Source: an uncultured Pelagibacteraceae bacterium | GTDB taxonomy: Bacteria > Pseudomonadota > Alphaproteobacteria > Pelagibacterales > Pelagibacteraceae | Reading direction: 5' to 3' | NCBI GenBank assembly: GCA_902529105.1 | Contig: CABZUW010000001.1 | Location: 62,001-126,000 of the forward strand | DNA: 64,000 nt | Shown here: one piece after another, positions 1 to 64,000 of the stretch | Layout of the letters: each line of letters begins with the position of its first letter | How positions within the stretch are numbered: position 1 is the first letter of the stretch | Made by a program: the position numbers and the translations under genes | Notes under the pieces: generated by a model | The model's input: the letters and a program-made list of their open reading frames with translations, nothing else | The model's database searches: none | Told to the model about the DNA's origin: nothing

Positions 1-737
1 AATTGTACATCTTTAGGAAAATCTTTAGGTAGCGTTCTAGAAAATATTATTCCAATATCAGATCCTGACTCCTTCATATCTTCTTGCAACTTACCTATCC
101 ATTTATTACTCCAGGCCTTAGTTTTTTTTCTTTCATAAAGAATTTTGCTAATTACTGATCCTTGTTCAATAACTTCTTGTATCCAATCTCCACCTGACTC
201 GCCTTTTTCATATTCTTGAATTTTATCATTCTTATCTTTGAATATTTTTTTTAAATATTCCCCTAGTGAAATTTCTGCACCAGATCCTTGATCTACAGTA
301 GTTCCTTGATTTGCAGTTTGACTTAAGGTCTGTATTTGTTTTTTTAATCTAGTCTTATCTAAATCCCATTGATTTTTTTCCTCATTATGTTTATTAAGTT
401 GATCTTCTCGATCTTTTTTGATCGCATTTTCTATTAGTGCTTCGTAGTGCTCTTTATTCGAAGCTCTGTCAGCTTCAATAGCTTTTTTAATCTCAGCTTT
501 TTTATCTGCATCAATTTTTTTATTTTTTTCTTCAAGTTCTTGGATTTTGTCGAGATTAGCTTTATTTTTTTTTTCTTCTTCATCTCTTATTGTTTGTTTA
601 AATTTTTCAAGATTATCTTTATTTTTTTGTCTTTCTTCGTCTCCAATTTTTTTTTTATGTTTTTCAAGATTTTGCTTAATAGCATCCTCCATTGGAAACT
701 CTGCTTTACATACTGGACACGTTACTTTTTCAATCAT
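1..737 (-). CDS. DUF2130-family protein, C-terminus cut off by window edge
   Basis: The frame reads from an ATG at 737 to the window edge without a stop (245 codons visible). Residues 7-10 are CPVC, a zinc-ribbon-like start. Residues about 20-135 are a long Lys/Glu-rich coiled coil. The last visible 60 residues hold GDWIQEV and ILYERKKTKAWSNKW, the core I associate with DUF2130. The YExK element there looks like the second half of a PD-(D/E)XK nuclease site, which is inference. The family usually runs to about 400 residues, so the C-terminus lies outside. It starts 25 bp after the stop of the PD-(D/E)XK gene and so is probably the last visible gene of the 2498-to-1 operon. The function is unproven. 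Confidence 0.8.
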   Translation of the reverse strand, partial: MIEKVTCPVCKAEFPMEDAIKQNLEKHKKKIGDEERQKNKDNLEKFKQTIRDEEEKKNKANLDKIQELEEKNKKIDADKKAEIKKAIEADRASNKEHYEALIENAIKKDREDQLNKHNEEKNQWDLDKTRLKKQIQTLSQTANQGTTVDQGSGAEISLGEYLKKIFKDKNDKIQEYEKGESGGDWIQEVIEQGSVISKILYERKKTKAWSNKWIGKLQEDMKESGSDIGIIFSRTLPKDFPKDVQ

Positions 738-762
738 TTGGATCCTCTAGTTTTTAGCTTTA

Positions 763-1638
763 TCAATTTATTTTCATTTTTTTCATTTTTTTTATAAGCT
801 CTTCAAATTCTTTTGAATAAAGCTCTAAAGAATTTTTTGCATTTATTCTCATTTCTAATATTTCTACTAAAGAAGGTAGAACTTTATTAATCAGTTCAAT
901 GATTTTAATATTTTCCTTAATATCCCCCTTTTTCAAAATAAGTTTTTCATTATACCATCGACAATTATCACAATCACTACCTGAATTTGGCATTTTTTCA
1001 GATTCTAAGCAATTTTTTAAACCAACTAAAGTATCTTCAATATAATCTGTTTTTAATTTGTAAGGTAATAGTGTTGTTTTAAAATTGACTGTTTTGTTAA
1101 ATGTTTTTTGACTTTCGTCTTGAGCATTACAAATCAACCAATAACCAGTATCATGAACTTTAAAGTCATTTATCTTTAAAAGATAAGCATAAAAATCAAG
1201 CTGTCTTAAATAAGATTTATGATAATGTTTATCTGATGAAGTAAAGTCTACTAATTTTTTATTAGACGTAGCTTTATAATCTAAAACAACTATTTCATCG
1301 GTATCTTTGTTTAACCACAAATCGTCTAAAGCACCAAATATTTCTATACCTGTTTTTTTTGATTTGGCTCTAACACCACTTCTATTAAATCTATATTTTT
1401 TTAAAGTTTCTGGATCAAGACCATTATAAGGAACAAAGTTTAAATTATAATCTTTGAATATTGGATGAGGTTCACCTTTTGCTCGTAATTCATCAAATTC
1501 TTCTTTTAATAAGGCGTCTACTCTAGAATTAATTGGATGACCTGGAGTTCCTGGAGGTTTGATTTGATGTTTTTCTAAAAGATAAAAACACAAAGGACAT
1601 TTTATAAAATTATCCCACTTAGTTCTACTTATTTCCAT
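763..1638 (-). CDS. PD-(D/E)XK nuclease-family protein with paired cysteines
   Basis: This 291-aa protein has the core of the RecB/Cas4-like PD-(D/E)XK nucleases: FGALDD (D105/D106), VVLDYKA (D120, K122) and QLDFY (Q146, Y150). Four cysteines, C14 and C17 near the start and C223 and C226 (CDNC) after the core, bracket the nuclease fold. This resembles the Fe-S-binding cysteines of Cas4 and AddB, but in a 2+2 rather than a 1+3 layout. The C-terminus (240-291) is a Lys/Glu helix. Its start overlaps the end of the upstream 108-aa gene by 14 bp, so translation is probably coupled. Nuclease activity and the cluster are inferred from motifs; no cas genes or CRISPR repeats are seen in the window. 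Confidence 0.8.
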   Translation of the reverse strand: MEISRTKWDNFIKCPLCFYLLEKHQIKPPGTPGHPINSRVDALLKEEFDELRAKGEPHPIFKDYNLNFVPYNGLDPETLKKYRFNRSGVRAKSKKTGIEIFGALDDLWLNKDTDEIVVLDYKATSNKKLVDFTSSDKHYHKSYLRQLDFYAYLLKINDFKVHDTGYWLICNAQDESQKTFNKTVNFKTTLLPYKLKTDYIEDTLVGLKNCLESEKMPNSGSDCDNCRWYNEKLILKKGDIKENIKIIELINKVLPSLVEILEMRINAKNSLELYSKEFEELIKKMKKMKIN

Positions 1639-1951
1639 AAGTTCTCCAATTTTTATTCTCTTTTAATTTTTTTGATAAAACTACTTCTTTTAACTTTTCT
1701 GATAAAACTAACATCTCTATCTCATTTTTTTTATACTCATGTCTTATCCTCAAGTACCTAGCTAATCTCAATAGATTATATGGTAAAAAATATATGTTTA
1801 AAACAAGTTTTAATACAGGCCTTGTTTTATAAAATTCTTTATTAGCTTGTTTTCTAATTTCCCTGCTAGCTAAATACATGTCAATATCATGTTTCCAGCT
1901 TTTACAGTAAGTTAGACGATCCTTAAGTTTATTTTTAAAATAGTTATTCAT
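1625..1951 (-). CDS. Small basic protein of unknown function (108 aa)
   Basis: I do not recognise the family. The frame is open from 1981, but the ATG at 1951 is the better start: it overlaps the stop of the upstream 53-aa gene in an ATGA arrangement. The protein is rich in Lys and Arg. It has one hydrophobic stretch (residues about 45-65, around LKLVLNIYFLPYNLL) that could be a membrane-associated or buried helix, followed by a charged helix. Position between a 53-aa orphan and a PD-(D/E)XK nuclease, with overlaps on both sides, says it belongs to the same functional unit. Confidence 0.6.
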   Translation of the reverse strand: MNNYFKNKLKDRLTYCKSWKHDIDMYLASREIRKQANKEFYKTRPVLKLVLNIYFLPYNLLRLARYLRIRHEYKKNEIEMLVLSEKLKEVVLSKKLKENKNWRTYGNK

Positions 1952-2109
1952 TTTACGTACCTCGCAATTTGTCTGTAACATTGTGGTTTTACTGAGGATT
2001 TACCTATGATTTTTACTTCTTCATTTTTTAAATAGTAAATCCAATAATAATGTTGATCGTTTTCTAAATCAAAAGTTTCTTCGATTCTAATTTCTGTGAT
2101 TTTATCCAT
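1948..2109 (-). CDS. 53-aa orphan, paralogue of the 58-aa protein at 13524-13700
   Basis: The reading frame runs from ATG 2109 to TGA 1948-1950. Its start overlaps the upstream stop (TGATG) and its stop overlaps the next start (ATGA), so it is embedded in an operon by translational coupling on both sides. The sequence begins MDKITEIRIEETFD, then has an aromatic run (HYYWIYYL), then KIIGKSSVKP and a terminal ARYV. The same order (ISEIRVEE, HFYRIYF, KIMGESKIKP, ARYV) occurs in the 58-aa ORF that opens the other defence operon 11.4 kb away. It looks like a small beta-rich domain. I know no family name or function. Confidence 0.7.
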   Translation of the reverse strand: MDKITEIRIEETFDLENDQHYYWIYYLKNEEVKIIGKSSVKPQCYRQIARYVK

Positions 2110-2498
2110 CAATTTAAACACCTTTCATCTTGAAGTTGCTCATATTTAAACTTTGATACTACAAGTCTTAAATCGTCCACTATTTTAGACCATTTATCAT
2201 TGACATTTTCAGTTGAGTTTAACCAAGGTAAATCTTCTTCTGAAAGACCTAATAAATTAATTATTTTGTTATCAATATCTCTCAAAATTTCTTGTCTCTT
2301 GTGAGGGCTATATTCAGAAAATAAACTCACAATTATTTGATTTGCATCTTTATAAGATGGGGTTTTTTGATTGACCAAAGTTCTAACTACTTGAGCTTTT
2401 GATAAGGTATATCCTGGAGTTAAAGTTGTTGATAGGTCGATTATTTTTCTATAGCAATTAATATCAATTGCTATTGATTTATACTTTTTCTTGTTCAT
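2109..2498 (-). CDS. Possible ribbon-helix-helix-like protein (129 aa), first gene of the left operon
   Basis: The N-terminal 45 residues (KSIAIDINCYRKI, then LSKAQVVRTLVN) have the pattern of a short beta strand followed by two helices, as in ribbon-helix-helix regulators. This is a weak, by-eye call. The rest is helical and charged, with LGLSEEDLPWL near residue 85. The start at 2498 has a good Shine-Dalgarno (AAGGA, 2506-2511), which is itself complementary to an upstream repeat. The stop is fused to the next start. It could be the regulator of its own operon, since it sits first behind a structured leader, or a toxin-antitoxin-like component. Confidence 0.55.
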   Translation of the reverse strand: MNKKKYKSIAIDINCYRKIIDLSTTLTPGYTLSKAQVVRTLVNQKTPSYKDANQIIVSLFSEYSPHKRQEILRDIDNKIINLLGLSEEDLPWLNSTENVNDKWSKIVDDLRLVVSKFKYEQLQDERCLN

Positions 2499-2505
2499 TA
2501 TCTAT

Positions 2506-2719
2506 TCCTTTCTGAACCAAAGAAATAGGTTAAGGAAATGATTTTATAAGACCTACATTCCAATAACGAACCCTTTGGTTCATATATTAGTTTATTTTTT
2601 AGAAAGGATTATTTTATAACTCTGTACTCTGCTTCGTTTCCAAGCAACAACCGTAAATGGAAGGCCAATATACACTAATGTAGGTCTTTAAAAAATAGTT
2701 GTATATAGGGCTTCCATTT
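2506..2719 (-). promoter_or_regulatory. Structured leader with interlocked inverted repeats
   Basis: Four perfect inverted repeats lie directly upstream of the gene starting at 2498: 2506-2513 with 2601-2608 (8 bp), 2514-2522 with 2573-2581 (9 bp), 2548-2559 with 2677-2688 (12 bp) and 2655-2663 with 2711-2719 (9 bp). The first two nest into one long stem that contains the Shine-Dalgarno of the operon's first gene. The third crosses both the second and the fourth, giving a pseudoknot-like chain. The simplest reading is a 5' leader that can hide the ribosome-binding site. A DNA-level operator array or a small RNA are alternatives. I see no ORF or tRNA cloverleaf in this 296-bp gap (2499-2794). 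Confidence 0.5.
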
Positions 2720-2794
2720 CAGCTAGTTATCTTAAATAACCTTTCGAGAATTTTTATAAACTATAATATTTATTTTACAATAAAAAAATAAAGT

Positions 2795-2968
2795 TTATTT
2801 TTTATTGTTTATTTTAAATCCATTGGCTTCTAATAGTTTAATTAGGTTCTTTTTTAATTCTTCCCTAGAAGAATTTTGATCTCCAATTTTATAAAAAAAT
2901 AGAGGTTTTAAACCTTTTTCTTTTTTAGATTTAAAATAGTTTTTTATTGATTGTATTTTTATTTTCAC
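2795..2968 (-). CDS. Small GTG-start ORF (57 aa), unknown
   Basis: A GTG at 2968 is preceded by a strong AGGAG Shine-Dalgarno at proper spacing and opens 57 codons to TAA at 2795-2797. The product is basic (KIKIQSIKNYFKSKK at the N-terminus, then FFYKIGDQNSSREELKKNL). I recognise no family. The stop lies inside an A/T-only palindrome (2777-2808), which may serve as a weak terminator. It follows the exported 146-aa gene by 60 bp, so the two may be cotranscribed. The Shine-Dalgarno is the main support; conservation is unknown. Confidence 0.45.
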   Translation of the reverse strand: MKIKIQSIKNYFKSKKEKGLKPLFFYKIGDQNSSREELKKNLIKLLEANGFKINNKK

Positions 2969-3028
2969 ATGTCTCCTTTAGCGTTGTTTTTAAAGTCCCA
3001 GCAAGTAGAGTTTATTTCTAAATCAGGA

Positions 3029-3469
3029 CTATTTTTCTTTTATATTGTAAGGTTTATAAAAAGTACACCATTCTTTTGCATAATTCATACTTGGTGTAAT
3101 TCCTAAATAATTATCATTATATGGTTTTGGATTATTTAAACTAAAAATTCTTATAGTTTGATAGTCTATATTGGTGCCACCATTGAACCAATATTCCAAA
3201 TTATGAGCAAAATATATATTATTTTCGGGTATTCTTTCACAACTTTGAGCTAAATCTATAAAATTCCAAATATCTGCAATTCTCTCTAATTTTGAGGATT
3301 GTTTATTAACTTGCCAAATTGTATTTCCTCTTGGCCTACTTTCAACAACTATAGTTCTACCATCGTCAATTTTATAGATTCGCTTAACTTCAAAATCTTC
3401 ATACGGAAATTGAAAACTATGAGAGAGGTTTGGTATAAAAACAAGCCAAAAAATCATAATTAAACGCAT
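3029..3469 (-). CDS. Exported hypothetical protein (146 aa)
   Basis: The first about 18 residues (MRLIMIFWLVFIPNLSHS) are a signal peptide with a hydrophobic core and a plausible cleavage site after SHS, so the product should be periplasmic or outer-membrane associated. The mature part has RIYKIDDGRTIVVESRPRG, and two cysteines (near residues 92 and 135) that could form a disulfide. I do not recognise a domain. An exported protein inside a defence-type island is unusual and may be cargo rather than part of the defence systems. Confidence 0.6.
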   Translation of the reverse strand: MRLIMIFWLVFIPNLSHSFQFPYEDFEVKRIYKIDDGRTIVVESRPRGNTIWQVNKQSSKLERIADIWNFIDLAQSCERIPENNIYFAHNLEYWFNGGTNIDYQTIRIFSLNNPKPYNDNYLGITPSMNYAKEWCTFYKPYNIKEK

Positions 3470-3519
3470 ATTTAAACTTAATATGAAATTTTGTTCAAAA
3501 AAGGGTGATATTATTTTAA

Positions 3520-3855
3520 TTAATAATCACTATTCCATGTAAATAAATCTGATTCATATTTTATATTCATAGATCTAAGTAAATTTTTATACCCCTCTAA
3601 TCTTTTATCCTTATCTAAATTAATCAAAAAGTTATAAATTTTGTCATAATTTAATTGTTTTTGATCTGATTTTTTAATATCTATATACTCCTCATAATCC
3701 ATTCCACATATAGAAAATTTTTCTTTTGGGTCAATGTGTTCTGAATAACTTATAGAATTCTCATTCTCAGATAATATGTCATAGTAATGTGCAATTTCAT
3801 TATTCTTCTCAAATAAATAGTCTTTTCTGTAATCAAACAGTTTTAATTGATGCAT
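3520..3855 (-). CDS. Hypothetical protein (about 111 aa), start uncertain
   Basis: The frame is open from a TTG at 3921, but the first ATG is at 3855 (MHQLKLFDYRKDY), and the stretch before it is hydrophobic and dispensable-looking. Neither start has a clear Shine-Dalgarno. The product is acidic and helical (AHYYDILSENENS, DIKKSDQKQLNYDKIYNFL). It lies downstream of the putative restriction endonuclease on the same strand, 16-80 bp after its stop depending on the start, so it may be a rider of the restriction-modification locus. I recognise no family. Confidence 0.45.
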   Translation of the reverse strand: MHQLKLFDYRKDYLFEKNNEIAHYYDILSENENSISYSEHIDPKEKFSICGMDYEEYIDIKKSDQKQLNYDKIYNFLINLDKDKRLEGYKNLLRSMNIKYESDLFTWNSDY

Positions 3856-3937
3856 ATTTAAAAGGTTATCAAAGTTAGAAAAAACTTTAACAATAATTAA
3901 CTTAATTATCAAAAGTGGCAAAAATTTGAAAAGTTGA

Positions 3938-4555
3938 TCAAAATATTTTTGGATTTACAACTTCAATAAAAGTTTTTCCAAATTTTTTTTTAATTTTAGA
4001 TTTTCTAATATCTGATACTAAATTCTCAATTGGTCTGATAAAAATTTCCTTATGAGTATTCTCAAGTTTTTTGGAATTACTATCTAAAAGTTTTAAAGTG
4101 GATTTTGGCATGTATATTGCAATAAAGCCTCTATAGAGATAATTCTTTAACCTCTCAAGTTTAAACTCGGTAGGATCATCAAATAAACCCCAGCCAATTG
4201 TTGGCACAAGTAAACTACCGGATCCACTCACTAGCAACCTTTCTTTGGCTTTATAACTTTTAACAGATATGACAACATTAAACGGAGCTCCTAACATGAT
4301 ATAGTCACCTAACCATTTATCCTCATTAGAGGTATTTCTAAAATACCCATCTGGTAATGCCGCATCCAAAGCCCAACCACATATTCTTTCAGAAATTGTG
4401 CCAGTAGTTGAAACAGAGAATAATTCCTCTTTATTAAAACTATCTAAAACAGGCATTAACTTATAAATGTTATTAAATTTCTCTTCACTAGACTCTTTGT
4501 CAATTTTGAGTTGTCGTAGGGCTCTTTGCAATAATTTATCAGCTTTGGAAGACAT
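3938..4555 (-). CDS. Probable type II restriction endonuclease partnered with the m5C methyltransferase
   Basis: This 205-aa protein is divergent from the cytosine methyltransferase with only 70 bp between start codons, the classic layout of a type II restriction-modification pair. A possible catalytic core is D84, then VVISVKS with K99 at a PD-(D/E)XK-like spacing (the acidic residue before K would be a serine), followed by AKERLLVSGSGS and PTIGWGLFDD. The conserved-looking Gly/Ser loop and the Arg/Tyr-rich YLYRGFIAIYMP may be DNA-contacting, which is inference. I cannot name the recognition site. The alternative is an unrelated DNA-binding protein. Confidence 0.6.
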   Translation of the reverse strand: MSSKADKLLQRALRQLKIDKESSEEKFNNIYKLMPVLDSFNKEELFSVSTTGTISERICGWALDAALPDGYFRNTSNEDKWLGDYIMLGAPFNVVISVKSYKAKERLLVSGSGSLLVPTIGWGLFDDPTEFKLERLKNYLYRGFIAIYMPKSTLKLLDSNSKKLENTHKEIFIRPIENLVSDIRKSKIKKKFGKTFIEVVNPKIF

Positions 4556-4625
4556 TTTAAAAGATTATAAAAATTATTTAATAAAATATAGTATATTCTC
4601 AACTTATTGTATTGATTCGATAAAA

Positions 4626-5606
4626 ATGAAACTTAAAATTATTGATTTATTTGCTGGTATTGGTGGAGTCAGGCTTGGTTTTGAAAAAGCTGCTAAGAAA
4701 AAACTTATTGAGACAAATTGTGTTTTTTCTAGCGAAATTGATAAATATTGTATTCAAACCTATATAACAAACTTCGGAAAAACAAATTTTTATGGAGATA
4801 TCACAAAAATTGGTTCTACAGAAAATATAATAAAAACAATACCAAACTTTGATTTACTTTTTGCAGGATTCCCTTGTCAACCATTTTCGCAAGCTGGATT
4901 AAAAAAAGGATTTAATGATACAAGAGGAACATTGTTTTTTTGGATAGAAAAAATATTGAATGTAAAAAAACCCAGTGCATTTTTACTTGAAAATGTAAAA
5001 CACTTAAAAGGACATGATAAAGGAAATACTCTAAAAGTTATTCTAAAATCTTTGAGAAAGAATTATTATGTTCCAGATCCTGAAATTTTAAATGCAAAAG
5101 ACTTTGGTTTGCCTCAAAATAGAGAAAGAATTTACATAGTAGGTTTTAGAAAAAAAATAAATGATTTTAAATTTCCAAATTTAAAAAAGATAAAAACTAA
5201 GCTAGGCGATATATTAGAAACAAATCCGGTTAAAAAGTATACAATTTCTTCGAGACTTTGGTCAGGTCATAAAAGAAGAAAGATTAAACATCGAAAAAAA
5301 GGTAATGGATTTGGATATGGTCTTTTTGACAAAAATAGTCAGCATACAAACACTATTTCAGCTAGATATTATAAAGATGGAAGTGAGGTTTTAATATCAA
5401 GAGGTAAAAACAAAAATCCAAGAAAACTCACTGAAAGAGAGTGTGCAAGACTTCAAGGCTTTCCAGATTCATTTAAAATTCCTGTAAGCACAGTACAAGC
5501 ATATAAACAGTTTGGGAATAGTGTTCCTGTTAATGTTGTTGAAGCAATAAGCTGTGAAATGATAAACTATTTAGAGGCACAAAACAAAAAATCAAAGGTT
5601 GCTTAA
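4626..5606 (+). CDS. DNA (cytosine-5) methyltransferase
   Basis: The enzyme transfers methyl from SAM to C5 of cytosine in a specific DNA site. All core motifs are present in order: I (DLFAGIGG, 7-14), IV with the catalytic cysteine (FPCQPFSQ, C84), VI (LLENV, 120-124), VIII (QNRERIY, 164-170), IX (RECARLQGFP) and X (QFGNSV, 295-300), with a target-recognition domain around 205-265. The frame is open from 4467, but the ATG at 4626 directly precedes motif I and gives the normal 326-aa length. Upstream codons would overlap the divergent gene. It converges on the AIPR gene. It may protect against the adjacent endonuclease, or be the methylase arm of the Mza-like operon, or both. Confidence 0.95.
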   Translation: MKLKIIDLFAGIGGVRLGFEKAAKKKLIETNCVFSSEIDKYCIQTYITNFGKTNFYGDITKIGSTENIIKTIPNFDLLFAGFPCQPFSQAGLKKGFNDTRGTLFFWIEKILNVKKPSAFLLENVKHLKGHDKGNTLKVILKSLRKNYYVPDPEILNAKDFGLPQNRERIYIVGFRKKINDFKFPNLKKIKTKLGDILETNPVKKYTISSRLWSGHKRRKIKHRKKGNGFGYGLFDKNSQHTNTISARYYKDGSEVLISRGKNKNPRKLTERECARLQGFPDSFKIPVSTVQAYKQFGNSVPVNVVEAISCEMINYLEAQNKKSKVA

Positions 5607-5664
5607 CTATTTAAGCATATTTTTAAATATAAAGAGTTTAATTATTAATAATAAAGAAAATTAA

Positions 5665-7707
5665 TTAGATAATTTCTGCTTCCTCAGCTTTATCAATAAT
5701 TTTAAGAGCACTTTTTGCCTGTTTAGGAGACGGTTGTCTTTTCCAATTATTTAACGATTGCATCCAAAGACTTGTTGCTATTTGCAGTTGAATATAGTGA
5801 AAATCATCAGACTCACTTGCCCAAGCAATCATTTTTTCCCAATCCTTAGTGCTTAGACTTTTGCATTTTTTTATATTGTCCATATCTTCTGGAGAAAATA
5901 TTTCTTTTGCAACTTTTACAGGTTTGCCAGCTACTTTTTTAAGATTTGTAAACTCTGGTGGTGTGACAGTAAAAGTAAAATTTCTATCAGTAAGCTCTTC
6001 CCAGCATTCTTCTTTTTTACACCATTCTGAAACATTTCTTCCTTCTGCTGTTTTTTGAATAATTTCGTAAATTTTTGTGCTCCATTTATTAATCAAATCC
6101 TCAAATTGGTGAGAAATACTTTGATCAGCCCAAATTAAATCAAAATTTATTTTTCTACTAGTGTGATAGGATATTAAAGAAACAGTATAATTTAAAACTT
6201 GTGATCTATACCCAGCTATTTCTTGATTATCTCTAATAATTTTAGCAGTTCTATTAAATAAAATTGATATTGAGCAATATTTTTGAAAAAATTCATCATC
6301 TATTTTTTCATGAAATTTCTTATCATTCAGTAAATTCATAAAGGTCACAAAACTTTTTTGAGCACCAGTACAAGCAACATGAGGGTCTAAGTAATGCCAA
6401 CAATTAATGAATTTTGCCAAATCTTCTTTAGTAAATTTCATATTCGATGGTGAGATTTCTAAAAATTTTGACTTTTTATTTTTACCTAAATCTTTTTGCT
6501 TCATTTTTTGAACTTGATATTCCCCTCTCATACGTTCATAAAACCATTGTTGACCTTCAGAAGTTCTTATCTTTTGTGATAATTTTTTAATAGTTATATG
6601 GAATTGATGATTTGATGAAAAATCTGCTTTTTTAACAATGTTTTGAGTATTTGCGTATTCTGAAATTTTTGGCACAACATCATCTAAATATTCCTTTTTG
6701 ACTAAAGTAATTTTTGCTGGAACAACCACTTTTGAAAAATTTGCTCCATCTTGTTTTTTTGTTCGATAAAGAGTTGCTGCAGTTTGCCCCCCATTAACAA
6801 TTTGAAAACCAGTTGCTGATTTTATAAAATTTCCATCCTTATCATTTCCTAATTCAATATCATCTACAACTACAACGATACCATTATTGTAAGAAAAAAA
6901 ACGATCAGGTTCTTCAATTAATGTTTGCCTGATACCTTTATTTATTTTGGTACCAAGTTGAAGAAAAGATCTAACATTTAAACTTAATAATCTTTGTCCA
7001 AAAATTCTATAAATATTAAATAAGACATCTCCAGGAATAAAAGCCATGTAGCTGCTAATCTTATCCGAAGATTTATGAGCTAACATACATCTAACTTTTT
7101 CTCTAAATTTTGTAAAATCAACTCTAATATTTGTAGAATTAGCACCACCAAGACTTGAACTAAATATTCTTTTATTATCAAATAAAAAGTTTTGAAATTC
7201 AATTTTTGCTTCTCTTTGCATTAAAGGGGTTTTTTCGCACTCACAGTTTGTTAAAACAATAATTCTAACAGTTGATATGTCTTTTTGATTTTTAAATATG
7301 GTTTTTGAAATATCGTAGGCATCTTCTTTTTTATTAATTTTTTCATATAATTTTTTTGTAGATTGAAAATAAAAATTTTTAGCAGTTTCAATTAATTCTT
7401 GTACTTTATTTAATTTGATTTCTTGTATTTTTTCAGATGGGTCATAATGAGTAATAAATAAATCAAGTCTTAAATCTTCTTCACTAAAAGAGTATCCATT
7501 AATTTTAATCTTAGATTTTGAAATTTCTCTTTCAAAAAAAACTAATTCGTAGTCAGAGATTGTTCCATTATCGTAGAGTATATCTGTATAAATTTTGGTT
7601 AAAACTTCTTGAGGTTGATCATTACTATCTTCAATTTCGTTTTTAACTCTTAAAAAAAATTCTTTTAAGTAAGCATTTTTTAATGTTTGCTTAAATTCAG
7701 ACTTCAT
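5665..7707 (-). CDS. AIPR-family phage-resistance protein
   Basis: This 680-aa protein carries the signature of AIPR (abortive infection phage resistance) proteins: LNVRSFL (243-249), FFSYNNGI (270-277) and FQIVNGGQTA (301-310), followed by a long helical C-terminus. AIPR proteins occur in Z1/DUF4420 antiviral operons and are thought to be an effector or sensor; the activity is not settled. The start overlaps the DUF4420 stop by 4 bp (ATGA), so it is translationally coupled as the last gene of the 13700-5665 operon. No truncation is evident. Confidence 0.9.
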   Translation of the reverse strand: MKSEFKQTLKNAYLKEFFLRVKNEIEDSNDQPQEVLTKIYTDILYDNGTISDYELVFFEREISKSKIKINGYSFSEEDLRLDLFITHYDPSEKIQEIKLNKVQELIETAKNFYFQSTKKLYEKINKKEDAYDISKTIFKNQKDISTVRIIVLTNCECEKTPLMQREAKIEFQNFLFDNKRIFSSSLGGANSTNIRVDFTKFREKVRCMLAHKSSDKISSYMAFIPGDVLFNIYRIFGQRLLSLNVRSFLQLGTKINKGIRQTLIEEPDRFFSYNNGIVVVVDDIELGNDKDGNFIKSATGFQIVNGGQTAATLYRTKKQDGANFSKVVVPAKITLVKKEYLDDVVPKISEYANTQNIVKKADFSSNHQFHITIKKLSQKIRTSEGQQWFYERMRGEYQVQKMKQKDLGKNKKSKFLEISPSNMKFTKEDLAKFINCWHYLDPHVACTGAQKSFVTFMNLLNDKKFHEKIDDEFFQKYCSISILFNRTAKIIRDNQEIAGYRSQVLNYTVSLISYHTSRKINFDLIWADQSISHQFEDLINKWSTKIYEIIQKTAEGRNVSEWCKKEECWEELTDRNFTFTVTPPEFTNLKKVAGKPVKVAKEIFSPEDMDNIKKCKSLSTKDWEKMIAWASESDDFHYIQLQIATSLWMQSLNNWKRQPSPKQAKSALKIIDKAEEAEII

Positions 7708-8699
7708 AAGTTAGAAATTAATTCCTCCTCATTAATTCTGAAATCCTCACATTTTTCAAGATTAATTTTATAAGTTAAAGACAAATCAAATATAGGCTCT
7801 GGTTCTTTTATGTCCTTTATATGAGGAAAGGTTTTAGAGATAAAATAGAAATTACAATCCTTAAGCACATATTTATCTTTATAAAAATCTTTGTGAAAAT
7901 CGTAATAACCATAATGTCTTAATTTAATATAAAAATCATTTATTAAGACATTTGATTTTTTTTCAAATTTTTTTGTGATTTCATCTATTAACATTTTTAA
8001 TGTTTTACCTAAAGGATCATTTTCAATCTGAACAAAAGATAAATAAAGTGGTTTTTCAAATATTGGTGAAATTTGATCATTACTTGAAGTGTGAATAATT
8101 TTTTTACCATCATTTTTTGTTGTTTTTGTTTCTAATAATATATTTTCTGTCGTAAAATCATGTTTTTGAGATGGACCAGTCCAGTAATTTAAAGTCTCTT
8201 CATCTGAATATTTTTTATTTATATATTCACTCAATATTATGAGTTCTCCAAAAAGACCTGTTTCCTTTTCAACAGATAGATGTTTTGGTAAAGCATCACT
8301 ATCAAAAAAATTTTTTGCTGATAAAAGGTTCTTAAAAAAAAAATCAACACTTTTTTCTTGATTAATTTTTTCTTGATTAATTTTCGTTAATATTAAATTA
8401 ACAATATCTCTAAAAAAATCATTATATTCATTATTTTTTAAGGACATAAGAATAGTTTTATCAAGAACTTCTATATTCCACCCTTTGCAAATAGGAATAT
8501 TATTTTTATCAATTTTTTTCATATCATTAATGGTTATCAACAAACCTGATAAACCTTTTATGTCTAATGTAAAAAAAAACTCTTCAGAAATTTGTATTTT
8601 TGCTTTTCCTGCTTTTTGAAAATCTTCGTCATCTTGAATCCGTTGTTCAAGTTGTTTCCATTGATTGTCTAGAAATTTTTGATATTGAACAAAGTCCAT
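7704..8699 (-). CDS. PD-(D/E)XK-motif protein, DUF4420 type
   Basis: This 331-aa protein has the two blocks typical of DUF4420: ETGLFGEL (146-153), then W173, G175 and HDF (180-182) with LLETK (E190, K192). D181 with E190xK192 forms a PD-(D/E)XK site, so it is a predicted nuclease of the defence operon. Residues 111-117 repeat KINQE, a short local duplication. It lies 15 bp after the Z1 gene and overlaps the AIPR gene by 4 bp. Family and neighbours are mutually supportive; cleavage activity is inferred. Confidence 0.88.
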   Translation of the reverse strand: MDFVQYQKFLDNQWKQLEQRIQDDEDFQKAGKAKIQISEEFFFTLDIKGLSGLLITINDMKKIDKNNIPICKGWNIEVLDKTILMSLKNNEYNDFFRDIVNLILTKINQEKINQEKSVDFFFKNLLSAKNFFDSDALPKHLSVEKETGLFGELIILSEYINKKYSDEETLNYWTGPSQKHDFTTENILLETKTTKNDGKKIIHTSSNDQISPIFEKPLYLSFVQIENDPLGKTLKMLIDEITKKFEKKSNVLINDFYIKLRHYGYYDFHKDFYKDKYVLKDCNFYFISKTFPHIKDIKEPEPIFDLSLTYKINLEKCEDFRINEEELISNL

Positions 8700-8714
8700 T
8701 ATTTAATCTTTTAT

Positions 8715-11700
8715 TTAAGCTGCGTCTTCTTCTTTTTCTATATCTAAAAAATCTTTTAAATTCTGTTTTCTATGTTCTAAAGCGACTCTATTTAATGCAA
8801 CATTATAAACCAACTCATCATTATCACCTTCCTCCTTAGTCGGAGGTATAATAATCTCCCAACCTAAATGTAAATCTTCAGCTATACGTAATTGTGAATC
8901 CTTGTCCGTCATAATGTTTGCTCCATCAGGTTTGATTAACCAAGGTGTTAAAATAATAAGTCCTTCTTTTCTTTTTTGTCTAATTTTACTTTTAAAACCA
9001 TATGGTAATTTGTTATCTTTTTTTTCTTCAGTCTTTCCAGTTTTTTTGTACATGTTAATCCAGTTTTCTAGCCCTTCATCAAAAGTAGCTTTATCTAAGT
9101 CCATAAATTCTGCGCTAGGATCTGACTGTACTCCAATTGAAAATTCATTTTTTTGAAGATATGTTTTCTTACTAGATCTGCTTAAGCCACGTTCAACAAG
9201 ATTTATATCAATTTTGTTTTTCTTACCGATAGTAAAATCAAGTTTATTTTTTTTCGCAACAGACCAAATTGCCAAATTCCATTTTACTCTAGGCCTATGA
9301 TCTTTCAGTTGTCTTATTCTAAATGCGATGTCATGTGGATGACTGTCCGTGAAAGCACGTCTTGGCATTTTATATTTTAACAAAAACTTTACGATTTCAT
9401 CCGGACTCACATCTTTCCATAAGTGACCTTTAGAAATGCTTTTTCTAAAATCTTTTGGAATTCCTTCAAGAATTTGTTCTTTTTCTAAATTATTATCAAT
9501 TTTTTCTTTTAATTTATTAGGCAACCAAAAATTTGCATCTTTAAATCTTTTATTAATTTCTTTTTCAGTTTCGCTAGGCTTTCCCAATTTATCAATTAAA
9601 TTATGAAATAAATTTAAATTGCTTTCTCTGAATTCTTTATTTTTATGAAATACTATGTTTTGATGGTGTCTTGAAGTATATGAATAAAGTGGCTCAGGTA
9701 ACTCTACGAGATCTTTTGATTTTGAAGATGCAATTAAATTCCATCCATCAAAGGTCGGTATTTCCATTGAAAACTCGATAGGAGTTTTAGGAGGTTCAGA
9801 GGTTTGCATTTCTCTGAACTTTTCTCTTGCAAATTCCATTGCATAAGTAAATTGTCTAAATAAAATGTGTAATATCTTCGGTACATAAATTCTATATAAA
9901 TCCTCATAACCATGTCGATAACCAAACCAACGTCCCATTTGAGTTAATGTGTCTGACACAGGTGTTTTAGCTATTCTTAAAAAATAACTAACACTCAAAC
10001 CCTCTAAAGTAATTCCTCTTGATATAGCAGCTCCACCAATTACAATAACATTCCACCCTTTCTTTTTGCTTTCATAATCTAAAATGTCAGTTGAATTACT
10101 GTTAATTTGAATTACGTCAAATTTTTCTTCATCGGTAATTTCTTTTGTTAAATTTTTCCATATTTCCTCGAAATTAAGCTCTTTTGATCCTTTATTTTTT
10201 GTATTATCCAGATTTTTTGATATGTCTTCATTCCATATCTTAAAAAATTTATTTTTTAAGGTTTCTAGCTTTTTTTTATCAATTTCATTTGAGATAAGAT
10301 TGTTAAGATTTTTTATATAATCTTTTATTTGTTTAATAACTGTTTTTTGAACACTAACAAATCTTGAAACATGTATTAGCATTGAATTATGCTGTATTTC
10401 ATCACTTCTTAAAGATTTGATTCCAATATTAATCAAGAATGTAATAATTGCATCTTCAAGACTTGGAGGAATTCTATCTTCGTCTTTAAATAAACATGGA
10501 TGATGTTGTTTATGATATAAAGGAACCCATCCCTTAGGCTCATCATATCCTCGTTTACCTTCATTTCTGTAAACTTCATCTCTTTTTTCTTCATCTATCT
10601 CACCAGTTTCAGAATTTATGAATTCATCAAAATCATCTCGATAATCATATATCCAATTTATTTGAGGGTATTCACTTTGATCTATATCCTCAGATAAACT
10701 TACAATTTCATTATCATCATCAAAGTTTCGTTCTGCTTTTCCAAAAATTTTTCTGGGACTCTGATAACTATCATACCTTTTTAAAAGTTTTACAAAATCT
10801 CTAGGAAATAAATCTCGTCCCTCTTGTTTTTTAATTGATGTATAATCAATAAAAATATTTGCTAAAGGAGTAGCAGTATATCCTATATAAGCATTTCTCT
10901 TAAAGCATGCCATAATCCTTCTTATAAGTAAATTTGTTTTGGATGGATCAGCCAATCTAAAGGCTTCTAATTCATCAGTGTCGTCAATATTTGATAAAGC
11001 TGTTTTACGTTTACTAATATCTATTGATGCACTATCACACTCATCATCAATTATTAGTAAAGGTAAATCACATTCAATTTTATTTTTAGGCAAATTATCA
11101 GAAACATATTCGTTAAAACCATTCCAAGTCCATGGCTCTTTTGGATCATATTTAATACCAGGCTGACTATTAAGCCATACTAAAATATTTGAAAGTACAG
11201 GTACATTTTTTTTAATCACAAATATCGCAGGATCTAAATTTGGAAGTAGTGCAACTGTTTTTGCTGTTTTTGCGTTAAAATCACCATTAATTTCCATTGT
11301 TTTTATTCCATTTTGATATTTGTACTTTGGTTTTTGTGTCATAAAATTTACAGCATATACATCCTCACCTTTTCTTGGATCAGATGTTGAGATTAAATTA
11401 TCCATCAATCTAGTTTGTGTTTGAGCTCTAAGACTGTTGTAAATCCCACTCATAACAATTATCATTTTGTATCCACAATCTATTGCTTTGGCGATTAAAG
11501 CATTATAATTTGAAGTCTTTCCAGATTGAACGTCTCCTACTACCATTCCTTTTGTTTCCCAATTTCCTGGCCTAGATGGTTTTTCTAAATCCTCCAATAT
11601 TTCATTTGTGGAAATATCAATATCATTAGAAACTATTTTTCCTAATTTGTTCTCAAGATTTTTTCTATAATAAGCATATTGTGAGCTAGTATAAATTTTA

Positions 11701-11993
11701 TTTTCCCATAATTTTTTTGTATCATCATTAAACCATGGTTCATGATTTCTATCTTTTACATTTGCTCTCAAAGTCATGTCATTTTCCATGGTTGTGGCAT
11801 AATTTTTTTGAATAAAAACAATAATTTCTGATCCTACTTTTTTTGCTTCAGGATAAGTTTTGAATAAGTCTTCTAAGAATTCATCAATATCTTGTTTATT
11901 TTTAGGATACCATGATTTATTTTTTTTCTTTTTAATTCCAAAATAATCTATATGACCATTTATTACAGGTATAAAAGCATCTAATTCACTCAT
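8715..11993 (-). CDS. Z1-domain superfamily-2 helicase-like protein
   Basis: This 1092-aa protein has a Walker A (GDVQSGKT, 153-160), a Walker B/DExx block (LLIIDDECDSASI, from 312), motif III (YTATP) and a C-terminal helicase half with GGAAISRGITLEGL and QMGRWFGYR (motif VI arginine fingers). The region around and after these blocks is the Z1 domain known from antiviral operons with MutL-like ATPase, DUF4420 and AIPR. The gene is full length for the family. It overlaps the GHKL gene by 8 bp. Likely role: the ATP-driven DNA-translocating or remodelling core of the system; this is inference. Confidence 0.93.
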   Translation of the reverse strand: MSELDAFIPVINGHIDYFGIKKKKNKSWYPKNKQDIDEFLEDLFKTYPEAKKVGSEIIVFIQKNYATTMENDMTLRANVKDRNHEPWFNDDTKKLWENKIYTSSQYAYYRKNLENKLGKIVSNDIDISTNEILEDLEKPSRPGNWETKGMVVGDVQSGKTSNYNALIAKAIDCGYKMIIVMSGIYNSLRAQTQTRLMDNLISTSDPRKGEDVYAVNFMTQKPKYKYQNGIKTMEINGDFNAKTAKTVALLPNLDPAIFVIKKNVPVLSNILVWLNSQPGIKYDPKEPWTWNGFNEYVSDNLPKNKIECDLPLLIIDDECDSASIDISKRKTALSNIDDTDELEAFRLADPSKTNLLIRRIMACFKRNAYIGYTATPLANIFIDYTSIKKQEGRDLFPRDFVKLLKRYDSYQSPRKIFGKAERNFDDDNEIVSLSEDIDQSEYPQINWIYDYRDDFDEFINSETGEIDEEKRDEVYRNEGKRGYDEPKGWVPLYHKQHHPCLFKDEDRIPPSLEDAIITFLINIGIKSLRSDEIQHNSMLIHVSRFVSVQKTVIKQIKDYIKNLNNLISNEIDKKKLETLKNKFFKIWNEDISKNLDNTKNKGSKELNFEEIWKNLTKEITDEEKFDVIQINSNSTDILDYESKKKGWNVIVIGGAAISRGITLEGLSVSYFLRIAKTPVSDTLTQMGRWFGYRHGYEDLYRIYVPKILHILFRQFTYAMEFAREKFREMQTSEPPKTPIEFSMEIPTFDGWNLIASSKSKDLVELPEPLYSYTSRHHQNIVFHKNKEFRESNLNLFHNLIDKLGKPSETEKEINKRFKDANFWLPNKLKEKIDNNLEKEQILEGIPKDFRKSISKGHLWKDVSPDEIVKFLLKYKMPRRAFTDSHPHDIAFRIRQLKDHRPRVKWNLAIWSVAKKNKLDFTIGKKNKIDINLVERGLSRSSKKTYLQKNEFSIGVQSDPSAEFMDLDKATFDEGLENWINMYKKTGKTEEKKDNKLPYGFKSKIRQKRKEGLIILTPWLIKPDGANIMTDKDSQLRIAEDLHLGWEIIIPPTKEEGDNDELVYNVALNRVALEHRKQNLKDFLDIEKEEDAA

Positions 11994-13170
11994 TTAATTC
12001 CTTAATTGATTTTTCAATCTTAACTAATTCATCATCATTAAGAACTGAATTTCTAAGCATTCTAATTAATTCATTTTTCTTTTTCAATGTTTCATTAATC
12101 GGTTCTTTATTTTCACCATTCATTAAATTCACTTTTTCCAAATAATCTTTTCTAATTTGTATCAAACTTTTACGTATTTTATTTCTTGCATAATCTGGGA
12201 TGTTTACTTGGTTTTTAGAATCTGTGATCCAATCTCGACTAGTTTCAATAGGAATTTCAATTTCAATTCTTAGTCTATTAAATCTCTCACTTATTCCCCA
12301 AAATTTATCAGAATTTTTTTCACCCAATCCAAACCAACCTCCATAATCAATAACTCTATTTTTTCTTAAAAAATAAAGACCTTGTAAATCATTTCTAGTT
12401 TTTCCTAAATTTTCATTCGTTACATCAATAGGTATTATATAGGGATTTATTTTAGTAGTTCCTCCTTTTAAGAAACTAATTTCTGTTCCAGGTATTTTTA
12501 TTGTATCAGGATTTTCTTTATAAAATGGATCAAATTTTTTGGTTTTATGTATCTCCTCGGTTCCGTTAAAAAATAAGTTAATCTTATTATCTAATAAATA
12601 CTTATGGTAAATTAACTTAAAATGTTTTTTTGTTTTATCACAATCCTCGTAAAAATTAGGACCCCTTTCTATTGCTCGAAATCTTGTAATTCTATCTAAA
12701 TCTGACCAAAGAATGATGGTTCCACTTTTTTTTGATTGTAGCTGGTCTAAATGTTTTTTTACAAATTTATGATCTATACAGCTTGGCATGTTATCAGTTA
12801 CACCATCTTTAAAATTTAAAGTTTTCTTCAACAATTTATCTTTTTTAGTAATTACCGTTATTGAAGAACAATGATTGAATGATCCTGCTTTTAAACCTAA
12901 TCCAAATACAGAGTGATCATTTTCACCTTTGTCTATATGTTCATCTTGGGGTAGATTTAACGCTTTATTTAAAAGCTCTTTTTCATTCATTCCATCACCA
13001 TCATCTATAACCATAATAAAAGAATTTTTGCCTGAATCATCACTCCAATACATATATGTCCAAATATTTTTTGCATTATGAGTAATGCTGTTATCAGTTA
13101 ACTCAGCTATTGAATGTTCTAATGAATATCCTCTAGATCTAAATTTTTTAAATATATAACCAAGATTCAT
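11986..13170 (-). CDS. GHKL (MutL/HSP90-type) ATPase of the Z1 defence operon
   Basis: The N-terminal domain has the Bergerat ATP fold: motif N (HSIAELTDNS, E23 and N27), G1 (DDGDGM, 56-61) and G2 (GLGLKAG, 90-96). The remainder (100-394) contains a transducer-like segment with SGTIILWSDLDRI and ends in a charged coiled coil. At 394 aa it lacks a histidine-kinase or type II topoisomerase layout. In Z1 operons this ATPase is the MutL-like subunit. It follows the TerB-like gene by 3 bp and overlaps the Z1 gene by 8 bp, so it is part of one transcript. Confidence 0.9.
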   Translation of the reverse strand: MNLGYIFKKFRSRGYSLEHSIAELTDNSITHNAKNIWTYMYWSDDSGKNSFIMVIDDGDGMNEKELLNKALNLPQDEHIDKGENDHSVFGLGLKAGSFNHCSSITVITKKDKLLKKTLNFKDGVTDNMPSCIDHKFVKKHLDQLQSKKSGTIILWSDLDRITRFRAIERGPNFYEDCDKTKKHFKLIYHKYLLDNKINLFFNGTEEIHKTKKFDPFYKENPDTIKIPGTEISFLKGGTTKINPYIIPIDVTNENLGKTRNDLQGLYFLRKNRVIDYGGWFGLGEKNSDKFWGISERFNRLRIEIEIPIETSRDWITDSKNQVNIPDYARNKIRKSLIQIRKDYLEKVNLMNGENKEPINETLKKKNELIRMLRNSVLNDDELVKIEKSIKELNE

Positions 13171-13173
13171 TAA

Positions 13174-13512
13174 TTAATCATTCTCCCGATACATATTCCA
13201 TTCCTCTGCAATAATTTGATAAGCAAAAAGTTCTTTTTGATGAACAATTTTATCTGATGCAATCATTTCAGATAATAACTTTATAGTTTTTTCTCTATCT
13301 GATTTATCTGTGATTAAATTTGATGTTTCTCGACAAAGCTTTGTATAATCACTACTATTGTCTATTTCATTAATTATAAAATCTACTTTTTTGGTTGATA
13401 AATTTAATTGTTTAGAGATATCATTGATTAATTCTTTTTCTTCATCCATGTATTTCTTGTCAGCAAAAGCCATCAACAATAGTAACTTTAAAATAATTTC
13501 TTCCTTATTCAT
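13174..13512 (-). CDS. TerB-like protein
   Basis: This 112-aa all-helical protein has the two-repeat TerB pattern: LLLLMAFADKKYMDEEKELI near the N-terminus and LLSEMIASDKIVHQKEL further on, each with an acidic metal-binding-like cluster. TerB domains bind divalent metal and occur in membrane-stress and phage-defence gene sets. The start at 13512 has a GGAG Shine-Dalgarno 7 nt upstream and follows the 58-aa ORF by 11 bp. It is 3 bp from the GHKL gene, which ties it to the defence operon. I do not know TerB as a standard member of this operon. Confidence 0.75.
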   Translation of the reverse strand: MNKEEIILKLLLLMAFADKKYMDEEKELINDISKQLNLSTKKVDFIINEIDNSSDYTKLCRETSNLITDKSDREKTIKLLSEMIASDKIVHQKELFAYQIIAEEWNMYREND

Positions 13513-13523
13513 AAAACTCCCAT

Positions 13524-13700
13524 TTAATATATATTAGAAACATATCTTGCTAAGATAGGTTTTATTTTACTTTCTCCCATTATTTTTATTTTTCCACTTT
13601 TATAATAAAAGTAAATTCTATAAAAATGCTTGCCATCTTCATGATCATGTACTTCCTCAACTCTTATTTCACTAATATTTTGTTGATTTTTTTTCATCAT
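13524..13700 (-). CDS. 58-aa orphan opening the Z1 operon, paralogue of 1948-2109
   Basis: ATG at 13700 (or the adjacent ATG at 13697) opens 58 codons to TAA at 13524-13526. The product has ISEIRVEEVHDHEDG, then HFYRIYFYYKSGKIKIMGES, then KIKP and ARYV. These blocks align in order with the 53-aa product of 1948-2109 (EIRIEE, YYWIYYL, KIIGKSSVKP, ARYV), so the two are paralogues. It is 11 bp upstream of the TerB-like gene and is the first gene of the operon. It looks like a small beta-sheet protein. No family or function is known to me. Conservation of sequence between two distant copies is strong evidence that it is a real gene. Confidence 0.75.
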   Translation of the reverse strand: MMKKNQQNISEIRVEEVHDHEDGKHFYRIYFYYKSGKIKIMGESKIKPILARYVSNIY

Positions 13701-13898
13701 TTATTGTAACATTTAATTTAAAATTCATAATATGAAAAATAAAAATAAAAAAAAACCAACTCTAAAGTCGATGATTTTGTTATATAAAAAAAAGAGGCAT
13801 TAAAAATCCCGTTACATCTGCAAAAATGTATATGAAAGGGTATAACGACTCTAAAAAATTGAGGTAATACGCATTATATATCAAGAAAAAAGAAAAAG
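13701..13898. other. Non-coding boundary between the defence island and core genes
   Basis: About 200 bp with no supported gene. The first 40 bp must contain the promoter of the minus-strand defence operon. The plus strand has two tiny in-frame fragments (23 and 13 codons) rich in Lys that look like chance or a decayed remnant. I see no integrase gene, no tRNA and no direct repeat that would mark an attachment site. Confidence 0.4.
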
Positions 13899-14285
13899 CT
13901 AAATTAACAAATATATTAAGCCAATCATTTGCAGAAAATTAATTAAAACAGATAATCCATGCGCATATTTGAATTTTTTTTCTTGGTTATTATCTTTGAG
14001 TTTATTTATCAAGGGCATCAAGATAAACTGTGCGAATATAAAAGACATAACTAATAATAAAATTATATATAAATCTTTATTTAAAGACGAAACCAAAAAA
14101 AATAATATAGCCGCTATTGACAAAAAAATTAAATTAACAAAATAATAATATGGAAAAATTTTTCTAACAAATTTTCCAGCATTTTGAGCATCTAAAATTT
14201 TAAAAATCATTGGCGCTAACACGAACGAGAAAAATATCATCATACCTAAGGATATAGCTATAATATTTTGAATAAAATTTTCCAT
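13899..14285 (-). CDS. DUF4149-like (TMEM205-type) membrane protein
   Basis: This 128-aa protein has four hydrophobic segments. The first holds SLGMMIFFSFVLAPMIFKIL and is followed by GKFVRKIFPYYY, which is the DUF4149/TMEM205 pattern: a four-helix inner-membrane protein of unknown role. It ends the region next to the island. It starts 1 bp after the DUF4396 stop, so the two are probably one transcript. Family assignment is by motif memory. Confidence 0.7.
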   Translation of the reverse strand: MENFIQNIIAISLGMMIFFSFVLAPMIFKILDAQNAGKFVRKIFPYYYFVNLIFLSIAAILFFLVSSLNKDLYIILLLVMSFIFAQFILMPLINKLKDNNQEKKFKYAHGLSVLINFLQMIGLIYLLI

Positions 14286-14286
14286 T

Positions 14287-14730
14287 TTAATGACAGCTGA
14301 TGTTATATTTTTTTAATTTATAATAGTTATATGGAAGTGGTGTTAAAAAACCAACAATTAACATTATAGGTATTACGTACCAATTCAAAACTGCTCCGCC
14401 AGTAATAAGATAATCTGTAAGGTTCATGGCTATCTCCATACTGATCATGGAAATAAAGCTCATCCCGAATGCTGTCTTAATAGCATTTTTAAAACTAAAT
14501 TTTTGTTTAATTAATATTAAAGTCTCTAGAGCAATACTTGTTATCAATCCGTTAATAATGGCTAGAATCATTATTCCCAATACCGGAAAGGGAATTTCAG
14601 ATAATTGAAAAAACAAAATTGTTCCAAAATCTCCTATGGAACAGCCTAGTAAACACCAAGCAGTATTTTTGTAACTTTTTCTCCATGTATGTCTACAATT
14701 CCAATTTATTTTAATTGTTTCTGAACTCAT
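14287..14730 (-). CDS. DUF4396-like membrane protein
   Basis: This 147-aa protein begins with a soluble HTWRKSYKNTAWCLLGCSIGDFG segment, followed by about four transmembrane helices with an IALETLILIKQKF loop. The W..A...L.GCSIGDFG block is the mark of DUF4396, a membrane family whose members often occur with copper or metal transport genes. The two cysteines at the start of helix 1 could bind metal, which is inference. It is cotranscribed with the DUF4149-like gene. Confidence 0.7.
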   Translation of the reverse strand: MSSETIKINWNCRHTWRKSYKNTAWCLLGCSIGDFGTILFFQLSEIPFPVLGIMILAIINGLITSIALETLILIKQKFSFKNAIKTAFGMSFISMISMEIAMNLTDYLITGGAVLNWYVIPIMLIVGFLTPLPYNYYKLKKYNISCH

Positions 14731-14838
14731 ATTTACTATCTAAATAATTATTTTGATGTTCCAATGCATCAAAGTGACCAATTTTAACTGTTATTTCTAT
14801 TTTATGCCATATTAACTTAATATATAAAGACCAATTAA

Positions 14839-15750
14839 ATGCTATCAGATAAAGAAATCGTATGTCCGAATAATCTTTTGGATGTTGCTCATCAAAAAAA
14901 AGGAATCTCAGCTGGTATTGTAAATGCTGGAAAATCTATAACTATGATGTCTGTTATGGATGCAGTAAATGAAAATTTAATCACTCCAACATTTATTGGA
15001 AACAAGGAAGAAATTGAAAAATGTGCTTTGGAATTAAATTTTGACATATCTGATTTTAAAATCTTAGATGAAAAAAATGAAAATAAGACAGCGGTAATAG
15101 CAGCAGAATTAGCTTCTAAAGAAAAAATTAAAATTATTGTAAAAGGCCATATTCATACTGATGTATTGATGAAAGAAGTAATCAAAAAAAAATATAATTT
15201 AATTGGTAAAACAAGACTAAGTCACATTTGGCATATGACACTAGATAAGGAGGATAAACCTTTAATAATTACAGATGGAGCGTTAAATGTAAGCCCAAAT
15301 GTAAAAACAAAAATGCATATCCTAAAAAATGTAATTAATTTTTGTAATAGAATTGGAAATGAAAGACCTAAAGTATCGATTTTATCTGCTACAGAGGAAG
15401 TTCTTGATAGTGTTCAAAGTTCATTAGATGCAAAAGAGATCACTGAACTTGCGAAAAAAGAAAATTTAAAAGCTGATGTTTTTGGACCTTTAGCGTTTGA
15501 CAACAGTATTTCAAAAAAATCTGCAGAAATTAAAGGTATAAAAAATGTTGTTGCAGGAGATGCGGATGTTTTACTAGTGCCAAATGTAGAGGCAGGTAAT
15601 GCATTAGTAAAAATTATGGTCTATTTTATGGGAGCATGCGCAGCTGGTGTGGTTGTTGGTGGTAAAGTTCCTATTGTTATTACATCAAGATCAGATGTAG
15701 CAACTGCAAGATTAGCATCCATTGCATCAGCTGTTGTTGCTTTAGATTAA
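14839..15750 (+). CDS. Phosphate acetyl/butyryltransferase-family protein
   Basis: This 303-aa protein has the PTA_PTB fold: the N-terminal AGIVNAGKSITMMSVMDAV, central LIITDGALNVSPNVKTK, and C-terminal LLVPNVEAGNALVKIMVYF and IPIVITSRSD-type segments. Such enzymes move an acyl group between phosphate and CoA. It lies 20 bp before a HisD/HpsN-like dehydrogenase on the same strand. In sulfonate-degrading bacteria a phosphotransacetylase handles the acetyl phosphate made by Xsc, so a link is possible, but no xsc gene is in the window. An acetate or butyrate role is the alternative. Confidence 0.85.
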   Translation: MLSDKEIVCPNNLLDVAHQKKGISAGIVNAGKSITMMSVMDAVNENLITPTFIGNKEEIEKCALELNFDISDFKILDEKNENKTAVIAAELASKEKIKIIVKGHIHTDVLMKEVIKKKYNLIGKTRLSHIWHMTLDKEDKPLIITDGALNVSPNVKTKMHILKNVINFCNRIGNERPKVSILSATEEVLDSVQSSLDAKEITELAKKENLKADVFGPLAFDNSISKKSAEIKGIKNVVAGDADVLLVPNVEAGNALVKIMVYFMGACAAGVVVGGKVPIVITSRSDVATARLASIASAVVALD

Positions 15751-15770
15751 TTAATGAAATAGAATTTTGT

Positions 15771-17057
15771 ATGGGAATAAAGTATTTAAAAAAATCACCG
15801 AAACAACCCTCTACTGACGATGTAAAGACAAGAGAAATAGTTCAAAAGCTTCTAAGTGAACTTGAAAAATCAAGAGAAGAAGGGTGCAAGGAGTTAACAA
15901 AAAAATTTGATAAATACGATGGAGATATAATAGTTTCAAAAGAAAAAATTAATGAAATAAGCGATACCTTAGATCAAAAAACAAAAGATGATATAAAATT
16001 TTCTTATGACAGAGTTAAAAAATTTGCTGAAGCACAACTTAAAAACTACGGTCAAGATTTTGAAGTTGAACTTTCAAAAGGTTTATATGCTGGTCAAAAA
16101 TTAATTCCTGTAAATACCGCAGGATGCTATATCCCCGGAGGTAGATACGCACATATAGCTTCAGCTGTAATGAGTGTTACAACTGCAAAAGTTGCAGGTG
16201 TTAAAAATATTATTGCATGTAGCCCACCAAAAGAGGGGGTCGGTGCGAATCCCTCTGTAATCTATACAGCTAATTTATGTGGAGCAGACAAAATTTTAAA
16301 CTTGGGTGGTGTTCCAGCAATCGCTGCAATGACATATGGCATGTTTGGAAATGAACCGGCTGATATGTTGGTCGGTCCTGGAAATCAGTTTGTAGCAGAG
16401 GCAAAAAGAATTTTATTTGGAAAAGTTGGCATAGATTTATTTGCTGGGCCTACTGAAATCGCAATAATAGCTGATGAAACAGCAGATCCAGAAATCGTTG
16501 CTGTTGATTTAGTTGGACAAGCTGAACACGGGTATAATTCTCCAGCTTGGCTTTATACCACAAGTCAGAAACTTGCAGATGAGGTAATGAAAAGAGTACC
16601 AGAATTAATTTCGGAATTACCTGAATTACCAAGAACTAGTGCTGAAGCTGCATGGAGAGATTACGGAGAAGTAATACTATGTGAAAACGATGAGGACATG
16701 GCCAAAATAAGTGATGAATACGCTCCAGAACATTTAGAAGTACAAACTAAAAATGACAAATGGTTTCACGAAAAATTAAAAAATTATGGATCTTTGTTTA
16801 TTGGAGAAGAAACAACTGTAGCTTATGGAGATAAATGCTCAGGAACAAATCATATTTTACCTACAAAAGGTGCAGGAAAATATACAGGAGGTTTGTTTGT
16901 TGGAAAATTTATTAAAACTCTAAGTTTTCAAAGAATGACTAAAGAGTCTACTAAAGAGGTTGGTTCTGCTGCGGCAAGAATTTCAAGATACGAAGGTATG
17001 GAAGCCCATGCCCGAACAGGTGATGTAAGGCTAAGAAAATACGGTTTTTCAAATTAA
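15771..17057 (+). CDS. Histidinol-dehydrogenase-family enzyme, possibly sulfopropanediol dehydrogenase (HpsN-like)
   Basis: This 428-aa protein has the zinc-dependent HisD fold: AGCYIPGGRY, GPGNQFVAEAKR, DLFAGPTEIAIIADE, GQAEHG (Gln and His zinc ligands), CSGTNHILPT and the final AHARTGDVRLRKY. The last block and the FAGPTEIA variant resemble HpsN, which oxidises 2,3-dihydroxypropane-1-sulfonate, more than biosynthetic HisD, where I expect AH followed by a different tail. There are no his genes nearby. The specificity call is inference. It converges on a LysE exporter with a 9-bp overlap. Confidence 0.75.
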   Translation: MGIKYLKKSPKQPSTDDVKTREIVQKLLSELEKSREEGCKELTKKFDKYDGDIIVSKEKINEISDTLDQKTKDDIKFSYDRVKKFAEAQLKNYGQDFEVELSKGLYAGQKLIPVNTAGCYIPGGRYAHIASAVMSVTTAKVAGVKNIIACSPPKEGVGANPSVIYTANLCGADKILNLGGVPAIAAMTYGMFGNEPADMLVGPGNQFVAEAKRILFGKVGIDLFAGPTEIAIIADETADPEIVAVDLVGQAEHGYNSPAWLYTTSQKLADEVMKRVPELISELPELPRTSAEAAWRDYGEVILCENDEDMAKISDEYAPEHLEVQTKNDKWFHEKLKNYGSLFIGEETTVAYGDKCSGTNHILPTKGAGKYTGGLFVGKFIKTLSFQRMTKESTKEVGSAAARISRYEGMEAHARTGDVRLRKYGFSN

Positions 17058-17663
17058 ATCGATTATATCCATAAATACATAACTAGACAAAACCGTCATA
17101 AATATAATTATAAAAAAATTAATTGTTTTCCATGTATTTGAATTAACTATGTTGCTAGAAAAATATTTTGCAAGATATCCCAACGTAAAAAAAAATAGAA
17201 AAGATGCAATAGAGGCACCAAAACCAAATATATATTTATTGGCAATTAAAAAGTTTTTTGAAAAATTTCCTAAAAAAAAAACTGTATCGGAATAAACATG
17301 AGGATTTAAAAAGGTAAATCCAAGAGTTTTGGTTACTACAGATTTAAAATTTAAATTTTCATCCTCAAAGTTAATATTATTTTTTTTATAAAAAGAAATT
17401 ACTTTGTTATAAATAAAGTAAATCAGAAAAATGAATAATAAAATATTAAAGGTAAGCTCTACATTTTTTGTAAAATATATTTTTAAATATTCAAATAAAA
17501 AAATGCCTAAAAAAATTAAAATAAAATCTGATAAAGAACAAATTAAACAAACAATAAATACATATTTTTTTTTAAGTCCCTGCTCTATTACAAATATATT
17601 TTGTGCACCAATGGCTAAAATTAAACTTATACCAGTAAAAAATCCAAGTAATAAAAAACTCAT
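17049..17663 (-). CDS. LysE/ArgO-family amino-acid exporter
   Basis: From the ATG at 17663 the protein is about 204 aa with six hydrophobic helices. It starts MSFLLLGFFTGISLILAIGAQN, the LysE signature (AIGAQN), and has a conserved FLNPHVY-type loop before helix 4. It would export basic or other amino acids across the inner membrane. The frame is open from 17747, but the ATG at 17663 overlaps the upstream MFS stop (ATGA) and matches the family's N-terminus. Confidence 0.85.
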   Translation of the reverse strand: MSFLLLGFFTGISLILAIGAQNIFVIEQGLKKKYVFIVCLICSLSDFILIFLGIFLFEYLKIYFTKNVELTFNILLFIFLIYFIYNKVISFYKKNNINFEDENLNFKSVVTKTLGFTFLNPHVYSDTVFFLGNFSKNFLIANKYIFGFGASIASFLFFFTLGYLAKYFSSNIVNSNTWKTINFFIIIFMTVLSSYVFMDIIDLI

Positions 17664-18823
17664 TTTTTGGTTAACAGATCTGCTCTTAATGTGATTAATA
17701 TAATTACAATAATTAAAGGTATACAAATTAAATTCATTATTTTCCAATTTGTAAGAACTATTAAAACACCCGCAGATAAACTTCCTAAAGCATGAACAGA
17801 ATAGACTACAAAATCATTAAAACCTTGAGCTCTATATTTTTCTTCCTCTTTGTATGTCAGAACTAACAAACTTGTTCCAGATATAAACAAGAAGTTCCAC
17901 CCAAAACCTAGAAAGATAAGCGCAAGCATATAATTTAAAAAAGACTGATCAAATAAACTTATAACTACCGTTATACAGTACAAGCTTACTCCGACATACA
18001 TCATCTTTGAATGACCAATTTTTTTAACTAAATTACCTGCAATTAAAGAAGGTAAAAACATACAAGCAACATGAATTTGTATAACTATACTTGTTTTGTT
18101 CAAACTAATTCCCTCTATTACATGCATACTTAAAGGAGTTCCTGTCATCAAAAATGTCATTATTGCATAACCAAACGCTGAAGATATGACGGCTTGCAAA
18201 AACCTTGGTTGAGAAACAAGTTCTAAATAACTTCTACCAGAATATTTAAAAGATAACTCTATTTTTGAGGTATTTTTATAAAAGAGAAAGAAAATTGTTG
18301 GTAAGAAAGTTAACGCTGCAAGTGATAAATAAGATCCTATGTACATATGATTGCTAAACAAATCCTTAGAAAAATTCGCAACACTTGGGCCTATAAATGC
18401 TGAAACAATTCCTCCAAGTAAAATTATTGAAATAGCGCGAGGTACTTTATCTTTACTCACGCTTTCAGCAGCAGCAAAACGATATTGATGTGTAAAAGCC
18501 ATGCCCATACCTAAAAAAAAATTAGCAACACAATAAATAGAAAAGCTTTGAATAAAAATAGAATACGCAGCTAAAATAGATACTAATGTATTTCCAATTG
18601 ATGCAACAATAAAACCAATCTTTCGGCCTGTTATGCTCATCAATTTAGATGCAAAGATTGCTCCAATTGCAATTCCAACAACAGAAATAGACATTGGTAA
18701 AGTCGATAAAGATTTTAATGGACTAATCTGTGAACCAATTATCCCACTCAAAAAAACAGTAACAGGTGCAGCAGTGAAACTAAAAATTTGACTTAAGGTT
18801 AGAACAATTAGATTTCCATTCAT
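17660..18823 (-). CDS. Major facilitator superfamily transporter
   Basis: This 387-aa protein has about 12 hydrophobic segments and the MFS loop 2-3 pattern (ASKLMSITGRKIGFIVA) and loop 4 (AAAESVSKDKVPRAIS). It is a typical drug/metabolite efflux-size MFS protein. It is translationally coupled to the LysE exporter by a 4-bp overlap, so the two likely share an export function. The substrate is unknown. Confidence 0.85.
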   Translation of the reverse strand: MNGNLIVLTLSQIFSFTAAPVTVFLSGIIGSQISPLKSLSTLPMSISVVGIAIGAIFASKLMSITGRKIGFIVASIGNTLVSILAAYSIFIQSFSIYCVANFFLGMGMAFTHQYRFAAAESVSKDKVPRAISIILLGGIVSAFIGPSVANFSKDLFSNHMYIGSYLSLAALTFLPTIFFLFYKNTSKIELSFKYSGRSYLELVSQPRFLQAVISSAFGYAIMTFLMTGTPLSMHVIEGISLNKTSIVIQIHVACMFLPSLIAGNLVKKIGHSKMMYVGVSLYCITVVISLFDQSFLNYMLALIFLGFGWNFLFISGTSLLVLTYKEEEKYRAQGFNDFVVYSVHALGSLSAGVLIVLTNWKIMNLICIPLIIVIILITLRADLLTKK

Positions 18824-18909
18824 AAATTACATTAGTACTTTTGGACGATATAATCATTGATTTTCTTTTCAATTAATTAGATAACAATCTCAAATATACT
18901 TAGAGGAAA

Positions 18910-19602
18910 ATGATTGGAATTTTAGGAGGAATGGGAACCAGAGCAGGTTTAGACTTTTGCAATAAATTAGCAAAATTAAACGTAGGTAAAACAGATCAGA
19001 ACTATCCTCTCTTTATATTATACAACAAATCAAATATTCCAAAAAGGCCTGAAAATTTAAATAGATATAATTATGTGTTAAAAAGTCTTATTAAGGGATG
19101 TAATTTACTAAAGAAAAATAAATGTAAATTTATTGTAATGCCATGCAATACAGCACATCACTGGCATGAAGATTTACAAAAAAAAATTAAGATTCCAATC
19201 ATAAGCATGCCGAGAGAAGTATATTTGCATACAAAAAAAACTTGTAAAAAAAACTCAAAGATTGGGATTCTTTGTACAGAGGCAACTCTAAAAACAAAAG
19301 TTTACAGTAAATATTTTAATAAATATTTTAATTTAGTCAGTCCAAGCAAATCTTTACAAATCAGCTCAGTTAATAAAGCGATTAGACTTGTAAAAACGGG
19401 TAAGGTAAAAGAGGCTGAAAAAGCAATTAAACCAGCAGTAAATCATTTAATAAAGATTAAATGTAAAAAAATAATTTTAGGTTGCACTGAACTTCCCATT
19501 GCAATATTTGCATACAAATCGTTTAAAAAAATTAAAAAATCAAAAACTTTTATTGATCCTAATTTATTATTAGCGAGTGTTTCAATGAAAAAATATAAAT
19601 AA
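18910..19602 (+). CDS. Aspartate/glutamate racemase-family protein
   Basis: This 230-aa protein starts MIGILGGMGTRAG and carries both catalytic-cysteine blocks of the family: MPCNTAHHW and LGCTELP. It would racemise an amino acid (Asp, Glu or a hydantoin-type substrate) by two-base chemistry. The C-terminal half is Lys-rich. It is divergent from the MFS transporter and converges on a methyltransferase with a 5-bp gap. Substrate is not determinable. Confidence 0.85.
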   Translation: MIGILGGMGTRAGLDFCNKLAKLNVGKTDQNYPLFILYNKSNIPKRPENLNRYNYVLKSLIKGCNLLKKNKCKFIVMPCNTAHHWHEDLQKKIKIPIISMPREVYLHTKKTCKKNSKIGILCTEATLKTKVYSKYFNKYFNLVSPSKSLQISSVNKAIRLVKTGKVKEAEKAIKPAVNHLIKIKCKKIILGCTELPIAIFAYKSFKKIKKSKTFIDPNLLLASVSMKKYK

Positions 19603-19607
19603 ACTAA

Positions 19608-20192
19608 TTAAATTTTTTTGTTTACCACAAAATAGAGTTTTCTTGGAAATGTCCCCTCTTCAAAACTTTCTATTTTTATATTTTTAAAGCCATCAGTTAA
19701 TTGATTTATTTTTGTTTTGTTAAAAAAGTGTACTATAAATCCATCATTTTCGTACATATCCTCTCCTCTATGAATTCCATTTTTATAATCACCATCATGT
19801 TCATTCCTTACAGTATAAATATTTAATCCGTCAGGTTTTAATATTCTCCAGATTTCTTTATTGAGGTTGAGTAAATTTTGATTACTTAATGCCATACAAT
19901 ATAGCATGTGTGAGAAACACCCATCAACTGAGTTGTCCTCAAATGGTAGTTTTTGTCTAATATCAAATACTTTAGTTTTAATATTTTTGAGTCTATCTTT
20001 ATTAATTTTTTTATTAATTATATTTATGCCTGACTGGCTATAATCTAATGAAGTAACAGAAAGATTATTTATAGAGAAATAAATACTATCTCTTCCAAGT
20101 CCGGCCCCCAATTCAATTATTGTATTAATATTATTTTCTTGAAATATTTTTAAAGATTTTTTAGCTGGTTCACTTGCTTCTAAACCAAACAT
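19608..20192 (-). CDS. Class I SAM-dependent methyltransferase; true start possibly upstream
   Basis: Motif I is IIELGAGLGRDSIYF, followed by an acidic SAM-ribose block (VTSLDYS), SVDGCFSHM and a post-motif ILKPDG. The ATG at 20192 gives 194 aa, but the same frame stays open upstream and encodes QHWEKNFSNKPE, the kind of N-terminal segment these enzymes usually have. No ATG, GTG or TTG is available there before a stop inside the peroxiredoxin gene; only a CTG near 20270. The methyl acceptor is unknown. Confidence 0.75.
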   Translation of the reverse strand: MFGLEASEPAKKSLKIFQENNINTIIELGAGLGRDSIYFSINNLSVTSLDYSQSGINIINKKINKDRLKNIKTKVFDIRQKLPFEDNSVDGCFSHMLYCMALSNQNLLNLNKEIWRILKPDGLNIYTVRNEHDGDYKNGIHRGEDMYENDGFIVHFFNKTKINQLTDGFKNIKIESFEEGTFPRKLYFVVNKKI

Positions 20193-20259
20193 CTCAGGCT
20201 TATTCGAGAAATTTTTTTCCCAATGCTGAGATTGTTGGTTTAATAATTTAGTATCTAAC

Positions 20260-20922
20260 TTACTTTTGTGGGTCAGGTACTTTTCTTAAATACGGCTTAA
20301 TTGTTTCCCAGCCATCAGGATATATTTTTTTGGCTTCCTCATTTGTTACTTTGGGAACAATAATTACGTCCTCACCTGGTTTCCAATCTGCGGGGGTTGC
20401 TATTTTATGTTTAGCTGTTCTCTGCATTGAGTCAATTGCTCTTAGAATTTCAGCAAAGTTTCTTCCAGTTGTCATAGGATACGTAAGAAATAAACCAATT
20501 CTTTTATCTGGTCTAACAATATAAACTGTTCTTACAGTTTCATTATCTACTGCGGTTCTTCCCATAGATGTAGTTCCAGCATCACCTTCTAGCATATTAT
20601 ATAACTTTGCTACTTCTAATTTTTCATCTGCAACAATTGGATATTCTGGTTTCATCCCACATACATCTGTAATATCTTCTAACCATTTTTCATGATCAGA
20701 TACAGGATCTACAGACAGTCCCATCACTTTTACATTTCTTGCGTCGAAATCTGGTTTCATTCTTGCTAAAGCACCTAATTCAGTAGTACAGACAGGAGTA
20801 AAATCTTTTGGATGTGAAAATAACACACCCCAGCTATCCCCTAACCATTCATGAAATTTTATCTCTCCCATTTGGGTTTGTGCTGTAAAATCTGGTGCAA
20901 CACTATTAATTTTTAAAGTCAT
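20260..20922 (-). CDS. 1-Cys (Prx6-type) peroxiredoxin
   Basis: This 220-aa enzyme reduces peroxides through a peroxidatic cysteine. The active site is PKDFTPVCTTE (P38, T42, C45). The length and C-terminal part (MTTGRNFAEILRAIDS, then ATPADWKPGED) are those of the Prx6 class. A second cysteine (DVCGM, near residue 88) is not in the place of a 2-Cys resolving residue. It is divergent from an ETHE1-like sulfur hydrolase, with 63 bp of shared promoter region, and fits a redox/sulfur-stress locus. Confidence 0.93.
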   Translation of the reverse strand: MTLKINSVAPDFTAQTQMGEIKFHEWLGDSWGVLFSHPKDFTPVCTTELGALARMKPDFDARNVKVMGLSVDPVSDHEKWLEDITDVCGMKPEYPIVADEKLEVAKLYNMLEGDAGTTSMGRTAVDNETVRTVYIVRPDKRIGLFLTYPMTTGRNFAEILRAIDSMQRTAKHKIATPADWKPGEDVIIVPKVTNEEAKKIYPDGWETIKPYLRKVPDPQK

Positions 20923-20985
20923 TTTTGTCTCCTTTTTATATTTAAATTATATGCAAGATTGATTTGCGTTGCAATTTTTTATAAT

Positions 20986-21690
20986 ATGAACAAATATATG
21001 ATATTTCAGCAATTATTTGATGAAAAATCTTCAACCTACACTTACGTTATTTCTAGTGGAGAGGGACGTGAAGCTTTAATAATAGATCCAGTAATAGAAC
21101 ACACAGAAAAATATATTAAAATATTAGAAAATTTAAAACTTAAACTGGTTAAAGTAATTGATACGCATATTCATGCTGATCATATAACTGCACTTAATGA
21201 ATTAAATAAAAGAACTAGTTGCGCAAGAGTTATGGGTGAAAATTCTAAATCCGAAGTTATAGATTTAAAAATCAAGGATGATGAAAAGGTTAAAATTGAA
21301 AACATAGAATTAAAAGCAATGTATACACCAGGTCATACTGATTGTTCATATAGCTATTTAATGAATGACAGGGTATTTACTGGGGATACATTATTAATTA
21401 ATGGAACAGGTAGAACAGATTTTCAAAATGGCAGTTCTTATGATGCGTATGAATCTTTATTTAATAAATTGTTAAAATTACCAGAAAAAACACTAGTTTA
21501 CCCTGCGCATGATTATAATGGTAAAAAATTCTCAACAATAGAGAATGAAAAAAATAATAATCCAAGGCTACAAGTTAAATCTAAAGAAGAATACGCGAAT
21601 ATTATGAAAAACCTGAATCTAGCAAATCCAAAAATGATGGATATTGCTGTTCCTGCTAATGTTAAAGGTCTAACCTTAGATCAAATTTAG
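20986..21690 (+). CDS. Metallo-beta-lactamase-fold hydrolase, ETHE1/glyoxalase II-like
   Basis: The protein has the metal site THIHADHIT (H61, H63, D65, H66), TPGHTDCS and FTGDTLL, the layout of ETHE1-type persulfide dioxygenases rather than the longer glyoxalase II. The frame is open from 20959, but the ATG at 20986 or at 20998 is more likely because the extra residues are not family-like. Neighbours (1-Cys peroxiredoxin, Cys-rich protein, cysE, cysK) favour a role in persulfide or glutathione-sulfur metabolism. Confidence 0.85.
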   Translation: MNKYMIFQQLFDEKSSTYTYVISSGEGREALIIDPVIEHTEKYIKILENLKLKLVKVIDTHIHADHITALNELNKRTSCARVMGENSKSEVIDLKIKDDEKVKIENIELKAMYTPGHTDCSYSYLMNDRVFTGDTLLINGTGRTDFQNGSSYDAYESLFNKLLKLPEKTLVYPAHDYNGKKFSTIENEKNNNPRLQVKSKEEYANIMKNLNLANPKMMDIAVPANVKGLTLDQI

Positions 21691-21727
21691 AAGTTGTATT
21701 TAAAAATATTATAATTATATATTTAAT

Positions 21728-21847
21728 ATGGCTTGTGATAATCAAAAATGTACATGCAAAAATTGTACTAATGACAAATGTTCTTGCAGAGATTATAAAG
21801 ACTGCGATTGCAAACCAGAGTCAAAATGTTGTTGTTGTAACGACTAA
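21728..21847 (+). CDS. Metallothionein-like cysteine-rich small protein (39 aa)
   Basis: An ORF of 39 codons from ATG 21728 to TAA 21845-21847 encodes 12 cysteines: positions 3, 8, 10, 13, 18, 20, 26, 28 and 34-37. CxC pairs (CTC, CSC, CDC) and a terminal CCCC run are the pattern of metal-thiolate cluster proteins. The rest is Lys/Asp/Asn, with no aliphatic core. It lies between the ETHE1-like gene and cysE, 37 bp after the former and 30 bp before the latter. I see no clear Shine-Dalgarno, so translation could be coupled or leaderless. A metal buffer is the likely role. Confidence 0.65.
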   Translation: MACDNQKCTCKNCTNDKCSCRDYKDCDCKPESKCCCCND

Positions 21848-21877
21848 ATTAATTTTAATTTAATCACTAAGAAAATT

Positions 21878-22462
21878 ATGAATGAATTTTTAGAATCTAT
21901 AATAAAAAGAGACCCAGCAGCTAAATCAAAAATATCTGTTGTTTTAACATATCCTGGAGTTAAAGCAGTGTTTTTACATAGAATTGCTAATTTTTTTGCA
22001 GTAGCTAAATTTGATTTGATAGCAAGAATGATATCTCAATTCTCCAGGTTTATGACTGGAATAGAAATACATCCAAAAGCAAAAATTGGAAAAAATCTTT
22101 TTATTGATCACGGTATGGGCGTTGTAATCGGAGAAACATCTGATATTGGTGATAATGTAACAATTTACCATATGGCAACACTTGGAGGAATTTCTCCAAG
22201 TATTAATTCAGATGATCAAAGAGAAACAAAAAGACACCCTACTCTTCAAGACAACGTCGTTGTAGGATCGGGTGCCCAAGTTTTAGGACCAATAACAATT
22301 GGAAAAAACGCAAAGATAGGTGCTAATGCAGTTGTAACAAAAGATGTTCCTGAAAATGGAGTTATGGTAGGTATACCTGCTAAAAATGTGGGTACAGCTA
22401 CTGAAGAATTTAAACCTTATGGTATAAGTGACGAGGAAAAAAATGAAGAATTTTCAGAATAA
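21878..22462 (+). CDS. cysE: Serine O-acetyltransferase (short form)
   Basis: This 194-aa protein makes O-acetylserine from serine and acetyl-CoA. It has the left-handed beta-helix hexapeptide repeats ([18 protein letters not shown], then [20 protein letters not shown]) with catalytic histidines in DHG and YHMATLGG, and the terminal IPAKNVG. The N-terminal helical domain is short, as in the EpsC/SrpH-type enzymes. It overlaps cysK by 20 bp, so the two steps of cysteine synthesis are translationally linked. Confidence 0.93.
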
Positions 22463-23444
22463 TTTTATTTCAGGAATTGGAAATACACCTTTAGTTAAAT
22501 TAAGAGCTGCATCTGAAGTAACGGGATGTAATATTTATGGTAAAGCTGAATATCTTAATCCAGGGGGATCAGTAAAAGATAGGGCAGCGTTAGCTTTAAT
22601 AAAAGATGCCGAAGAGAAAAAATTAATTTCTAAGGGTGGTACTATTGTTGAGGGCACAGCTGGCAATACTGGAATTGGACTTTGTCTTATCGGAAATTCA
22701 GTAGGTTATAAAACAGTAATTGTTATGAATGATAATCAAACACAAGAAAAAAAGGATATGCTAAAAAATATGGGCGCTGAGTTAAAATTAGTTCCTCCTA
22801 AACCATATAAAGATGATGGTAATTATGTAAAGGTTGCAGGTAGACTTGCTGATGAACTTAAATCATCAAATAATCATGGAGTAGTTTGGGCTAATCAATT
22901 TGATAATACTGCTAATTTAAAAGGTCACTATGAAAGTACAGGTCCTGAAATCTGGGACCAAACAGAGGGGAAAGTTGATGGGTTTGTTTGTGCATCTGGA
23001 ACTGGTGGAACAATAGCTGGTGTGAGCTCATATTTAAAAGAAAAAAATAAAGATGTTAAAATTTATTTATCTGATCCAACAGGTTCTTCTCTCTATAACT
23101 ATATAGAAAATGGCGAACTTAAAAGTGAGGGAGGATCAATTACAGAAGGAATTGGTTCAAGTAGAGTTACGGCAAATTTCGCTGAAGCTAAAATTGATGG
23201 TGCTTTTTCAATAAGTGATAATGAGTCTTTGCCTGTTTTATTTGATTTAATTGAAAACGAGGGATTAAGTCTTGGAACAAGTTGTGGAGTAAATATTGCT
23301 GGTGCAATTAGATTAGGTAAAATATTAGGACCAGGCAAAACAATTGTAACAATCCTTTGCGATAAATCAGACAAATACAACTCTAAGATGTTTAACAAAG
23401 AATTTTTATTGGAAAAAGGGCTTCCCGTACCTAGTTGGATATAA
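22443..23444 (+). CDS. cysK: Cysteine synthase A
   Basis: PLP-dependent O-acetylserine sulfhydrylase. Visible blocks are GNTPLVKLR, the PLP lysine in [31 protein letters not shown] and EGIGSS. I place the start at ATG 22443, which has AGGA 8 nt upstream; the ATG at 22428 is an alternative with no better support. The gene overlaps cysE. At about 333 aa it is normal for the family. Confidence 0.93.
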
Positions 23445-23522
23445 AACCACATACCAGTATTGTCATAAAACGTTTACTTTTCTAAGATATATTTAAATAA
23501 ACTAAATTTTGAAAGGATTGGT

Positions 23523-23807
23523 ATGAAAGACTATTTAGCAACTCACGTTTTTAAATCTGAGGAAATGAAAAAAAAATTTCACGAAGTTATAGGTTCAACA
23601 TCTGCAGAGGATCTTAAAAAAGGTGTAAATGGGGAAAAGGCTGTGTGTCACATGACAATGATGTGTGCAGGCGACTCTATGAATATGTATTGTAAGTGGC
23701 AAGCAGAGAGCCCGCAAGCTATTATAGATCAATTGGGAGACATGAATAACTTTTTTGATACTACTTCAGAAGAGTGTTCTCAGGTGATGGACTTTTCTAA
23801 AATGTAA
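23523..23807 (+). CDS. Small hypothetical protein (94 aa)
   Basis: The gene has a clear Shine-Dalgarno (GAAAGGATTGGT before ATG). The product starts MKDYLATHVFKSEEMKKKF and has several cysteines and methionines (CHMTMMCAGDSMNMYC). It has the length and beta-alpha-beta pattern of small dimeric alpha/beta-barrel proteins (DUF4242-like fold), which is a guess. It opens the long co-directional array of small genes that runs to 27587. Function unknown. Confidence 0.7.
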   Translation: MKDYLATHVFKSEEMKKKFHEVIGSTSAEDLKKGVNGEKAVCHMTMMCAGDSMNMYCKWQAESPQAIIDQLGDMNNFFDTTSEECSQVMDFSKM

Positions 23808-23838
23808 ATTAAAAATAAAGTAAACTAAAGGAGCAAAA

Positions 23839-24222
23839 ATGGACGTAAAAGAGCAAACAAGAAAAGCATATGAGCTTTTTACTAAAGGTGATATGGAAAC
23901 TTTTTTCAATGAAATGATTGATGATAATATTGTATGGACATTTCCAGGCAAAGAAGGTGTTCACCCATTATCTGGAGTACATAAAGGTAAACAAGCCATG
24001 ATGGCTACAATGTCAAAAATTCCATCTTTATGGCCAAATTTTCATTTGAAAATTTTAGATATGATTAGTGAAGGTAACAAAGTATTTGTTAGAGTGCATG
24101 CAACTGCTGACAATATGGATACGATATTTGGTCATTATTTTGAGTCAACTGATGAAGGAAAAACTAAAATTATGATGACTTTTGATGACACTCTAAGCAT
24201 GTTTAATGCGATGAAAAAATAA
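23839..24222 (+). CDS. SnoaL/NTF2-like small protein (127 aa)
   Basis: The N-terminal AYELFTKGDMETFFNEMIDDNIVWTFPG and later HPLSGVHKGKQAMMATMSKI are the standard opening of SnoaL-like NTF2-fold proteins: a helix, a tryptophan-containing strand, then a pocket. Such proteins bind or isomerise small hydrophobic substrates, but many have no known activity. Its Shine-Dalgarno is AAAGGAG. A second NTF2-like gene lies at 25979-26299, so this array carries two of the fold. Confidence 0.75.
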   Translation: MDVKEQTRKAYELFTKGDMETFFNEMIDDNIVWTFPGKEGVHPLSGVHKGKQAMMATMSKIPSLWPNFHLKILDMISEGNKVFVRVHATADNMDTIFGHYFESTDEGKTKIMMTFDDTLSMFNAMKK

Positions 24223-24246
24223 ATAATCTTTTATAAGGAGAAAAGA

Positions 24247-24537
24247 ATGGAAAAAGAAATGTTAGCTTTAGTTAATCTTAAAGAAGGTAAGCTAGAAACT
24301 TTTATGGGATGGATGCAGTCTGATGAAGGTATGGAAGTAAGAAAAAGTGTTGCTTATCCAGAAAAAACTATTGGAGGAATGAAACCTGATAAAAGCGGTA
24401 TTCTGTTTAAGGTTTCAGTTCATAATGAGGCAGGAATGAAAGAATTTGTTGCCGGAAACAACCCAAAAGCTAAAGCGATTTATGCGGAATGTGTAGATAA
24501 TGTGCAATTATGGGAATTATCAAAAGTTGAGGTTTAA
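24247..24537 (+). CDS. Small hypothetical protein, possible alpha/beta-barrel monomer (96 aa)
   Basis: A strong AAGGAG Shine-Dalgarno precedes ATG 24247. The product (MLALVNLKEGKLETFMGWMQSDEG near the N-terminus, LWELSKVEV at the end) has the beta-alpha-beta-beta-alpha-beta outline of antibiotic-biosynthesis-monooxygenase-type dimers. I do not recognise the exact family. It follows the NTF2-like gene by 24 bp and precedes an exported protein by 2 bp. Confidence 0.65.
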   Translation: MEKEMLALVNLKEGKLETFMGWMQSDEGMEVRKSVAYPEKTIGGMKPDKSGILFKVSVHNEAGMKEFVAGNNPKAKAIYAECVDNVQLWELSKVEV

Positions 24538-24539
24538 TT

Positions 24540-24917
24540 ATGAAAAAATTAATATTAATTTTAACAAGTTTTATAATTATAAACACAGCGAATGCTGGAA
24601 GTTTAAGTAAAAAAGATACAGATAAAGCCTGGGATTGTGTTGGCATATATATGGCTAATTATTTTTTGCCATCAGGTGAAACATTCGAATATAGCATGAA
24701 GGAAAAATCTATGGCTTCTGTTAAAGTGTGGAAAACCTATGCTTTAGAGATTGGTATTAAAGAAAAAGACTGGGACGAAGGAACTAATAAAGCAGTTGAT
24801 AAACATTATGGCTCTAAATACAATAAAGAATTAACTGATAATTGTCATACTTTTTTAGAGGAAACTATTCCAAATGGTAAAGACCGTGTCGAAAAAGTTG
24901 TTCAAACCTTATATTAA
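24540..24917 (+). CDS. Exported small protein (125 aa), first of a tandem pair
   Basis: The first 19 residues (MKKLILILTSFIIINTANA) are a signal peptide with an ANA cleavage site. The mature region starts with Ser/Lys/Asp helices and has two cysteines (WDC near residue 32 and NCHTF near 107) likely to form a disulfide. It is homologous to the next gene: the pattern K.D..KA..C.G.Y, a central KV/KI..W/Y helix, GTN, and C..F....IP...D.VEK repeats in both. No known domain is recognised. Confidence 0.75.
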   Translation: MKKLILILTSFIIINTANAGSLSKKDTDKAWDCVGIYMANYFLPSGETFEYSMKEKSMASVKVWKTYALEIGIKEKDWDEGTNKAVDKHYGSKYNKELTDNCHTFLEETIPNGKDRVEKVVQTLY

Positions 24918-24919
24918 AA

Positions 24920-25297
24920 GTGAAGAAGATATTTTTAAGTTTGATAATCATTTTTTGCACTACTATTTCTTTCGCAGGAGGTCATATAACTAAAGAGGAC
25001 AAGGAAAAAGCTATAAAATGCTTGGGTCACTATACCTCAATATCATTTATACCTGCTAATGAAATTGAGGCTATCAGACTCGAATACGCTTTAGCCTCTT
25101 ACAAAATTGTAAGAGAATATCTATTAAATGAAAAAGTTAAAGGTGAAGAAATTAATAAAGGGACAAATGAAGAATTGGACAAATTAATTGGTAAACCATT
25201 TAACGAAGAAAGGAATGATAAATGTAATTTATTTATTTATGATTTGATACCAGGTTCTAAAGATCAAATCGAAAAACTAAGAGGAACATTAGAATAA
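24920..25297 (+). CDS. Exported small protein (125 aa), second of a tandem pair
   Basis: It starts at a GTG 2 bp after the previous stop. The signal peptide (KKIFLSLIIIFCTTISFAGG) is followed by a mature part homologous to its neighbour, with KEDKEKAIKCLGHY, GTNEELDKL and KCNLFIYDLIPGSKDQIEKL. The two cysteines are in matching places. The pair is a tandem duplication that has diverged well below half identity by eye. Periplasmic, function unknown. Confidence 0.75.
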   Translation: MKKIFLSLIIIFCTTISFAGGHITKEDKEKAIKCLGHYTSISFIPANEIEAIRLEYALASYKIVREYLLNEKVKGEEINKGTNEELDKLIGKPFNEERNDKCNLFIYDLIPGSKDQIEKLRGTLE

Positions 25298-25308
25298 TAG
25301 GAGAATAT

Positions 25309-25632
25309 ATGGCAAAATTTTATTTAATAGGTAAAATAAGTGGAGAATTAATGAAGAGAATGCAGAATGAACCAACAGCAGACAGATTTGCCTCTACAAA
25401 AAAGGCGACAGAAGCAGCTGGTTTAAAGCTTGTTTCTTACGAGTGGGTAAGAGGCAGATTTGATGTAATTTCTTGCGTTGAAGGAGAATACGAGCAAGCT
25501 GTTGCATTGAAAATAGCCTTTAAAAATTCAGGCCTTATGGATGATTTAATGGTTCATGAGGTAATTGATTATAATAAAGCTTTTAGTAACGCAGCAAATG
25601 CAGCTAACAGTGTGATTAAACCAGGAAAATAA
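25309..25632 (+). CDS. GYD-domain protein (107 aa)
   Basis: This is a small alpha/beta-barrel protein of the GYD family: FYLIGKISGELMKRM, then GLKLVSYEWVRGRFDVISCVEG and DLMVHEVIDYNKAF. The GRFDV segment takes the place of the GxYDxV core. Function of GYD proteins is not established. A second member lies at 48935-49252 (MKAYVMGNYTDKAF, GSYDFVVVIDL), so the genome has diverged paralogues. Confidence 0.8.
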   Translation: MAKFYLIGKISGELMKRMQNEPTADRFASTKKATEAAGLKLVSYEWVRGRFDVISCVEGEYEQAVALKIAFKNSGLMDDLMVHEVIDYNKAFSNAANAANSVIKPGK

Positions 25633-25650
25633 TATTGAAAGGAGATTAAG

Positions 25651-25959
25651 ATGGGAAAAGCATATGTTATAGCTCATCCAAAGGTAATAAATATGGATAA
25701 GTTCAAAACCGATTATGCATCAAAAGTTGATTCAACAATTGCTGCATTTGGAGGAAAGTTCTTAGTTAGAACACCAGATAAACTAGCAACTGAAGGTGAG
25801 CAAGGAACTCTTACAGTAGTTATCGAATTTGAGAGTAAAGAAAAAGCAATGGGATGGTACAATTCAGATGCTCATCAACAAATAGTTGGACACAGAAGGT
25901 CAAATACAGATGAAAAGAGTACTTTTGTAATAGCTGAAGAGTCTAGTACAATGAAATAA
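25651..25959 (+). CDS. DUF1330-family protein (102 aa)
   Basis: Matches the DUF1330 pattern: GKAYVIAHPKVINMDKF with YASKV, then GGKFLVRTPDKLATEGE and VVIEFESKEKAMGWYNSDAHQ. These are dimeric ferredoxin-like proteins of unknown activity. An AAAGGAG Shine-Dalgarno precedes the start. It is one of at least three candidates for this type of fold in the array. Confidence 0.85.
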   Translation: MGKAYVIAHPKVINMDKFKTDYASKVDSTIAAFGGKFLVRTPDKLATEGEQGTLTVVIEFESKEKAMGWYNSDAHQQIVGHRRSNTDEKSTFVIAEESSTMK

Positions 25960-25978
25960 AACAATAGGAGAATAAATA

Positions 25979-26299
25979 ATGTCAATAATAGAAAAATATA
26001 GTGGTGCGATTAAAAATAAAGATGAGTCAACTATGAATGATCTTTTGCACGATGATTTTAAATTTACAATGCATAAATCGGGTAATACTTTAGGAAAAAG
26101 TGACATAATTAAATGGGCTATGAGTGGTGACATAAAACAAGATAAATCAAGAGTGGTTTATGAAAATGATGAAGTCGGTGTTCACCATGCATTTGTAACT
26201 TTTGATGACGGTAATGTTGAAGCAGTGATGGCAGTTTATAGATATAAAGATGGAAAGATTATAAGTCTTGAGACTGGTGCCACTCCTATGCCAAAATAA
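25979..26299 (+). CDS. NTF2/SnoaL-like small protein (106 aa)
   Basis: The start IIEKYSGAIKNKDESTMNDLLHDDFKF and the middle GKSDIIKWAMSGD have the NTF2-like order of helix, strand and pocket loop, ending with AVYRYKDGKIISLETG. An AGGAG Shine-Dalgarno lies at 25967-25971. Its stop is immediately followed by the GTG of the TPR gene, so the two are coupled. Substrate unknown. Confidence 0.7.
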   Translation: MSIIEKYSGAIKNKDESTMNDLLHDDFKFTMHKSGNTLGKSDIIKWAMSGDIKQDKSRVVYENDEVGVHHAFVTFDDGNVEAVMAVYRYKDGKIISLETGATPMPK

Positions 26300-26851
26300 G
26301 TGAAAAAAATATTACTAACTATTACGTTCTTTTCTTTATCGTTTTTTTCGTATGCAAATGATCAATACGATGCACAATTAAATAATTTATTTAATCAATT
26401 AAAGAGCACGGGCAGCTCAATTGCTGCAAAGGAAATAGAAACTAAAATTTGGAAAATGTGGACCACGCATCCCTCTGAAGAAAGTCTTACAAACTTATTA
26501 GCTAAAGGTTCATACTATATGTCTCAAAACCAATTGACCTCAGCACATAATGTGTTTTCAAAAGCTATAGAATTAGATCCTAAATGGGCAGAGGCTTGGA
26601 ATAAAAGAGCGACAGTACTTTACTTGATGGGTAATTATGAGCTTTCTCAAAATGATATAGATGAAGTTTTAAAATTAGAGAAAAGACACTTTGGTGCTTT
26701 ATCTGGACAAGGAATGGTTCAAACAGCTCTAAAGAATTATCAAAAAGCGATAGACAGTTATGTTGAAGCTCATAAAGTTTATCCTGCTATGAAAACACCT
26801 TTAATCATGATAGAGAAATTGCAAGTTTTAATACAACAAGAAAGTATATGA
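26300..26851 (+). CDS. Exported TPR-repeat protein (183 aa)
   Basis: A GTG start directly abuts the previous stop. Residues 1-19 are a signal peptide ending SYA. The mature part has at least two TPR units (AHNVFSKAIELDPKWAEAW and KRATVLYLMGNYELSQNDID, with a third at ALKNYQKAIDSYVEAHKVYP). It is likely a periplasmic scaffold. No catalytic domain is seen. Confidence 0.85.
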   Translation: MKKILLTITFFSLSFFSYANDQYDAQLNNLFNQLKSTGSSIAAKEIETKIWKMWTTHPSEESLTNLLAKGSYYMSQNQLTSAHNVFSKAIELDPKWAEAWNKRATVLYLMGNYELSQNDIDEVLKLEKRHFGALSGQGMVQTALKNYQKAIDSYVEAHKVYPAMKTPLIMIEKLQVLIQQESI

Positions 26852-26857
26852 CATATA

Positions 26858-27073
26858 ATGAACCAATTACTTTTTTTTTGCATTATTTTAACTGCGTTTG
26901 ATTTATTTCTAATTGTATACGCACTAACAATTCCTCTTTATCCACAAAAATGGAGAGACAAAGTCAACAAAAAATACCAAAATGAAACAGCAACTGGTAT
27001 AACAATAATATTTGTAACTTTAGCTACTTGTTTTTCATGGATAATTTATTTTTATTTTAAAATTTTTATTTAA
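26858..27073 (+). CDS. Small membrane protein (71 aa)
   Basis: Two hydrophobic segments (LLFFCIILTAFDLFLIVYALT and GITIIFVTLATCFSWIIYFY) flank a charged loop with WRDKVNKKY. No family recognised. It is 6 bp after the TPR gene, so it probably belongs to the same transcript. Confidence 0.6.
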   Translation: MNQLLFFCIILTAFDLFLIVYALTIPLYPQKWRDKVNKKYQNETATGITIIFVTLATCFSWIIYFYFKIFI

Positions 27074-27088
27074 AGTTAAACTGATTTA

Positions 27089-27316
27089 ATGATCCCTAAA
27101 AAATTTTCAAATCTCGTATTTACACTAATTATGGGTTTTGGAATGAGTCTGCTAATGACTTTAATTATTACATATATCAATACTGGAATGGATAGTGAAT
27201 TTATTGATAGATTCTTAAAAGCCTGGTCAATAAGCTTTCCAATAGCAATAACGGCTATTTTAATTGTTGCTCCTGTTACAAGAAAATTTGTAGATAAAAT
27301 TACTAAATCATCTTAG
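27089..27316 (+). CDS. DUF2798-like small membrane protein (75 aa)
   Basis: The product has two transmembrane helices and the DUF2798 pattern: FTLIMGFGMSLLMTLIIT, FLKAWSISFPIAITAIL and VAPVTRKFVDKI. These are small inner-membrane proteins of unknown role. The gene is 15 bp after the previous small membrane gene. Confidence 0.75.
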   Translation: MIPKKFSNLVFTLIMGFGMSLLMTLIITYINTGMDSEFIDRFLKAWSISFPIAITAILIVAPVTRKFVDKITKSS

Positions 27317-27341
27317 AATGATTTTAAACTGATTTAAAAAA

Positions 27342-27587
27342 ATGTTTAAAATAATAATATTATACGAAGTGGTCTTTATAATATTTTGGAATGTTCTCTA
27401 TTTTGCTAATGGAGATTTCAATTCCTGGGTTGGCGATCAGTTTTTAGCAGCTTTATATACTTTCTTATCAACTATGGCTCTTGGACTTACAGTTGTCTAT
27501 ATAATTTATGTAACTGCAAAATTATCAGGCTTTTTAGATAAAATTAGAAGTACAAAAGACCCTAGAAGAGATATTGGTCACCAATAA
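27342..27587 (+). CDS. Small membrane protein (81 aa)
   Basis: Two hydrophobic helices (IIILYEVVFIIFWNVLYFANG and ALYTFLSTMALGLTVVYIIYV) and a basic tail. Family not recognised. It overlaps the opposing DUF952 gene by 26 bp at its 3' end. It ends the co-directional array that begins at 23523. Confidence 0.6.
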   Translation: MFKIIILYEVVFIIFWNVLYFANGDFNSWVGDQFLAALYTFLSTMALGLTVVYIIYVTAKLSGFLDKIRSTKDPRRDIGHQ

Positions 27588-27885
27588 TTTCTTTGCTGTC
27601 TATAACATTTTCTATTTGTAATTTTGAATATAAATGAGGAAACTTTTCATCGTTAGTTGATTTTTCCCAAATAAGATTATTTAAAGTATCCGTTTTTAAA
27701 ATTAATAAAACTAAATCTTTTTGATTTGAAAAGTATTTTTTTAAAGTTTGATTTACTTGTTCTCTATCTGATAAATGAATAAAGCCATCCTCGATATCTT
27801 TATTTGATCCATGCCAAGTTTTTTTTTCTTTAAAAAAATTCCATTCTTTTTTCGTGCAAATCTTATAAACATAGTCAATTCTCAT
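27562..27885 (-). CDS. DUF952-family protein (107 aa)
   Basis: The opening YVYKICTKKEWNFFKEKKTWHGS with DGFIHLSDREQVNQTLKKYF is the DUF952 signature, a small soluble family of unknown function related in fold to ADP-ribosyltransferase-like proteins by my memory. It starts 1 bp from the stop of the carboxymuconolactone-decarboxylase-like gene and is probably cotranscribed with it. Confidence 0.8.
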   Translation of the reverse strand: MRIDYVYKICTKKEWNFFKEKKTWHGSNKDIEDGFIHLSDREQVNQTLKKYFSNQKDLVLLILKTDTLNNLIWEKSTNDEKFPHLYSKLQIENVIDSKEIIGDQYLF

Positions 27886-28277
27886 TATTTAAATTTATTG
27901 TCTAATTCTACCTGATATCCTTCCACCAATCTATTTGCTTCATTTGCCATTCCTGTTACTGCTATCATTTCACTTAACATTTCTTTAGTAGCGCCCTTTT
28001 TCATAGCCGCAGCACTGTGAGATCTTATGCAGTATTCACATCCATTAGTCACAGATACAGCAACATAAATTAACTCCTTAGTCATTTCATCTAAGGCACC
28101 TTTCTTCATCACTTGTTTCATAGAACTCCAAGTTCTTTCAAGGGTGTCTGGATCATTGGCAATGTATTTCCAAAAGTTTGGAACATCTTCAATTTTCCTT
28201 GTAGTTTTAATGTCATCGAAAACTTCTTTTACTTTTCCCATTACTTCGTTTTCATTTATAGGTTTAAAGATTGTCAT
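27885..28277 (-). CDS. Carboxymuconolactone decarboxylase/AhpD-like protein (130 aa)
   Basis: A helical protein with the AhpD-type active site CEYCIRSH (CxxC followed by His) after ELIYVAVSVTNG. Members act as peroxidase or thiol reductase partners, or as decarboxylases. The redox-active CxxC favours the alkylhydroperoxidase branch. A Shine-Dalgarno AAAGGAGG is next to the start. It follows the HisN-like gene by 10 bp. Confidence 0.85.
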   Translation of the reverse strand: MTIFKPINENEVMGKVKEVFDDIKTTRKIEDVPNFWKYIANDPDTLERTWSSMKQVMKKGALDEMTKELIYVAVSVTNGCEYCIRSHSAAAMKKGATKEMLSEMIAVTGMANEANRLVEGYQVELDNKFK

Positions 28278-28287
28278 ATTCCTCCTT

Positions 28288-29091
28288 TTAAGACACTGTT
28301 TTAAGTAATTTAATCATTTGATTTTTATTTTTTTCGTTATTGGCAACAATAATTTTGCCACCATTTATTGGTTCATCACCTTTCCATGTTGAAACTTTTC
28401 CACCAGCAGCTCTGATAATGGGAATTAGTGGATGTATGTCCCAAATTTTATTACCACACTGAATAACTATATCTAATTTTCCCTCAGCCATATGTGAATA
28501 ACTTAAAGCATCAAAGCATGGAAACTGTAATAATTTTAATACTTTTGGTATTTTCATTTGTTTTTTTAAAGACAATACTCCATGAAATGCACCAGCTATT
28601 CTCGCTTTTTTGAATATAACTTTGTTATTTACTTTTATTTTTTTTCTTTTTCCATTTTCAAATTTATAAGCAATTTTATGATTAAAATTTATGTAATATT
28701 TTTTTAATAATGGAAAATTTGCTAACCCAATAATTGGTATTCCTTTATAATTAAGTGATATTAGATTACTCCAAGATGGGTTTCCAATAACATATGATCT
28801 AGTTCCATCAATTGGATCAATTACCCAAGAATATTCGCTTTTAGATATTTTTTTTCCAAATTCTTCTCCTATAATTTGATGTTCAGGAAATTTTTTTGTA
28901 ATTTTTGATCTTATAAACCTTTCAAATGCCTTGTCTGATGATGTGACTGGATCGTAACCTCTCCCTTTAAGTTTGTTAGTAACTTGAAAAGACTTGCTCA
29001 ATTTTTTGTTGTAAAATCTAGTTAATTCTTTAGCTAAATTATTGAGAAACTTGAAATAAGTTTTATAATTGAATTTTTTTATCTGTGGCAT
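28288..29091 (-). CDS. Inositol-monophosphatase-family phosphatase, HisN-like
   Basis: This 267-aa protein has the metal-binding motifs of the family: GEEFG, WVIDPIDGTRSY and WDIHPLIPIIRAAGG. Length and the SDKAFERFI block fit histidinol-phosphate phosphatases of the HisN type, though inositol-phosphate or other sugar phosphates cannot be excluded. No his operon is adjacent. It is divergent from the dioxygenase gene. Confidence 0.85.
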   Translation of the reverse strand: MPQIKKFNYKTYFKFLNNLAKELTRFYNKKLSKSFQVTNKLKGRGYDPVTSSDKAFERFIRSKITKKFPEHQIIGEEFGKKISKSEYSWVIDPIDGTRSYVIGNPSWSNLISLNYKGIPIIGLANFPLLKKYYINFNHKIAYKFENGKRKKIKVNNKVIFKKARIAGAFHGVLSLKKQMKIPKVLKLLQFPCFDALSYSHMAEGKLDIVIQCGNKIWDIHPLIPIIRAAGGKVSTWKGDEPINGGKIIVANNEKNKNQMIKLLKTVS

Positions 29092-29155
29092 GATAATCTT
29101 TTCTTACTATTTTATTTATCTTGATAAAAGTTAAATTTTAAATAATCCTATAATA

Positions 29156-30259
29156 ATGAAGATAGAATTAAATGAAAATAGGGTCCTCTTTAAAAACGGA
29201 TCTTCTTCTCAGGAGATACATCCATTCTGGTTAAGAGAAAGAGTTACAAATGAGGAGTATTTCGATAACAACACACAACAAAGAAAATTTGATCCAACTT
29301 TTTTAAAAACAGATGTTGAAATAAAAAATGCTAAAATAAATAATGATTTTCTAGAAATAAATTTTAACGATGGAGTAAATTTTAAGCTAGAAATTAATAA
29401 AATTATACAGGAATTTTCAAAAGATGATCTCTTAATTCAATCAATTAAAAAAGAAAAATGGGACTCAAATTTTAACAATATAGAAAAGTACAATTACTCT
29501 CAAAGCATGTTTGAAAGTAAAGAAATGTATGAACTTTTAATTAATTTTTATAAATATGGTTTTGTAATAATAAAGGATGTGCCAATAAATGATAATTTTA
29601 TTGTTAAATTTGCAAATTCTATTGGAAGTATAAGGAGAACAAACTTTGGAGAGTTTTTTAATGTAAAGTCGGTTCCAAATCCTAATGATCTTGCTTACAC
29701 ATCTTTGCCTTTAGCACCTCATACTGATAACCCTTATAGAAATCCAGTTCCATGTATTCAGCTTTTACACTGTATAACAAATGAAGTGAGTGGTGGTTTT
29801 TCAACATTAGTGGATGGATATACTGTTACTGAAGATTTAAAAAAAGAATTTAAAGATTATTACGATATTTTAACGAAAGTTAAAGTTAAGTTTAAATTTA
29901 TAGATAAAGATGTCGTATTAGAGGGGTGGTCTGAATTAATTAAATTAGATGAAAATAAAGAGTTTAAACAAGTTAAATTTAGTCCAAGATTAGACTTTGT
30001 TCCAATATTAGAAAAGAGTGAGTTAGATTTATATTATAAAGCAAGAAATAAAATTTCCTCAATGTATAATTCTAATAAATATAGAATTGAATTTAAATTA
30101 ATCCCTGGAGACATATTGATGATGGATAATTATAGACTATTACATGGTAGAACTGAATTCGATACAAATGAAGGAAGTAGGTTTCTTCAAGGTGCCTACA
30201 TTGATTTTGACAGCACTGAGGGAAAACTAAGACATCTTAAGAGAAAATTTAATTTTTGA
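29156..30259 (+). CDS. Gamma-butyrobetaine-hydroxylase-like 2-oxoglutarate dioxygenase
   Basis: This 367-aa protein has an N-terminal DUF971-like domain (HPFWLRERV) and a TauD/TfdA-type double-stranded beta-helix. Iron ligands are H189 and D191 (HTDNPYRNP) and H330 (LLHGRTEF), with R342 for 2-oxoglutarate. This matches the gamma-butyrobetaine / trimethyllysine hydroxylase family. In marine bacteria such enzymes may serve carnitine or methylamine-type compounds; the substrate is inferred only. It overlaps the following EamA gene by 4 bp. Confidence 0.85.
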   Translation: MKIELNENRVLFKNGSSSQEIHPFWLRERVTNEEYFDNNTQQRKFDPTFLKTDVEIKNAKINNDFLEINFNDGVNFKLEINKIIQEFSKDDLLIQSIKKEKWDSNFNNIEKYNYSQSMFESKEMYELLINFYKYGFVIIKDVPINDNFIVKFANSIGSIRRTNFGEFFNVKSVPNPNDLAYTSLPLAPHTDNPYRNPVPCIQLLHCITNEVSGGFSTLVDGYTVTEDLKKEFKDYYDILTKVKVKFKFIDKDVVLEGWSELIKLDENKEFKQVKFSPRLDFVPILEKSELDLYYKARNKISSMYNSNKYRIEFKLIPGDILMMDNYRLLHGRTEFDTNEGSRFLQGAYIDFDSTEGKLRHLKRKFNF

Positions 30260-31119
30260 CAATTAAAGACTCACTTATTGCATCTTTAGTCCCAATATTT
30301 TTAGGTTTTGGTTTCGTCATTGCAAAACCTGCTATGGATGACTTTCCTCCAATTCTCTTGATGGGATTAAGATTTACTTTTGCAGCATCAATTTTAATTT
30401 GGTGGTTTCCAATACCTAAAGGATATCTTTTAAAAATTTTTATAGCATCACTAGTAGCAAATACTATTCAGTACAGTGTCACTTATAGTGGATTAAATTT
30501 AATTGATGCGTCTGCTGCTGTTCTCTTGGTTCAAACAGAAGTTCCATTTGGAGTTTTATTTGCTTATTTCATGCTTAAAGAAAAACCAACTATTAGAAGT
30601 TTAATTGGAATATTTGTAGCTTTTATTGGAGTATATATTTTGATCGGCTCACCAAATTTGGATGGTAAATACTTAGGGATTTTTCTAACAATTTTAGGAT
30701 CAGGTATATGGGCTTTTGGTCAAGTTTTAGTTAAACCACTTAGCAAAGATTTAAATCCATTAACTTTGGTTGCTTGGTTAGCATTATTTTCTGGTCCAAT
30801 TCTAATTTTATTATCTAATTTTTTTGATGGGAATTCATTAAATTATATTAAATCTGCTAGCACAAATTCATGGATAATCGCAATTTATTTAGGTTTTTTT
30901 ATGCAGCCAATTACATATGGATGCTTTTATTACGTTTTAAAAAATAATCCAATTTATAAAGTATTACCCATAGTTACTATGGGTATCCCGTTAACAGGTT
31001 TATTAGCTGCAATTTTACTTCTTAAAGAAAATCCAACGACTGAGTTATACTTCGGAGGTTTAATAATTTTATTTGGTGTAATTTTAATTATTTATACAAA
31101 AAAAGAAAAAAATAATTAG
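30256..31119 (+). CDS. EamA-family (DMT) transporter
   Basis: A TTG start overlaps the stop of the dioxygenase gene; no ATG occurs in the next 25 codons. The 287-aa product has ten hydrophobic segments in two EamA repeats (PPILLMGLRFTFAASILIWW and the second one near IWAFGQVLVKPL). It probably exports or imports the dioxygenase's substrate or product, since translation is coupled. Substrate unknown. Confidence 0.85.
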   Translation: MTIKDSLIASLVPIFLGFGFVIAKPAMDDFPPILLMGLRFTFAASILIWWFPIPKGYLLKIFIASLVANTIQYSVTYSGLNLIDASAAVLLVQTEVPFGVLFAYFMLKEKPTIRSLIGIFVAFIGVYILIGSPNLDGKYLGIFLTILGSGIWAFGQVLVKPLSKDLNPLTLVAWLALFSGPILILLSNFFDGNSLNYIKSASTNSWIIAIYLGFFMQPITYGCFYYVLKNNPIYKVLPIVTMGIPLTGLLAAILLLKENPTTELYFGGLIILFGVILIIYTKKEKNN

Positions 31120-31823
31120 CCGAATTTTTGTAAAAATGGCAATATTTCTAAAAGGTAATAGCCTATAACTTGTAGTTGGTTCGTTATAATTAACAAACCT
31201 GTAATTAATAATAAACTTCCACCCACTCTATTTATTAAAACCATTTTTTGTTTTAAATTTTTTGAAACAAGCATAAATTTTTGAATTAAATATCCAGAGA
31301 ATATAAATGGTAAAGCTAAGCCTATAGAATAAAAACTCAAAAGCATAACACCTTTTGGAAGGCTGTCCGTTGTAGATGCATATATCAAAATCGAACCAAG
31401 AATAGGTCCTATACAAGGTGTCCATCCAAAAGCAAAGGCCATACCAATTAGAATAGGAGCAAAAAAGCCCTTGTTACCTGTTGATTGAATTCTTTTTTCG
31501 TAATTTAAAAACTTAATATTAATAATTCCAATAATATGTAACGAAAAAATTATAATAATTATCCCAGCAAAAATTCTTAATTCGAATGAATTTTTTAGAA
31601 GTAATTGACCTATAAATGATGCAGCTGCTCCAAAAATAATAAATACTAATGAAAACCCTAATGTGAATAATATGATAGGTAATAAGTTTATATTCTTTTT
31701 TTCTAGTATTTCATCCAAAGTACTACCTGATATATAGGCTATATAACCAGGAATAAGAGGTAAGACACATGGGGATAAAAAGCTAATTACACCAGCGCCT
31801 AAAGCAAAGAAAATTTCAAACAT
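31116..31823 (-). CDS. ccdA: Cytochrome c biogenesis / thiol-disulfide transmembrane protein CcdA
   Basis: The protein carries electrons across the inner membrane to periplasmic thioredoxin-like proteins. The start MFEIFFALGAGVISFLSPCVLPLIPGY has the first active cysteine, and GWTPCIGPILGSIL has the second, with six hydrophobic helices. I take ATG 31823, two bases after the ppc stop, rather than the more upstream in-frame codon at 31862. It converges on the EamA gene with a 4-bp overlap. Confidence 0.92.
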   Translation of the reverse strand: MFEIFFALGAGVISFLSPCVLPLIPGYIAYISGSTLDEILEKKNINLLPIILFTLGFSLVFIIFGAAASFIGQLLLKNSFELRIFAGIIIIIFSLHIIGIINIKFLNYEKRIQSTGNKGFFAPILIGMAFAFGWTPCIGPILGSILIYASTTDSLPKGVMLLSFYSIGLALPFIFSGYLIQKFMLVSKNLKQKMVLINRVGGSLLLITGLLIITNQLQVIGYYLLEILPFLQKFG

Positions 31824-31824
31824 A

Positions 31825-34512
31825 TTAACCAGTATTTTTAATAGCTGCAGAGATTCCGGCAATACTAGTCATTAACGCATCATTAAGTTCATTTTTTGCT
31901 TGTTTTTTAAGTTTTTTTTTGGATAACTTATTCATTACAACAGCTTGTAGAACATTTAAAACTTCAGAGTAGACATTTCTTACAATCGCAGGTCCTCTAA
32001 AAATCTTTCTTTGTTTTAATATTTCAATTGGTGTTATATCGTGATTAAGTTTTTTAACTGCATCAAATTGAAATCTAAGTTTTTTTCCTACACGTTTCAA
32101 AGATGCATCAGCTAAATTATCCTCATAAACTTTTGATATTTCTGGATCAACTTTAGATAAAACCATATCTAATAAATCCATTGTTGAATTAAAGTAAGGC
32201 CAATTTTTTTCCATGTCTGTTAATGTTTTTTTGAAAGTTTTTATAGAAGAATATCTTAAAGCTTCTGCAGTACCCAGCCAAGCTGGTAGCATTAATCTAA
32301 TTTGTGTCCAAGCAAATACCCATGGAATTGCCCTTAGGCCTTTAATACTGTCAACATTTTTTCTTTTTGAAGGTCTTGATCCAATTGATAATTTACCTAA
32401 TGCCATGTGAGGTGTAACAGTTTTAAAGTATCTTATAAATTCAGAATTTGGTGTAATATTTTTACGATAAGAACTGGTTGAAATTTCTGACATTTTTTGG
32501 ATCAGATTTCTCCACTGATTTTTTGGCAATGGTGGTGGGTTTAATGTTGCTTCCATTACAGATCCTATATAGCTACACAAATTATATTTTGCTAACGGCT
32601 CATATCCATATTTTTGCTGAATTACTTCACCTTGATCTGTAATTCTAATCTTACCATTAACGGATCCTGGTGGTTGCGATCTTAGAGTTGCCTGAATTGG
32701 TCCTCCACCTCTTCCTGCTGACCCTCCTCTTCCATGAAAGAAGGTTACTTCAATTTTATATTTTTTAGATAACTTCAAAATTTCCTCTTGTAATTTATAT
32801 TGATGCCAGCTGGCTGACAGTTTTCCAGCGTCTTTACTAGAGTCTGAATAACCAATCATTATTTCCTGATTACTATTTACTAATTTTTTATACCAACCTA
32901 ATTTAAATAAACTATTCATTATAGGTTTAGCATTTATTAAATCATCTAATGTTTCAAATAAAGGAACGACTCTTAATCTATCTTTTATGTTTGCTTCTTT
33001 TTGTAACAACATAACTGATAGTATATCTGATGCACTTGAAGTCATTGATATAACATAAGCACCTAAACATTCTTTAGGTTGACTTGAAAGAACCTTAAAA
33101 GTAGACCAAACTTCCTTATTTTCTCTATTTTTAAATTTAAAGTTGTTTATAAAATTTTTACCTTTCAATTTTTGTGAGAGAAATTTTATTTTTTTTTCTT
33201 CATTCCAAGAATTATAATCTTGGCCATATTTATTTTTTATTATTTCAGTTATTAGTTGAGAGTGTCTAGACGCTTCTTGCCTTATATCTAATCTTGCTAA
33301 ATTAATTCCAAAACATTTTGCCCTTCTCATTAAATCTAAAAGTTCTCCACTAGCTATATTCTCGCTTTGATTTTTTTCTAAAGACTCTCTAACGTCTCTC
33401 AATGGTTTTAAAATTTCTTCTCTACTTGAAATTAGTATTTTTTCATTTAGCGGTGTATTATTAACCAAATGCTCTTCGATAGATCTATGCGTCTTTCTAA
33501 TTTTATCTCTTAAAGGTCTCAAATAAACTCTATAAGGTTCGTAAGATTTGCCTGCAAATTTACGAATTTTTTTAGAACATTTTTGCATAGAATAAGATCG
33601 TATTAACTTAGTTAAAGACTTTTCATAAAGTTTTGCTGCCTCCCATCTTGACAAAAGAATAACCTCTTTTGTAACATTTGAGGTAACAAATGGGTTTCCA
33701 TCTCTGTCTCCACCCATCCAAGATCCAAATTCAATTGGATTGAAGTTTTTAGGCAATCCTCTCCCCATATTTTTAACAAAGATTTGATTTAATCTTCTAT
33801 AAACTTTTGGAATAGTCTCCCATAAACTATCTTCAATTATTGCTAGACCCCAACGAGCTTCTTCTGAAGGTGTTGGTTTAGACCTTTTTAGTTCATCTGT
33901 ATTCCAGATAATAGTTATCTCATCAAACATTCTTTTATCTAAAATTTTTATTTTAGATGGATAATTTTTTAACAAATTTCTTTGCTCCAAAATTTCTGTC
34001 AAGGTATGATATTTTTGTATCAAAGTTCTTCTTTTTACTTCTGTAGGATGTGCCGTAAGTACAATACCGATATGTAATTGTTTTGCAACATTATAAATTT
34101 TACTATTTGATATTTTTTTATTTTTAAAAAAATTTTCAAATATCTCCTCAATAAATATATTTTTTAATTTTTTATCTTTCTTTGTATTTTCGTATATATC
34201 TAAAGTCCTTGAGGCATCTATCGATTCTGCTAAATTATATAAATTCATAAAATGGTTATATGCTCTAGTAAGTTTAAATAAATTTTTTGGATTTACTTTT
34301 TTTATTTCTTTAGAGAGTTTATTAAAAGGATTTTTCTGTCTTCTATTTGCGATATTTGCTTTTGATAATAATCTTGTTTTTTCCACAAGATCAAAAAATT
34401 TTTTTCCTTCTTGGTCCTTAATAACTTTTCCTAAAATGTTACCTAGGTACCTAACATCATCTCTTAATGACTTTGTTGAAATACGTTCATAATATAAATC
34501 TCTTTTGAGCAT
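31825..34512 (-). CDS. ppc: Phosphoenolpyruvate carboxylase
   Basis: This 895-aa enzyme makes oxaloacetate from PEP and bicarbonate. The catalytic-histidine block VLTAHPTEVKRR, the second histidine block FHGRGGSAGRGGG, GYSDSSKDAG and the terminal MTSIAGISAAIKNTG are all present. The ATG at 34512 is preferred over an in-frame TTG at 34515. It is full length for the family. It is followed by ccdA with 1 bp between stop and start. Confidence 0.97.
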   Translation of the reverse strand: MLKRDLYYERISTKSLRDDVRYLGNILGKVIKDQEGKKFFDLVEKTRLLSKANIANRRQKNPFNKLSKEIKKVNPKNLFKLTRAYNHFMNLYNLAESIDASRTLDIYENTKKDKKLKNIFIEEIFENFFKNKKISNSKIYNVAKQLHIGIVLTAHPTEVKRRTLIQKYHTLTEILEQRNLLKNYPSKIKILDKRMFDEITIIWNTDELKRSKPTPSEEARWGLAIIEDSLWETIPKVYRRLNQIFVKNMGRGLPKNFNPIEFGSWMGGDRDGNPFVTSNVTKEVILLSRWEAAKLYEKSLTKLIRSYSMQKCSKKIRKFAGKSYEPYRVYLRPLRDKIRKTHRSIEEHLVNNTPLNEKILISSREEILKPLRDVRESLEKNQSENIASGELLDLMRRAKCFGINLARLDIRQEASRHSQLITEIIKNKYGQDYNSWNEEKKIKFLSQKLKGKNFINNFKFKNRENKEVWSTFKVLSSQPKECLGAYVISMTSSASDILSVMLLQKEANIKDRLRVVPLFETLDDLINAKPIMNSLFKLGWYKKLVNSNQEIMIGYSDSSKDAGKLSASWHQYKLQEEILKLSKKYKIEVTFFHGRGGSAGRGGGPIQATLRSQPPGSVNGKIRITDQGEVIQQKYGYEPLAKYNLCSYIGSVMEATLNPPPLPKNQWRNLIQKMSEISTSSYRKNITPNSEFIRYFKTVTPHMALGKLSIGSRPSKRKNVDSIKGLRAIPWVFAWTQIRLMLPAWLGTAEALRYSSIKTFKKTLTDMEKNWPYFNSTMDLLDMVLSKVDPEISKVYEDNLADASLKRVGKKLRFQFDAVKKLNHDITPIEILKQRKIFRGPAIVRNVYSEVLNVLQAVVMNKLSKKKLKKQAKNELNDALMTSIAGISAAIKNTG

Positions 34513-34562
34513 CAATATTATACATATTATCTTTTTTAAAAATCTTCTATAGGCGTTTTGTG

Positions 34563-35405
34563 TTAAATTTTTCTGACTTTATGTGTTTGTGTCCCTAATT
34601 TATCTATGCCTAATTCTATTGTTTCTCCACCTTTTAAAAATCGAGGTGGTTTCATATTTTCACCTACTCCGGGTGGTGTGCCTGTACAACAAATATCTCC
34701 AGGGTATAGGGTCATACAATGACTCATATATGATACTAGCTCCTCTATTTTAAAAATCATTTGATTAGTATTACCTTTTTGCATTCTTTCATTATTTACA
34801 TCTAAGTACATATTAAGATTTTGAAAATCACTTACTTCATCTTTGGTGAGTATATAAGGTCCAATTGGTCCAAAAGTATCAAATCCCTTTCCTTTATCCC
34901 AAGTGAGACCTCTTTTTTTTTGAAAATTTCTTTCACTTACATCATTTACCAAAAAAAATCCTAATACATATTTTAAAGCCTCATTTTCTGAAATGTATTT
35001 TGCTTTTTTACCAATAACGAATCCTAATTCTACCTCCCAATCAGTATGTTCTGATCCTTTGGGAATTTCGATATCGTCATTAGGACCACAGACACAATTT
35101 GTAAATTTTGAAAAAATTATTGGTTCATCTGGAATTGGTAAATTTTGTTCTAATGCATGATCTTTAAAATTTAATCCTATACCTAAAAATTTTGAGGGAT
35201 TTCCAACACATGGACCCATTCTTAAATCTGGATTTATTTCTGTTAAATCGTTTAAATCTATTGCATTAATTTTATCTATTGTCTCAAAATTTAATGTTTT
35301 TGGATTTAAATCAGATATTATTGTGGATAGATCTCTTATTGTATTATCTTTATCAATGATTGCGGGTTTTTCTAAACCAGGCTCTCCAACTCGGCATAAT
35401 TTCAT
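34563..35405 (-). CDS. Fumarylacetoacetate-hydrolase-family enzyme
   Basis: This 280-aa protein has the FAH catalytic domain: FLGIGLNFKDHA, EPIIFSKF, DWEVELGFVIG (metal-binding Glu), GFFLVNDVSERN and CTGTPPGVG. The closest functional types by pattern are 2,4-diketo-3-deoxy-sugar-acid hydrolases and ureidoglycolate-lyase-like enzymes. It is the last gene of the 39297-34563 minus-strand run with iolD, so it may cleave or hydrolyse a diketo intermediate of the inositol-type pathway. This is inferred from context. Confidence 0.85.
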   Translation of the reverse strand: MKLCRVGEPGLEKPAIIDKDNTIRDLSTIISDLNPKTLNFETIDKINAIDLNDLTEINPDLRMGPCVGNPSKFLGIGLNFKDHALEQNLPIPDEPIIFSKFTNCVCGPNDDIEIPKGSEHTDWEVELGFVIGKKAKYISENEALKYVLGFFLVNDVSERNFQKKRGLTWDKGKGFDTFGPIGPYILTKDEVSDFQNLNMYLDVNNERMQKGNTNQMIFKIEELVSYMSHCMTLYPGDICCTGTPPGVGENMKPPRFLKGGETIELGIDKLGTQTHKVRKI

Positions 35406-35407
35406 AA

Positions 35408-36292
35408 TTAATAATACACTCTATCTGATAAATTTGCAGCCCCTCTGACACCGCTAGCATCTCCATATTTTGGTTTTAGAAATCTTGTATTTAACCTCTT
35501 TACTTTTAAAAATTTTATTAACAAATTCTTAATTTTGTTAAGAAATTTTATTTCATTAGATAATCCGCCACCAAAAACTATTGCATCAGGATCCAAAATA
35601 TAAATTATATTAACTAAAGATCTAGCTAATCTTATTTGAAAATCGGAAATTAATTTTTTCATATTTTTATTTTTTTTATTAAATATCTGTTTGGCTGTTA
35701 GTTTATTATTGATTAATTTTTCAATACCTTTCCCTGATATAAATTTTTCAATTTTCATATTTTTAATATTGTTTTTAACTAAATTTTTATCATTTAGATT
35801 TCCAAATATAGGTAATGGCATATGCCCCCATTCGCCTGTTAAGTTATTTGATCCTTTTATAATTTTCTTATTAATTACTATTCCACCTCCAGTTCCTGAG
35901 CCAAGAATTATTCCAAAAACGATTTTAAAGTTTCTTGCAGATCCATTTATAGCTTCTGAATATGTAAAACAATTAGCATCGTTTTCGCAAGGCACCTTTC
36001 TTTTTAGGCTTTTTATTAAATCTTTATTTAATCTTTTATTGTTTAACCATGTTGCATTTGTAGAGTTTTTTAATAAACCTGTATTGGCATCTATAGAACC
36101 TGGATGGCAAACTCCAACTTTTAGTTTTTTTTTAAATTTTTTATCAAGACTGCGAATGTTTAGTTTTATGTCCGAGATAACTTTTTTATAACTTTTGGGT
36201 GTTGATATTCTTTTTTTAAATATATCTTTATTTTTTTTATCAAGAACAACAAATTCAATTTTAGTAGCTCCTATATCAACTCCAACACGCAT
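35408..36292 (-). CDS. ROK-family sugar kinase lacking the zinc motif
   Basis: This 294-aa protein starts MRVGVDIGATKIEFVVLD (phosphate-binding loop) and has CENDANCF with the catalytic Asp, GIILGSGTGGGI, TGEWGHMPLP and FGGGLSNE. The usual ROK CxCGxxGCxE zinc cluster that should follow the GExGH block is absent; in its place is a Lys/Asn-rich segment. It is 3 bp from the FAH gene and abuts a dehydrogenase gene, inside the iolD operon. It may phosphorylate a keto-sugar intermediate in place of IolC, which is inference. Confidence 0.85.
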   Translation of the reverse strand: MRVGVDIGATKIEFVVLDKKNKDIFKKRISTPKSYKKVISDIKLNIRSLDKKFKKKLKVGVCHPGSIDANTGLLKNSTNATWLNNKRLNKDLIKSLKRKVPCENDANCFTYSEAINGSARNFKIVFGIILGSGTGGGIVINKKIIKGSNNLTGEWGHMPLPIFGNLNDKNLVKNNIKNMKIEKFISGKGIEKLINNKLTAKQIFNKKNKNMKKLISDFQIRLARSLVNIIYILDPDAIVFGGGLSNEIKFLNKIKNLLIKFLKVKRLNTRFLKPKYGDASGVRGAANLSDRVYY

Positions 36293-37453
36293 TTATTTCA
36301 ATATTTTTTTTATTTCTTTTAAAGAAAATAGTTTAGGTGATTTACAAGTTGTATTTATTTTTTTAGGTTTGTTTGTTCTAGCAGAATACATTGTTGATTG
36401 AATAAGGTCTAAAACATGGACTGAAACTTCTCCATTACATCTGTGTCTTTTTTTATTTTCTATACAATATGCCATTTCAGCAAGTCCAACACCTCTATAA
36501 TTGGCATTTGTAGGCGACTCGTTTGCCCTTGAGCTTTGAGATCTTATGTTAATTTTTCCTAAAGGCATTTTGTGAGTTCTAAATTCTTGCCAGGGACTTC
36601 CAAGTTTTTTACAAACGTAAACTGAGCCACCAAACATATTTGGATCAGGTACAATCATTGATCCTTCAGTTCCGTACAATTCAATATGATTTCTTTGATG
36701 AGCGATTACATCAAATGATAATGTTAATCTAATTATACTGTTATTCTCAAAAACAATTGTCGAAAAATAGGTAGTTGGACTTTCAACCTTAATTTTTTTT
36801 CCTTTTTTTGGTCCTATTCCAATAGTTCTAAATTTTGAACCTTTTATCAAACTTGCTGCTTTAACTTCCTTAGCTGGCCCAAGCAAGTTTACTAATGCTG
36901 TCAAATAATACGGCCCCATATCTATTACTGGACCACCTTCTTTTTTAGCAAACCAAGGCTCAGGATTTGGATGATATGACTGAACACCAGGGAAGGCAAA
37001 TATCGCATTACCTAAATTCACTTTTCCAATAATATTTTTTTCTATTAATTCTTTAGACTTTTGATTGCCTCCACCTAAAAAAGTATCTGGCGCATTACCA
37101 ATATAAAGTCTTTTTCTATTAGCAATTTTGAGCAATTCTTTTCCATCTTTTAAATTTATTGCCATTGGTTTTTCTGAATAAACATGTTTTCCATGCAATA
37201 GTGATTTTTTTGAAATTATATAATGAGCTTTAGGTGGAGTTAGGTTTAAAATTATTTCTACCTCTTTATCTTTAAAAAGCTGATTAACTGTTTTAGACTC
37301 TATATTATATATTTTAGCACATTTTTTTGAAACTTCTTCTTTAATATCCGCACATTTTATAATTTTAAAATTATTAAAGTATTTATGTGCTCTAAAATAA
37401 GTCTCTGCTATGTGTCCACATCCAATTAAACCAACCTTGAAAACTTTCGACAT
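36293..37453 (-). CDS. Gfo/Idh/MocA-family oxidoreductase
   Basis: The N-terminus VGLIGCGHIAETYFRAH is a Rossmann nucleotide-binding motif, followed by the family's EKPMAINLKDG block with the catalytic lysine. The C-terminal half includes GGPVIDMGPYYLTALVNLLG. At 386 aa it is a typical NAD(P)-dependent sugar dehydrogenase. Its stop abuts the ROK start, and its start overlaps the iolD stop. A role in oxidising an inositol or sugar isomer is likely; substrate unknown. Confidence 0.88.
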   Translation of the reverse strand: MSKVFKVGLIGCGHIAETYFRAHKYFNNFKIIKCADIKEEVSKKCAKIYNIESKTVNQLFKDKEVEIILNLTPPKAHYIISKKSLLHGKHVYSEKPMAINLKDGKELLKIANRKRLYIGNAPDTFLGGGNQKSKELIEKNIIGKVNLGNAIFAFPGVQSYHPNPEPWFAKKEGGPVIDMGPYYLTALVNLLGPAKEVKAASLIKGSKFRTIGIGPKKGKKIKVESPTTYFSTIVFENNSIIRLTLSFDVIAHQRNHIELYGTEGSMIVPDPNMFGGSVYVCKKLGSPWQEFRTHKMPLGKINIRSQSSRANESPTNANYRGVGLAEMAYCIENKKRHRCNGEVSVHVLDLIQSTMYSARTNKPKKINTTCKSPKLFSLKEIKKILK

Positions 37454-39297
37454 TAAACACCTTGTCTTTGTTTTGATTTACCCTCTTTATGAAGTTTTAG
37501 AGCTTCTTTATTTTCTTTAGTTTTTGGTAATTCTAAAGTAGGACTTTCCCAATATGCTGACCCCTCTAACCATTGATAGGAATGAGTTTTAATTGAAATT
37601 AAGTATGTAACTTTAGATTTTTTTGCTCTTTTAAAAGCTTCCTCTAATTCTTCTATTGATGAAACTTCCTCAGACTTAGCCCCCATACTTTCTGCGTGTT
37701 TAGCAAAATTTACTCCAACTAATTTTTTGGTATTTGAGCTTTCAAATAAACAATTAAATTCTTTACCACCTTTGAATAATTGTAACCTATTTATTACCGC
37801 GTGACCCCCATTGTCACAAACTATAATTATAAGTTTATTGTCTGTAATAACCGAGGAGTATATGTCCGAGTTATAAAGTAAGTACGACCCATCACCTATG
37901 AATGCAATAACCTCTTTATCTGGATTTGCCATTTTGATACCCAAAGCCCCTGAAATTTCATAACTCATGCAACTAAATCCCCACTCAGTTTCATGTGTGT
38001 TCAGTTCTCTAGGCCTCCATATTTGTACAACTTCTCCAACTAGACCTCCAGCTGCAGTTACAGCAATATCTGATGGATCGGAATTTCTATAAATTGCTCC
38101 TACAGCGTGAGCATAACTCGGTAATTTTTGATTGGTTGGTCCGCTTTCTTTATCTACGTATTCGTTCCATGACTTAAGTTCATTGACTGATTTTTTATGC
38201 CATGCATCTGGTGCTTTCCAATTACCTAGTGCTTGGGATAACTCGTTTAAAGAAACTTTAGCATCACCTATTATGGATGAAGCCATGTGTTTATTTGCAT
38301 CAAATCTTGAAACATTTATTGAAATTAATTTGAATTCTGGATTCTCAAAATTAGCCCATGAACCAGTTGTAAAATCTGCAAGTTTAGTACCAATCGCTAT
38401 TGCAAGATCAGTTTGTTTTGCAAGATTATTTGCAGCTTTACCACCCAGACCTCCAATTGGGCCAAGAAAATGAGAGTGGTCTCTTTTCATAGAAGAGTAT
38501 CCCATTACAGTTTGAGTTACTGGTATATTATGTTTAATAGCGAAAGATGATAACTCTTCCATAGCATTAGAATAGAAAACGCCACCTCCAGAAATAATTA
38601 TTGGATTTTTTGAATTTTTAATTTTTTCTACAGCTTGTTTTACTTGGAAATCATCTGGCTTTGGTCTTCTAATATTATGGACTCTTTCTATGAAAAACTC
38701 TTCTGGGTATTCATAGGTTTCACCCTGTATATCTTGAGATAAAGATATACAAGCTGGTCCGCAATCAGCTGGGTCTAATAAAACTTGTATCGCTTGAGGT
38801 AAAGTTTGTAAAATTTGTTCTGGTCTAGTTATTCTATCAAAGTATCTTGTGACAGATTTAAAAGCATCATTTTGTGTTATCCCTGGATTGTTAAAATGTT
38901 CAACTTGTTGCAAAACTGGATCTGGCATTCTATTTGCATACGTATCTCCAGGTAAAAATAAAATTGGGAGTCTATTACTCATTGCAACAGCAGCTGCTGT
39001 TATCATATTTGTAGATCCCGGTCCAACTGAACTAGTGGCAACAAAAATTTGTTTTCTCCTTTTTGCTCTAGCGTAAGCTATTCCTGTTAATGCCATATTT
39101 TGTTCGTGATGGCCACGCCAGGTTGGAAGTTTATCTTTATTTTCCTCTAACGCTTGGCCCAAGCAAGCTACATTTCCGTGTCCAAAGATTCCGAAGGCTC
39201 CAGCGAATAAAGGTTCTTTTTTACCATCAATAAGAATTTTTTGAGAAATTAAATGTTTAACTATTGCATGTGCACATGATATCTTTATTTTTTTCAT
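37453..39297 (-). CDS. iolD: Trihydroxycyclohexane-1,2-dione acylhydrolase (IolD)
   Basis: This 614-aa TPP enzyme opens the ring of the diketo-inositol intermediate. It has the characteristic GIFGHGNVACLGQAL block, GHHEQNMALTGIAYARA (catalytic Glu), ATSSVGPGSTNM and the TPP/Mg motif GDGSYLLYNSDI. The order and the HGNVAC motif are specific to IolD among acetolactate-synthase relatives. It starts the minus-strand inositol run and is divergent from an aldehyde dehydrogenase, with 56 bp between them. Confidence 0.95.
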   Translation of the reverse strand: MKKIKISCAHAIVKHLISQKILIDGKKEPLFAGAFGIFGHGNVACLGQALEENKDKLPTWRGHHEQNMALTGIAYARAKRRKQIFVATSSVGPGSTNMITAAAVAMSNRLPILFLPGDTYANRMPDPVLQQVEHFNNPGITQNDAFKSVTRYFDRITRPEQILQTLPQAIQVLLDPADCGPACISLSQDIQGETYEYPEEFFIERVHNIRRPKPDDFQVKQAVEKIKNSKNPIIISGGGVFYSNAMEELSSFAIKHNIPVTQTVMGYSSMKRDHSHFLGPIGGLGGKAANNLAKQTDLAIAIGTKLADFTTGSWANFENPEFKLISINVSRFDANKHMASSIIGDAKVSLNELSQALGNWKAPDAWHKKSVNELKSWNEYVDKESGPTNQKLPSYAHAVGAIYRNSDPSDIAVTAAGGLVGEVVQIWRPRELNTHETEWGFSCMSYEISGALGIKMANPDKEVIAFIGDGSYLLYNSDIYSSVITDNKLIIIVCDNGGHAVINRLQLFKGGKEFNCLFESSNTKKLVGVNFAKHAESMGAKSEEVSSIEELEEAFKRAKKSKVTYLISIKTHSYQWLEGSAYWESPTLELPKTKENKEALKLHKEGKSKQRQGV

Positions 39298-39353
39298 AAT
39301 TATCGCTATATTCTCTTTAATAAATTCACGTAATTAAGCATAAAATAAAAATT

Positions 39354-40796
39354 ATGTATAGCAAATTTGGTCAGTTCATAGATGGTAAATGGCAACAAGC
39401 AGAAAAGGGTGAAACTTATGAAGTTGTTAACCCTGCGACAGAGGAAATTATTGGCAAGGCATCAAAAGCCTCATCACTAGATGTGCAGAAAGCTCTAAAG
39501 TCAGCTGAAAAAGGTTTAGAGATTTGGAAAAATACAGCTCCGTGGCAAAGATCATACACAATTAGAAAAATTGCAGACTTACTTAGAGAAAAAAAGAAAG
39601 TGATGGCAAAATGGCTGACGTTAGAGGTTGGTAAACCATTGTTAGAGGGTGAGGGAGAAACAAATGGAGCTGCAGACATTTTTGAATGGAATGCAGAAGA
39701 AACTAAAAGAATTTATGGTCAAACTGTAGAAAGTCGATCGCCAGACACAAGGGTTCACGTATATTATCAGCCAGTCGGGGTTGTTGCAGCGTTAGTTCCC
39801 TGGAACTTTCCCTTAATTTTAGCAGCAAGAAAAATTTCTACTGCTTTAGCTGCCGGTTGTTCAGTAATTTGTAAACCAGATGTGATTACACCAGGAACAG
39901 TAATGGAGCTAGTGGATATTTGTAAAGAAGCTGGCGTTCCTCCTGGAGTAGTGAATCTTCTTTCAGGAGATCCTCCAAGTATATCTAATGAGTTACTCGA
40001 ATCTGATATTATTAAGAAGGTTTCAATTACGGGCTCTACTAGAGTAGGTAAATTAATTTTAAAAAAAGCAGCTGATAAAGTTCAAAGAGTTACTATGGAA
40101 TTAAGTGGTCATTCACCTTTTATAGTTTTTGATGATGTTGACATAAATAAAGTTGCAGATATGGCTATTACAGCAAAATTTAGAAACAATGGACAAGTTT
40201 GTATTTCACCAAATAGATTTTATATTCAAGAAAAAAGGAAAGAAGAATTTATAAATGCATTCATAGAGAGAACAAAAAAATTAAAAATAGGCAATGGTAT
40301 GGAAGATGGAGTGCAATTAGGACCATTAGCAACAGCTAAAAGACTCTCAGAAGTTGAGGAATTAGTAGATATAACAAAAAAAGAAGGTGCGAAAGTTTTA
40401 TTAGGTGGAAAAAGGCCATCAGGATTTAATAAAGGCTATTTTTATGAACCAACTGTATTCGATGAAGTTAAAGATAATTATACAATTATGAAACAAGAAC
40501 CTTTTGGTCCATTAGTGCCCATGTTGTCATTTAAAACTTTTGATGAGGTTATTGAAAGAGCGAATAATAATGATTTAGGTCTTTGTAGTTATATTTACAC
40601 AGATTCAATGAAGCAAGCTCATAAAGCATCTGAATTAATGGAAACAGGAACAGTTGCTGTTAACACGCCAGTAGTAGCTATTGCAGAAGCACCTTTTGGT
40701 GGAATTAAACAAACTGGCTATGGTCGTGAGGGTGGATCAATGGCAATTAAGGACTACTTAAACATAAAATATACACACTTAGGACTCAAAACTTGA
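39354..40796 (+). CDS. NAD(P)-dependent aldehyde dehydrogenase (semialdehyde type)
   Basis: This 480-aa protein has the ALDH blocks PWNFPLILAARKISTALAAG, ELSGHSPFIVFDD (catalytic Glu region), FRNNGQVCISPNRFY with the catalytic cysteine, and EPFGPLVP. It resembles succinate-semialdehyde dehydrogenases rather than the CoA-acylating IolA/MmsA. It is the first gene of a plus-strand operon with an aldolase and a hydroxyacid dehydrogenase, so the aldehyde product of the aldolase is the most likely substrate. Confidence 0.9.
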   Translation: MYSKFGQFIDGKWQQAEKGETYEVVNPATEEIIGKASKASSLDVQKALKSAEKGLEIWKNTAPWQRSYTIRKIADLLREKKKVMAKWLTLEVGKPLLEGEGETNGAADIFEWNAEETKRIYGQTVESRSPDTRVHVYYQPVGVVAALVPWNFPLILAARKISTALAAGCSVICKPDVITPGTVMELVDICKEAGVPPGVVNLLSGDPPSISNELLESDIIKKVSITGSTRVGKLILKKAADKVQRVTMELSGHSPFIVFDDVDINKVADMAITAKFRNNGQVCISPNRFYIQEKRKEEFINAFIERTKKLKIGNGMEDGVQLGPLATAKRLSEVEELVDITKKEGAKVLLGGKRPSGFNKGYFYEPTVFDEVKDNYTIMKQEPFGPLVPMLSFKTFDEVIERANNNDLGLCSYIYTDSMKQAHKASELMETGTVAVNTPVVAIAEAPFGGIKQTGYGREGGSMAIKDYLNIKYTHLGLKT

Positions 40797-41587
40797 TGAA
40801 AAAAAATAAAATAAAAAAAATGATGGCAGAGGGTAAACCAATCATTAATGGGTGGCTTCAAATACCTAGTTCATTCTCAGCAGAAGTAATGGCAAATCAA
40901 GGATGGGATTCTCTAACTATCGACATGCAACACGGTGTAATTGATTATCCTAATGCATTGCAGATGCTCCAATCAATTTCAACAACTGAAACAATACCTT
41001 TAGCTAGAGTAAATTGGAATGAACCAGGTCAAATTATGAAAATTTTAGATGCAGGGTGTTATGGTGTAATCTGCCCCATGGTTAGTAATAGAAAAGAAGC
41101 AGAGAATTTTGTCCAAGCTTGTTTATATCCACCTGACGGTTATAGAAGCTATGGTCCAATTAGAGGGCTTATATATGGTGGCGGAGACTACGGTGATCAT
41201 GCAAATACTGAGATTTTAAAATTAGCAATGATAGAGACAAAAGAAGCTTTAGATAATTTAGATGAAATAATGAGTACTGATGGATTAGATGGAATTTACA
41301 TTGGTCCTGCTGACTTAAGTTTGGCTATCGGCCAAAAACCAGCTTTTGATAATCCCGAGGGATCAGCAACTTATGAAAAAATAAAAACAATTTTGGATCA
41401 CGCAAAAAAAAATAATATTTTTGCAGGAATTCATAATGCAACACCCGAATACGCAAAAAAAATGATAGATCTTGGTTTTAATCTAGTCACTGTTGGATCA
41501 GATCAGAGATATATGAGTAGTGGTGCGAAAGAAGCTATTTCGAAACTAAAACTAACAAAATCCTCTGAAGAGTCGAAGTCATATTAA
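40796..41587 (+). CDS. HpcH/HpaI-family aldolase
   Basis: This 263-aa class II pyruvate aldolase has DMQHGVIDY, GYRSYGP, MIETKEALDNLDEI (metal-binding Glu) and GIYIGPADLSLAIG. Members split 2-keto-3-deoxy acids to pyruvate and an aldehyde. The ATG at 40796 overlaps the ALDH stop (TGATG); an in-frame TTG at 40793 is a less likely start. With the upstream ALDH it makes a two-step module from a keto-acid to a carboxylic acid. The substrate is not visible. Confidence 0.9.
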   Translation: MKKNKIKKMMAEGKPIINGWLQIPSSFSAEVMANQGWDSLTIDMQHGVIDYPNALQMLQSISTTETIPLARVNWNEPGQIMKILDAGCYGVICPMVSNRKEAENFVQACLYPPDGYRSYGPIRGLIYGGGDYGDHANTEILKLAMIETKEALDNLDEIMSTDGLDGIYIGPADLSLAIGQKPAFDNPEGSATYEKIKTILDHAKKNNIFAGIHNATPEYAKKMIDLGFNLVTVGSDQRYMSSGAKEAISKLKLTKSSEESKSY

Positions 41588-41592
41588 CTTAA

Positions 41593-42549
41593 GTGAAAAA
41601 TATATTAATAATTCAACCAATAGATAAATCGGGAATTGAAATTTTAGAAAATCACTCAGATTATAATTTTGAAATAATCGACGGAACTGATTTAGAAGAA
41701 ATAAAAAAAAAGATTATTGAATGTGACGGTATATCAATAAGAACTGCCAAATTACCTGCCGAAGTAATTAGAGGAGCAAAAAATCTTAAGATTATTTCAA
41801 GACATGGTGTTGGATATGACAATATAGATTTAGAGTCTGCAAAAGAAAAAAATATTACAATTTCTATAACTGCCACTGCTAATGCAGTTGCGGTTGCGGA
41901 ACACGTAATGTTTATGCTTTTAAATATCTCAAAACGAAAAGATATGTATGACAAAACAGTCAAATCAGGAAGATTTAATGATAGAAATAAACTTCCAAAA
42001 ACAATAGAGCTTTGGAATAAAAATATTTTAATTATGGGTTTTGGGAGAATAGGTAAAAGCTTGATAAAACGATGTATTGGTTTTGAGATGAATGTTTATG
42101 TTTATGACCCATTCGTTTCAAAAGAGGAAATTGAGAGTCTTGGTGGTAAAAAAATAGAAGATTTAAAAGAAGGAGTAAAAAAAATGGATGCCTTAACTCT
42201 ACATATGCCTTTTAATGAAAAAACAAAAAATATAATTAACTACGACGTTTTAAAAAATATGAAAAAAAATTGTATAATTATTAATGCATCAAGAGGCGGA
42301 ATAATAAATGAGAGTGATTTAAATAAATCATTAAATGAAAATAAAATATTTGGAGCTGGTCTTGATGTATTTGATACTGAGCCGCCTGATAATGACAACC
42401 CTTTGCTAAAAAATGATAAAACTTTTTTAAGTCCACATACTGCAGCTTTTACTGAAGAATGTATGATTAGAATGGGAAAAGAAACTATTCAAAATATAAT
42501 TGATTTTTTTGATAAAAAATTGGAAAAATCAAAAATAGTGAAGCTTTGA
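41593..42549 (+). CDS. D-isomer-specific 2-hydroxyacid dehydrogenase
   Basis: This 318-aa NAD-dependent enzyme has the dinucleotide motif GFGRIGKSLI, the catalytic Arg in NASRGGIINE, a Glu in DTEPPD and the His in SPHTAAFT. It starts at a GTG, 5 bp after the aldolase. It is closest in outline to SerA-type phosphoglycerate dehydrogenases without the ACT domain. It could reduce or oxidise a hydroxyacid from the aldolase step. Confidence 0.88.
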   Translation: MKNILIIQPIDKSGIEILENHSDYNFEIIDGTDLEEIKKKIIECDGISIRTAKLPAEVIRGAKNLKIISRHGVGYDNIDLESAKEKNITISITATANAVAVAEHVMFMLLNISKRKDMYDKTVKSGRFNDRNKLPKTIELWNKNILIMGFGRIGKSLIKRCIGFEMNVYVYDPFVSKEEIESLGGKKIEDLKEGVKKMDALTLHMPFNEKTKNIINYDVLKNMKKNCIIINASRGGIINESDLNKSLNENKIFGAGLDVFDTEPPDNDNPLLKNDKTFLSPHTAAFTEECMIRMGKETIQNIIDFFDKKLEKSKIVKL

Positions 42550-43046
42550 TGAAAATAAATTTAAAAAATTTTGGTTTACTTGAGGTAATAGTAATAATGT
42601 CTCTGATTTATGTTGTGGGAATGCTAATTTGGACAGCAAGCACAAGACCTGCTGTTGAAGCAAAAGCCAACATAGTTAAAGAAAATCATAAAAAAGTTGT
42701 TGATTTTATTAACGGAGAAATAAACAAATGTGACAACGACTCTGAGGGAGTTACTATTTGGGGAGACCAATGTAGCGATGAATGGATTGCAGACAAAGTT
42801 GTAAGTTATATAAATTTAAATTTAAATATTCAAAATCCATTTTCCGATGACGCTAAAGTAAAAACAGATCCTGACCCAAGAATTAAAGCTGAAGGTAAGG
42901 CAGGACAAGCTACAGAAATGGGAGTTATATTTTTAATGTCGTCTAATTTTCTTTCTGAACCTGGATCTGAGTGGGTTATAGGAACCTGTTTTAAATCGCC
43001 ATGTGTTGCTGCTGGTAACAATGAATTGACTTCTATTTATAGATAA
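42549..43046 (+). CDS. Hypothetical membrane-anchored protein, pilin-like N-terminus (165 aa)
   Basis: The start KNFGLLEVIVIMSLIYVVGML has a Gly followed by LLEV and a single hydrophobic helix, reminiscent of type IV pilins, but Glu is at +3 rather than +5, so this is only a resemblance. The rest is soluble with four cysteines (two pairs, CDND...QCSDE and CFKSPC), consistent with disulfides in the periplasm. The start overlaps the upstream stop (TGATG), so it is cotranscribed with metabolic genes. Function unknown. Confidence 0.6.
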   Translation: MKINLKNFGLLEVIVIMSLIYVVGMLIWTASTRPAVEAKANIVKENHKKVVDFINGEINKCDNDSEGVTIWGDQCSDEWIADKVVSYINLNLNIQNPFSDDAKVKTDPDPRIKAEGKAGQATEMGVIFLMSSNFLSEPGSEWVIGTCFKSPCVAAGNNELTSIYR

Positions 43047-43949
43047 TTATTTTTTAAATATTTCCAAATCTACAGAGTTTAAAGTTTTATGAAGGTATTT
43101 ATATCCTTTAATAGCATACTCTAACGGATTAGCTTTTTTTGGATCCTGCTCAGCTTCAACAACTAACCATCCCGTGTAATTTTTTTCTTTGAGTGTTAGA
43201 AAAATTGGCCTGTAGTCTATGCAACCATCTCCTGGAACTGTAAACGCTCCCTCAAGAAATGCATCTCTAAAACTTAAATCGTTTTTTAATGATTTTTCTA
43301 AAATATTTTTTCTGATGTCTTTACAATGAATATGGTGAATTCTTTCGTAATAACTCTCCAATATTTTTTGAGAATTGCCTTGGGCAAATAGCATATGTCC
43401 AGTATCTAAAGTAAGTTTAACACTGTCGTTAGTGTTATCTAATAACCTCATAGTATCGGCCTCAGTTTCTATTACTGTGCCCATATGATGGTGGTATGCT
43501 AAAGGCATTCCTTCATCTTCTAAATATTTACCTATTTCTGAGATTTTATAACTAAATGATTTCCATTCATCATTATCCATTTTAGGTCTTGTTGAAAGTT
43601 TTCTTTTCTGATCGCCTTGTATAGATCCTGATACTTCAGCAAAAACAATACAAGGCGAATTACAGTCTTTGAATAAGTTTAATTGAGATCTTAAATATTC
43701 CCTTTCTTCATTTACAGTATTTTTTCTGAGATTAGCTCCATACCAGCCGCCGCATAAATCTATTTTATATTTATCTAATTTAGGAATTAGTTCTTCAGAA
43801 TTTTTTGGAAACTTACCACCAAATTCTACTCCAATGAAACCTGCCTGATTTGCCTCTGATAAACATTGATCTAAAGTAGTTTCACCACCTAGCTCCGGCA
43901 TATCATCATTGCTCCATGCAATTGGTGCTACTCCTAATTTTACTGACAT
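43047..43949 (-). CDS. iolE: Myo-inosose-2 dehydratase (IolE)
   Basis: This 300-aa TIM-barrel enzyme dehydrates 2-keto-myo-inositol. It shows the IolE hallmarks: GVAPIAWSNDDMPELGGET at the N-terminus, YHHHMGTVIET, LTLDTGHM and HIHCKDIR with metal-binding residues, and EGAFTVPGDGCIDY. Its stop abuts the stop of the pilin-like gene on the other strand. It is divergent from iolG with 50 bp between starts. Confidence 0.95.
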   Translation of the reverse strand: MSVKLGVAPIAWSNDDMPELGGETTLDQCLSEANQAGFIGVEFGGKFPKNSEELIPKLDKYKIDLCGGWYGANLRKNTVNEEREYLRSQLNLFKDCNSPCIVFAEVSGSIQGDQKRKLSTRPKMDNDEWKSFSYKISEIGKYLEDEGMPLAYHHHMGTVIETEADTMRLLDNTNDSVKLTLDTGHMLFAQGNSQKILESYYERIHHIHCKDIRKNILEKSLKNDLSFRDAFLEGAFTVPGDGCIDYRPIFLTLKEKNYTGWLVVEAEQDPKKANPLEYAIKGYKYLHKTLNSVDLEIFKK

Positions 43950-43999
43950 AAGAATTTTTTTAGTTAAAGTGTCTTTTATTATAATATTATAAAATTTTA

Positions 44000-45001
44000 A
44001 TGATTGATATAGCTTTATTTGGACTCGGTAGAATTGGTGTTATGCATGGTAAGAATTTGATGCGTAATAGGGAATTTAATCTTAAATACATATATGACAT
44101 TGATAAGAATTTGTCTAAGAAATATTCAAAAATACTCAAGTCAATTGCTGTAAATAGTCCTTCAGAGATTTTTAAAGATAAAGATATTAAAGCTATATTT
44201 ATTGCATCAACAACGTCTACACATATCAAATTAATACTAGAGGGTGTAAAAAATAAAAAAAAAATTTTTTGTGAAAAACCCTTAGACCTGAGTATTAAAA
44301 AAATCAATGAATGCAAAAAGATTATTAAAAAGTTTAACCCTAAAATACAGCTAGGATTTAATAGAAGATATGATCCAGGTCATTTTAGACTTAAACAAGA
44401 GCTTACCAAGGGGAAAATTGGAAAATTAGAAAAAATTATAATTACAAGTCGAGACCCTGCCCCACCATCGATTAAATATTTAAAAGAATCTGGAGGTATT
44501 TTTAGAGATATGATGATACATGATTTTGATTTAGTTAGATTTTATCTTGAAAAAGATGAGCCTCTAAAATTAATTGCATCAGGAAGTAATATTTCAGATA
44601 AAAGATTTATTAAAATTAAAGATTATGAATTGGCATCTTGTATAATTAATTCAAAAAGTGGTGTCCAAGTTATTATTACTAATTCAAGACATTGCAGTTT
44701 TGGATATGATCAACGAGTTGAGTTATTTGGGTCTAAAGGTATGATTATATCTGAAAATAAAAGAGAAAACGAAACATCCTTATATTCATCAAACTCTACC
44801 TCTAGCAAATCTCCATTGCTAGATTTTTTTATCGAAAGATATAAAGATGCCTATAAAAACCAATTATATGATTTTTCAAAATTCATAAAAAAAAATATTC
44901 GACCACTCGCAGAATTTGAGGAAGGTAGGCGTGCTCTAATAATGGCAAACGCTGCAAAAAAATCTATTAGTTCAAAAAAGTTCGAAAAGCTTACTTTCTA
45001 A
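44000..45001 (+). CDS. iolG: Inositol 2-dehydrogenase (IolG type)
   Basis: This 333-aa NAD-dependent oxidoreductase has the Rossmann motif ALFGLGRIGVMHGKN, the lysine in FCEKPLD, NRRYDPGH, RDPAPPSIKYLKESGG and MMIHDFDLVRFYL. The RDPAPP...SGG..RDM..HD segment is typical of bacterial IolG. It is divergent from iolE, and upstream of a sugar ABC transporter. Confidence 0.92.
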   Translation: MIDIALFGLGRIGVMHGKNLMRNREFNLKYIYDIDKNLSKKYSKILKSIAVNSPSEIFKDKDIKAIFIASTTSTHIKLILEGVKNKKKIFCEKPLDLSIKKINECKKIIKKFNPKIQLGFNRRYDPGHFRLKQELTKGKIGKLEKIIITSRDPAPPSIKYLKESGGIFRDMMIHDFDLVRFYLEKDEPLKLIASGSNISDKRFIKIKDYELASCIINSKSGVQVIITNSRHCSFGYDQRVELFGSKGMIISENKRENETSLYSSNSTSSKSPLLDFFIERYKDAYKNQLYDFSKFIKKNIRPLAEFEEGRRALIMANAAKKSISSKKFEKLTF

Positions 45002-45102
45002 TTGAATCAACTGTTACTAGAACACAACCTATCATCTTTACAACTAAACTATATTTTGATTAGATTTTGATTTTAAAAGTTAACTTTAAAATGAGGAGAC
45101 TA

Positions 45103-46026
45103 ATGAAAACGTTAAAAAACTTTATATTAGCATTTGCAACATGGGCAATGATGTCGGTGTCTGCATTAGCTACAGATATTATTGTTGTTTCTCACGGACA
45201 AGCAAATGATCCTTTCTGGTCAGTTGCAAAAAATGGTGTTGATGCAGCATGTAAAGACATGGGAGTATCATGTAAATACACTGCACCAGGAACATTTGAC
45301 ATGGTGGAGATGGCAAAATTAATTGATAACGCTGTTTCACAAAAGCCAAAAGGTATTGTGATAACTTTACCAGATGCTGCTGCTTTAGGAAAATCAGTTA
45401 AAGCTGCAATAGCCGCAGGTATACCAGTTATATCAATGAACTCTGGATCAGACGACTATGCTTCTTTAGGTATCAGTGCTCACGTTGGACAAACTGAGTT
45501 TGAAGCTGGAGTAGGTGGTGGACAAAAAATGAAAGCTGCCGGAGGAAAAAAAGCATTATGTGTTAACCATGAGGTAGGAAACGTTGCGCTCGACAGAAGA
45601 TGTGCAGGTTTCAAAAAAGGTTTTGGTGGAAGTGTTGATATATTAGGTACTTCTAATGACCCAACTGAAATACAAAAAGCAGTTGCTGCTAAACTAGGTG
45701 GTGGATATGATACTATACTTACTTTAGGAGCAGGTCTTTCTGGAGAGGCAGCTCTTAAAGCTTTAGAGGCTGCTGGAAAAGTTGGTGATGTAAGATTAGG
45801 AACATTTGACATGTCACCTAATATGTTAAAGGCTGCTGCTGCAGGAAAAGTAGAGTTTTTAATTGATCAACAACAATACCTACAAGGTTACTTACCAATA
45901 GCAATTTTTGGTCAGTATATGAGATGGGGAACAATGCCAGCTGGTGTAGTAATGACTGGTCCTGGATTTGTAACTCCTGACAATGCTAGCAAAGTAATTA
46001 AGTGGGCAGCACAAGGTTACAGATAG
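45103..46026 (+). CDS. Sugar ABC transporter periplasmic binding protein (inositol/ribose type)
   Basis: From ATG 45103, with GAGGAG just upstream, the 307-aa product has a signal peptide (to ALA at about residue 22) and a PBP type I fold: VVSHGQANDPFWSVAKNG, GIPVISMNSGSD and DLGTFDMSPN-like segments, the family of ribose and inositol binding proteins. An in-frame TTG at 45067 is unlikely. A perfect 12-bp palindrome (45076-45087) sits between the promoter region and Shine-Dalgarno, a possible operator. A terminator follows directly. Confidence 0.92.
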   Translation: MKTLKNFILAFATWAMMSVSALATDIIVVSHGQANDPFWSVAKNGVDAACKDMGVSCKYTAPGTFDMVEMAKLIDNAVSQKPKGIVITLPDAAALGKSVKAAIAAGIPVISMNSGSDDYASLGISAHVGQTEFEAGVGGGQKMKAAGGKKALCVNHEVGNVALDRRCAGFKKGFGGSVDILGTSNDPTEIQKAVAAKLGGGYDTILTLGAGLSGEAALKALEAAGKVGDVRLGTFDMSPNMLKAAAAGKVEFLIDQQQYLQGYLPIAIFGQYMRWGTMPAGVVMTGPGFVTPDNASKVIKWAAQGYR

Positions 46027-46033
46027 AATAAAT

Positions 46034-46070
46034 AAAAAGGCCTGGCTAAACTTAGCTGGGCCTTTTTTTT
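46034..46070 (+). terminator. Intra-operon Rho-independent terminator
   Basis: A hairpin with arms 46034-46049 and 46052-46065, including AAGGCC/GGCCTT and two G-U pairs, is followed by a run of eight T to 46070. It lies between the binding protein and the permease. Partial read-through would give more binding protein than membrane subunits, as is common in ABC operons. Confidence 0.85.
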
Positions 46071-46081
46071 AATCAAAAATA

Positions 46082-47209
46082 ATGTCTGATAAATCTAAAA
46101 GTATAGCTAACAAAAATAATATTAATCAAGACGAAAGATTAAAAAAAGTTTCACCACTAAGAGTTTTATTAAATAGACCTGAGCTTGGAGCTTTAGGTGG
46201 TTCTATTTTAGTTTTCATATTTTTTGGAATAGTTGCTGGAGATACAGGAATGTTTAGTGCTTATGGCACACTAAATTTTTTAGATGTATCAGCAAACTTA
46301 GGCATTATAGCAATTGCTGCAGCAATGCTAATGATTGGGGGTGAGTTTGATCTTTCTATAGGATCAATGATTGGATTTGCAGGAATATGTATTGCTATTC
46401 CTGCTATTTATTGGGGTTGGCCTCTTTGGATGAGTATAATTTTTGCATTTAGTATGGCTGTGTTGGTAGGTTATTTTAATGGAATTTTAGTTGTTAGAAC
46501 TGGATTACCTTCGTTTATTGTTACTTTGGCAATGTTGTTTATACTTAGAGGTTTAACTTTAGCTATAACGAGATTAATAACAGGAAGAACACAGGTTCCA
46601 GGTTTGAGAGTTTTAATAGAAGATGATCCAATAGCTTGGATATTTGCAACAGATACTTTTAAAGGATTATTTAACTGGTTAGGTTCAATGAATTTAATTG
46701 CACTGAGAACTGATGGTACACCACTTGCGACTGGAATTCCACCTTCGGTATTGTGGTTTGTAGGACTTACAATACTTGCTACTTACATTTTAATGAAAAC
46801 AAGATATGGAAACTGGATTTTTGCAGCTGGCGGTGATAAAAATGGTGCAACGAATGTTGGAGTGCCAGTTGGAAGGGTTAAGATAAGTCTTTTTATTGGT
46901 ACTGCAGTAGCATCTACAATATTTGCAACTATCCAAGTTTTAGACGCAGGATCAGCTGATACAATGAGAGGAACTTTAAAAGAACTAGAAGCAATAGCAG
47001 CAGCAGTTGTAGGAGGATGTTTATTAACTGGAGGATATGGTTCAGCAATAGGCGCTGCTTTTGGAGCACTGATATTTGGAACTGTATCAATGGGAATTTT
47101 TTATACTGATGTTGATACAGACTGGTTTAAAGTTTTTTTAGGAGCAATGATGTTAATAGCTGTAATATTTAACAATTATATAAGAAGAAAAGTTACAGAA
47201 AGTAAATAA
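46082..47209 (+). CDS. Sugar ABC transporter permease (BPD-type, RbsC/inositol-like)
   Basis: This 375-aa protein has about ten hydrophobic helices and the RbsC-family blocks [59 protein letters not shown] and [20 protein letters not shown]. It forms the membrane channel with the ATPase encoded next, whose start overlaps its stop (TAATG). Confidence 0.94.
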
Positions 47210-48000
47210 TGTCTGAATATTTAATTGAATTTAACAATATTAGTAAATTTTTTGGAAAAGTAATAGCTCTAAAAGATGTAACAATGAAGGTTAAAAAAGG
47301 TGAAATAATGTGCTTACTTGGAGATAATGGAGCAGGAAAATCAACTTTGATAAAAACACTTTCAGGAGTTCATAGGCCAGACGAAGGTGAGATAATAGTG
47401 GAAGGAAACAAAACTATATTCGACTCACCTAAAGATGCTTTAGACATGGGAATTGCAACTGTTTATCAAGATTTAGCATTAGTTCCTTTAATGAGTGTTA
47501 CTAGAAATTTTTTTATGGGTCGTGAACCACAAAAAGGGATACCTTTTTTAAAAACTTTTGATATTGAAAAAGCAAATAAAGTTGCTGCAGAAAGAATGGG
47601 TCAAATTGGTATAGATGTCAGAGATCCATCTCAAGCTGTAGGAACTATGTCAGGAGGTGAGAGACAATGCCTTGCAATTTCTCGTGCAATTTATTTCGGA
47701 GCTAAAGTGCTAATTTTAGACGAACCAACTTCAGCATTAGGAGTTCACCAGGCTTCAGTGGTTCTAAAATATATTGTCAAAGCAGCTGCTGATGGATTAG
47801 CAGTTATTTTAATCACTCATAATGTCCATCATGCTTATCCTGTTGGAAATAGTTTTACAGTTTTAAATAGGGGAAAAAGTTTAGGAACTTACGAAAAAAA
47901 AGACTTATCTAGAGAAAAATTATTAGGAATGATGGCGGGAGGAGAAGAATTAGATAAATTAGAAATTGAATTAAAAGAGATGAATAGAATAAATAATTAG
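47209..48000 (+). CDS. Sugar ABC transporter ATP-binding protein
   Basis: This 263-aa protein has one ABC domain: Walker [11 protein letters not shown]-loop VYQDLALVP, signature [11 protein letters not shown], Walker [13 protein letters not shown] and H-loop ITHN. RbsA-type transporters usually have a fused double ABC protein of about 500 aa; this is a single-domain form, as in some inositol/fructose-type systems. It is coupled to the permease. Confidence 0.94.
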
Positions 48001-48866
48001 TGTCTCAATTTTTTCCTTTAATATTTGTTTTACTTTGGTCCTCAGCCTTTATCACAACACTGCCGATAGTTTTAAATAGCGATCCCTTTTCAGCATTGGC
48101 ATTTAGGTTTTTTTTTGTTGCAGTTTGTTTTTTTATTTATTCAATTGTTAAAAAAATTAAAATTAAAGTAAATTTTAGCAATCTTTTCAATTCATTTTCA
48201 ACAGGGATATTGTTTCATGGATTTTATTTAGGAGGAGTTTTTTATGCCATATTCGTTGGCTTGCCTACAAGTATTGTTGCGTTAATAGTTACATTGCAAC
48301 CAATCTTAACAAACATTTTAGCAGGTTATTTCTTAAATGAAGAAGTAAATATTTATCAGTGGATCGGTGTTGTGCTTGGATTTACAGGTGCTGTTATGGT
48401 TATAGGTTTTGATATAGGATCTACATTGCCCATGAAAGGCTTGATAGCTGCCGTGATTGCTTTAATAGCAATTACTACTTCAACTATTTGGCAAAAAAAA
48501 ATAAGTAATGATATTCCTCTACCTGTTAATAATATGTACCAGGCAATTGGTGCAGTGATTTTTCATTTGATAATAATTATTTTAATTTTTGAAGATGCTT
48601 TTATCATAATTAATTTAGAATTTTTATTAGCTATGAGTCATCAAGTGTTTCTTGTTTCTTTAGGAGCTTTTTCAATTCTAATGTATTTAATAAAAAATAA
48701 CTCAGCTAGTAAAACAGTTTCACTATTTTTTTTAATTCCTGCAGTAACGGCAACTATGGCTTGGGTATTTTTGGATGAAAATTTAAGTTTGGTCGATGTA
48801 ATTGGCTTTATAGTAACATCAATTGGAGTATTTATTTCAACTAGAAAAAAAGTCAGTAAATATTAA
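48000..48866 (+). CDS. EamA-family (DMT) transporter
   Basis: A GTG overlaps the ABC ATPase stop (TAGTG). The 288-aa product has ten hydrophobic segments with EamA repeats (FALVLLWSSAFITT-type start, SALAFRFFFVAVCFF; second repeat around IALIAITTSTIWQKKI). It is the third EamA-type gene on this window when counted with 30256 and before 52229. It is coupled to the sugar transporter, but may act independently. Confidence 0.85.
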   Translation: MSQFFPLIFVLLWSSAFITTLPIVLNSDPFSALAFRFFFVAVCFFIYSIVKKIKIKVNFSNLFNSFSTGILFHGFYLGGVFYAIFVGLPTSIVALIVTLQPILTNILAGYFLNEEVNIYQWIGVVLGFTGAVMVIGFDIGSTLPMKGLIAAVIALIAITTSTIWQKKISNDIPLPVNNMYQAIGAVIFHLIIIILIFEDAFIIINLEFLLAMSHQVFLVSLGAFSILMYLIKNNSASKTVSLFFLIPAVTATMAWVFLDENLSLVDVIGFIVTSIGVFISTRKKVSKY

Positions 48867-48934
48867 TATGGGACAATTTAATTAGAAAAATTGTATAAAA
48901 AAATGCTAAATTTAATTAAAAAAAAGGAGTTAAA

Positions 48935-49252
48935 ATGAAAGCATACGTAATGGGTAATTATACCGATAAAGCTTTTCAGGGTTTTATGAAAGATCCTACA
49001 AGTGATAGAAAAGCAGTTGTAGAGCAATTAACAAAGGCTGTAGGTGGAACAATACACAGTATGGATATTGTTAGAGGTTCTTATGACTTTGTAGTAGTAA
49101 TAGACCTAGGAGCATTTGAGGACTTTGCTGCTATTAAATTAGTTGTAGAATCTTCAGGGGCAGTAAAAAATTTAACAATTTTGGAAGCTATCGACTTTAC
49201 AAAAGCAACTACTAAAGCCAGTAAGATTGGTTACAAAGCGCCAGGGCAGTAA
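48935..49252 (+). CDS. GYD-domain protein (105 aa)
   Basis: A second member of the small GYD family: MKAYVMGNYTDKAFQGFMKDP, VRGSYDFVVVIDLGAFED and ILEAIDFTKA. A strong AAGGAG Shine-Dalgarno precedes it. It is homologous to the protein of 25309-25632 along its length. Here the core GSYDFV is canonical. Function unknown; single-gene unit by position. Confidence 0.82.
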   Translation: MKAYVMGNYTDKAFQGFMKDPTSDRKAVVEQLTKAVGGTIHSMDIVRGSYDFVVVIDLGAFEDFAAIKLVVESSGAVKNLTILEAIDFTKATTKASKIGYKAPGQ

Positions 49253-49256
49253 AAAA

Positions 49257-49625
49257 TTATTTTTTTTCGTCGTTATCTACGACTAAGCAGATTTCTGATT
49301 TTGTCAGAAATCTGCGACCTGTTCCGTTATCTAAAGAGAACATTCCACCTATTCCTTTGACAGCATCTATTGTCAAATCAGTATGTTTCCATTTTTCGTA
49401 TTGGTCACCATTCATATAAAAAGGTACACCACCAATTTCACCTAATTTTACATCGTTATCCCCAAGAGGAAACTCTCCTTCTTGAAAACACATTGGAGCA
49501 CTACCATCACAGCAACCACCTGATTGATGAAACATTAATTTTTCACCATATTTACCTTGAAGTTCGGATAGCAAATCGAGTGCTGAATTTGTTGCAGATA
49601 CTTTCATTTTTAAAGTACGGCCCAT
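49257..49625 (-). CDS. DUF779-family protein, partner of the aldehyde dehydrogenase
   Basis: This 122-aa protein has LMFHQSGGCCDGSAPMCFQ, the Cys-rich core of DUF779, which is often encoded next to aldehyde dehydrogenases of this type. Role unproven; metal binding by the cysteines is likely. The ATG at 49625 lies in a perfect hairpin, while the ATG at 49607 (MKVSATN) also fits the family's usual start. It is 33 bp downstream of the ALDH stop, on the same strand. Confidence 0.85.
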   Translation of the reverse strand: MGRTLKMKVSATNSALDLLSELQGKYGEKLMFHQSGGCCDGSAPMCFQEGEFPLGDNDVKLGEIGGVPFYMNGDQYEKWKHTDLTIDAVKGIGGMFSLDNGTGRRFLTKSEICLVVDNDEKK

Positions 49626-49643
49626 GATATAGAATCATGGGCC
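49619..49643 (-). promoter_or_regulatory. Perfect hairpin over the DUF779 start region
   Basis: Arms of 10 bp (49619-49628 and 49634-49643, GGCCCATGAT/ATCATGGGCC) enclose a 5-nt loop. The stem contains the ATG at 49625. It is G+C-rich for this genome, and no T-run follows on the minus strand, so it is not a standard terminator. It may stabilise the upstream ALDH message or limit translation of DUF779. Confidence 0.6.
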
Positions 49644-49658
49644 AGTATATATTATTGA

Positions 49659-51203
49659 TTAAAAGAAGCCTAATTTCTTTTCAGCATAAGAGACATGAAG
49701 GTTCTTATTCTGTCTATAATGATTAAGCATCATTTTATGTGTTTCTCTTCCAACACCTGATTGTTTATAACCACCAAATGGTGAGTGAGCTGGATAAGCA
49801 TGATAACAATTAGTCCACACTATTCCTGCTTGTATTGCCCTTCCCATTCTGTAAGCAATGTTACCATTTCTAGTCCAAACACCTGCTCCTAAACCATAAA
49901 GTGTATCATTTGCGATTCTTAACGCATCCGCTTCATCTTTAAATTTAATTACAGATACAACCGGTCCAAAGATTTCTTCCTGTGAGATTCGCATGTCATT
50001 TTTCGCTTCAAAAACAGTTGGTTGAATATAATTACCTTTTTCAAGACCACTGTTAAGTTTTCCAATGCTACCTCCACAAAGAACTTTCGCACCTTCTTTT
50101 TTCCCTAGATCAAGATAAGATTTAATTTTCTCCATTTGTTCTACGGAAGCTTGTGCTCCAATCATTGTTTCCATTTTTAATGGGTTATCTTGAACAACAG
50201 CTTTGGTTCTTTCAATACATTTTTCCATGAATTTATCGTAAATAGATTCTTGGACTAATGCTCTACTTGGACATGTACATACTTCACCTTGGTTAAGATT
50301 AAACATTACAAAACCTTCTACACATTTGTCTAAGAAGTCATCGTCTTTATCCATTATATCTTCAAAGAAAATGTTAGGAGATTTTCCACCTAGTTCCAAT
50401 GTTATTGGAATTATGTTTTGTGCAGCGTACTGCATAATTAATCTTCCAGTAGTTGTTTCACCAGTAAATGCAACTTTTGCAACTCTCTTAGATGATGCTA
50501 AGGGTTTACCGGCTTCTAATCCAAAACCACTAACGATGTTTACAACTCCTGGAGGTAATAAATCTCCAATAAGTTCCATCATTACCATTATTGATGCTGG
50601 TGTTTGCTCGGCAGGTTTTAGTACTGAACAATTACCTGCAGCAAGAGCTGGTGCTAATTTCCATGTTGCCATTAATAGTGGGAAGTTCCACGGAACTATC
50701 TGACCAACAACTCCTAAAGGCTCAGGAATATTGTAAGAATATTGCGAATTGCTTATCTCAGCTACCGAACCTTCTTCTGCTCTTATTACTCCTGCAAAAT
50801 ATCTCCAATGATCTATTACTAGTGGTAGGTCAGCTGCCATACATTCTCTAATTGGTTTACCATTATCTAAACATTCAGCTGTTGCTAATAAGTTAAGATT
50901 TTTTTCAAGGACGTCAGCTATTTTGTACAAGATATTGGATCTTGTAGTAATATCTGTTTTGCCCCATTCTTTAAAAGCTGCATGAGCCGCATCTAATGCT
51001 GCTTCTACATCTTTTTCATTTGATCGTGCTACCGAACAGATAGTCTCATTTGAGATCGGGCTTGGATTATCAAAATACTTGCCAGATAGAGGCTCTACAA
51101 ATTTTCCATTTATGTAGTTTCCATATTTTGCTTTAAATGGAAATTTAACCTTAAGATGAGATGTATCTAGAACTGAGGACACTTTCATTGCTTCTGCACT
51201 CAT
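49659..51203 (-). CDS. Aldehyde dehydrogenase (ExaC/acetaldehyde type)
   Basis: This 514-aa NAD-dependent enzyme has [35 protein letters not shown] and the catalytic-cysteine block [13 protein letters not shown], then EEIFGPVVS. The paired Cys and the DUF779 partner point to the acetaldehyde dehydrogenase group that handles ethanol-derived and other short aldehydes. The start has CTCC/GGAG Shine-Dalgarno on the minus strand. It probably leads the two-gene transcript with DUF779. Confidence 0.92.
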
Positions 51204-51265
51204 TTTCTCTCCTTAGTTTATTTTTATATTATCCTTATTAAAAACCCTTTTTAATTTAATGTAAA

Positions 51266-51297
51266 TGAGACAATTTTAAAACTCAACTTGAGCTTGT
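51266..51297 (+). promoter_or_regulatory. Possible pseudoknot leader of the homocysteine-methyltransferase-like gene
   Basis: TGAG (51266-51269) pairs with CTCA (51282-51285) and ACAA (51270-51273) with TTGT (51294-51297), an H-type pseudoknot ending 3 nt before the ATG at 51301. Small pseudoknot SAM riboswitches (SAM-II, SAM-V) are known in front of methionine-cycle genes in alphaproteobacteria and in Pelagibacter. I cannot confirm the class, and the 4-bp stems are weak. Confidence 0.3.
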
Positions 51298-51300
51298 AAA

Positions 51301-52242
51301 ATGAAATACTATAATCAGTTGTTTATGATGTATAAAAATTTTTTTGAGAAACTGAGAATTTTAGATGGTGGCATGGGACAGGAATTACATGCAAGGGGTT
51401 TAATATCAAAAGGAACACTTTGGTCAACTAGTGCAATATTAGATGAAAAATATCACAATATAGTTATTGATACTCATATGGCGTACATTAATGCTGGAGC
51501 AGAGATTATAATTACTAACAATTTTTCCAGCAGAAGAATAAGAATGGAACAAAATAAAGTAAATCATCTTTTTGAATTTGCTAACAAAAAAGCTTGTCAG
51601 TTAGCAATTCAAGCAAAAAAGAATTCTAATAAAGAAATTCTTATCGCAGGAAGTATACCTGCACAATTTGATACATATAAGGAAGATACACGTGAGGAAA
51701 AAATTATTTACAATTCATTTAATGACCAAATTAATTGTATAAAAGAATATGTTGATTTATTTTATTTAGATGTAATTTCAAGCGGTAGAGAAATAAAAAT
51801 AGCCTCTGAAATATTAGAAAAACTACAGAAACCAATTTTGATTGGATTACACTTAACAAAAAATGGAAAGCTTCCATCGGGGGAGACTATATCTGAAGTT
51901 ATAAATCGATATAAAAATGAAAGATGGGTTGGTGTATTAGCATCTTGCGTTTCAATGGAAATCGCTGAAAAATCTATTTTTGAATTTAAAAAACAAGATT
52001 TGCCTTATGGCTATAAAGTAAATTTATGGGGAAATGAAGAGCCGTCACCAGTTAGGGAAATTAATACAGCTAAATACGATGAGGACGCAGTAAATTTAAA
52101 TACAGTTATGGGAAAACGAAATGTAACCAAAGATGAATTTAAAAATTTAGGTAAAAAATTTATTGATAATGGGGCAACGTTATTGGGTGGATGTTGCGAA
52201 ACTAATCCAGATCATATTAAAATTTTATCTAGCCTGAAGTAA
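51301..52242 (+). CDS. Homocysteine S-methyltransferase-family protein
   Basis: This 313-aa protein has ILDGGMGQELHARGL at the N-terminus, ITNNFSSR in place of the usual first zinc region, and the zinc-binding LLGGCCETNPDHI at the end, the standard Cys pair for transfer of a methyl group to homocysteine. The protein is like MmuM/Bhmt. Methyl donor is not determinable. It has no cobalamin domain. It converges on an EamA gene with 14 bp overlap. Confidence 0.88.
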   Translation: MKYYNQLFMMYKNFFEKLRILDGGMGQELHARGLISKGTLWSTSAILDEKYHNIVIDTHMAYINAGAEIIITNNFSSRRIRMEQNKVNHLFEFANKKACQLAIQAKKNSNKEILIAGSIPAQFDTYKEDTREEKIIYNSFNDQINCIKEYVDLFYLDVISSGREIKIASEILEKLQKPILIGLHLTKNGKLPSGETISEVINRYKNERWVGVLASCVSMEIAEKSIFEFKKQDLPYGYKVNLWGNEEPSPVREINTAKYDEDAVNLNTVMGKRNVTKDEFKNLGKKFIDNGATLLGGCCETNPDHIKILSSLK

Positions 52243-53122
52243 GATTTTGGTTTATCGATTTTTTAACAAAATAAAAACCTAAAACTACCGCAAATAATGC
52301 AATTAAAACTTTAAAAGTTACAACTTCTTTTAAAAATATATAACCTAAAATAACTCCAAAAATTGGTATTAAATAAGCTACTTGCGAATGAAAGACTAAA
52401 CCATTTTTTTTTAAAATATGAAATCTAATTAACCAAGCAATTCCTGTGGGAAAAACCCCTAAATAAATCAAAGAGATTGTAGAGTCTAATCTGGGCACTA
52501 AATTCCATGGCTGCTCAAAATAAATCATAATTGGAAATATTATTAATGACCCCCATATCAAAATCGAACTCGTAAGATTTTCATTTTTTTTTGAACTTAT
52601 TTTTAGCGTTAAAATTCCCCCTATTACATAAAATGTCGAACCTAATAAAATCATTAAGGCGTAGAAAAAGTTTTCATTGTTTATTAAAAGATTATCGGAA
52701 AATAGAATGACTATACCGGCGAAACCTACTATGACTCCTATTATTTTTGTAAAATTAATCTTTTCGGTTTTTGTAAAAAAATGCGCTAAGATTGCTGAAC
52801 TTAACGGCGTTGTTGACATTAAAATTGCTGCTAAATTACTTTGAATTTTTTGAACACCATAAGCTATTAAAAAAAAAGGTATTACAAGGTTCACAAGTCC
52901 TATTATGGCAAACCAATACCAATCTTTGGAAAATGCCTCAATTTTAATGTTTTTTAAAAAACATATAATTACTATTAAGATTGCACCCAAAAATATTCTT
53001 AAAAAAGCAACTGTAAGTGGGCCATATGAATAAGTGGCTATTTTAATATTAAAAAATGCTGAGGCCCAAATGAGAGACAGTATCGAAAGTAATATATAAT
53101 CAATAGTCTTTGGTGATGTCAT
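52229..53122 (-). CDS. EamA-family (DMT) transporter
   Basis: This 297-aa protein has ten hydrophobic helices with EamA motifs: LSLIWASAFFNIKIATYSYGP at the start and LRIFLGAILIVIICF, then a second repeat with YVIGGILTLKI and IPIFGVILGYIFLKEVV. The start overlaps the YbaK stop by 4 bp (ATGA), indicating coupling. Substrate unknown. Confidence 0.87.
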   Translation of the reverse strand: MTSPKTIDYILLSILSLIWASAFFNIKIATYSYGPLTVAFLRIFLGAILIVIICFLKNIKIEAFSKDWYWFAIIGLVNLVIPFFLIAYGVQKIQSNLAAILMSTTPLSSAILAHFFTKTEKINFTKIIGVIVGFAGIVILFSDNLLINNENFFYALMILLGSTFYVIGGILTLKISSKKNENLTSSILIWGSLIIFPIMIYFEQPWNLVPRLDSTISLIYLGVFPTGIAWLIRFHILKKNGLVFHSQVAYLIPIFGVILGYIFLKEVVTFKVLIALFAVVLGFYFVKKSINQNLTSG

Positions 53123-53601
53123 TCAGTTATATCCATAATTTTTCCAAAAGTTATTTTTTCTAAGTTGGTAAAAGTAATTTTAAAAACTGCATTAGGATGT
53201 CCCGCAGCTCCATATAGGTAATTAAATCTTCCTAAATTTTCATCTATCATAGTCTCTAACTTGTTTTTTGACCCTATTGGTGAAACCCCACCAATGGTAA
53301 AACCTGTAACTTCTTTAACTTTTTTTGCATCAGCCATACTTAGATCTTTGACATTAGTAATTTTTTTTAATTTATTTAAAGAACATCTCTTATCTCCTGA
53401 TATTAAGCACAGGAAATACAAACCATTTTTTCTTAAAACGAGACTTTTAATAATAGCTCCAACCTCACAATTTAATGCTTTTGAAGCATCTTGTGCAGTT
53501 CTAGCCGTATTTTTTAAGATTTGAAGTTTTATATTTTTATTAAATTTATTTATTTCACTTTGTACTCTTTTTACTGGCTCATTATTTAATATATCATTCA
53601 T
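53119..53601 (-). CDS. YbaK/EbsC-family aminoacyl-tRNA deacylase
   Basis: This 160-aa protein removes a mischarged amino acid from tRNA. It shows NTARTAQDASKALNCEVGAIIKSLVLR, the fold's entry helix with the catalytic Lys, and VTGFTIGGVSPIG, the highly conserved substrate loop of Cys-tRNA(Pro)/ProX deacylases. The C-terminal YLYGAAGHPNAVFKI is also typical. It is divergent from glnA. Confidence 0.9.
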   Translation of the reverse strand: MNDILNNEPVKRVQSEINKFNKNIKLQILKNTARTAQDASKALNCEVGAIIKSLVLRKNGLYFLCLISGDKRCSLNKLKKITNVKDLSMADAKKVKEVTGFTIGGVSPIGSKNKLETMIDENLGRFNYLYGAAGHPNAVFKITFTNLEKITFGKIMDITE

Positions 53602-53736
53602 ACAACTATTAATTGATTGCTTACACTTTAATTTTAAGCTTAAATGGTATGCGTTAAATGCATATTAGTTATCAATTTAATAGGCGATATTAATATACTT
53701 TTTTTTGTTAATAAGCCACTTTTAAAGAGGAGATTT

Positions 53737-55143
53737 ATGAGCGTTAAAAATATTCAAAAAATTATTAAAGATAAAGAAATTGACTACGTTGATTTAAGAT
53801 TTACAGATCCAAGAGGAAAACTTCAACATGTTACTATGGATGCTAAAGTTGTTGACGACGACATGTTAGAAGAGGGAATATTCTTCGATGGATCATCGAT
53901 AGCTGGATGGAAAGCTATTAATGAGTCAGACATGATCTTAAAGCCTGATTTATCGAGGCCTGTTGTAGATCCATTTACATCTCATAATACTTTAAATATT
54001 TTTTGTGATGTTTTAGACGCTATAAAAAAAGATTCTTATGAAAGAGACCCTAGAGGCACAGCGAAAAAAGCTGAGGATTATTTAAAAAAATCCAAGATAG
54101 GTGATAAAGCTTTTTTTGGACCAGAACCAGAATTTTTTGTATTCGATGACGTTAGATACAAAAATGATATGAATGAGACTGGATTTTCAATTGATAGTAC
54201 TGAGGGACCATATAACACCGGAAAAAAATATGAAAATGGAAACATGGGACATAGACCAGGAGTAAAGGGTGGATATTTTCCAGTGCCCCCAGTAGATAGT
54301 GCACAAGATATGAGAAGTGAATATTTAAAAGCTATGAAAGATATGGGTATTAAAGTTGAAAAGCATCACCATGAGGTTGCTCCAAGTCAACACGAGCTCG
54401 GTATGTATTTTGGTACTTTAGTGAATCAAGCAGACAATATTCAACTTTATAAATATGCAGTTCATATGGTTACGCACTCTTTTGGAAAAACTGCAACGTT
54501 TATGCCTAAGCCCGTTAAAGGTGATAACGGATCAGGAATGCACGTTCACCAATCAATATGGAATGGCAATACTCCTTTATTTATGGGAAATGAATATGCA
54601 GGTTTATCAAAAACTGCACTTCATTATATCGGTGGAATATTAAAACATGCAAGAGCAATAAACGCATTTGCAAATGCAACAACGAATAGTTACAAAAGAT
54701 TAATACCAGGTTTCGAAGCTCCAGTTCTACTAGCTTACTCAGCGAGAAATAGATCTGCATCCTGCAGAATTCCAATAACATTAAGTAAAAAAGCTGCAAG
54801 ATGTGAAATCCGATTTCCAGACGCTTCAGGAAATCCGTATTTAACTTTCGCCTCTATGTTAATGGCAGGTTTAGATGGAATTAAAAATAAAATTGATCCG
54901 GGTAAATCTTTTGACAAAGATTTATATGCTTTGAGTGAAGCAGAGATTAAAAAAATTCCAACTGTGTGCGGATCTTTAAGAGAAGCAATGGAAAGTTTGG
55001 ATAAAGATAGAAAGTTTTTAACTCAAGGAAATGTATTTACTGACGATCAAATAGACGCATACATAGACTTAAAAATGGAAGAAATTCATAACTTCGAGCA
55101 TACACCTCATCCAATTGAGTTTGATATGTACTATAGTTGTTAA
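53737..55143 (+). CDS. glnA: Glutamine synthetase, type I
   Basis: This 468-aa enzyme makes glutamine from glutamate and ammonia. It has FFDGSSIAGWK, the metal-binding PEPEFFVFD, HHHEVAPSQHELG, NGSGMHVHQS, the RLIPGFEAPVLLAYSARNRS glutamate loop and the tyrosine in KDLYAL where adenylylation occurs in GSI-beta. The frame is open from 53644, but ATG 53737 has AGAGGAG and matches the family start. The 135 bp upstream has a small TATGC-N7-GCATA inverted repeat at 53648-53664, a weak operator candidate. Confidence 0.97.
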   Translation: MSVKNIQKIIKDKEIDYVDLRFTDPRGKLQHVTMDAKVVDDDMLEEGIFFDGSSIAGWKAINESDMILKPDLSRPVVDPFTSHNTLNIFCDVLDAIKKDSYERDPRGTAKKAEDYLKKSKIGDKAFFGPEPEFFVFDDVRYKNDMNETGFSIDSTEGPYNTGKKYENGNMGHRPGVKGGYFPVPPVDSAQDMRSEYLKAMKDMGIKVEKHHHEVAPSQHELGMYFGTLVNQADNIQLYKYAVHMVTHSFGKTATFMPKPVKGDNGSGMHVHQSIWNGNTPLFMGNEYAGLSKTALHYIGGILKHARAINAFANATTNSYKRLIPGFEAPVLLAYSARNRSASCRIPITLSKKAARCEIRFPDASGNPYLTFASMLMAGLDGIKNKIDPGKSFDKDLYALSEAEIKKIPTVCGSLREAMESLDKDRKFLTQGNVFTDDQIDAYIDLKMEEIHNFEHTPHPIEFDMYYSC

Positions 55144-55149
55144 TTTTTA

Positions 55150-55485
55150 CTAAACTTTAAAAGACTCTCCACAACCACATCTCTCGGTTTCGTTTGGATT
55201 ATTAAAAACAAATGAAGATGAAAATTCATCTTTTTTATAATCCATCTCTGTACCTAGTAAATAAATTATTGCGCTTGGATCAATAAAAACTTTAACACCT
55301 TTGTCCTCGATCATCTCATCGTTCGGATTTATGTTTTTAGCATACTCAAGCACATATTCCATACCAGCGCAGCCACCAGATTTAACACCAACTCTTACAC
55401 CTAAAGTTTCTTTTTCAGCATTAGAGATGATTTCTTTAATTCTATTTGCTGCTTTATCGCTTAATTTAATTACTTGTTGACTCAT
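55150..55485 (-). CDS. sufA: Iron-sulfur cluster A-type carrier (SufA)
   Basis: This 111-aa A-type carrier has the three conserved cysteines: SGGCAGMEYVLEY and the C-terminal CGCGESF pair. It accepts and delivers Fe-S clusters assembled on the SufBCD scaffold. It is the last gene of the suf operon and its start overlaps the sufT stop by 4 bp. Confidence 0.93.
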   Translation of the reverse strand: MSQQVIKLSDKAANRIKEIISNAEKETLGVRVGVKSGGCAGMEYVLEYAKNINPNDEMIEDKGVKVFIDPSAIIYLLGTEMDYKKDEFSSSFVFNNPNETERCGCGESFKV

Positions 55486-55778
55486 AAATTTAGCTCCAAT
55501 TTCGCAGCCTCAGACATCATGGATTTATTCCAAGGTGGATCCCAAACCAAATCAAGATCTACTTTATCTATACCTTCAACCTGCATAACACTATCCTTAA
55601 CCTCTTTTGGTAAACTTTCGGCAACAGGACAATTGGGTGTTGTTAATGTCATTTTTATTTTAACATGGTTCTTTTCTACAATTACATCATATATTAAACC
55701 AAGTTCATATATATTTACTGGGATTTCTGGGTCATAGATTTTTTTTATTTCATTTATAACTTGATCTTTTAATTCCAT
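55482..55778 (-). CDS. sufT: SufT/DUF59 Fe-S assembly protein
   Basis: This 98-aa protein has the DUF59 (MIP18-like) pattern IKKIYDPEIPVNIYELGLIYD, MTLTTPNCPVAESLP with the reactive Cys, and DLVWDPPWNKSMMSE. SufT helps mature Fe-S proteins. It lies between sufU and sufA and is coupled to sufA. Confidence 0.93.
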   Translation of the reverse strand: MELKDQVINEIKKIYDPEIPVNIYELGLIYDVIVEKNHVKIKMTLTTPNCPVAESLPKEVKDSVMQVEGIDKVDLDLVWDPPWNKSMMSEAAKLELNL

Positions 55779-55780
55779 AA

Positions 55781-56242
55781 TTACTCTGTTGTTACATCTT
55801 TCTGAAAATCATCCAATGCTGAAGATAGAGCATGCCAAGAAAGCGTAGCACATTTTACTCTCATTGGGTAATTTTTAACTCCACCTAAACTCATTAATTT
55901 TGTTTTTTCATCCTCTTTAAGCAAGTTAGTATTTATATCATCCTTTTCCTTAATCATGTCTAAAAATCTATCAATTATCTCTTTTGCCTCTTTCTCACTT
56001 TTGCCTTTCATAAGATCGGTCATTATTGAGGCTGATGCCATTGAAATTGCGCAACCCTCGCCTTCAAATGAGATGTCATTAACATTTTTATTTTCATCTA
56101 ATTTTAGGAATAAATGTACCTTGTCTCCACAAAGAGGATTATGGCCTTTTGCATCTTTATTGAAATTTTCGAATTTACCAAGGTTTCTTGGATTTTTACC
56201 GTGATCTAAAATTATCTCTTGATATAACTCTTTTAAATTCAT
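55781..56242 (-). CDS. sufU: SufU/NifU-like scaffold or sulfur-transfer protein
   Basis: This 153-aa protein has the IscU-like fold with HGKNPRNLG, NPLCGDKV, EGCAISMASASIM and VKCATLSWHAL, containing the three conserved cysteines. The extra insertion in the middle and the position directly after sufS are those of SufU, which takes sulfur from SufS. It overlaps sufS by 1 bp. Confidence 0.93.
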   Translation of the reverse strand: MNLKELYQEIILDHGKNPRNLGKFENFNKDAKGHNPLCGDKVHLFLKLDENKNVNDISFEGEGCAISMASASIMTDLMKGKSEKEAKEIIDRFLDMIKEKDDINTNLLKEDEKTKLMSLGGVKNYPMRVKCATLSWHALSSALDDFQKDVTTE

Positions 56243-57459
56243 TATTTATTAAAAATTTTTTTACAGTTGTTTATTGATTCATTTAACTTATCAAGATCAT
56301 CTCTAGTATTATAAACCCCTAGCGAAGCTCTAGCAGAAGCTGTTAAACCCAACTTATCATGTAATATTTGACAACAGTGATGACCAGCTCTAATTGCTAC
56401 ACCGTCTTCATCTAATATAGTTGCTATATCATGAGGATGTATTCCATCTATCGTAAATGACAAAACCGCACCTTTTTTTTTGGGATTTCCAATCAATTTC
56501 ACAGAATTATTTTTTCTTAGAACCTCTTCTCCATAATTTAATAAGTCATTTTCATGATTTATCAAATTGTCAATTCCAATTTTATTTAAAAAATTTATAG
56601 ACTCATTAAAAGCAATTACCTGTGCGGTTGCCATTGTTCCAGCCTCAAACTTATTAGGTAGTTCTCCGTATGATATATCATTTTTTTTGACTTCATTAAT
56701 CATTCCTCCACCTCCCTGATATGGAGGTAGATCGTCTAACCATTTTTTTTTAGCATATAAAATACCTAGACCTGTTGGTCCATACATTTTATGACACGAG
56801 ATAGCATAAAAATCACAGTTTAAATCTTGCATATCCATTTTCATATGAGGAGCGCTTTGACAACCATCAACTAAAACAGGAATCCCTTTCGAATGTGCTA
56901 ATTCAGTTATTTCCTTTATAGGCAATATTGCGCCTGTGACGTTGGATAAGTGTGTTAAAGCAATCATTTTAGTTTTGCTAGTTATTTGTTTCTCTACACT
57001 TTCTAAAGAAATATCTCCATGTTCATCAATTTCTGCAAAATTTATTTTTATACCTTTATTTTTTCTTAAATAGTGCCATGGCACATAGTTTGAATGATGT
57101 TCTAATTCAGTGATAATTATCTCATCACCCTCCTTTAAATATTTCTGACCGAAAGTACTGGCAACTAAATTAATTGCTTCTGTAGCACCTTTGGTAAAGA
57201 CGATTTCATTTTTATCTTTTGCATTAATGTATTTCTGAACTGCAGTTCTAGTATTTTCGTATAAATTTGTGGCTGCAACTGCCAAATAATGTACGCTTCT
57301 TCCAATATTTGAAAATTCTTTTGTGTAAAAATCGTAAATTCTATCTACAACTACCAGAGGTTTTTGTGATGAATTAGCACTGTCCAAGTATACTAAATCA
57401 TTGTTCTCTATTTTGTTGTTAAAGATCGGAAATTCTTTTTTTATGTTTTCTATCTTCAT
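56242..57459 (-). CDS. sufS: Cysteine desulfurase SufS
   Basis: This 405-aa PLP enzyme releases sulfur from cysteine. It has ELEHHSNYVPW, VDGCQSAPHM, the PLP lysine in ISCHKMYGPTGLG and the loop cysteine in RAGHHCCQ. The short active-site loop marks group II desulfurases. The start overlaps the sufD stop by 4 bp. Confidence 0.96.
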   Translation of the reverse strand: MKIENIKKEFPIFNNKIENNDLVYLDSANSSQKPLVVVDRIYDFYTKEFSNIGRSVHYLAVAATNLYENTRTAVQKYINAKDKNEIVFTKGATEAINLVASTFGQKYLKEGDEIIITELEHHSNYVPWHYLRKNKGIKINFAEIDEHGDISLESVEKQITSKTKMIALTHLSNVTGAILPIKEITELAHSKGIPVLVDGCQSAPHMKMDMQDLNCDFYAISCHKMYGPTGLGILYAKKKWLDDLPPYQGGGGMINEVKKNDISYGELPNKFEAGTMATAQVIAFNESINFLNKIGIDNLINHENDLLNYGEEVLRKNNSVKLIGNPKKKGAVLSFTIDGIHPHDIATILDEDGVAIRAGHHCCQILHDKLGLTASARASLGVYNTRDDLDKLNESINNCKKIFNK

Positions 57460-58706
57460 CTTATTTTCATTAATTCTTTAATTAAATCTTTAACTTTAGT
57501 ATCAGTAATTTTTTCAATAACCTCTAAAAAGAAACCGTCTAGAAGAATTTTTTTTGCCTCATTTTTAGAAAGTCCTCTAGTCATCAGATAGAATATTTTA
57601 TTTTCATCTAAGTTGCCTGATGAAGAGCCATGTGAGCACTTTACGTCATCAGCATAGATTTCTAACTCAGGTTTTCCATTAAACTCTGTTCCTTCATTAA
57701 GAAGGATTGCTTTGCTAAGTTGATATCCATCTGTTTTTTGAGCAATACTATCAACAAATATTTTACCTTGGTAAACGGCCTTTGATTTATCCTTTAATGC
57801 ACACTTAATAAGCTGATAACTCTTAGTATTTTCTGATAAATGATTAATTTTTGATCTTATCTCGTGTAGCTTGGAGACGTCTAAATTAATAATTCCATTT
57901 ACAAAAGCTGAAGTAAATTTTTCTTTAAGATCACATTCTATCTCATTTTTGTAACAGTCTGAACCTGATGAGATAATAAAATTTTCTGAAATACTATTTT
58001 TATAAAGTTCGATCTTGGTTTTTGAATAAAATATATTTGAATTATTATTCAAATCAATTTTGTAATTTTTTAATATAGAATTCTCATTTAGTTGAAAATT
58101 ATTATTAATATTATAAAAATTATTTTCTGAAAAATTCCAATTAAGATCTAAAATACTCATACATGAATTTTTTTCCATTACCAAGTCAAATCTTTGATTT
58201 AAAACAGTATTTTGAATTTCTGGTGACGAATAATTTATTACCAAAACTGGCTTTTTAAATCTGTAATTTTCTTTTATGACTATCTTCAAATAATCTAAAT
58301 AAAATGCTTTATTTAAAGAACTAAGAGATGAATATTGATCCTCTTTAATATTTGCTGGTATTTTTGTGATACTAAATTTATTTTTATCTTCATGATCTAG
58401 CACAACATCTGTAATTAAACCATTTTTAGAAATAATATAATTATTTTCTAATAAATTTTTACTAATATCTTTAAAAACCTCTTTATTTTCTATTTTTTTT
58501 GAAATCAAATTATTAAAAAATTTTATTTTGGGTATCTTCGAAGATATTATTCTATTTAAATCAATAAACTTCCAATCCTCGTCTTTTTTTGAGGGGAAGC
58601 CATTTTTGCTAAAATCTAACAGTGAAAGTTTCCTATCTTCAATTTGTTCCTTGCTAAGATTCAAAATATCTTTTATTTCGTTTAAATTCGTCTCTAAATT
58701 ATCCAT
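57456..58706 (-). CDS. sufD: Fe-S assembly protein SufD
   Basis: This 416-aa protein is the SufBCD partner without cluster. The C-terminal half, FVDSIAQKTDGYQLSKAILL, GKPELEIYADDVKCSHGSSSG and LMTRGLSKNEAKKILLDGF, is the SufB/SufD core. The N-terminal half is diverged and Asn/Lys-rich. It overlaps sufC by 1 bp. Confidence 0.94.
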   Translation of the reverse strand: MDNLETNLNEIKDILNLSKEQIEDRKLSLLDFSKNGFPSKKDEDWKFIDLNRIISSKIPKIKFFNNLISKKIENKEVFKDISKNLLENNYIISKNGLITDVVLDHEDKNKFSITKIPANIKEDQYSSLSSLNKAFYLDYLKIVIKENYRFKKPVLVINYSSPEIQNTVLNQRFDLVMEKNSCMSILDLNWNFSENNFYNINNNFQLNENSILKNYKIDLNNNSNIFYSKTKIELYKNSISENFIISSGSDCYKNEIECDLKEKFTSAFVNGIINLDVSKLHEIRSKINHLSENTKSYQLIKCALKDKSKAVYQGKIFVDSIAQKTDGYQLSKAILLNEGTEFNGKPELEIYADDVKCSHGSSSGNLDENKIFYLMTRGLSKNEAKKILLDGFFLEVIEKITDTKVKDLIKELMKIR

Positions 58707-59440
58707 TAATTAATTCCCTCATAACCTTTTTTTTCTAGTTCGATAGCTAATTCAAAATTTCCTGATTTTATTATTTTTCCGTTTTTAAGCACATGCACAA
58801 AATCAGGCTTAATGTAATTTAATAATCTTTGGTAATGTGTAATAATTAAAAAAGAATTTTTATTATTTCTCAATGAATTGACACCGTCAGAAACGACTTT
58901 TAAAGCATCTATATCTAACCCCGAGTCGGTCTCATCTAGAATAGAAAGTTTTGGCTCAAGTATAGACATTTGTAGAATTTCATTTTTCTTTTTCTCACCT
59001 CCAGAAAAACCAACATTAAGTTGCCTATTTAAGTTTTTTTCCTCAAATTTTAAATCCTTAGCTTTTTGTTTTACCAGCTTTAGAAATTCTAATGCATCAT
59101 ATTCCTTTTGTCCTTTGGCCTTTCTTATTGCATTAACTGAGGTTTTTAAAAAATTGTTATTGTTGACACCGGGTATTTCTAATGGATATTGGAAAGCTAA
59201 AAAAAGTCCTTTATGAGCTCTTTCCTCAATCTCTAAATCTAATAAATTATCTTTTTCGTAAAATACTTCACCAGTTGTCTCGTATCCTTTCTTGCCTGAT
59301 AAAATATTTGATAATGTGCTTTTTCCTGATCCGTTCGGACCCATTAAAGCATGCACTTCACCAGGATTTATAATCAAGCTTAATCCATTAAGAATATTCT
59401 TATCCTCGACTTTTGCAGTTAAATTTCTTATTTCAAGCAT
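58706..59440 (-). CDS. sufC: Fe-S assembly ATPase SufC
   Basis: This 244-aa ABC-type ATPase has Walker A GPNGSGKST, signature FSGGEKKKNEI, Walker B SILDETDSGLD and H-loop ITHYQR, with the SufC-specific AFQYPLEIPG. It powers SufBD. It overlaps sufB by 1 bp. Confidence 0.97.
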   Translation of the reverse strand: MLEIRNLTAKVEDKNILNGLSLIINPGEVHALMGPNGSGKSTLSNILSGKKGYETTGEVFYEKDNLLDLEIEERAHKGLFLAFQYPLEIPGVNNNNFLKTSVNAIRKAKGQKEYDALEFLKLVKQKAKDLKFEEKNLNRQLNVGFSGGEKKKNEILQMSILEPKLSILDETDSGLDIDALKVVSDGVNSLRNNKNSFLIITHYQRLLNYIKPDFVHVLKNGKIIKSGNFELAIELEKKGYEGIN

Positions 59441-60876
59441 TATCCAACACTTCCCTCTAGGCTAATACCGACAAGTTTTTGAGCCTCCACTGCAAATTCC
59501 ATTGGCAATTGTTGTAGAACTTCTTTACAAAAACCATTAACAATTAAACTTACAGCTTCCTCGGAATTTAGACCTCTTTGTTGACAATAAAATAATTGCT
59601 CCTCGCTTATTTTTGAGGTGGTAGCTTCATGAGCTATATTTGAGTCAGAGTTTTTATTTTTTATATATGGAATTGTGTGCGCACCACATCTGTTACCCAT
59701 CAGCAATGAATCACATTGTGTAAAATTTTGTGCATTGTTTGCTTTCGGAAAAATATCTACTAATCCTCGATAAGTATTATCAGCAAAACCAGCTGATATT
59801 CCCTTTGAAATAATTTTACTCTTTGTATTTTTTCCTAGATGTATCATTTTAGTTCCAGTATCAGCTTTCTGATGATTGTTCGTAATTGCTATGGAATAAA
59901 ATTCTCCTACTGAATTATCTCCTTGAAGAATACAGCTAGGGTATTTCCAAGTTATAGCTGATCCAGTTTCAACTTGTGTCCAAGATATTTTTGAATTTTT
60001 TTCTTTACACAAACCTCTTTTTGTAACAAAGTTATATATTCCTCCATTTCCATTCTCATCACCAGGGTACCAATTTTGGACTGTTGAATACTTTATTTCA
60101 GCTCCCTCTAAAGCGACCAACTCTACATTTGCAGCGTGCAATTGATTTTCATCTCTCATAGGAGCGGTGCAACCTTCTAAGTAACTAACATAGCTATTTT
60201 TATCAGCAATAATTAATGTTCTCTCGAATTGACCTGTTTGTGATGCATTTATCCTAAAATAAGTAGATAGTTCCATTGGACACTTCACTCCTTCAGGTAT
60301 GTAAACAAATGAACCGTCTGTAAAAACAGCTGAGTTCAAAGTTGCAAAATAATGATCATTTATTGGAATAACTGATCCAAGATATTTTTTAACCAATTCA
60401 GGATGTTTCTGTATCGCTTCTGATATAGAACAGAAAATTACACCAACTTCATTCAGTTTATCTTTAAATGTTGTTGCAACAGAAACCGAGTCGAAAACTG
60501 CATCAACTGCTATACCATTTAATTTTTTTTGCTCATCTAGTGGTATACCTAATTTTTTATAAGTTTCGATTAGTTTAGGATCAACTTCATCTAAACTTTT
60601 CGGTTTATTTTTTGCAGTTTTAGGCGCAGAATAATAATACAAATCTTGATAATTAATTTTAGGATATTTAGGTTTTTGCCAATTTGGCTCTTTTATTTTT
60701 TGCAATCTTTCAAAAGCTTTCATTCTCCATTTCAACATCCAATCTGGTTCATTTTTTATTTTTGAAATAAATTCAATTGTTTCTTTATATAGACCTTTTG
60801 GTGATCTGATGTTTTCAATGTCAGTTGTAAAGCCGTATTTATATTCTTTTAATTTATCTATTTCTTTTTCTCTCAT
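59440..60876 (-). CDS. sufB: Fe-S cluster assembly scaffold SufB
   Basis: This 478-aa protein is the scaffold on which the cluster is built. It shows [58 protein letters not shown] and [18 protein letters not shown], the core SufB blocks with catalytic cysteines. It starts 1 bp from the stop of the IscR-type regulator. Confidence 0.97.
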
Positions 60877-61304
60877 TATAATCTTTTTTCTAAATCATTT
60901 TTGTGGGCTAAGTCACTTAAAAGTTTTTTTTCAAAAAATGAGTTAATATGACCATCTAATTCATCCCAGAGTTTGTGAGTATTACATTTAATTGATTTAC
61001 CATTGCATCCTTTTTTTAGATGTTTTATACATCTAACTGTTTTTATATTTTCATCTACTGCTGAAAGTATTTCTGACAATTTTATCTCTGTTGCTTTTCT
61101 ATTGAGTTTGTATCCACCTTTTGTACCTCTTATACTTTTGACTATTTGATATTTCTTTAGTTTTAAAAAAATTTGCTCTAGATAAAGCAGAGAAATATTT
61201 TGTCTTAGCGATATATCTCTCAAGGATATAGGCCCATTATTGTAATATAAAGCAAGATCTGTAAGAGCCATTACAGCATATCTTCCCTTAGTAGATAGTT
61301 TCAT
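60876..61304 (-). CDS. iscR: Rrf2-family Fe-S regulator, IscR type
   Basis: This 142-aa protein has a winged-helix N-terminus ([19 protein letters not shown]) and three cysteines C92, C100 and C107 that would bind an Fe-S cluster, as in IscR. I choose ATG 61304: the frame continues to 61355, but that stretch holds the promoter and operator. It leads the eight-gene suf operon and is probably a repressor of it. Confidence 0.93.
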
Positions 61305-61325
61305 AAATTCAAATAAATTGCGGTT

Positions 61326-61359
61326 AATATATACATTCCCGACTGATTTAGTCAACTTT
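61326..61359 (-). promoter_or_regulatory. suf operon promoter with IscR type-1 site
   Basis: Read on the minus strand, TTGACT (61350-61355) and TATATT (61326-61331) are spaced by 18 bp. The 25-bp stretch 61335-61359 matches the E. coli IscR type-1 consensus (ATASYYGACTRWWWYAGTCRRSTAT) at 23 of 25 places and overlaps the -35 box. Autorepression by cluster-bound IscR is the clear reading. Confidence 0.8.
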
Positions 61360-61442
61360 CGGTATTTTTAAACTTGCATTTTGTCACTCTGTTTTGATAG
61401 AAAAATATAATTTTTTTTTGAGAGTGATAATCAGTTTCATTT

Positions 61443-62099
61443 ATGGATAGTAAAATTTCAGAAATTTTCATACCAGGTCCAGCAGGAAGACTTGAAGCAA
61501 AATATTTTAAAAGCAAAAAAAATACATCTCCAATCGCATTAATTTTACACCCTCACCCACAGTATGGTGGTACTATGAATAATAGTGTTGTTGTAAACAC
61601 TTTTAATATTTTTATGGAAAATAATTTTTCTGTTTGTAGAGTTAATTTTAGAGGAGTAGGTAAAAGTGATGGGGAATTTGACAATGGTCAAGGTGAACTT
61701 GCAGATGCAGCAGCTGCGCTTGATTGGGTTGAAAGAGAAAACTTTGACAATTCTCAATGTTGGATAGCAGGTTTTTCATTTGGCTCATTAATTGCAATGC
61801 AATTATTGATGCGAAGGCCGGAGATTAACAGATTTATAGCAATTTCACCCCAACCAAATGTATATGACTTTTCATTTTTATCACCATGTCCTACCTCGGG
61901 TTTAATTGTCTATGGGAAAAAAGATGAATTAGTTCCCTATGAAAATGTAAATGATTTAAATAAGAGACTAAATTCCCAAAAAGGAATTAAAATAGATTTT
62001 AATACATTAAATGATGCAAATCATTTTTTTAAAAATTCAGATAAAGATTTTTACCAAGCAATTAATAAATACATACAAAAAGAAATTGCTTTATATTAA
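61443..62099 (+). CDS. Alpha/beta hydrolase-fold protein (218 aa)
   Basis: The protein has LILHPHPQYGGTMNN, FRGVGKSDGEFD, the nucleophile elbow AGFSFGSL (GxSxG), LIVYGKKDELVPYE (acid region) and DANHFF (catalytic His). This is the conserved bacterial short hydrolase group of unknown substrate. It is divergent from the suf operon and converges on anmK with a 4-bp overlap. Confidence 0.88.
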   Translation: MDSKISEIFIPGPAGRLEAKYFKSKKNTSPIALILHPHPQYGGTMNNSVVVNTFNIFMENNFSVCRVNFRGVGKSDGEFDNGQGELADAAAALDWVERENFDNSQCWIAGFSFGSLIAMQLLMRRPEINRFIAISPQPNVYDFSFLSPCPTSGLIVYGKKDELVPYENVNDLNKRLNSQKGIKIDFNTLNDANHFFKNSDKDFYQAINKYIQKEIALY

Positions 62100-63247
62100 T
62101 AATTTGAAACTAAAGTACCCCCAGTACAAGGTAGTATACACCTTGTTGTTTTTGGAAAAGATAAAGGTAAATTTAAATATGATCTAATTGCAAGATAAGC
62201 GAATGCTTGAGACTCAATATAATCGCCATCAATACCAAATTTTTCTACTGGAAAAAATTTCAAATTATTGTATTTAGACAATTTTCTGTTAATTGTTTCC
62301 ATTAAGTAAACATTTTTTCTACCACCGCCACAAACTATACATAAACTACTTAGAGAATTGCTAAAATAGATTATTGCATCAGAAATTATCTCTGCAGTCA
62401 AATCTGATAATGTTGATGCACCATTTTCTAAATTTAAACCTCTAACAAAAGATACATCAAAATCATTTATATCTAGTGATTTATTATATGGTGGTAAAAT
62501 ATATAGATTTTCTAAGGCTTGATTTAATATAAGGCTATTTGTTTTTCCATAACTCGCTAACTTTCCCTTATTATCAAACATGCTATTGGAGTTATTTCTT
62601 ATCCAGCTATCAATCATACAATTGCCAGGCCCGATATCGGATGCTTGAAGCTTATCTGAGGATTCATAAAATTTTTCCCATTTAGCCGTTTTTGTAATAT
62701 TTGCAATTCCCCCTATGTTTAAAATATTTATTGTATCGAATTTATTTAATTCATTATTTAAATTTTTATTAACTATTGCGTTATGAAAAATAGGTGTGAG
62801 AGGGGCCCCTTCTCCACCATTATCAATATCATTTTTTCTGAAATCAAATATTACATCTTTTTTACACAATTGAGATAAAAGCTTTCCATCTCCAATTTGT
62901 TTAGAAATTTTTTTTCTACTATCATGGAACAAGGTGTGTCCATGGAAACCAATAAAATCAATATTTAAGTCATTTTTTTTTATTAAATCATTAGCTGCAT
63001 AGGCATGCAGTAGAGTTAACTCCCTCTCTATTTTTGCTATTTCAGTCTCATAAGATACTAAATCATCATTTGTCAAAACTTTTGATCTAATACGAACTAA
63101 TTCTTCACGAAATTTTTCCTCATATTTATAGTATTTATCTGTAATTATTGAATATTTCTTATCTCCATCTGAAGAAATAATTGATGCATCTATACCATCC
63201 ATCGAAGTGCCGCTCATTAGACCAAGGGCTGTATAAATTTTACCCAT
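62096..63247 (-). CDS. anmK: Anhydro-N-acetylmuramic acid kinase
   Basis: This 383-aa enzyme phosphorylates anhydro-MurNAc for cell-wall recycling. It starts with ALGLMSGTSMDGIDAS, has FIGFHGHTLFHDS, DIGPGNCMIDSWI and CGGGRKNVYLM, all typical of AnmK. It is divergent from tyrS with 47 bp between them. Confidence 0.95.
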   Translation of the reverse strand: MGKIYTALGLMSGTSMDGIDASIISSDGDKKYSIITDKYYKYEEKFREELVRIRSKVLTNDDLVSYETEIAKIERELTLLHAYAANDLIKKNDLNIDFIGFHGHTLFHDSRKKISKQIGDGKLLSQLCKKDVIFDFRKNDIDNGGEGAPLTPIFHNAIVNKNLNNELNKFDTINILNIGGIANITKTAKWEKFYESSDKLQASDIGPGNCMIDSWIRNNSNSMFDNKGKLASYGKTNSLILNQALENLYILPPYNKSLDINDFDVSFVRGLNLENGASTLSDLTAEIISDAIIYFSNSLSSLCIVCGGGRKNVYLMETINRKLSKYNNLKFFPVEKFGIDGDYIESQAFAYLAIRSYLNLPLSFPKTTRCILPCTGGTLVSNY

Positions 63248-63294
63248 TATTATTTTTTTTTATTAAAATTTGTATATTGTAGAACTATAAACAT

Positions 63295-64000
63295 ATGAAT
63301 AAATTTTTAAATGAATTTATAGATAGAGGTTTTTTTTATCAATGCACCAATAAAGAAGAATTATCAAATATTTTAGATAAAAAAAAAATTAATGCGTATA
63401 TTGGGTTTGATAGTACCGCTCCAAGTTTACATGTCGGTAGTTTACTACAGATAATGTGTTTAAGGCTATTACAGAAACAAGGACATAGGCCTATTGTTTT
63501 GCTAGGAGGAGGTACTACAAGAATTGGAGACCCTTCTGGTAAAGAGAAAACTAGAAAAATATTATCTGAGGAAGAAATTGAAAGAAATATAAAAAATATC
63601 AAAAAAGTATTTAATATATTTTTAAAAACAAGTAACCCAAGTTTAAAACCAATTTTTGTAAATAATTTTGAATGGCTTGGTAAACTCAATTACATAAAAT
63701 TTTTGAGAGAGGTGGGAAGACATTTTACTATAAATAAAATGTTAAGCTTTGATAGCGTCAAACTGAGGTTAGAAAGAGAACAATCTTTAAGCTATATGGA
63801 ATTTAATTATATGATTTTACAAGCTTATGATTTTTTAGAATTAAATAAAAAAAAAAATTGCTTGTTACAAATTGGAGGTTCAGATCAGTGGGGTAATATT
63901 GTTAATGGAGTTGAATTAATTAAAAGGCACACAGGTAAACAAGTCTTTGGCCTCACAACTCCTTTAATAACATTAGCATCTGGAACTAAAATGGGTAAAA
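63295..64000 (+). CDS. tyrS: Tyrosyl-tRNA synthetase, C-terminus cut off by window edge
   Basis: The frame starts at ATG 63295 and runs off the window (235 codons). It has IGFDSTAPSLHVGSLLQ (HIGH-type motif), GGGTTRIGDPSGK and LQIGGSDQWGN, ending just at the KMSKS region (SGTKMGK). These are the class I motifs of TyrS. Confidence 0.95.
   Translation, partial: MNKFLNEFIDRGFFYQCTNKEELSNILDKKKINAYIGFDSTAPSLHVGSLLQIMCLRLLQKQGHRPIVLLGGGTTRIGDPSGKEKTRKILSEEEIERNIKNIKKVFNIFLKTSNPSLKPIFVNNFEWLGKLNYIKFLREVGRHFTINKMLSFDSVKLRLEREQSLSYMEFNYMILQAYDFLELNKKKNCLLQIGGSDQWGNIVNGVELIKRHTGKQVFGLTTPLITLASGTKMGK

Follow-up and report, generated by a model that had tools for sequence, protein, structure and literature searches.

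In IncI-type repZ leaders, the loop of a 5' hairpin pairs with a distant segment near a structured initiation region, and the pseudoknot formed in this way activates translation. SAR11 bacteria are among the most numerous cells in the ocean, and their tiny genomes are thought to be sparsely regulated, often through RNA. RNA pseudoknots in the repZ/repA leaders of IncI-alpha, IncB and IncL/M plasmids are cited in PMC10724649, and the portions of Meyer et al., 2009 (PMC2704228) and Weinberg et al., 2010 (PMC2864571) at hand describe SAR11 and marine RNAs, some of which are pseudoknotted 5' leaders (SAM-V, rpsB). Table 1 of PMC2704228 gives the 445-bp intergenic region before the 'exonuclease' gene SAR11_1165 of HTCC1062 as motif-free; this region could hold a leader related to the one described here.

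We analysed a stretch of 64,000 nucleotides (the window), located on contig C1 of a draft genome of 1.12 Mb in 35 contigs. It contains a minus-strand 5' region of about 250 nt with several inverted repeats, ahead of a small-protein/nuclease operon of Pelagibacterales (SAR11). We consider it probable that these repeats are the helices of a conserved, cis-acting leader RNA, made from the minus strand, which controls translation initiation of the first gene.

Inverted repeats and the operon behind them

A scan of positions 2506-2719 for perfect inverted repeats of at least 8 bp returned pairs of 12 bp (2548-2559/2677-2688), 10 bp (2513-2522/2573-2582), 9 bp (2655-2663/2711-2719) and 8 bp (2506-2513/2601-2608), and a fifth, AT-only pair of 9 bp (2593-2601/2689-2697) that the initial annotation had left unnamed. 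The four repeats that it had placed in these 214 bp are all present at those positions. Of its lengths, 8, 12 and one of the two of 9 bp agree with the scan, and the other 9-bp repeat (2513-2522/2573-2582) measures 10 bp. As it also described, one arm contains the Shine-Dalgarno sequence of the gene at 2498 (2506-2513 is the complement of AGAAAGGA), and the 12-bp pair crosses the neighbouring repeats in a pseudoknot-like order. The repeats are beyond chance: when the 214 bp were dinucleotide-shuffled 2000 times, 10 of the shuffled sequences contained a perfect pair of 12 bp or longer, and none contained disjoint pairs that equalled 12, 9, 9 and 8 bp. Among 597 half-overlapping 214-bp segments of the 64 kb, a 12-bp pair is present in six and the full set in none.

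The predicted fold of the minus strand between 2485 and 2760 has a z-score of -4.74 (equally stable shuffles, 0/200), and the plus-strand fold is less clear (z -2.96; 2/200). The 9-bp pair extends into a longer, imperfect hairpin (2655-2674/2700-2719), and in the centroid of the minus-strand fold a further helix (2602-2614/2734-2745) extends beyond 2506-2719. The leader parts and the operon genes are as follows.

2753-2780, minus strand: candidate sigma-70 promoter (-35 TTGTAA at 2775-2780, 16-nt spacer, -10 TATAAA at 2753-2758)
2734-2745, minus strand: P1 5' strand, GAAAGG-UUAUUU, pairing with 2602-2614 with one bulge (centroid)
2700-2719, minus strand: 5' arm of the P2 hairpin, conserved pairing with 2655-2674
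2677-2688, minus strand: P2 loop segment AAGACCUACAUU, first half of the pseudoknot, 12-bp complement of 2548-2559
2655-2674, minus strand: 3' arm of the P2 hairpin, conserved pairing with 2700-2719
2601-2614, minus strand: P1 3' strand (2602-2614), including the anti-Shine-Dalgarno at 2601-2608 (UCCUUUCU), 8-bp perfect complement of 2506-2513
2573-2582, minus strand: P6 5' strand UGAACCAAAG, of a helix found unprompted by RNAalifold
2568-2581, minus strand: local hairpin P4, GAACC/GGUUC, alternative to P6; 90.8% of cells paired in 24 leaders
2548-2559, minus strand: pseudoknot target AAUGUAGGUCUU, whose start is 64 nt upstream of the last base of the start codon
2519-2528, minus strand: P5 5' strand CUAUUUCUUU, putative local Shine-Dalgarno blocker, complementary to 2502-2511 as read from the sequence; a helix-finding script recovered 9 bp of the helix
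2513-2522, minus strand: P6 3' strand CUUUGGUUCA, 10-bp repeat with 2573-2582
2506-2513, minus strand: Shine-Dalgarno AGAAAGGA, complementary to 2601-2608; the minus-strand gene starts at 2498
2109-2498, minus strand: first gene, 129 aa, with a putatively RHH-like N-terminal and an 'LPW' C-terminal part, which elsewhere are separate first genes
1948-2121, minus strand: second gene, 57 aa, of a 53-57 aa family (MDKITEIRIEE...) with 32 loci in genome contigs
1625-1981, minus strand: third gene, 118 aa, of the '105-aa' family, present in 59 of 399 genus genomes
763-1638, minus strand: Cas4-like PD-(D/E)XK nuclease in the effector place of the cassette (PDDEXK_1, E 2.7e-8)
3-737, minus strand: DUF2130 gene (E 3.8e-21), continuing outside the window

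Cas4 profiles match the nuclease at 763-1638 weakly, and in one profile search they fall below the cut-off. Ten proteins chosen from the effector place each matched one of RmuC, DUF2130, DUF2779, PDDEXK_1, or RNase_H_2 plus an AAA helicase. The 32 named records of the 53-57 aa family comprise 31 with Pelagibacter-type titles and one titled Proteobacteria; the 105-aa family occurs in 24 of 247 genomes and 3 of 10 genera of the order. A viral origin of the cassette was rejected: relatives of the 53-aa and 105-aa families are absent from IMG/VR, and phage records returned neither the window's 105-aa-family protein nor a match to the leader DNA.

First genes among the cassettes are RHH-like, LPW-type, or fused (the window, L049/L064; L numbers denote loci), and the two separate types match non-overlapping parts of the window's first protein. 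The model of this protein computed from 32 alignment rows is helical, with a mean pLDDT of 74.0 and a pTM of 0.47; the model from the single sequence has a pLDDT of 45.3. Its N-terminal part is modelled as an extended stretch, to which no strand is assigned, followed by helices 13-26 and 34-43. An Arc-like repressor profile matches 2 of 32 first-protein members weakly (best 0.015), and together with the modelled helix order this weakly suggests an RHH-like N-terminal part. The model has no fold match in the PDB (best Foldseek E 5.3; best Z 3.1 among 22 chains re-examined), and profile searches of PDB and Pfam with the protein gave nothing meaningful and no support for RHH.

Directly upstream of the leader is a separate 57-aa gene (MKIKIQSIKNYF..., 2795-2968, minus strand), which recurs before related leaders, for example at L012, L016, L017, L076, L077 and L122; at L081 the region preceding the leader is repeated in tandem. 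The cassette adjoins an MZA-like defence operon, assigned by profiles (MzaE 5665-7707, MzaD 7704-8699, MzaC 8715-11993, MzaB 11986-13170), with a cytosine methyltransferase (4626-5606) beside it, so that this neighbourhood spans 4626-13170. Distant 105-aa relatives (L087-L111) keep varied nuclease-type company, presumably RmuC-like, WGR-like and ATPase-like neighbours. At L070, L072 and L073, 105-aa-like and 53-aa genes occur without an intergenic leader before the 53-aa gene; we take the flanking genes to be exonuclease-like (before) and thioredoxin-like (after).

Conservation of the P2 hairpin and the pseudoknot

Used as a DNA query, the window's leader matched 7 of 200 genomes, including its own, and the other six matches are short (23-38 bases); leader homologues were gathered via the proteins rather than by DNA search. 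Clustering the upstream regions of L011-L082 and the window gave 34 clusters, with L013, L020 and L045 lacking an anchor. The 20 clusters with P2 were carried on. The other 14 (L011, L012, L016, L018, L034, L039, L047, L048, L063, L066, L070, L072, L073 and L082) were left out and not assigned to the architecture; the anchor of L012, L018 and L082 is not a proper leader start. For 29 loci outside the clustering (L083-L111), the gene content was read and some upstream stretches were viewed.

The architecture common to 20 of the 34 clusters consists of the long hairpin P2 and a pairing of its loop, across 100 nt or more, with a segment ahead of the start codon. This one architecture precedes differing effectors (PD-(D/E)XK, RmuC, DUF2779) and differing first proteins. 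Swap tests covered 14 of the 20 families (18 in one variant). Measured back from the last base of the start codon, the pseudoknot target begins at 56-65 nt in 10 of 14 families and at 75 and 91 nt in two; in L014 and L033 it lies at 13 and 12 nt and is the Shine-Dalgarno sequence itself. Loops paired with their own targets scored a mean of 22.9, versus 16.6 for swapped ones (0/20000 permutations), and in fixed windows before the ATG the result was 0/20000 both for 12 and for 10 families. Taken singly, the own target ranked first in just 6 of 14 families, because related loops cross-match. Against shuffles, the pseudoknots of L033 (matched by 79/300) and L038 (37/300) do not stand out.

A structure-blind MAFFT alignment (A4) contains 27 of 28 distinct P2 leaders, L021 being omitted as near-identical to L014. 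In it, 82.7% of cells are paired, versus 75.5% in shuffled alignments (0/500) and 34.6-49.3% in slid ones, and 38 of 78 pairs show two-sided changes (0/500 shuffles); the number of pair types is unexceptional (85/500). By helix, two-sided changes affect 16 of 18 pairs in P2, 6 of 12 plus the single outer pair in the pseudoknot, 3 of 12 in P1 and 5 of 17 in P5. The fraction of paired cells is 72.8% for P1, 90.0 and 97.6% for P2, 69.8-80.0% for P3, 97.2% for P4, 82.8% for P5, 76.9% for the pseudoknot and 48.0% for its single outer pair. One P2 pair (columns 66/112) appears as GC in 13 leaders, CG in 7, UA in 3 and AU in 2, and G-U pairs are frequent in the leader helices. The initial annotation had named an RNA leader as one of two alternatives, and covariation across homologues as one way to examine it; in the homologous leaders the arms are conserved as pairs with compensatory changes, P2 foremost, which supports this alternative.

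Unprompted, RNAalifold returned 22 pairs, corresponding to P2 and P6, 16 of them with compensatory changes; the last pair of the P6 helix (GAACn/n'GUUC) is GC in 10 cases, CG in 7 and UA in 6. Within the window's subfamily the pseudoknot reads GACUUGCA/UGCAAGUC in L036 versus GACCUACA/UGUAGGUC in the window, which amounts to two compensatory pairs. The swap test for P1 in 14 families gave 7/20000, but the best-scoring helix coincided with P1 in no more than 9 of the 14, and in the window another pairing was chosen.

A further set of previously unused cassettes with a recognised first gene and enough upstream sequence comprised L122, L133, L134, L136, L137 and L142. P2 and the pseudoknot were found at the expected place in five of the six; L133 is without P2 and belongs to the P2-less class of L016. 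L134 and L136 are only partly independent tests, being closely related to L033 and L056. The L142 pseudoknot has U-A where the window has A-U, and one P6 pair is broken there. L135, L138, L139 and L140 have no testable leader in reach; L135 is from the same genome as L142, and L136 from the same genome as L141.

We also built a covariance model (R1) of the 3' part of the leader from 24 leaders and accepted matches with E up to 0.01. It matched 21 of 399 genus genomes, 20 times before the cassette: 19 matches precede a 105-aa cassette gene and share its contig and strand, and one (G387), at the end of a contig, precedes an RHH gene. The remaining match (G042) was rejected as false, lying between two unrelated genes that we take to be metK-like and nusA-like. 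Only G387 and G422 are real matches on which the model was not trained, directly or as an identical copy. The count is a lower bound, because the filters are strict and the L014/L033 sub-class falls outside the model. In the order, R1 matched 5 of 247 genomes, all of the same genus.

Among leaders that lack P2, those of L011, L013, L034 and L084-L086 share a motif like ACUUGUUUAGA (ACUAGUUUAGA in L013), which occurs twice in L084-L086. The leaders of L039, L048, L063, L066 and L104 contain short hairpins with UCUCCUUUCU in their loops. These loops presumably resemble the 3' end of 16S rRNA, and the hairpins are perhaps another way of masking a Shine-Dalgarno sequence.

Predicted masking of the Shine-Dalgarno sequence and competing explanations

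In an alignment of 24 leaders (A6; L014, L021, L033 and L038 left out), the Shine-Dalgarno sequence sits in two mutually exclusive helices. In the state with the anti-Shine-Dalgarno and P6, 88.9% of cells are paired (slid controls, at most 57.6%), and in the state with P5 and P4, 88.8% (at most 60.2%); the helix between anti-Shine-Dalgarno and Shine-Dalgarno has 84.5% and P5 88.2%. Two-sided-change cells and the covariation score lie above all 500 shuffles in both structures. The pairs with two-sided changes number two per structure, a value reached by 308 of 500 shuffles for the anti-Shine-Dalgarno with P6 and by 499 of 500 for P5. The swap tests of the two blockers were not significant (P5, 1082/20000; anti-Shine-Dalgarno, 1046/20000). 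P6 gave 7/20000, but its test partly scored other pairings, with the own pairing strictly first in 4 of 14. Judged from sequence, it is mainly conservation that argues for the helices blocking the Shine-Dalgarno.

Predicted energies of the two states are nearly equal for the window (-62.6 versus -64.9 kcal/mol), the pseudoknot being excluded from the energies. There is no agreement elsewhere: L035 favours P1 and P5 by about 10 kcal/mol and L037 the anti-Shine-Dalgarno and P6 by about 7. The predicted accessibility of the window gene's Shine-Dalgarno is third-lowest of 61 genes when computed from -240 to +30, and sixth of 61 from -60 to +30; by this prediction it is little accessible, and not uniquely so.

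The distance from the end of a sigma-70-like -10 element to P2 is 22-33 nt in 13 of 14 families and 44 nt in L019 (the best match in 90 nt, without a shuffled control), and L035 and L014 have a TTGAAA-17-TATAAT promoter match. The window's candidate is weak and absent from the list of a stricter scan; it predicts a transcript start near 2746. Given where these promoters lie relative to P2, transcription is expected to start close to the P1 5' strand. IncI-type repZ leaders also have an antisense RNA, made from the strand opposite the hairpin. In the SAR11 leaders, a consensus promoter scan gave best scores of 7.5-9.0 antisense and 8.5-11.0 sense; the two strands tied in 2 of 14 families, and in 12 the antisense score was the lower one, often by little. 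A terminator scan found no intrinsic terminator in the leader; therefore, translation is favoured as the controlled step, and translation initiation is likely what is regulated.

We propose the following mechanism for the leader. Transcription is predicted to start just before P2. Comparison shows that the P2 loop engages in a 7-13 bp pseudoknot, its partner being either a segment ahead of the start codon or, for one sub-class, the Shine-Dalgarno sequence. The long-range helix of the anti-Shine-Dalgarno (2601-2608) and P6 is predicted to bury the Shine-Dalgarno and to enclose the pseudoknot target, so that two hairpins would kiss; alternatively, the local hairpin P5 would bury the Shine-Dalgarno while P1 holds the anti-Shine-Dalgarno. 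In the window, the loop-loop pairing would tie P2 to the hairpin that blocks the Shine-Dalgarno, and either hold the Shine-Dalgarno shut or help to open it. The default state would be poorly translated, and from the masked Shine-Dalgarno we infer that the operon stays silent until a signal arrives. A trans-acting factor or a state of the cell (a ligand, protein, RNA, or the loading of ribosome or S1) may shift the balance, upon which the operon would be made. We speculate further, and with considerable reservation, that this is an RNA switch gating exchangeable SAR11 nuclease cassettes: it would keep them untranslated as long as the cell is healthy, and the kissing pseudoknot would serve as its sensor of infection or DNA stress.

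The pseudoknot could act in the opposite direction and activate translation in the manner of IncI-type repZ or of a tisB standby site, with capture of the P2 loop shutting expression off. The layout, a hairpin loop pairing upstream of a structured initiation region, is shared, and in tisB the pseudoknot is needed for 30S and S1 binding while the ribosome-binding site is sequestered, as far as the excerpted text of PMC7708055 goes. The loops of L014, L033 and L134, however, pair with the Shine-Dalgarno itself and should block rather than activate, which favours a shutting role; we regard activation as possible, yet doubtful. It is unlikely that the leader is a riboswitch for a metabolite or ion, with P1, P2, P3 and the pseudoknot as aptamer and the P1 3' strand and anti-Shine-Dalgarno as expression platform. 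The P1 3' strand is indeed complementary to the Shine-Dalgarno in the window, L035 and L037, and the A-rich tract between P1 and P4 is conserved (A24, A26, A29 and A30 are invariant, L035 numbering). Against this, the sequence intervening between P2 and P1 differs strongly among families, pairing in the P3 helices is incomplete (the 69.8-80.0% of cells given above), and the downstream genes point to no metabolite.

The initial annotation had offered, as its other alternative, binding sites for the operon's own first protein, that is, a DNA operator bound by an RHH-like repressor. The predicted helix order of the N-terminal part would suit RHH, and the weak Arc-like matches agree with it, although Pfam and PDB lend RHH no support. 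The same leader class precedes first proteins that are RHH-like (L015, L026, L029) and LPW-type ones without an RHH-like part (L019, L035, L061), which disfavours such sites. Moreover, the arms vary strongly although the RHH-like part is conserved, and those of the pseudoknot are separated by 100 nt or more. Widely varying arms that keep their pairing, with frequent G-U pairs, point to RNA, and we judge an operator very unlikely. The strong minus-strand structure, a candidate promoter of its own and the constant proximity of nuclease genes might suggest a stand-alone or trans-acting RNA, such as one that partners the nuclease, whose place ahead of the operon is incidental. Such an RNA is highly improbable: the conserved fold includes the Shine-Dalgarno and start region, the architecture stays while effector families change, and the terminator scan was negative. 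A cis-acting leader that controls translation of the first gene remains our preferred reading.

Relation to known RNA leaders

Rfam 15 has no match at the gathering cut-off in the whole window and only a tRNA in 15 related loci; a permissive search of 2380-3000 gave two chance-level matches, both outside the leader. Searches of the literature, at the level of titles and abstract openings, did not turn up the leader by name, which does not prove it unpublished. It differs from the motifs of PMC2704228 and PMC2864571 in that none of those set out in the passages of the two papers at hand stands before this cassette, and those represented in Rfam have no match.

Placed before swappable nuclease cassettes, the leader offers a concrete RNA control point for genes that resemble genome defence, and its families supply naturally occurring compensatory variants with which kissing-loop control of ribosome access can be studied.

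Like the IncI-type repZ leader, the SAR11 leader has a hairpin loop whose complement lies close to the initiation region, as the comparisons above found. Unlike repZ, it stands in genomic contigs, the five operon proteins include no Rep family by Pfam and NCBIfam, and no common leader peptide was noticed by eye in the SAR11 leader sequences. With the tisB toxin mRNA, as presented in the accessible part of PMC7708055, it shares a structured 5' leader, a pseudoknot and a sequestered ribosome-binding site, the last being predicted for SAR11; in contrast to tisB, the first product is a protein of 129 aa, modelled as mostly helical, and the bacteria are different. Type I toxin-antitoxin mRNAs typically encode a short hydrophobic toxin as their first product. 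The SAR11 leader apparently represents an undescribed family of cis-regulatory RNA, akin to the pseudoknotted translational leaders of repZ and tisB.
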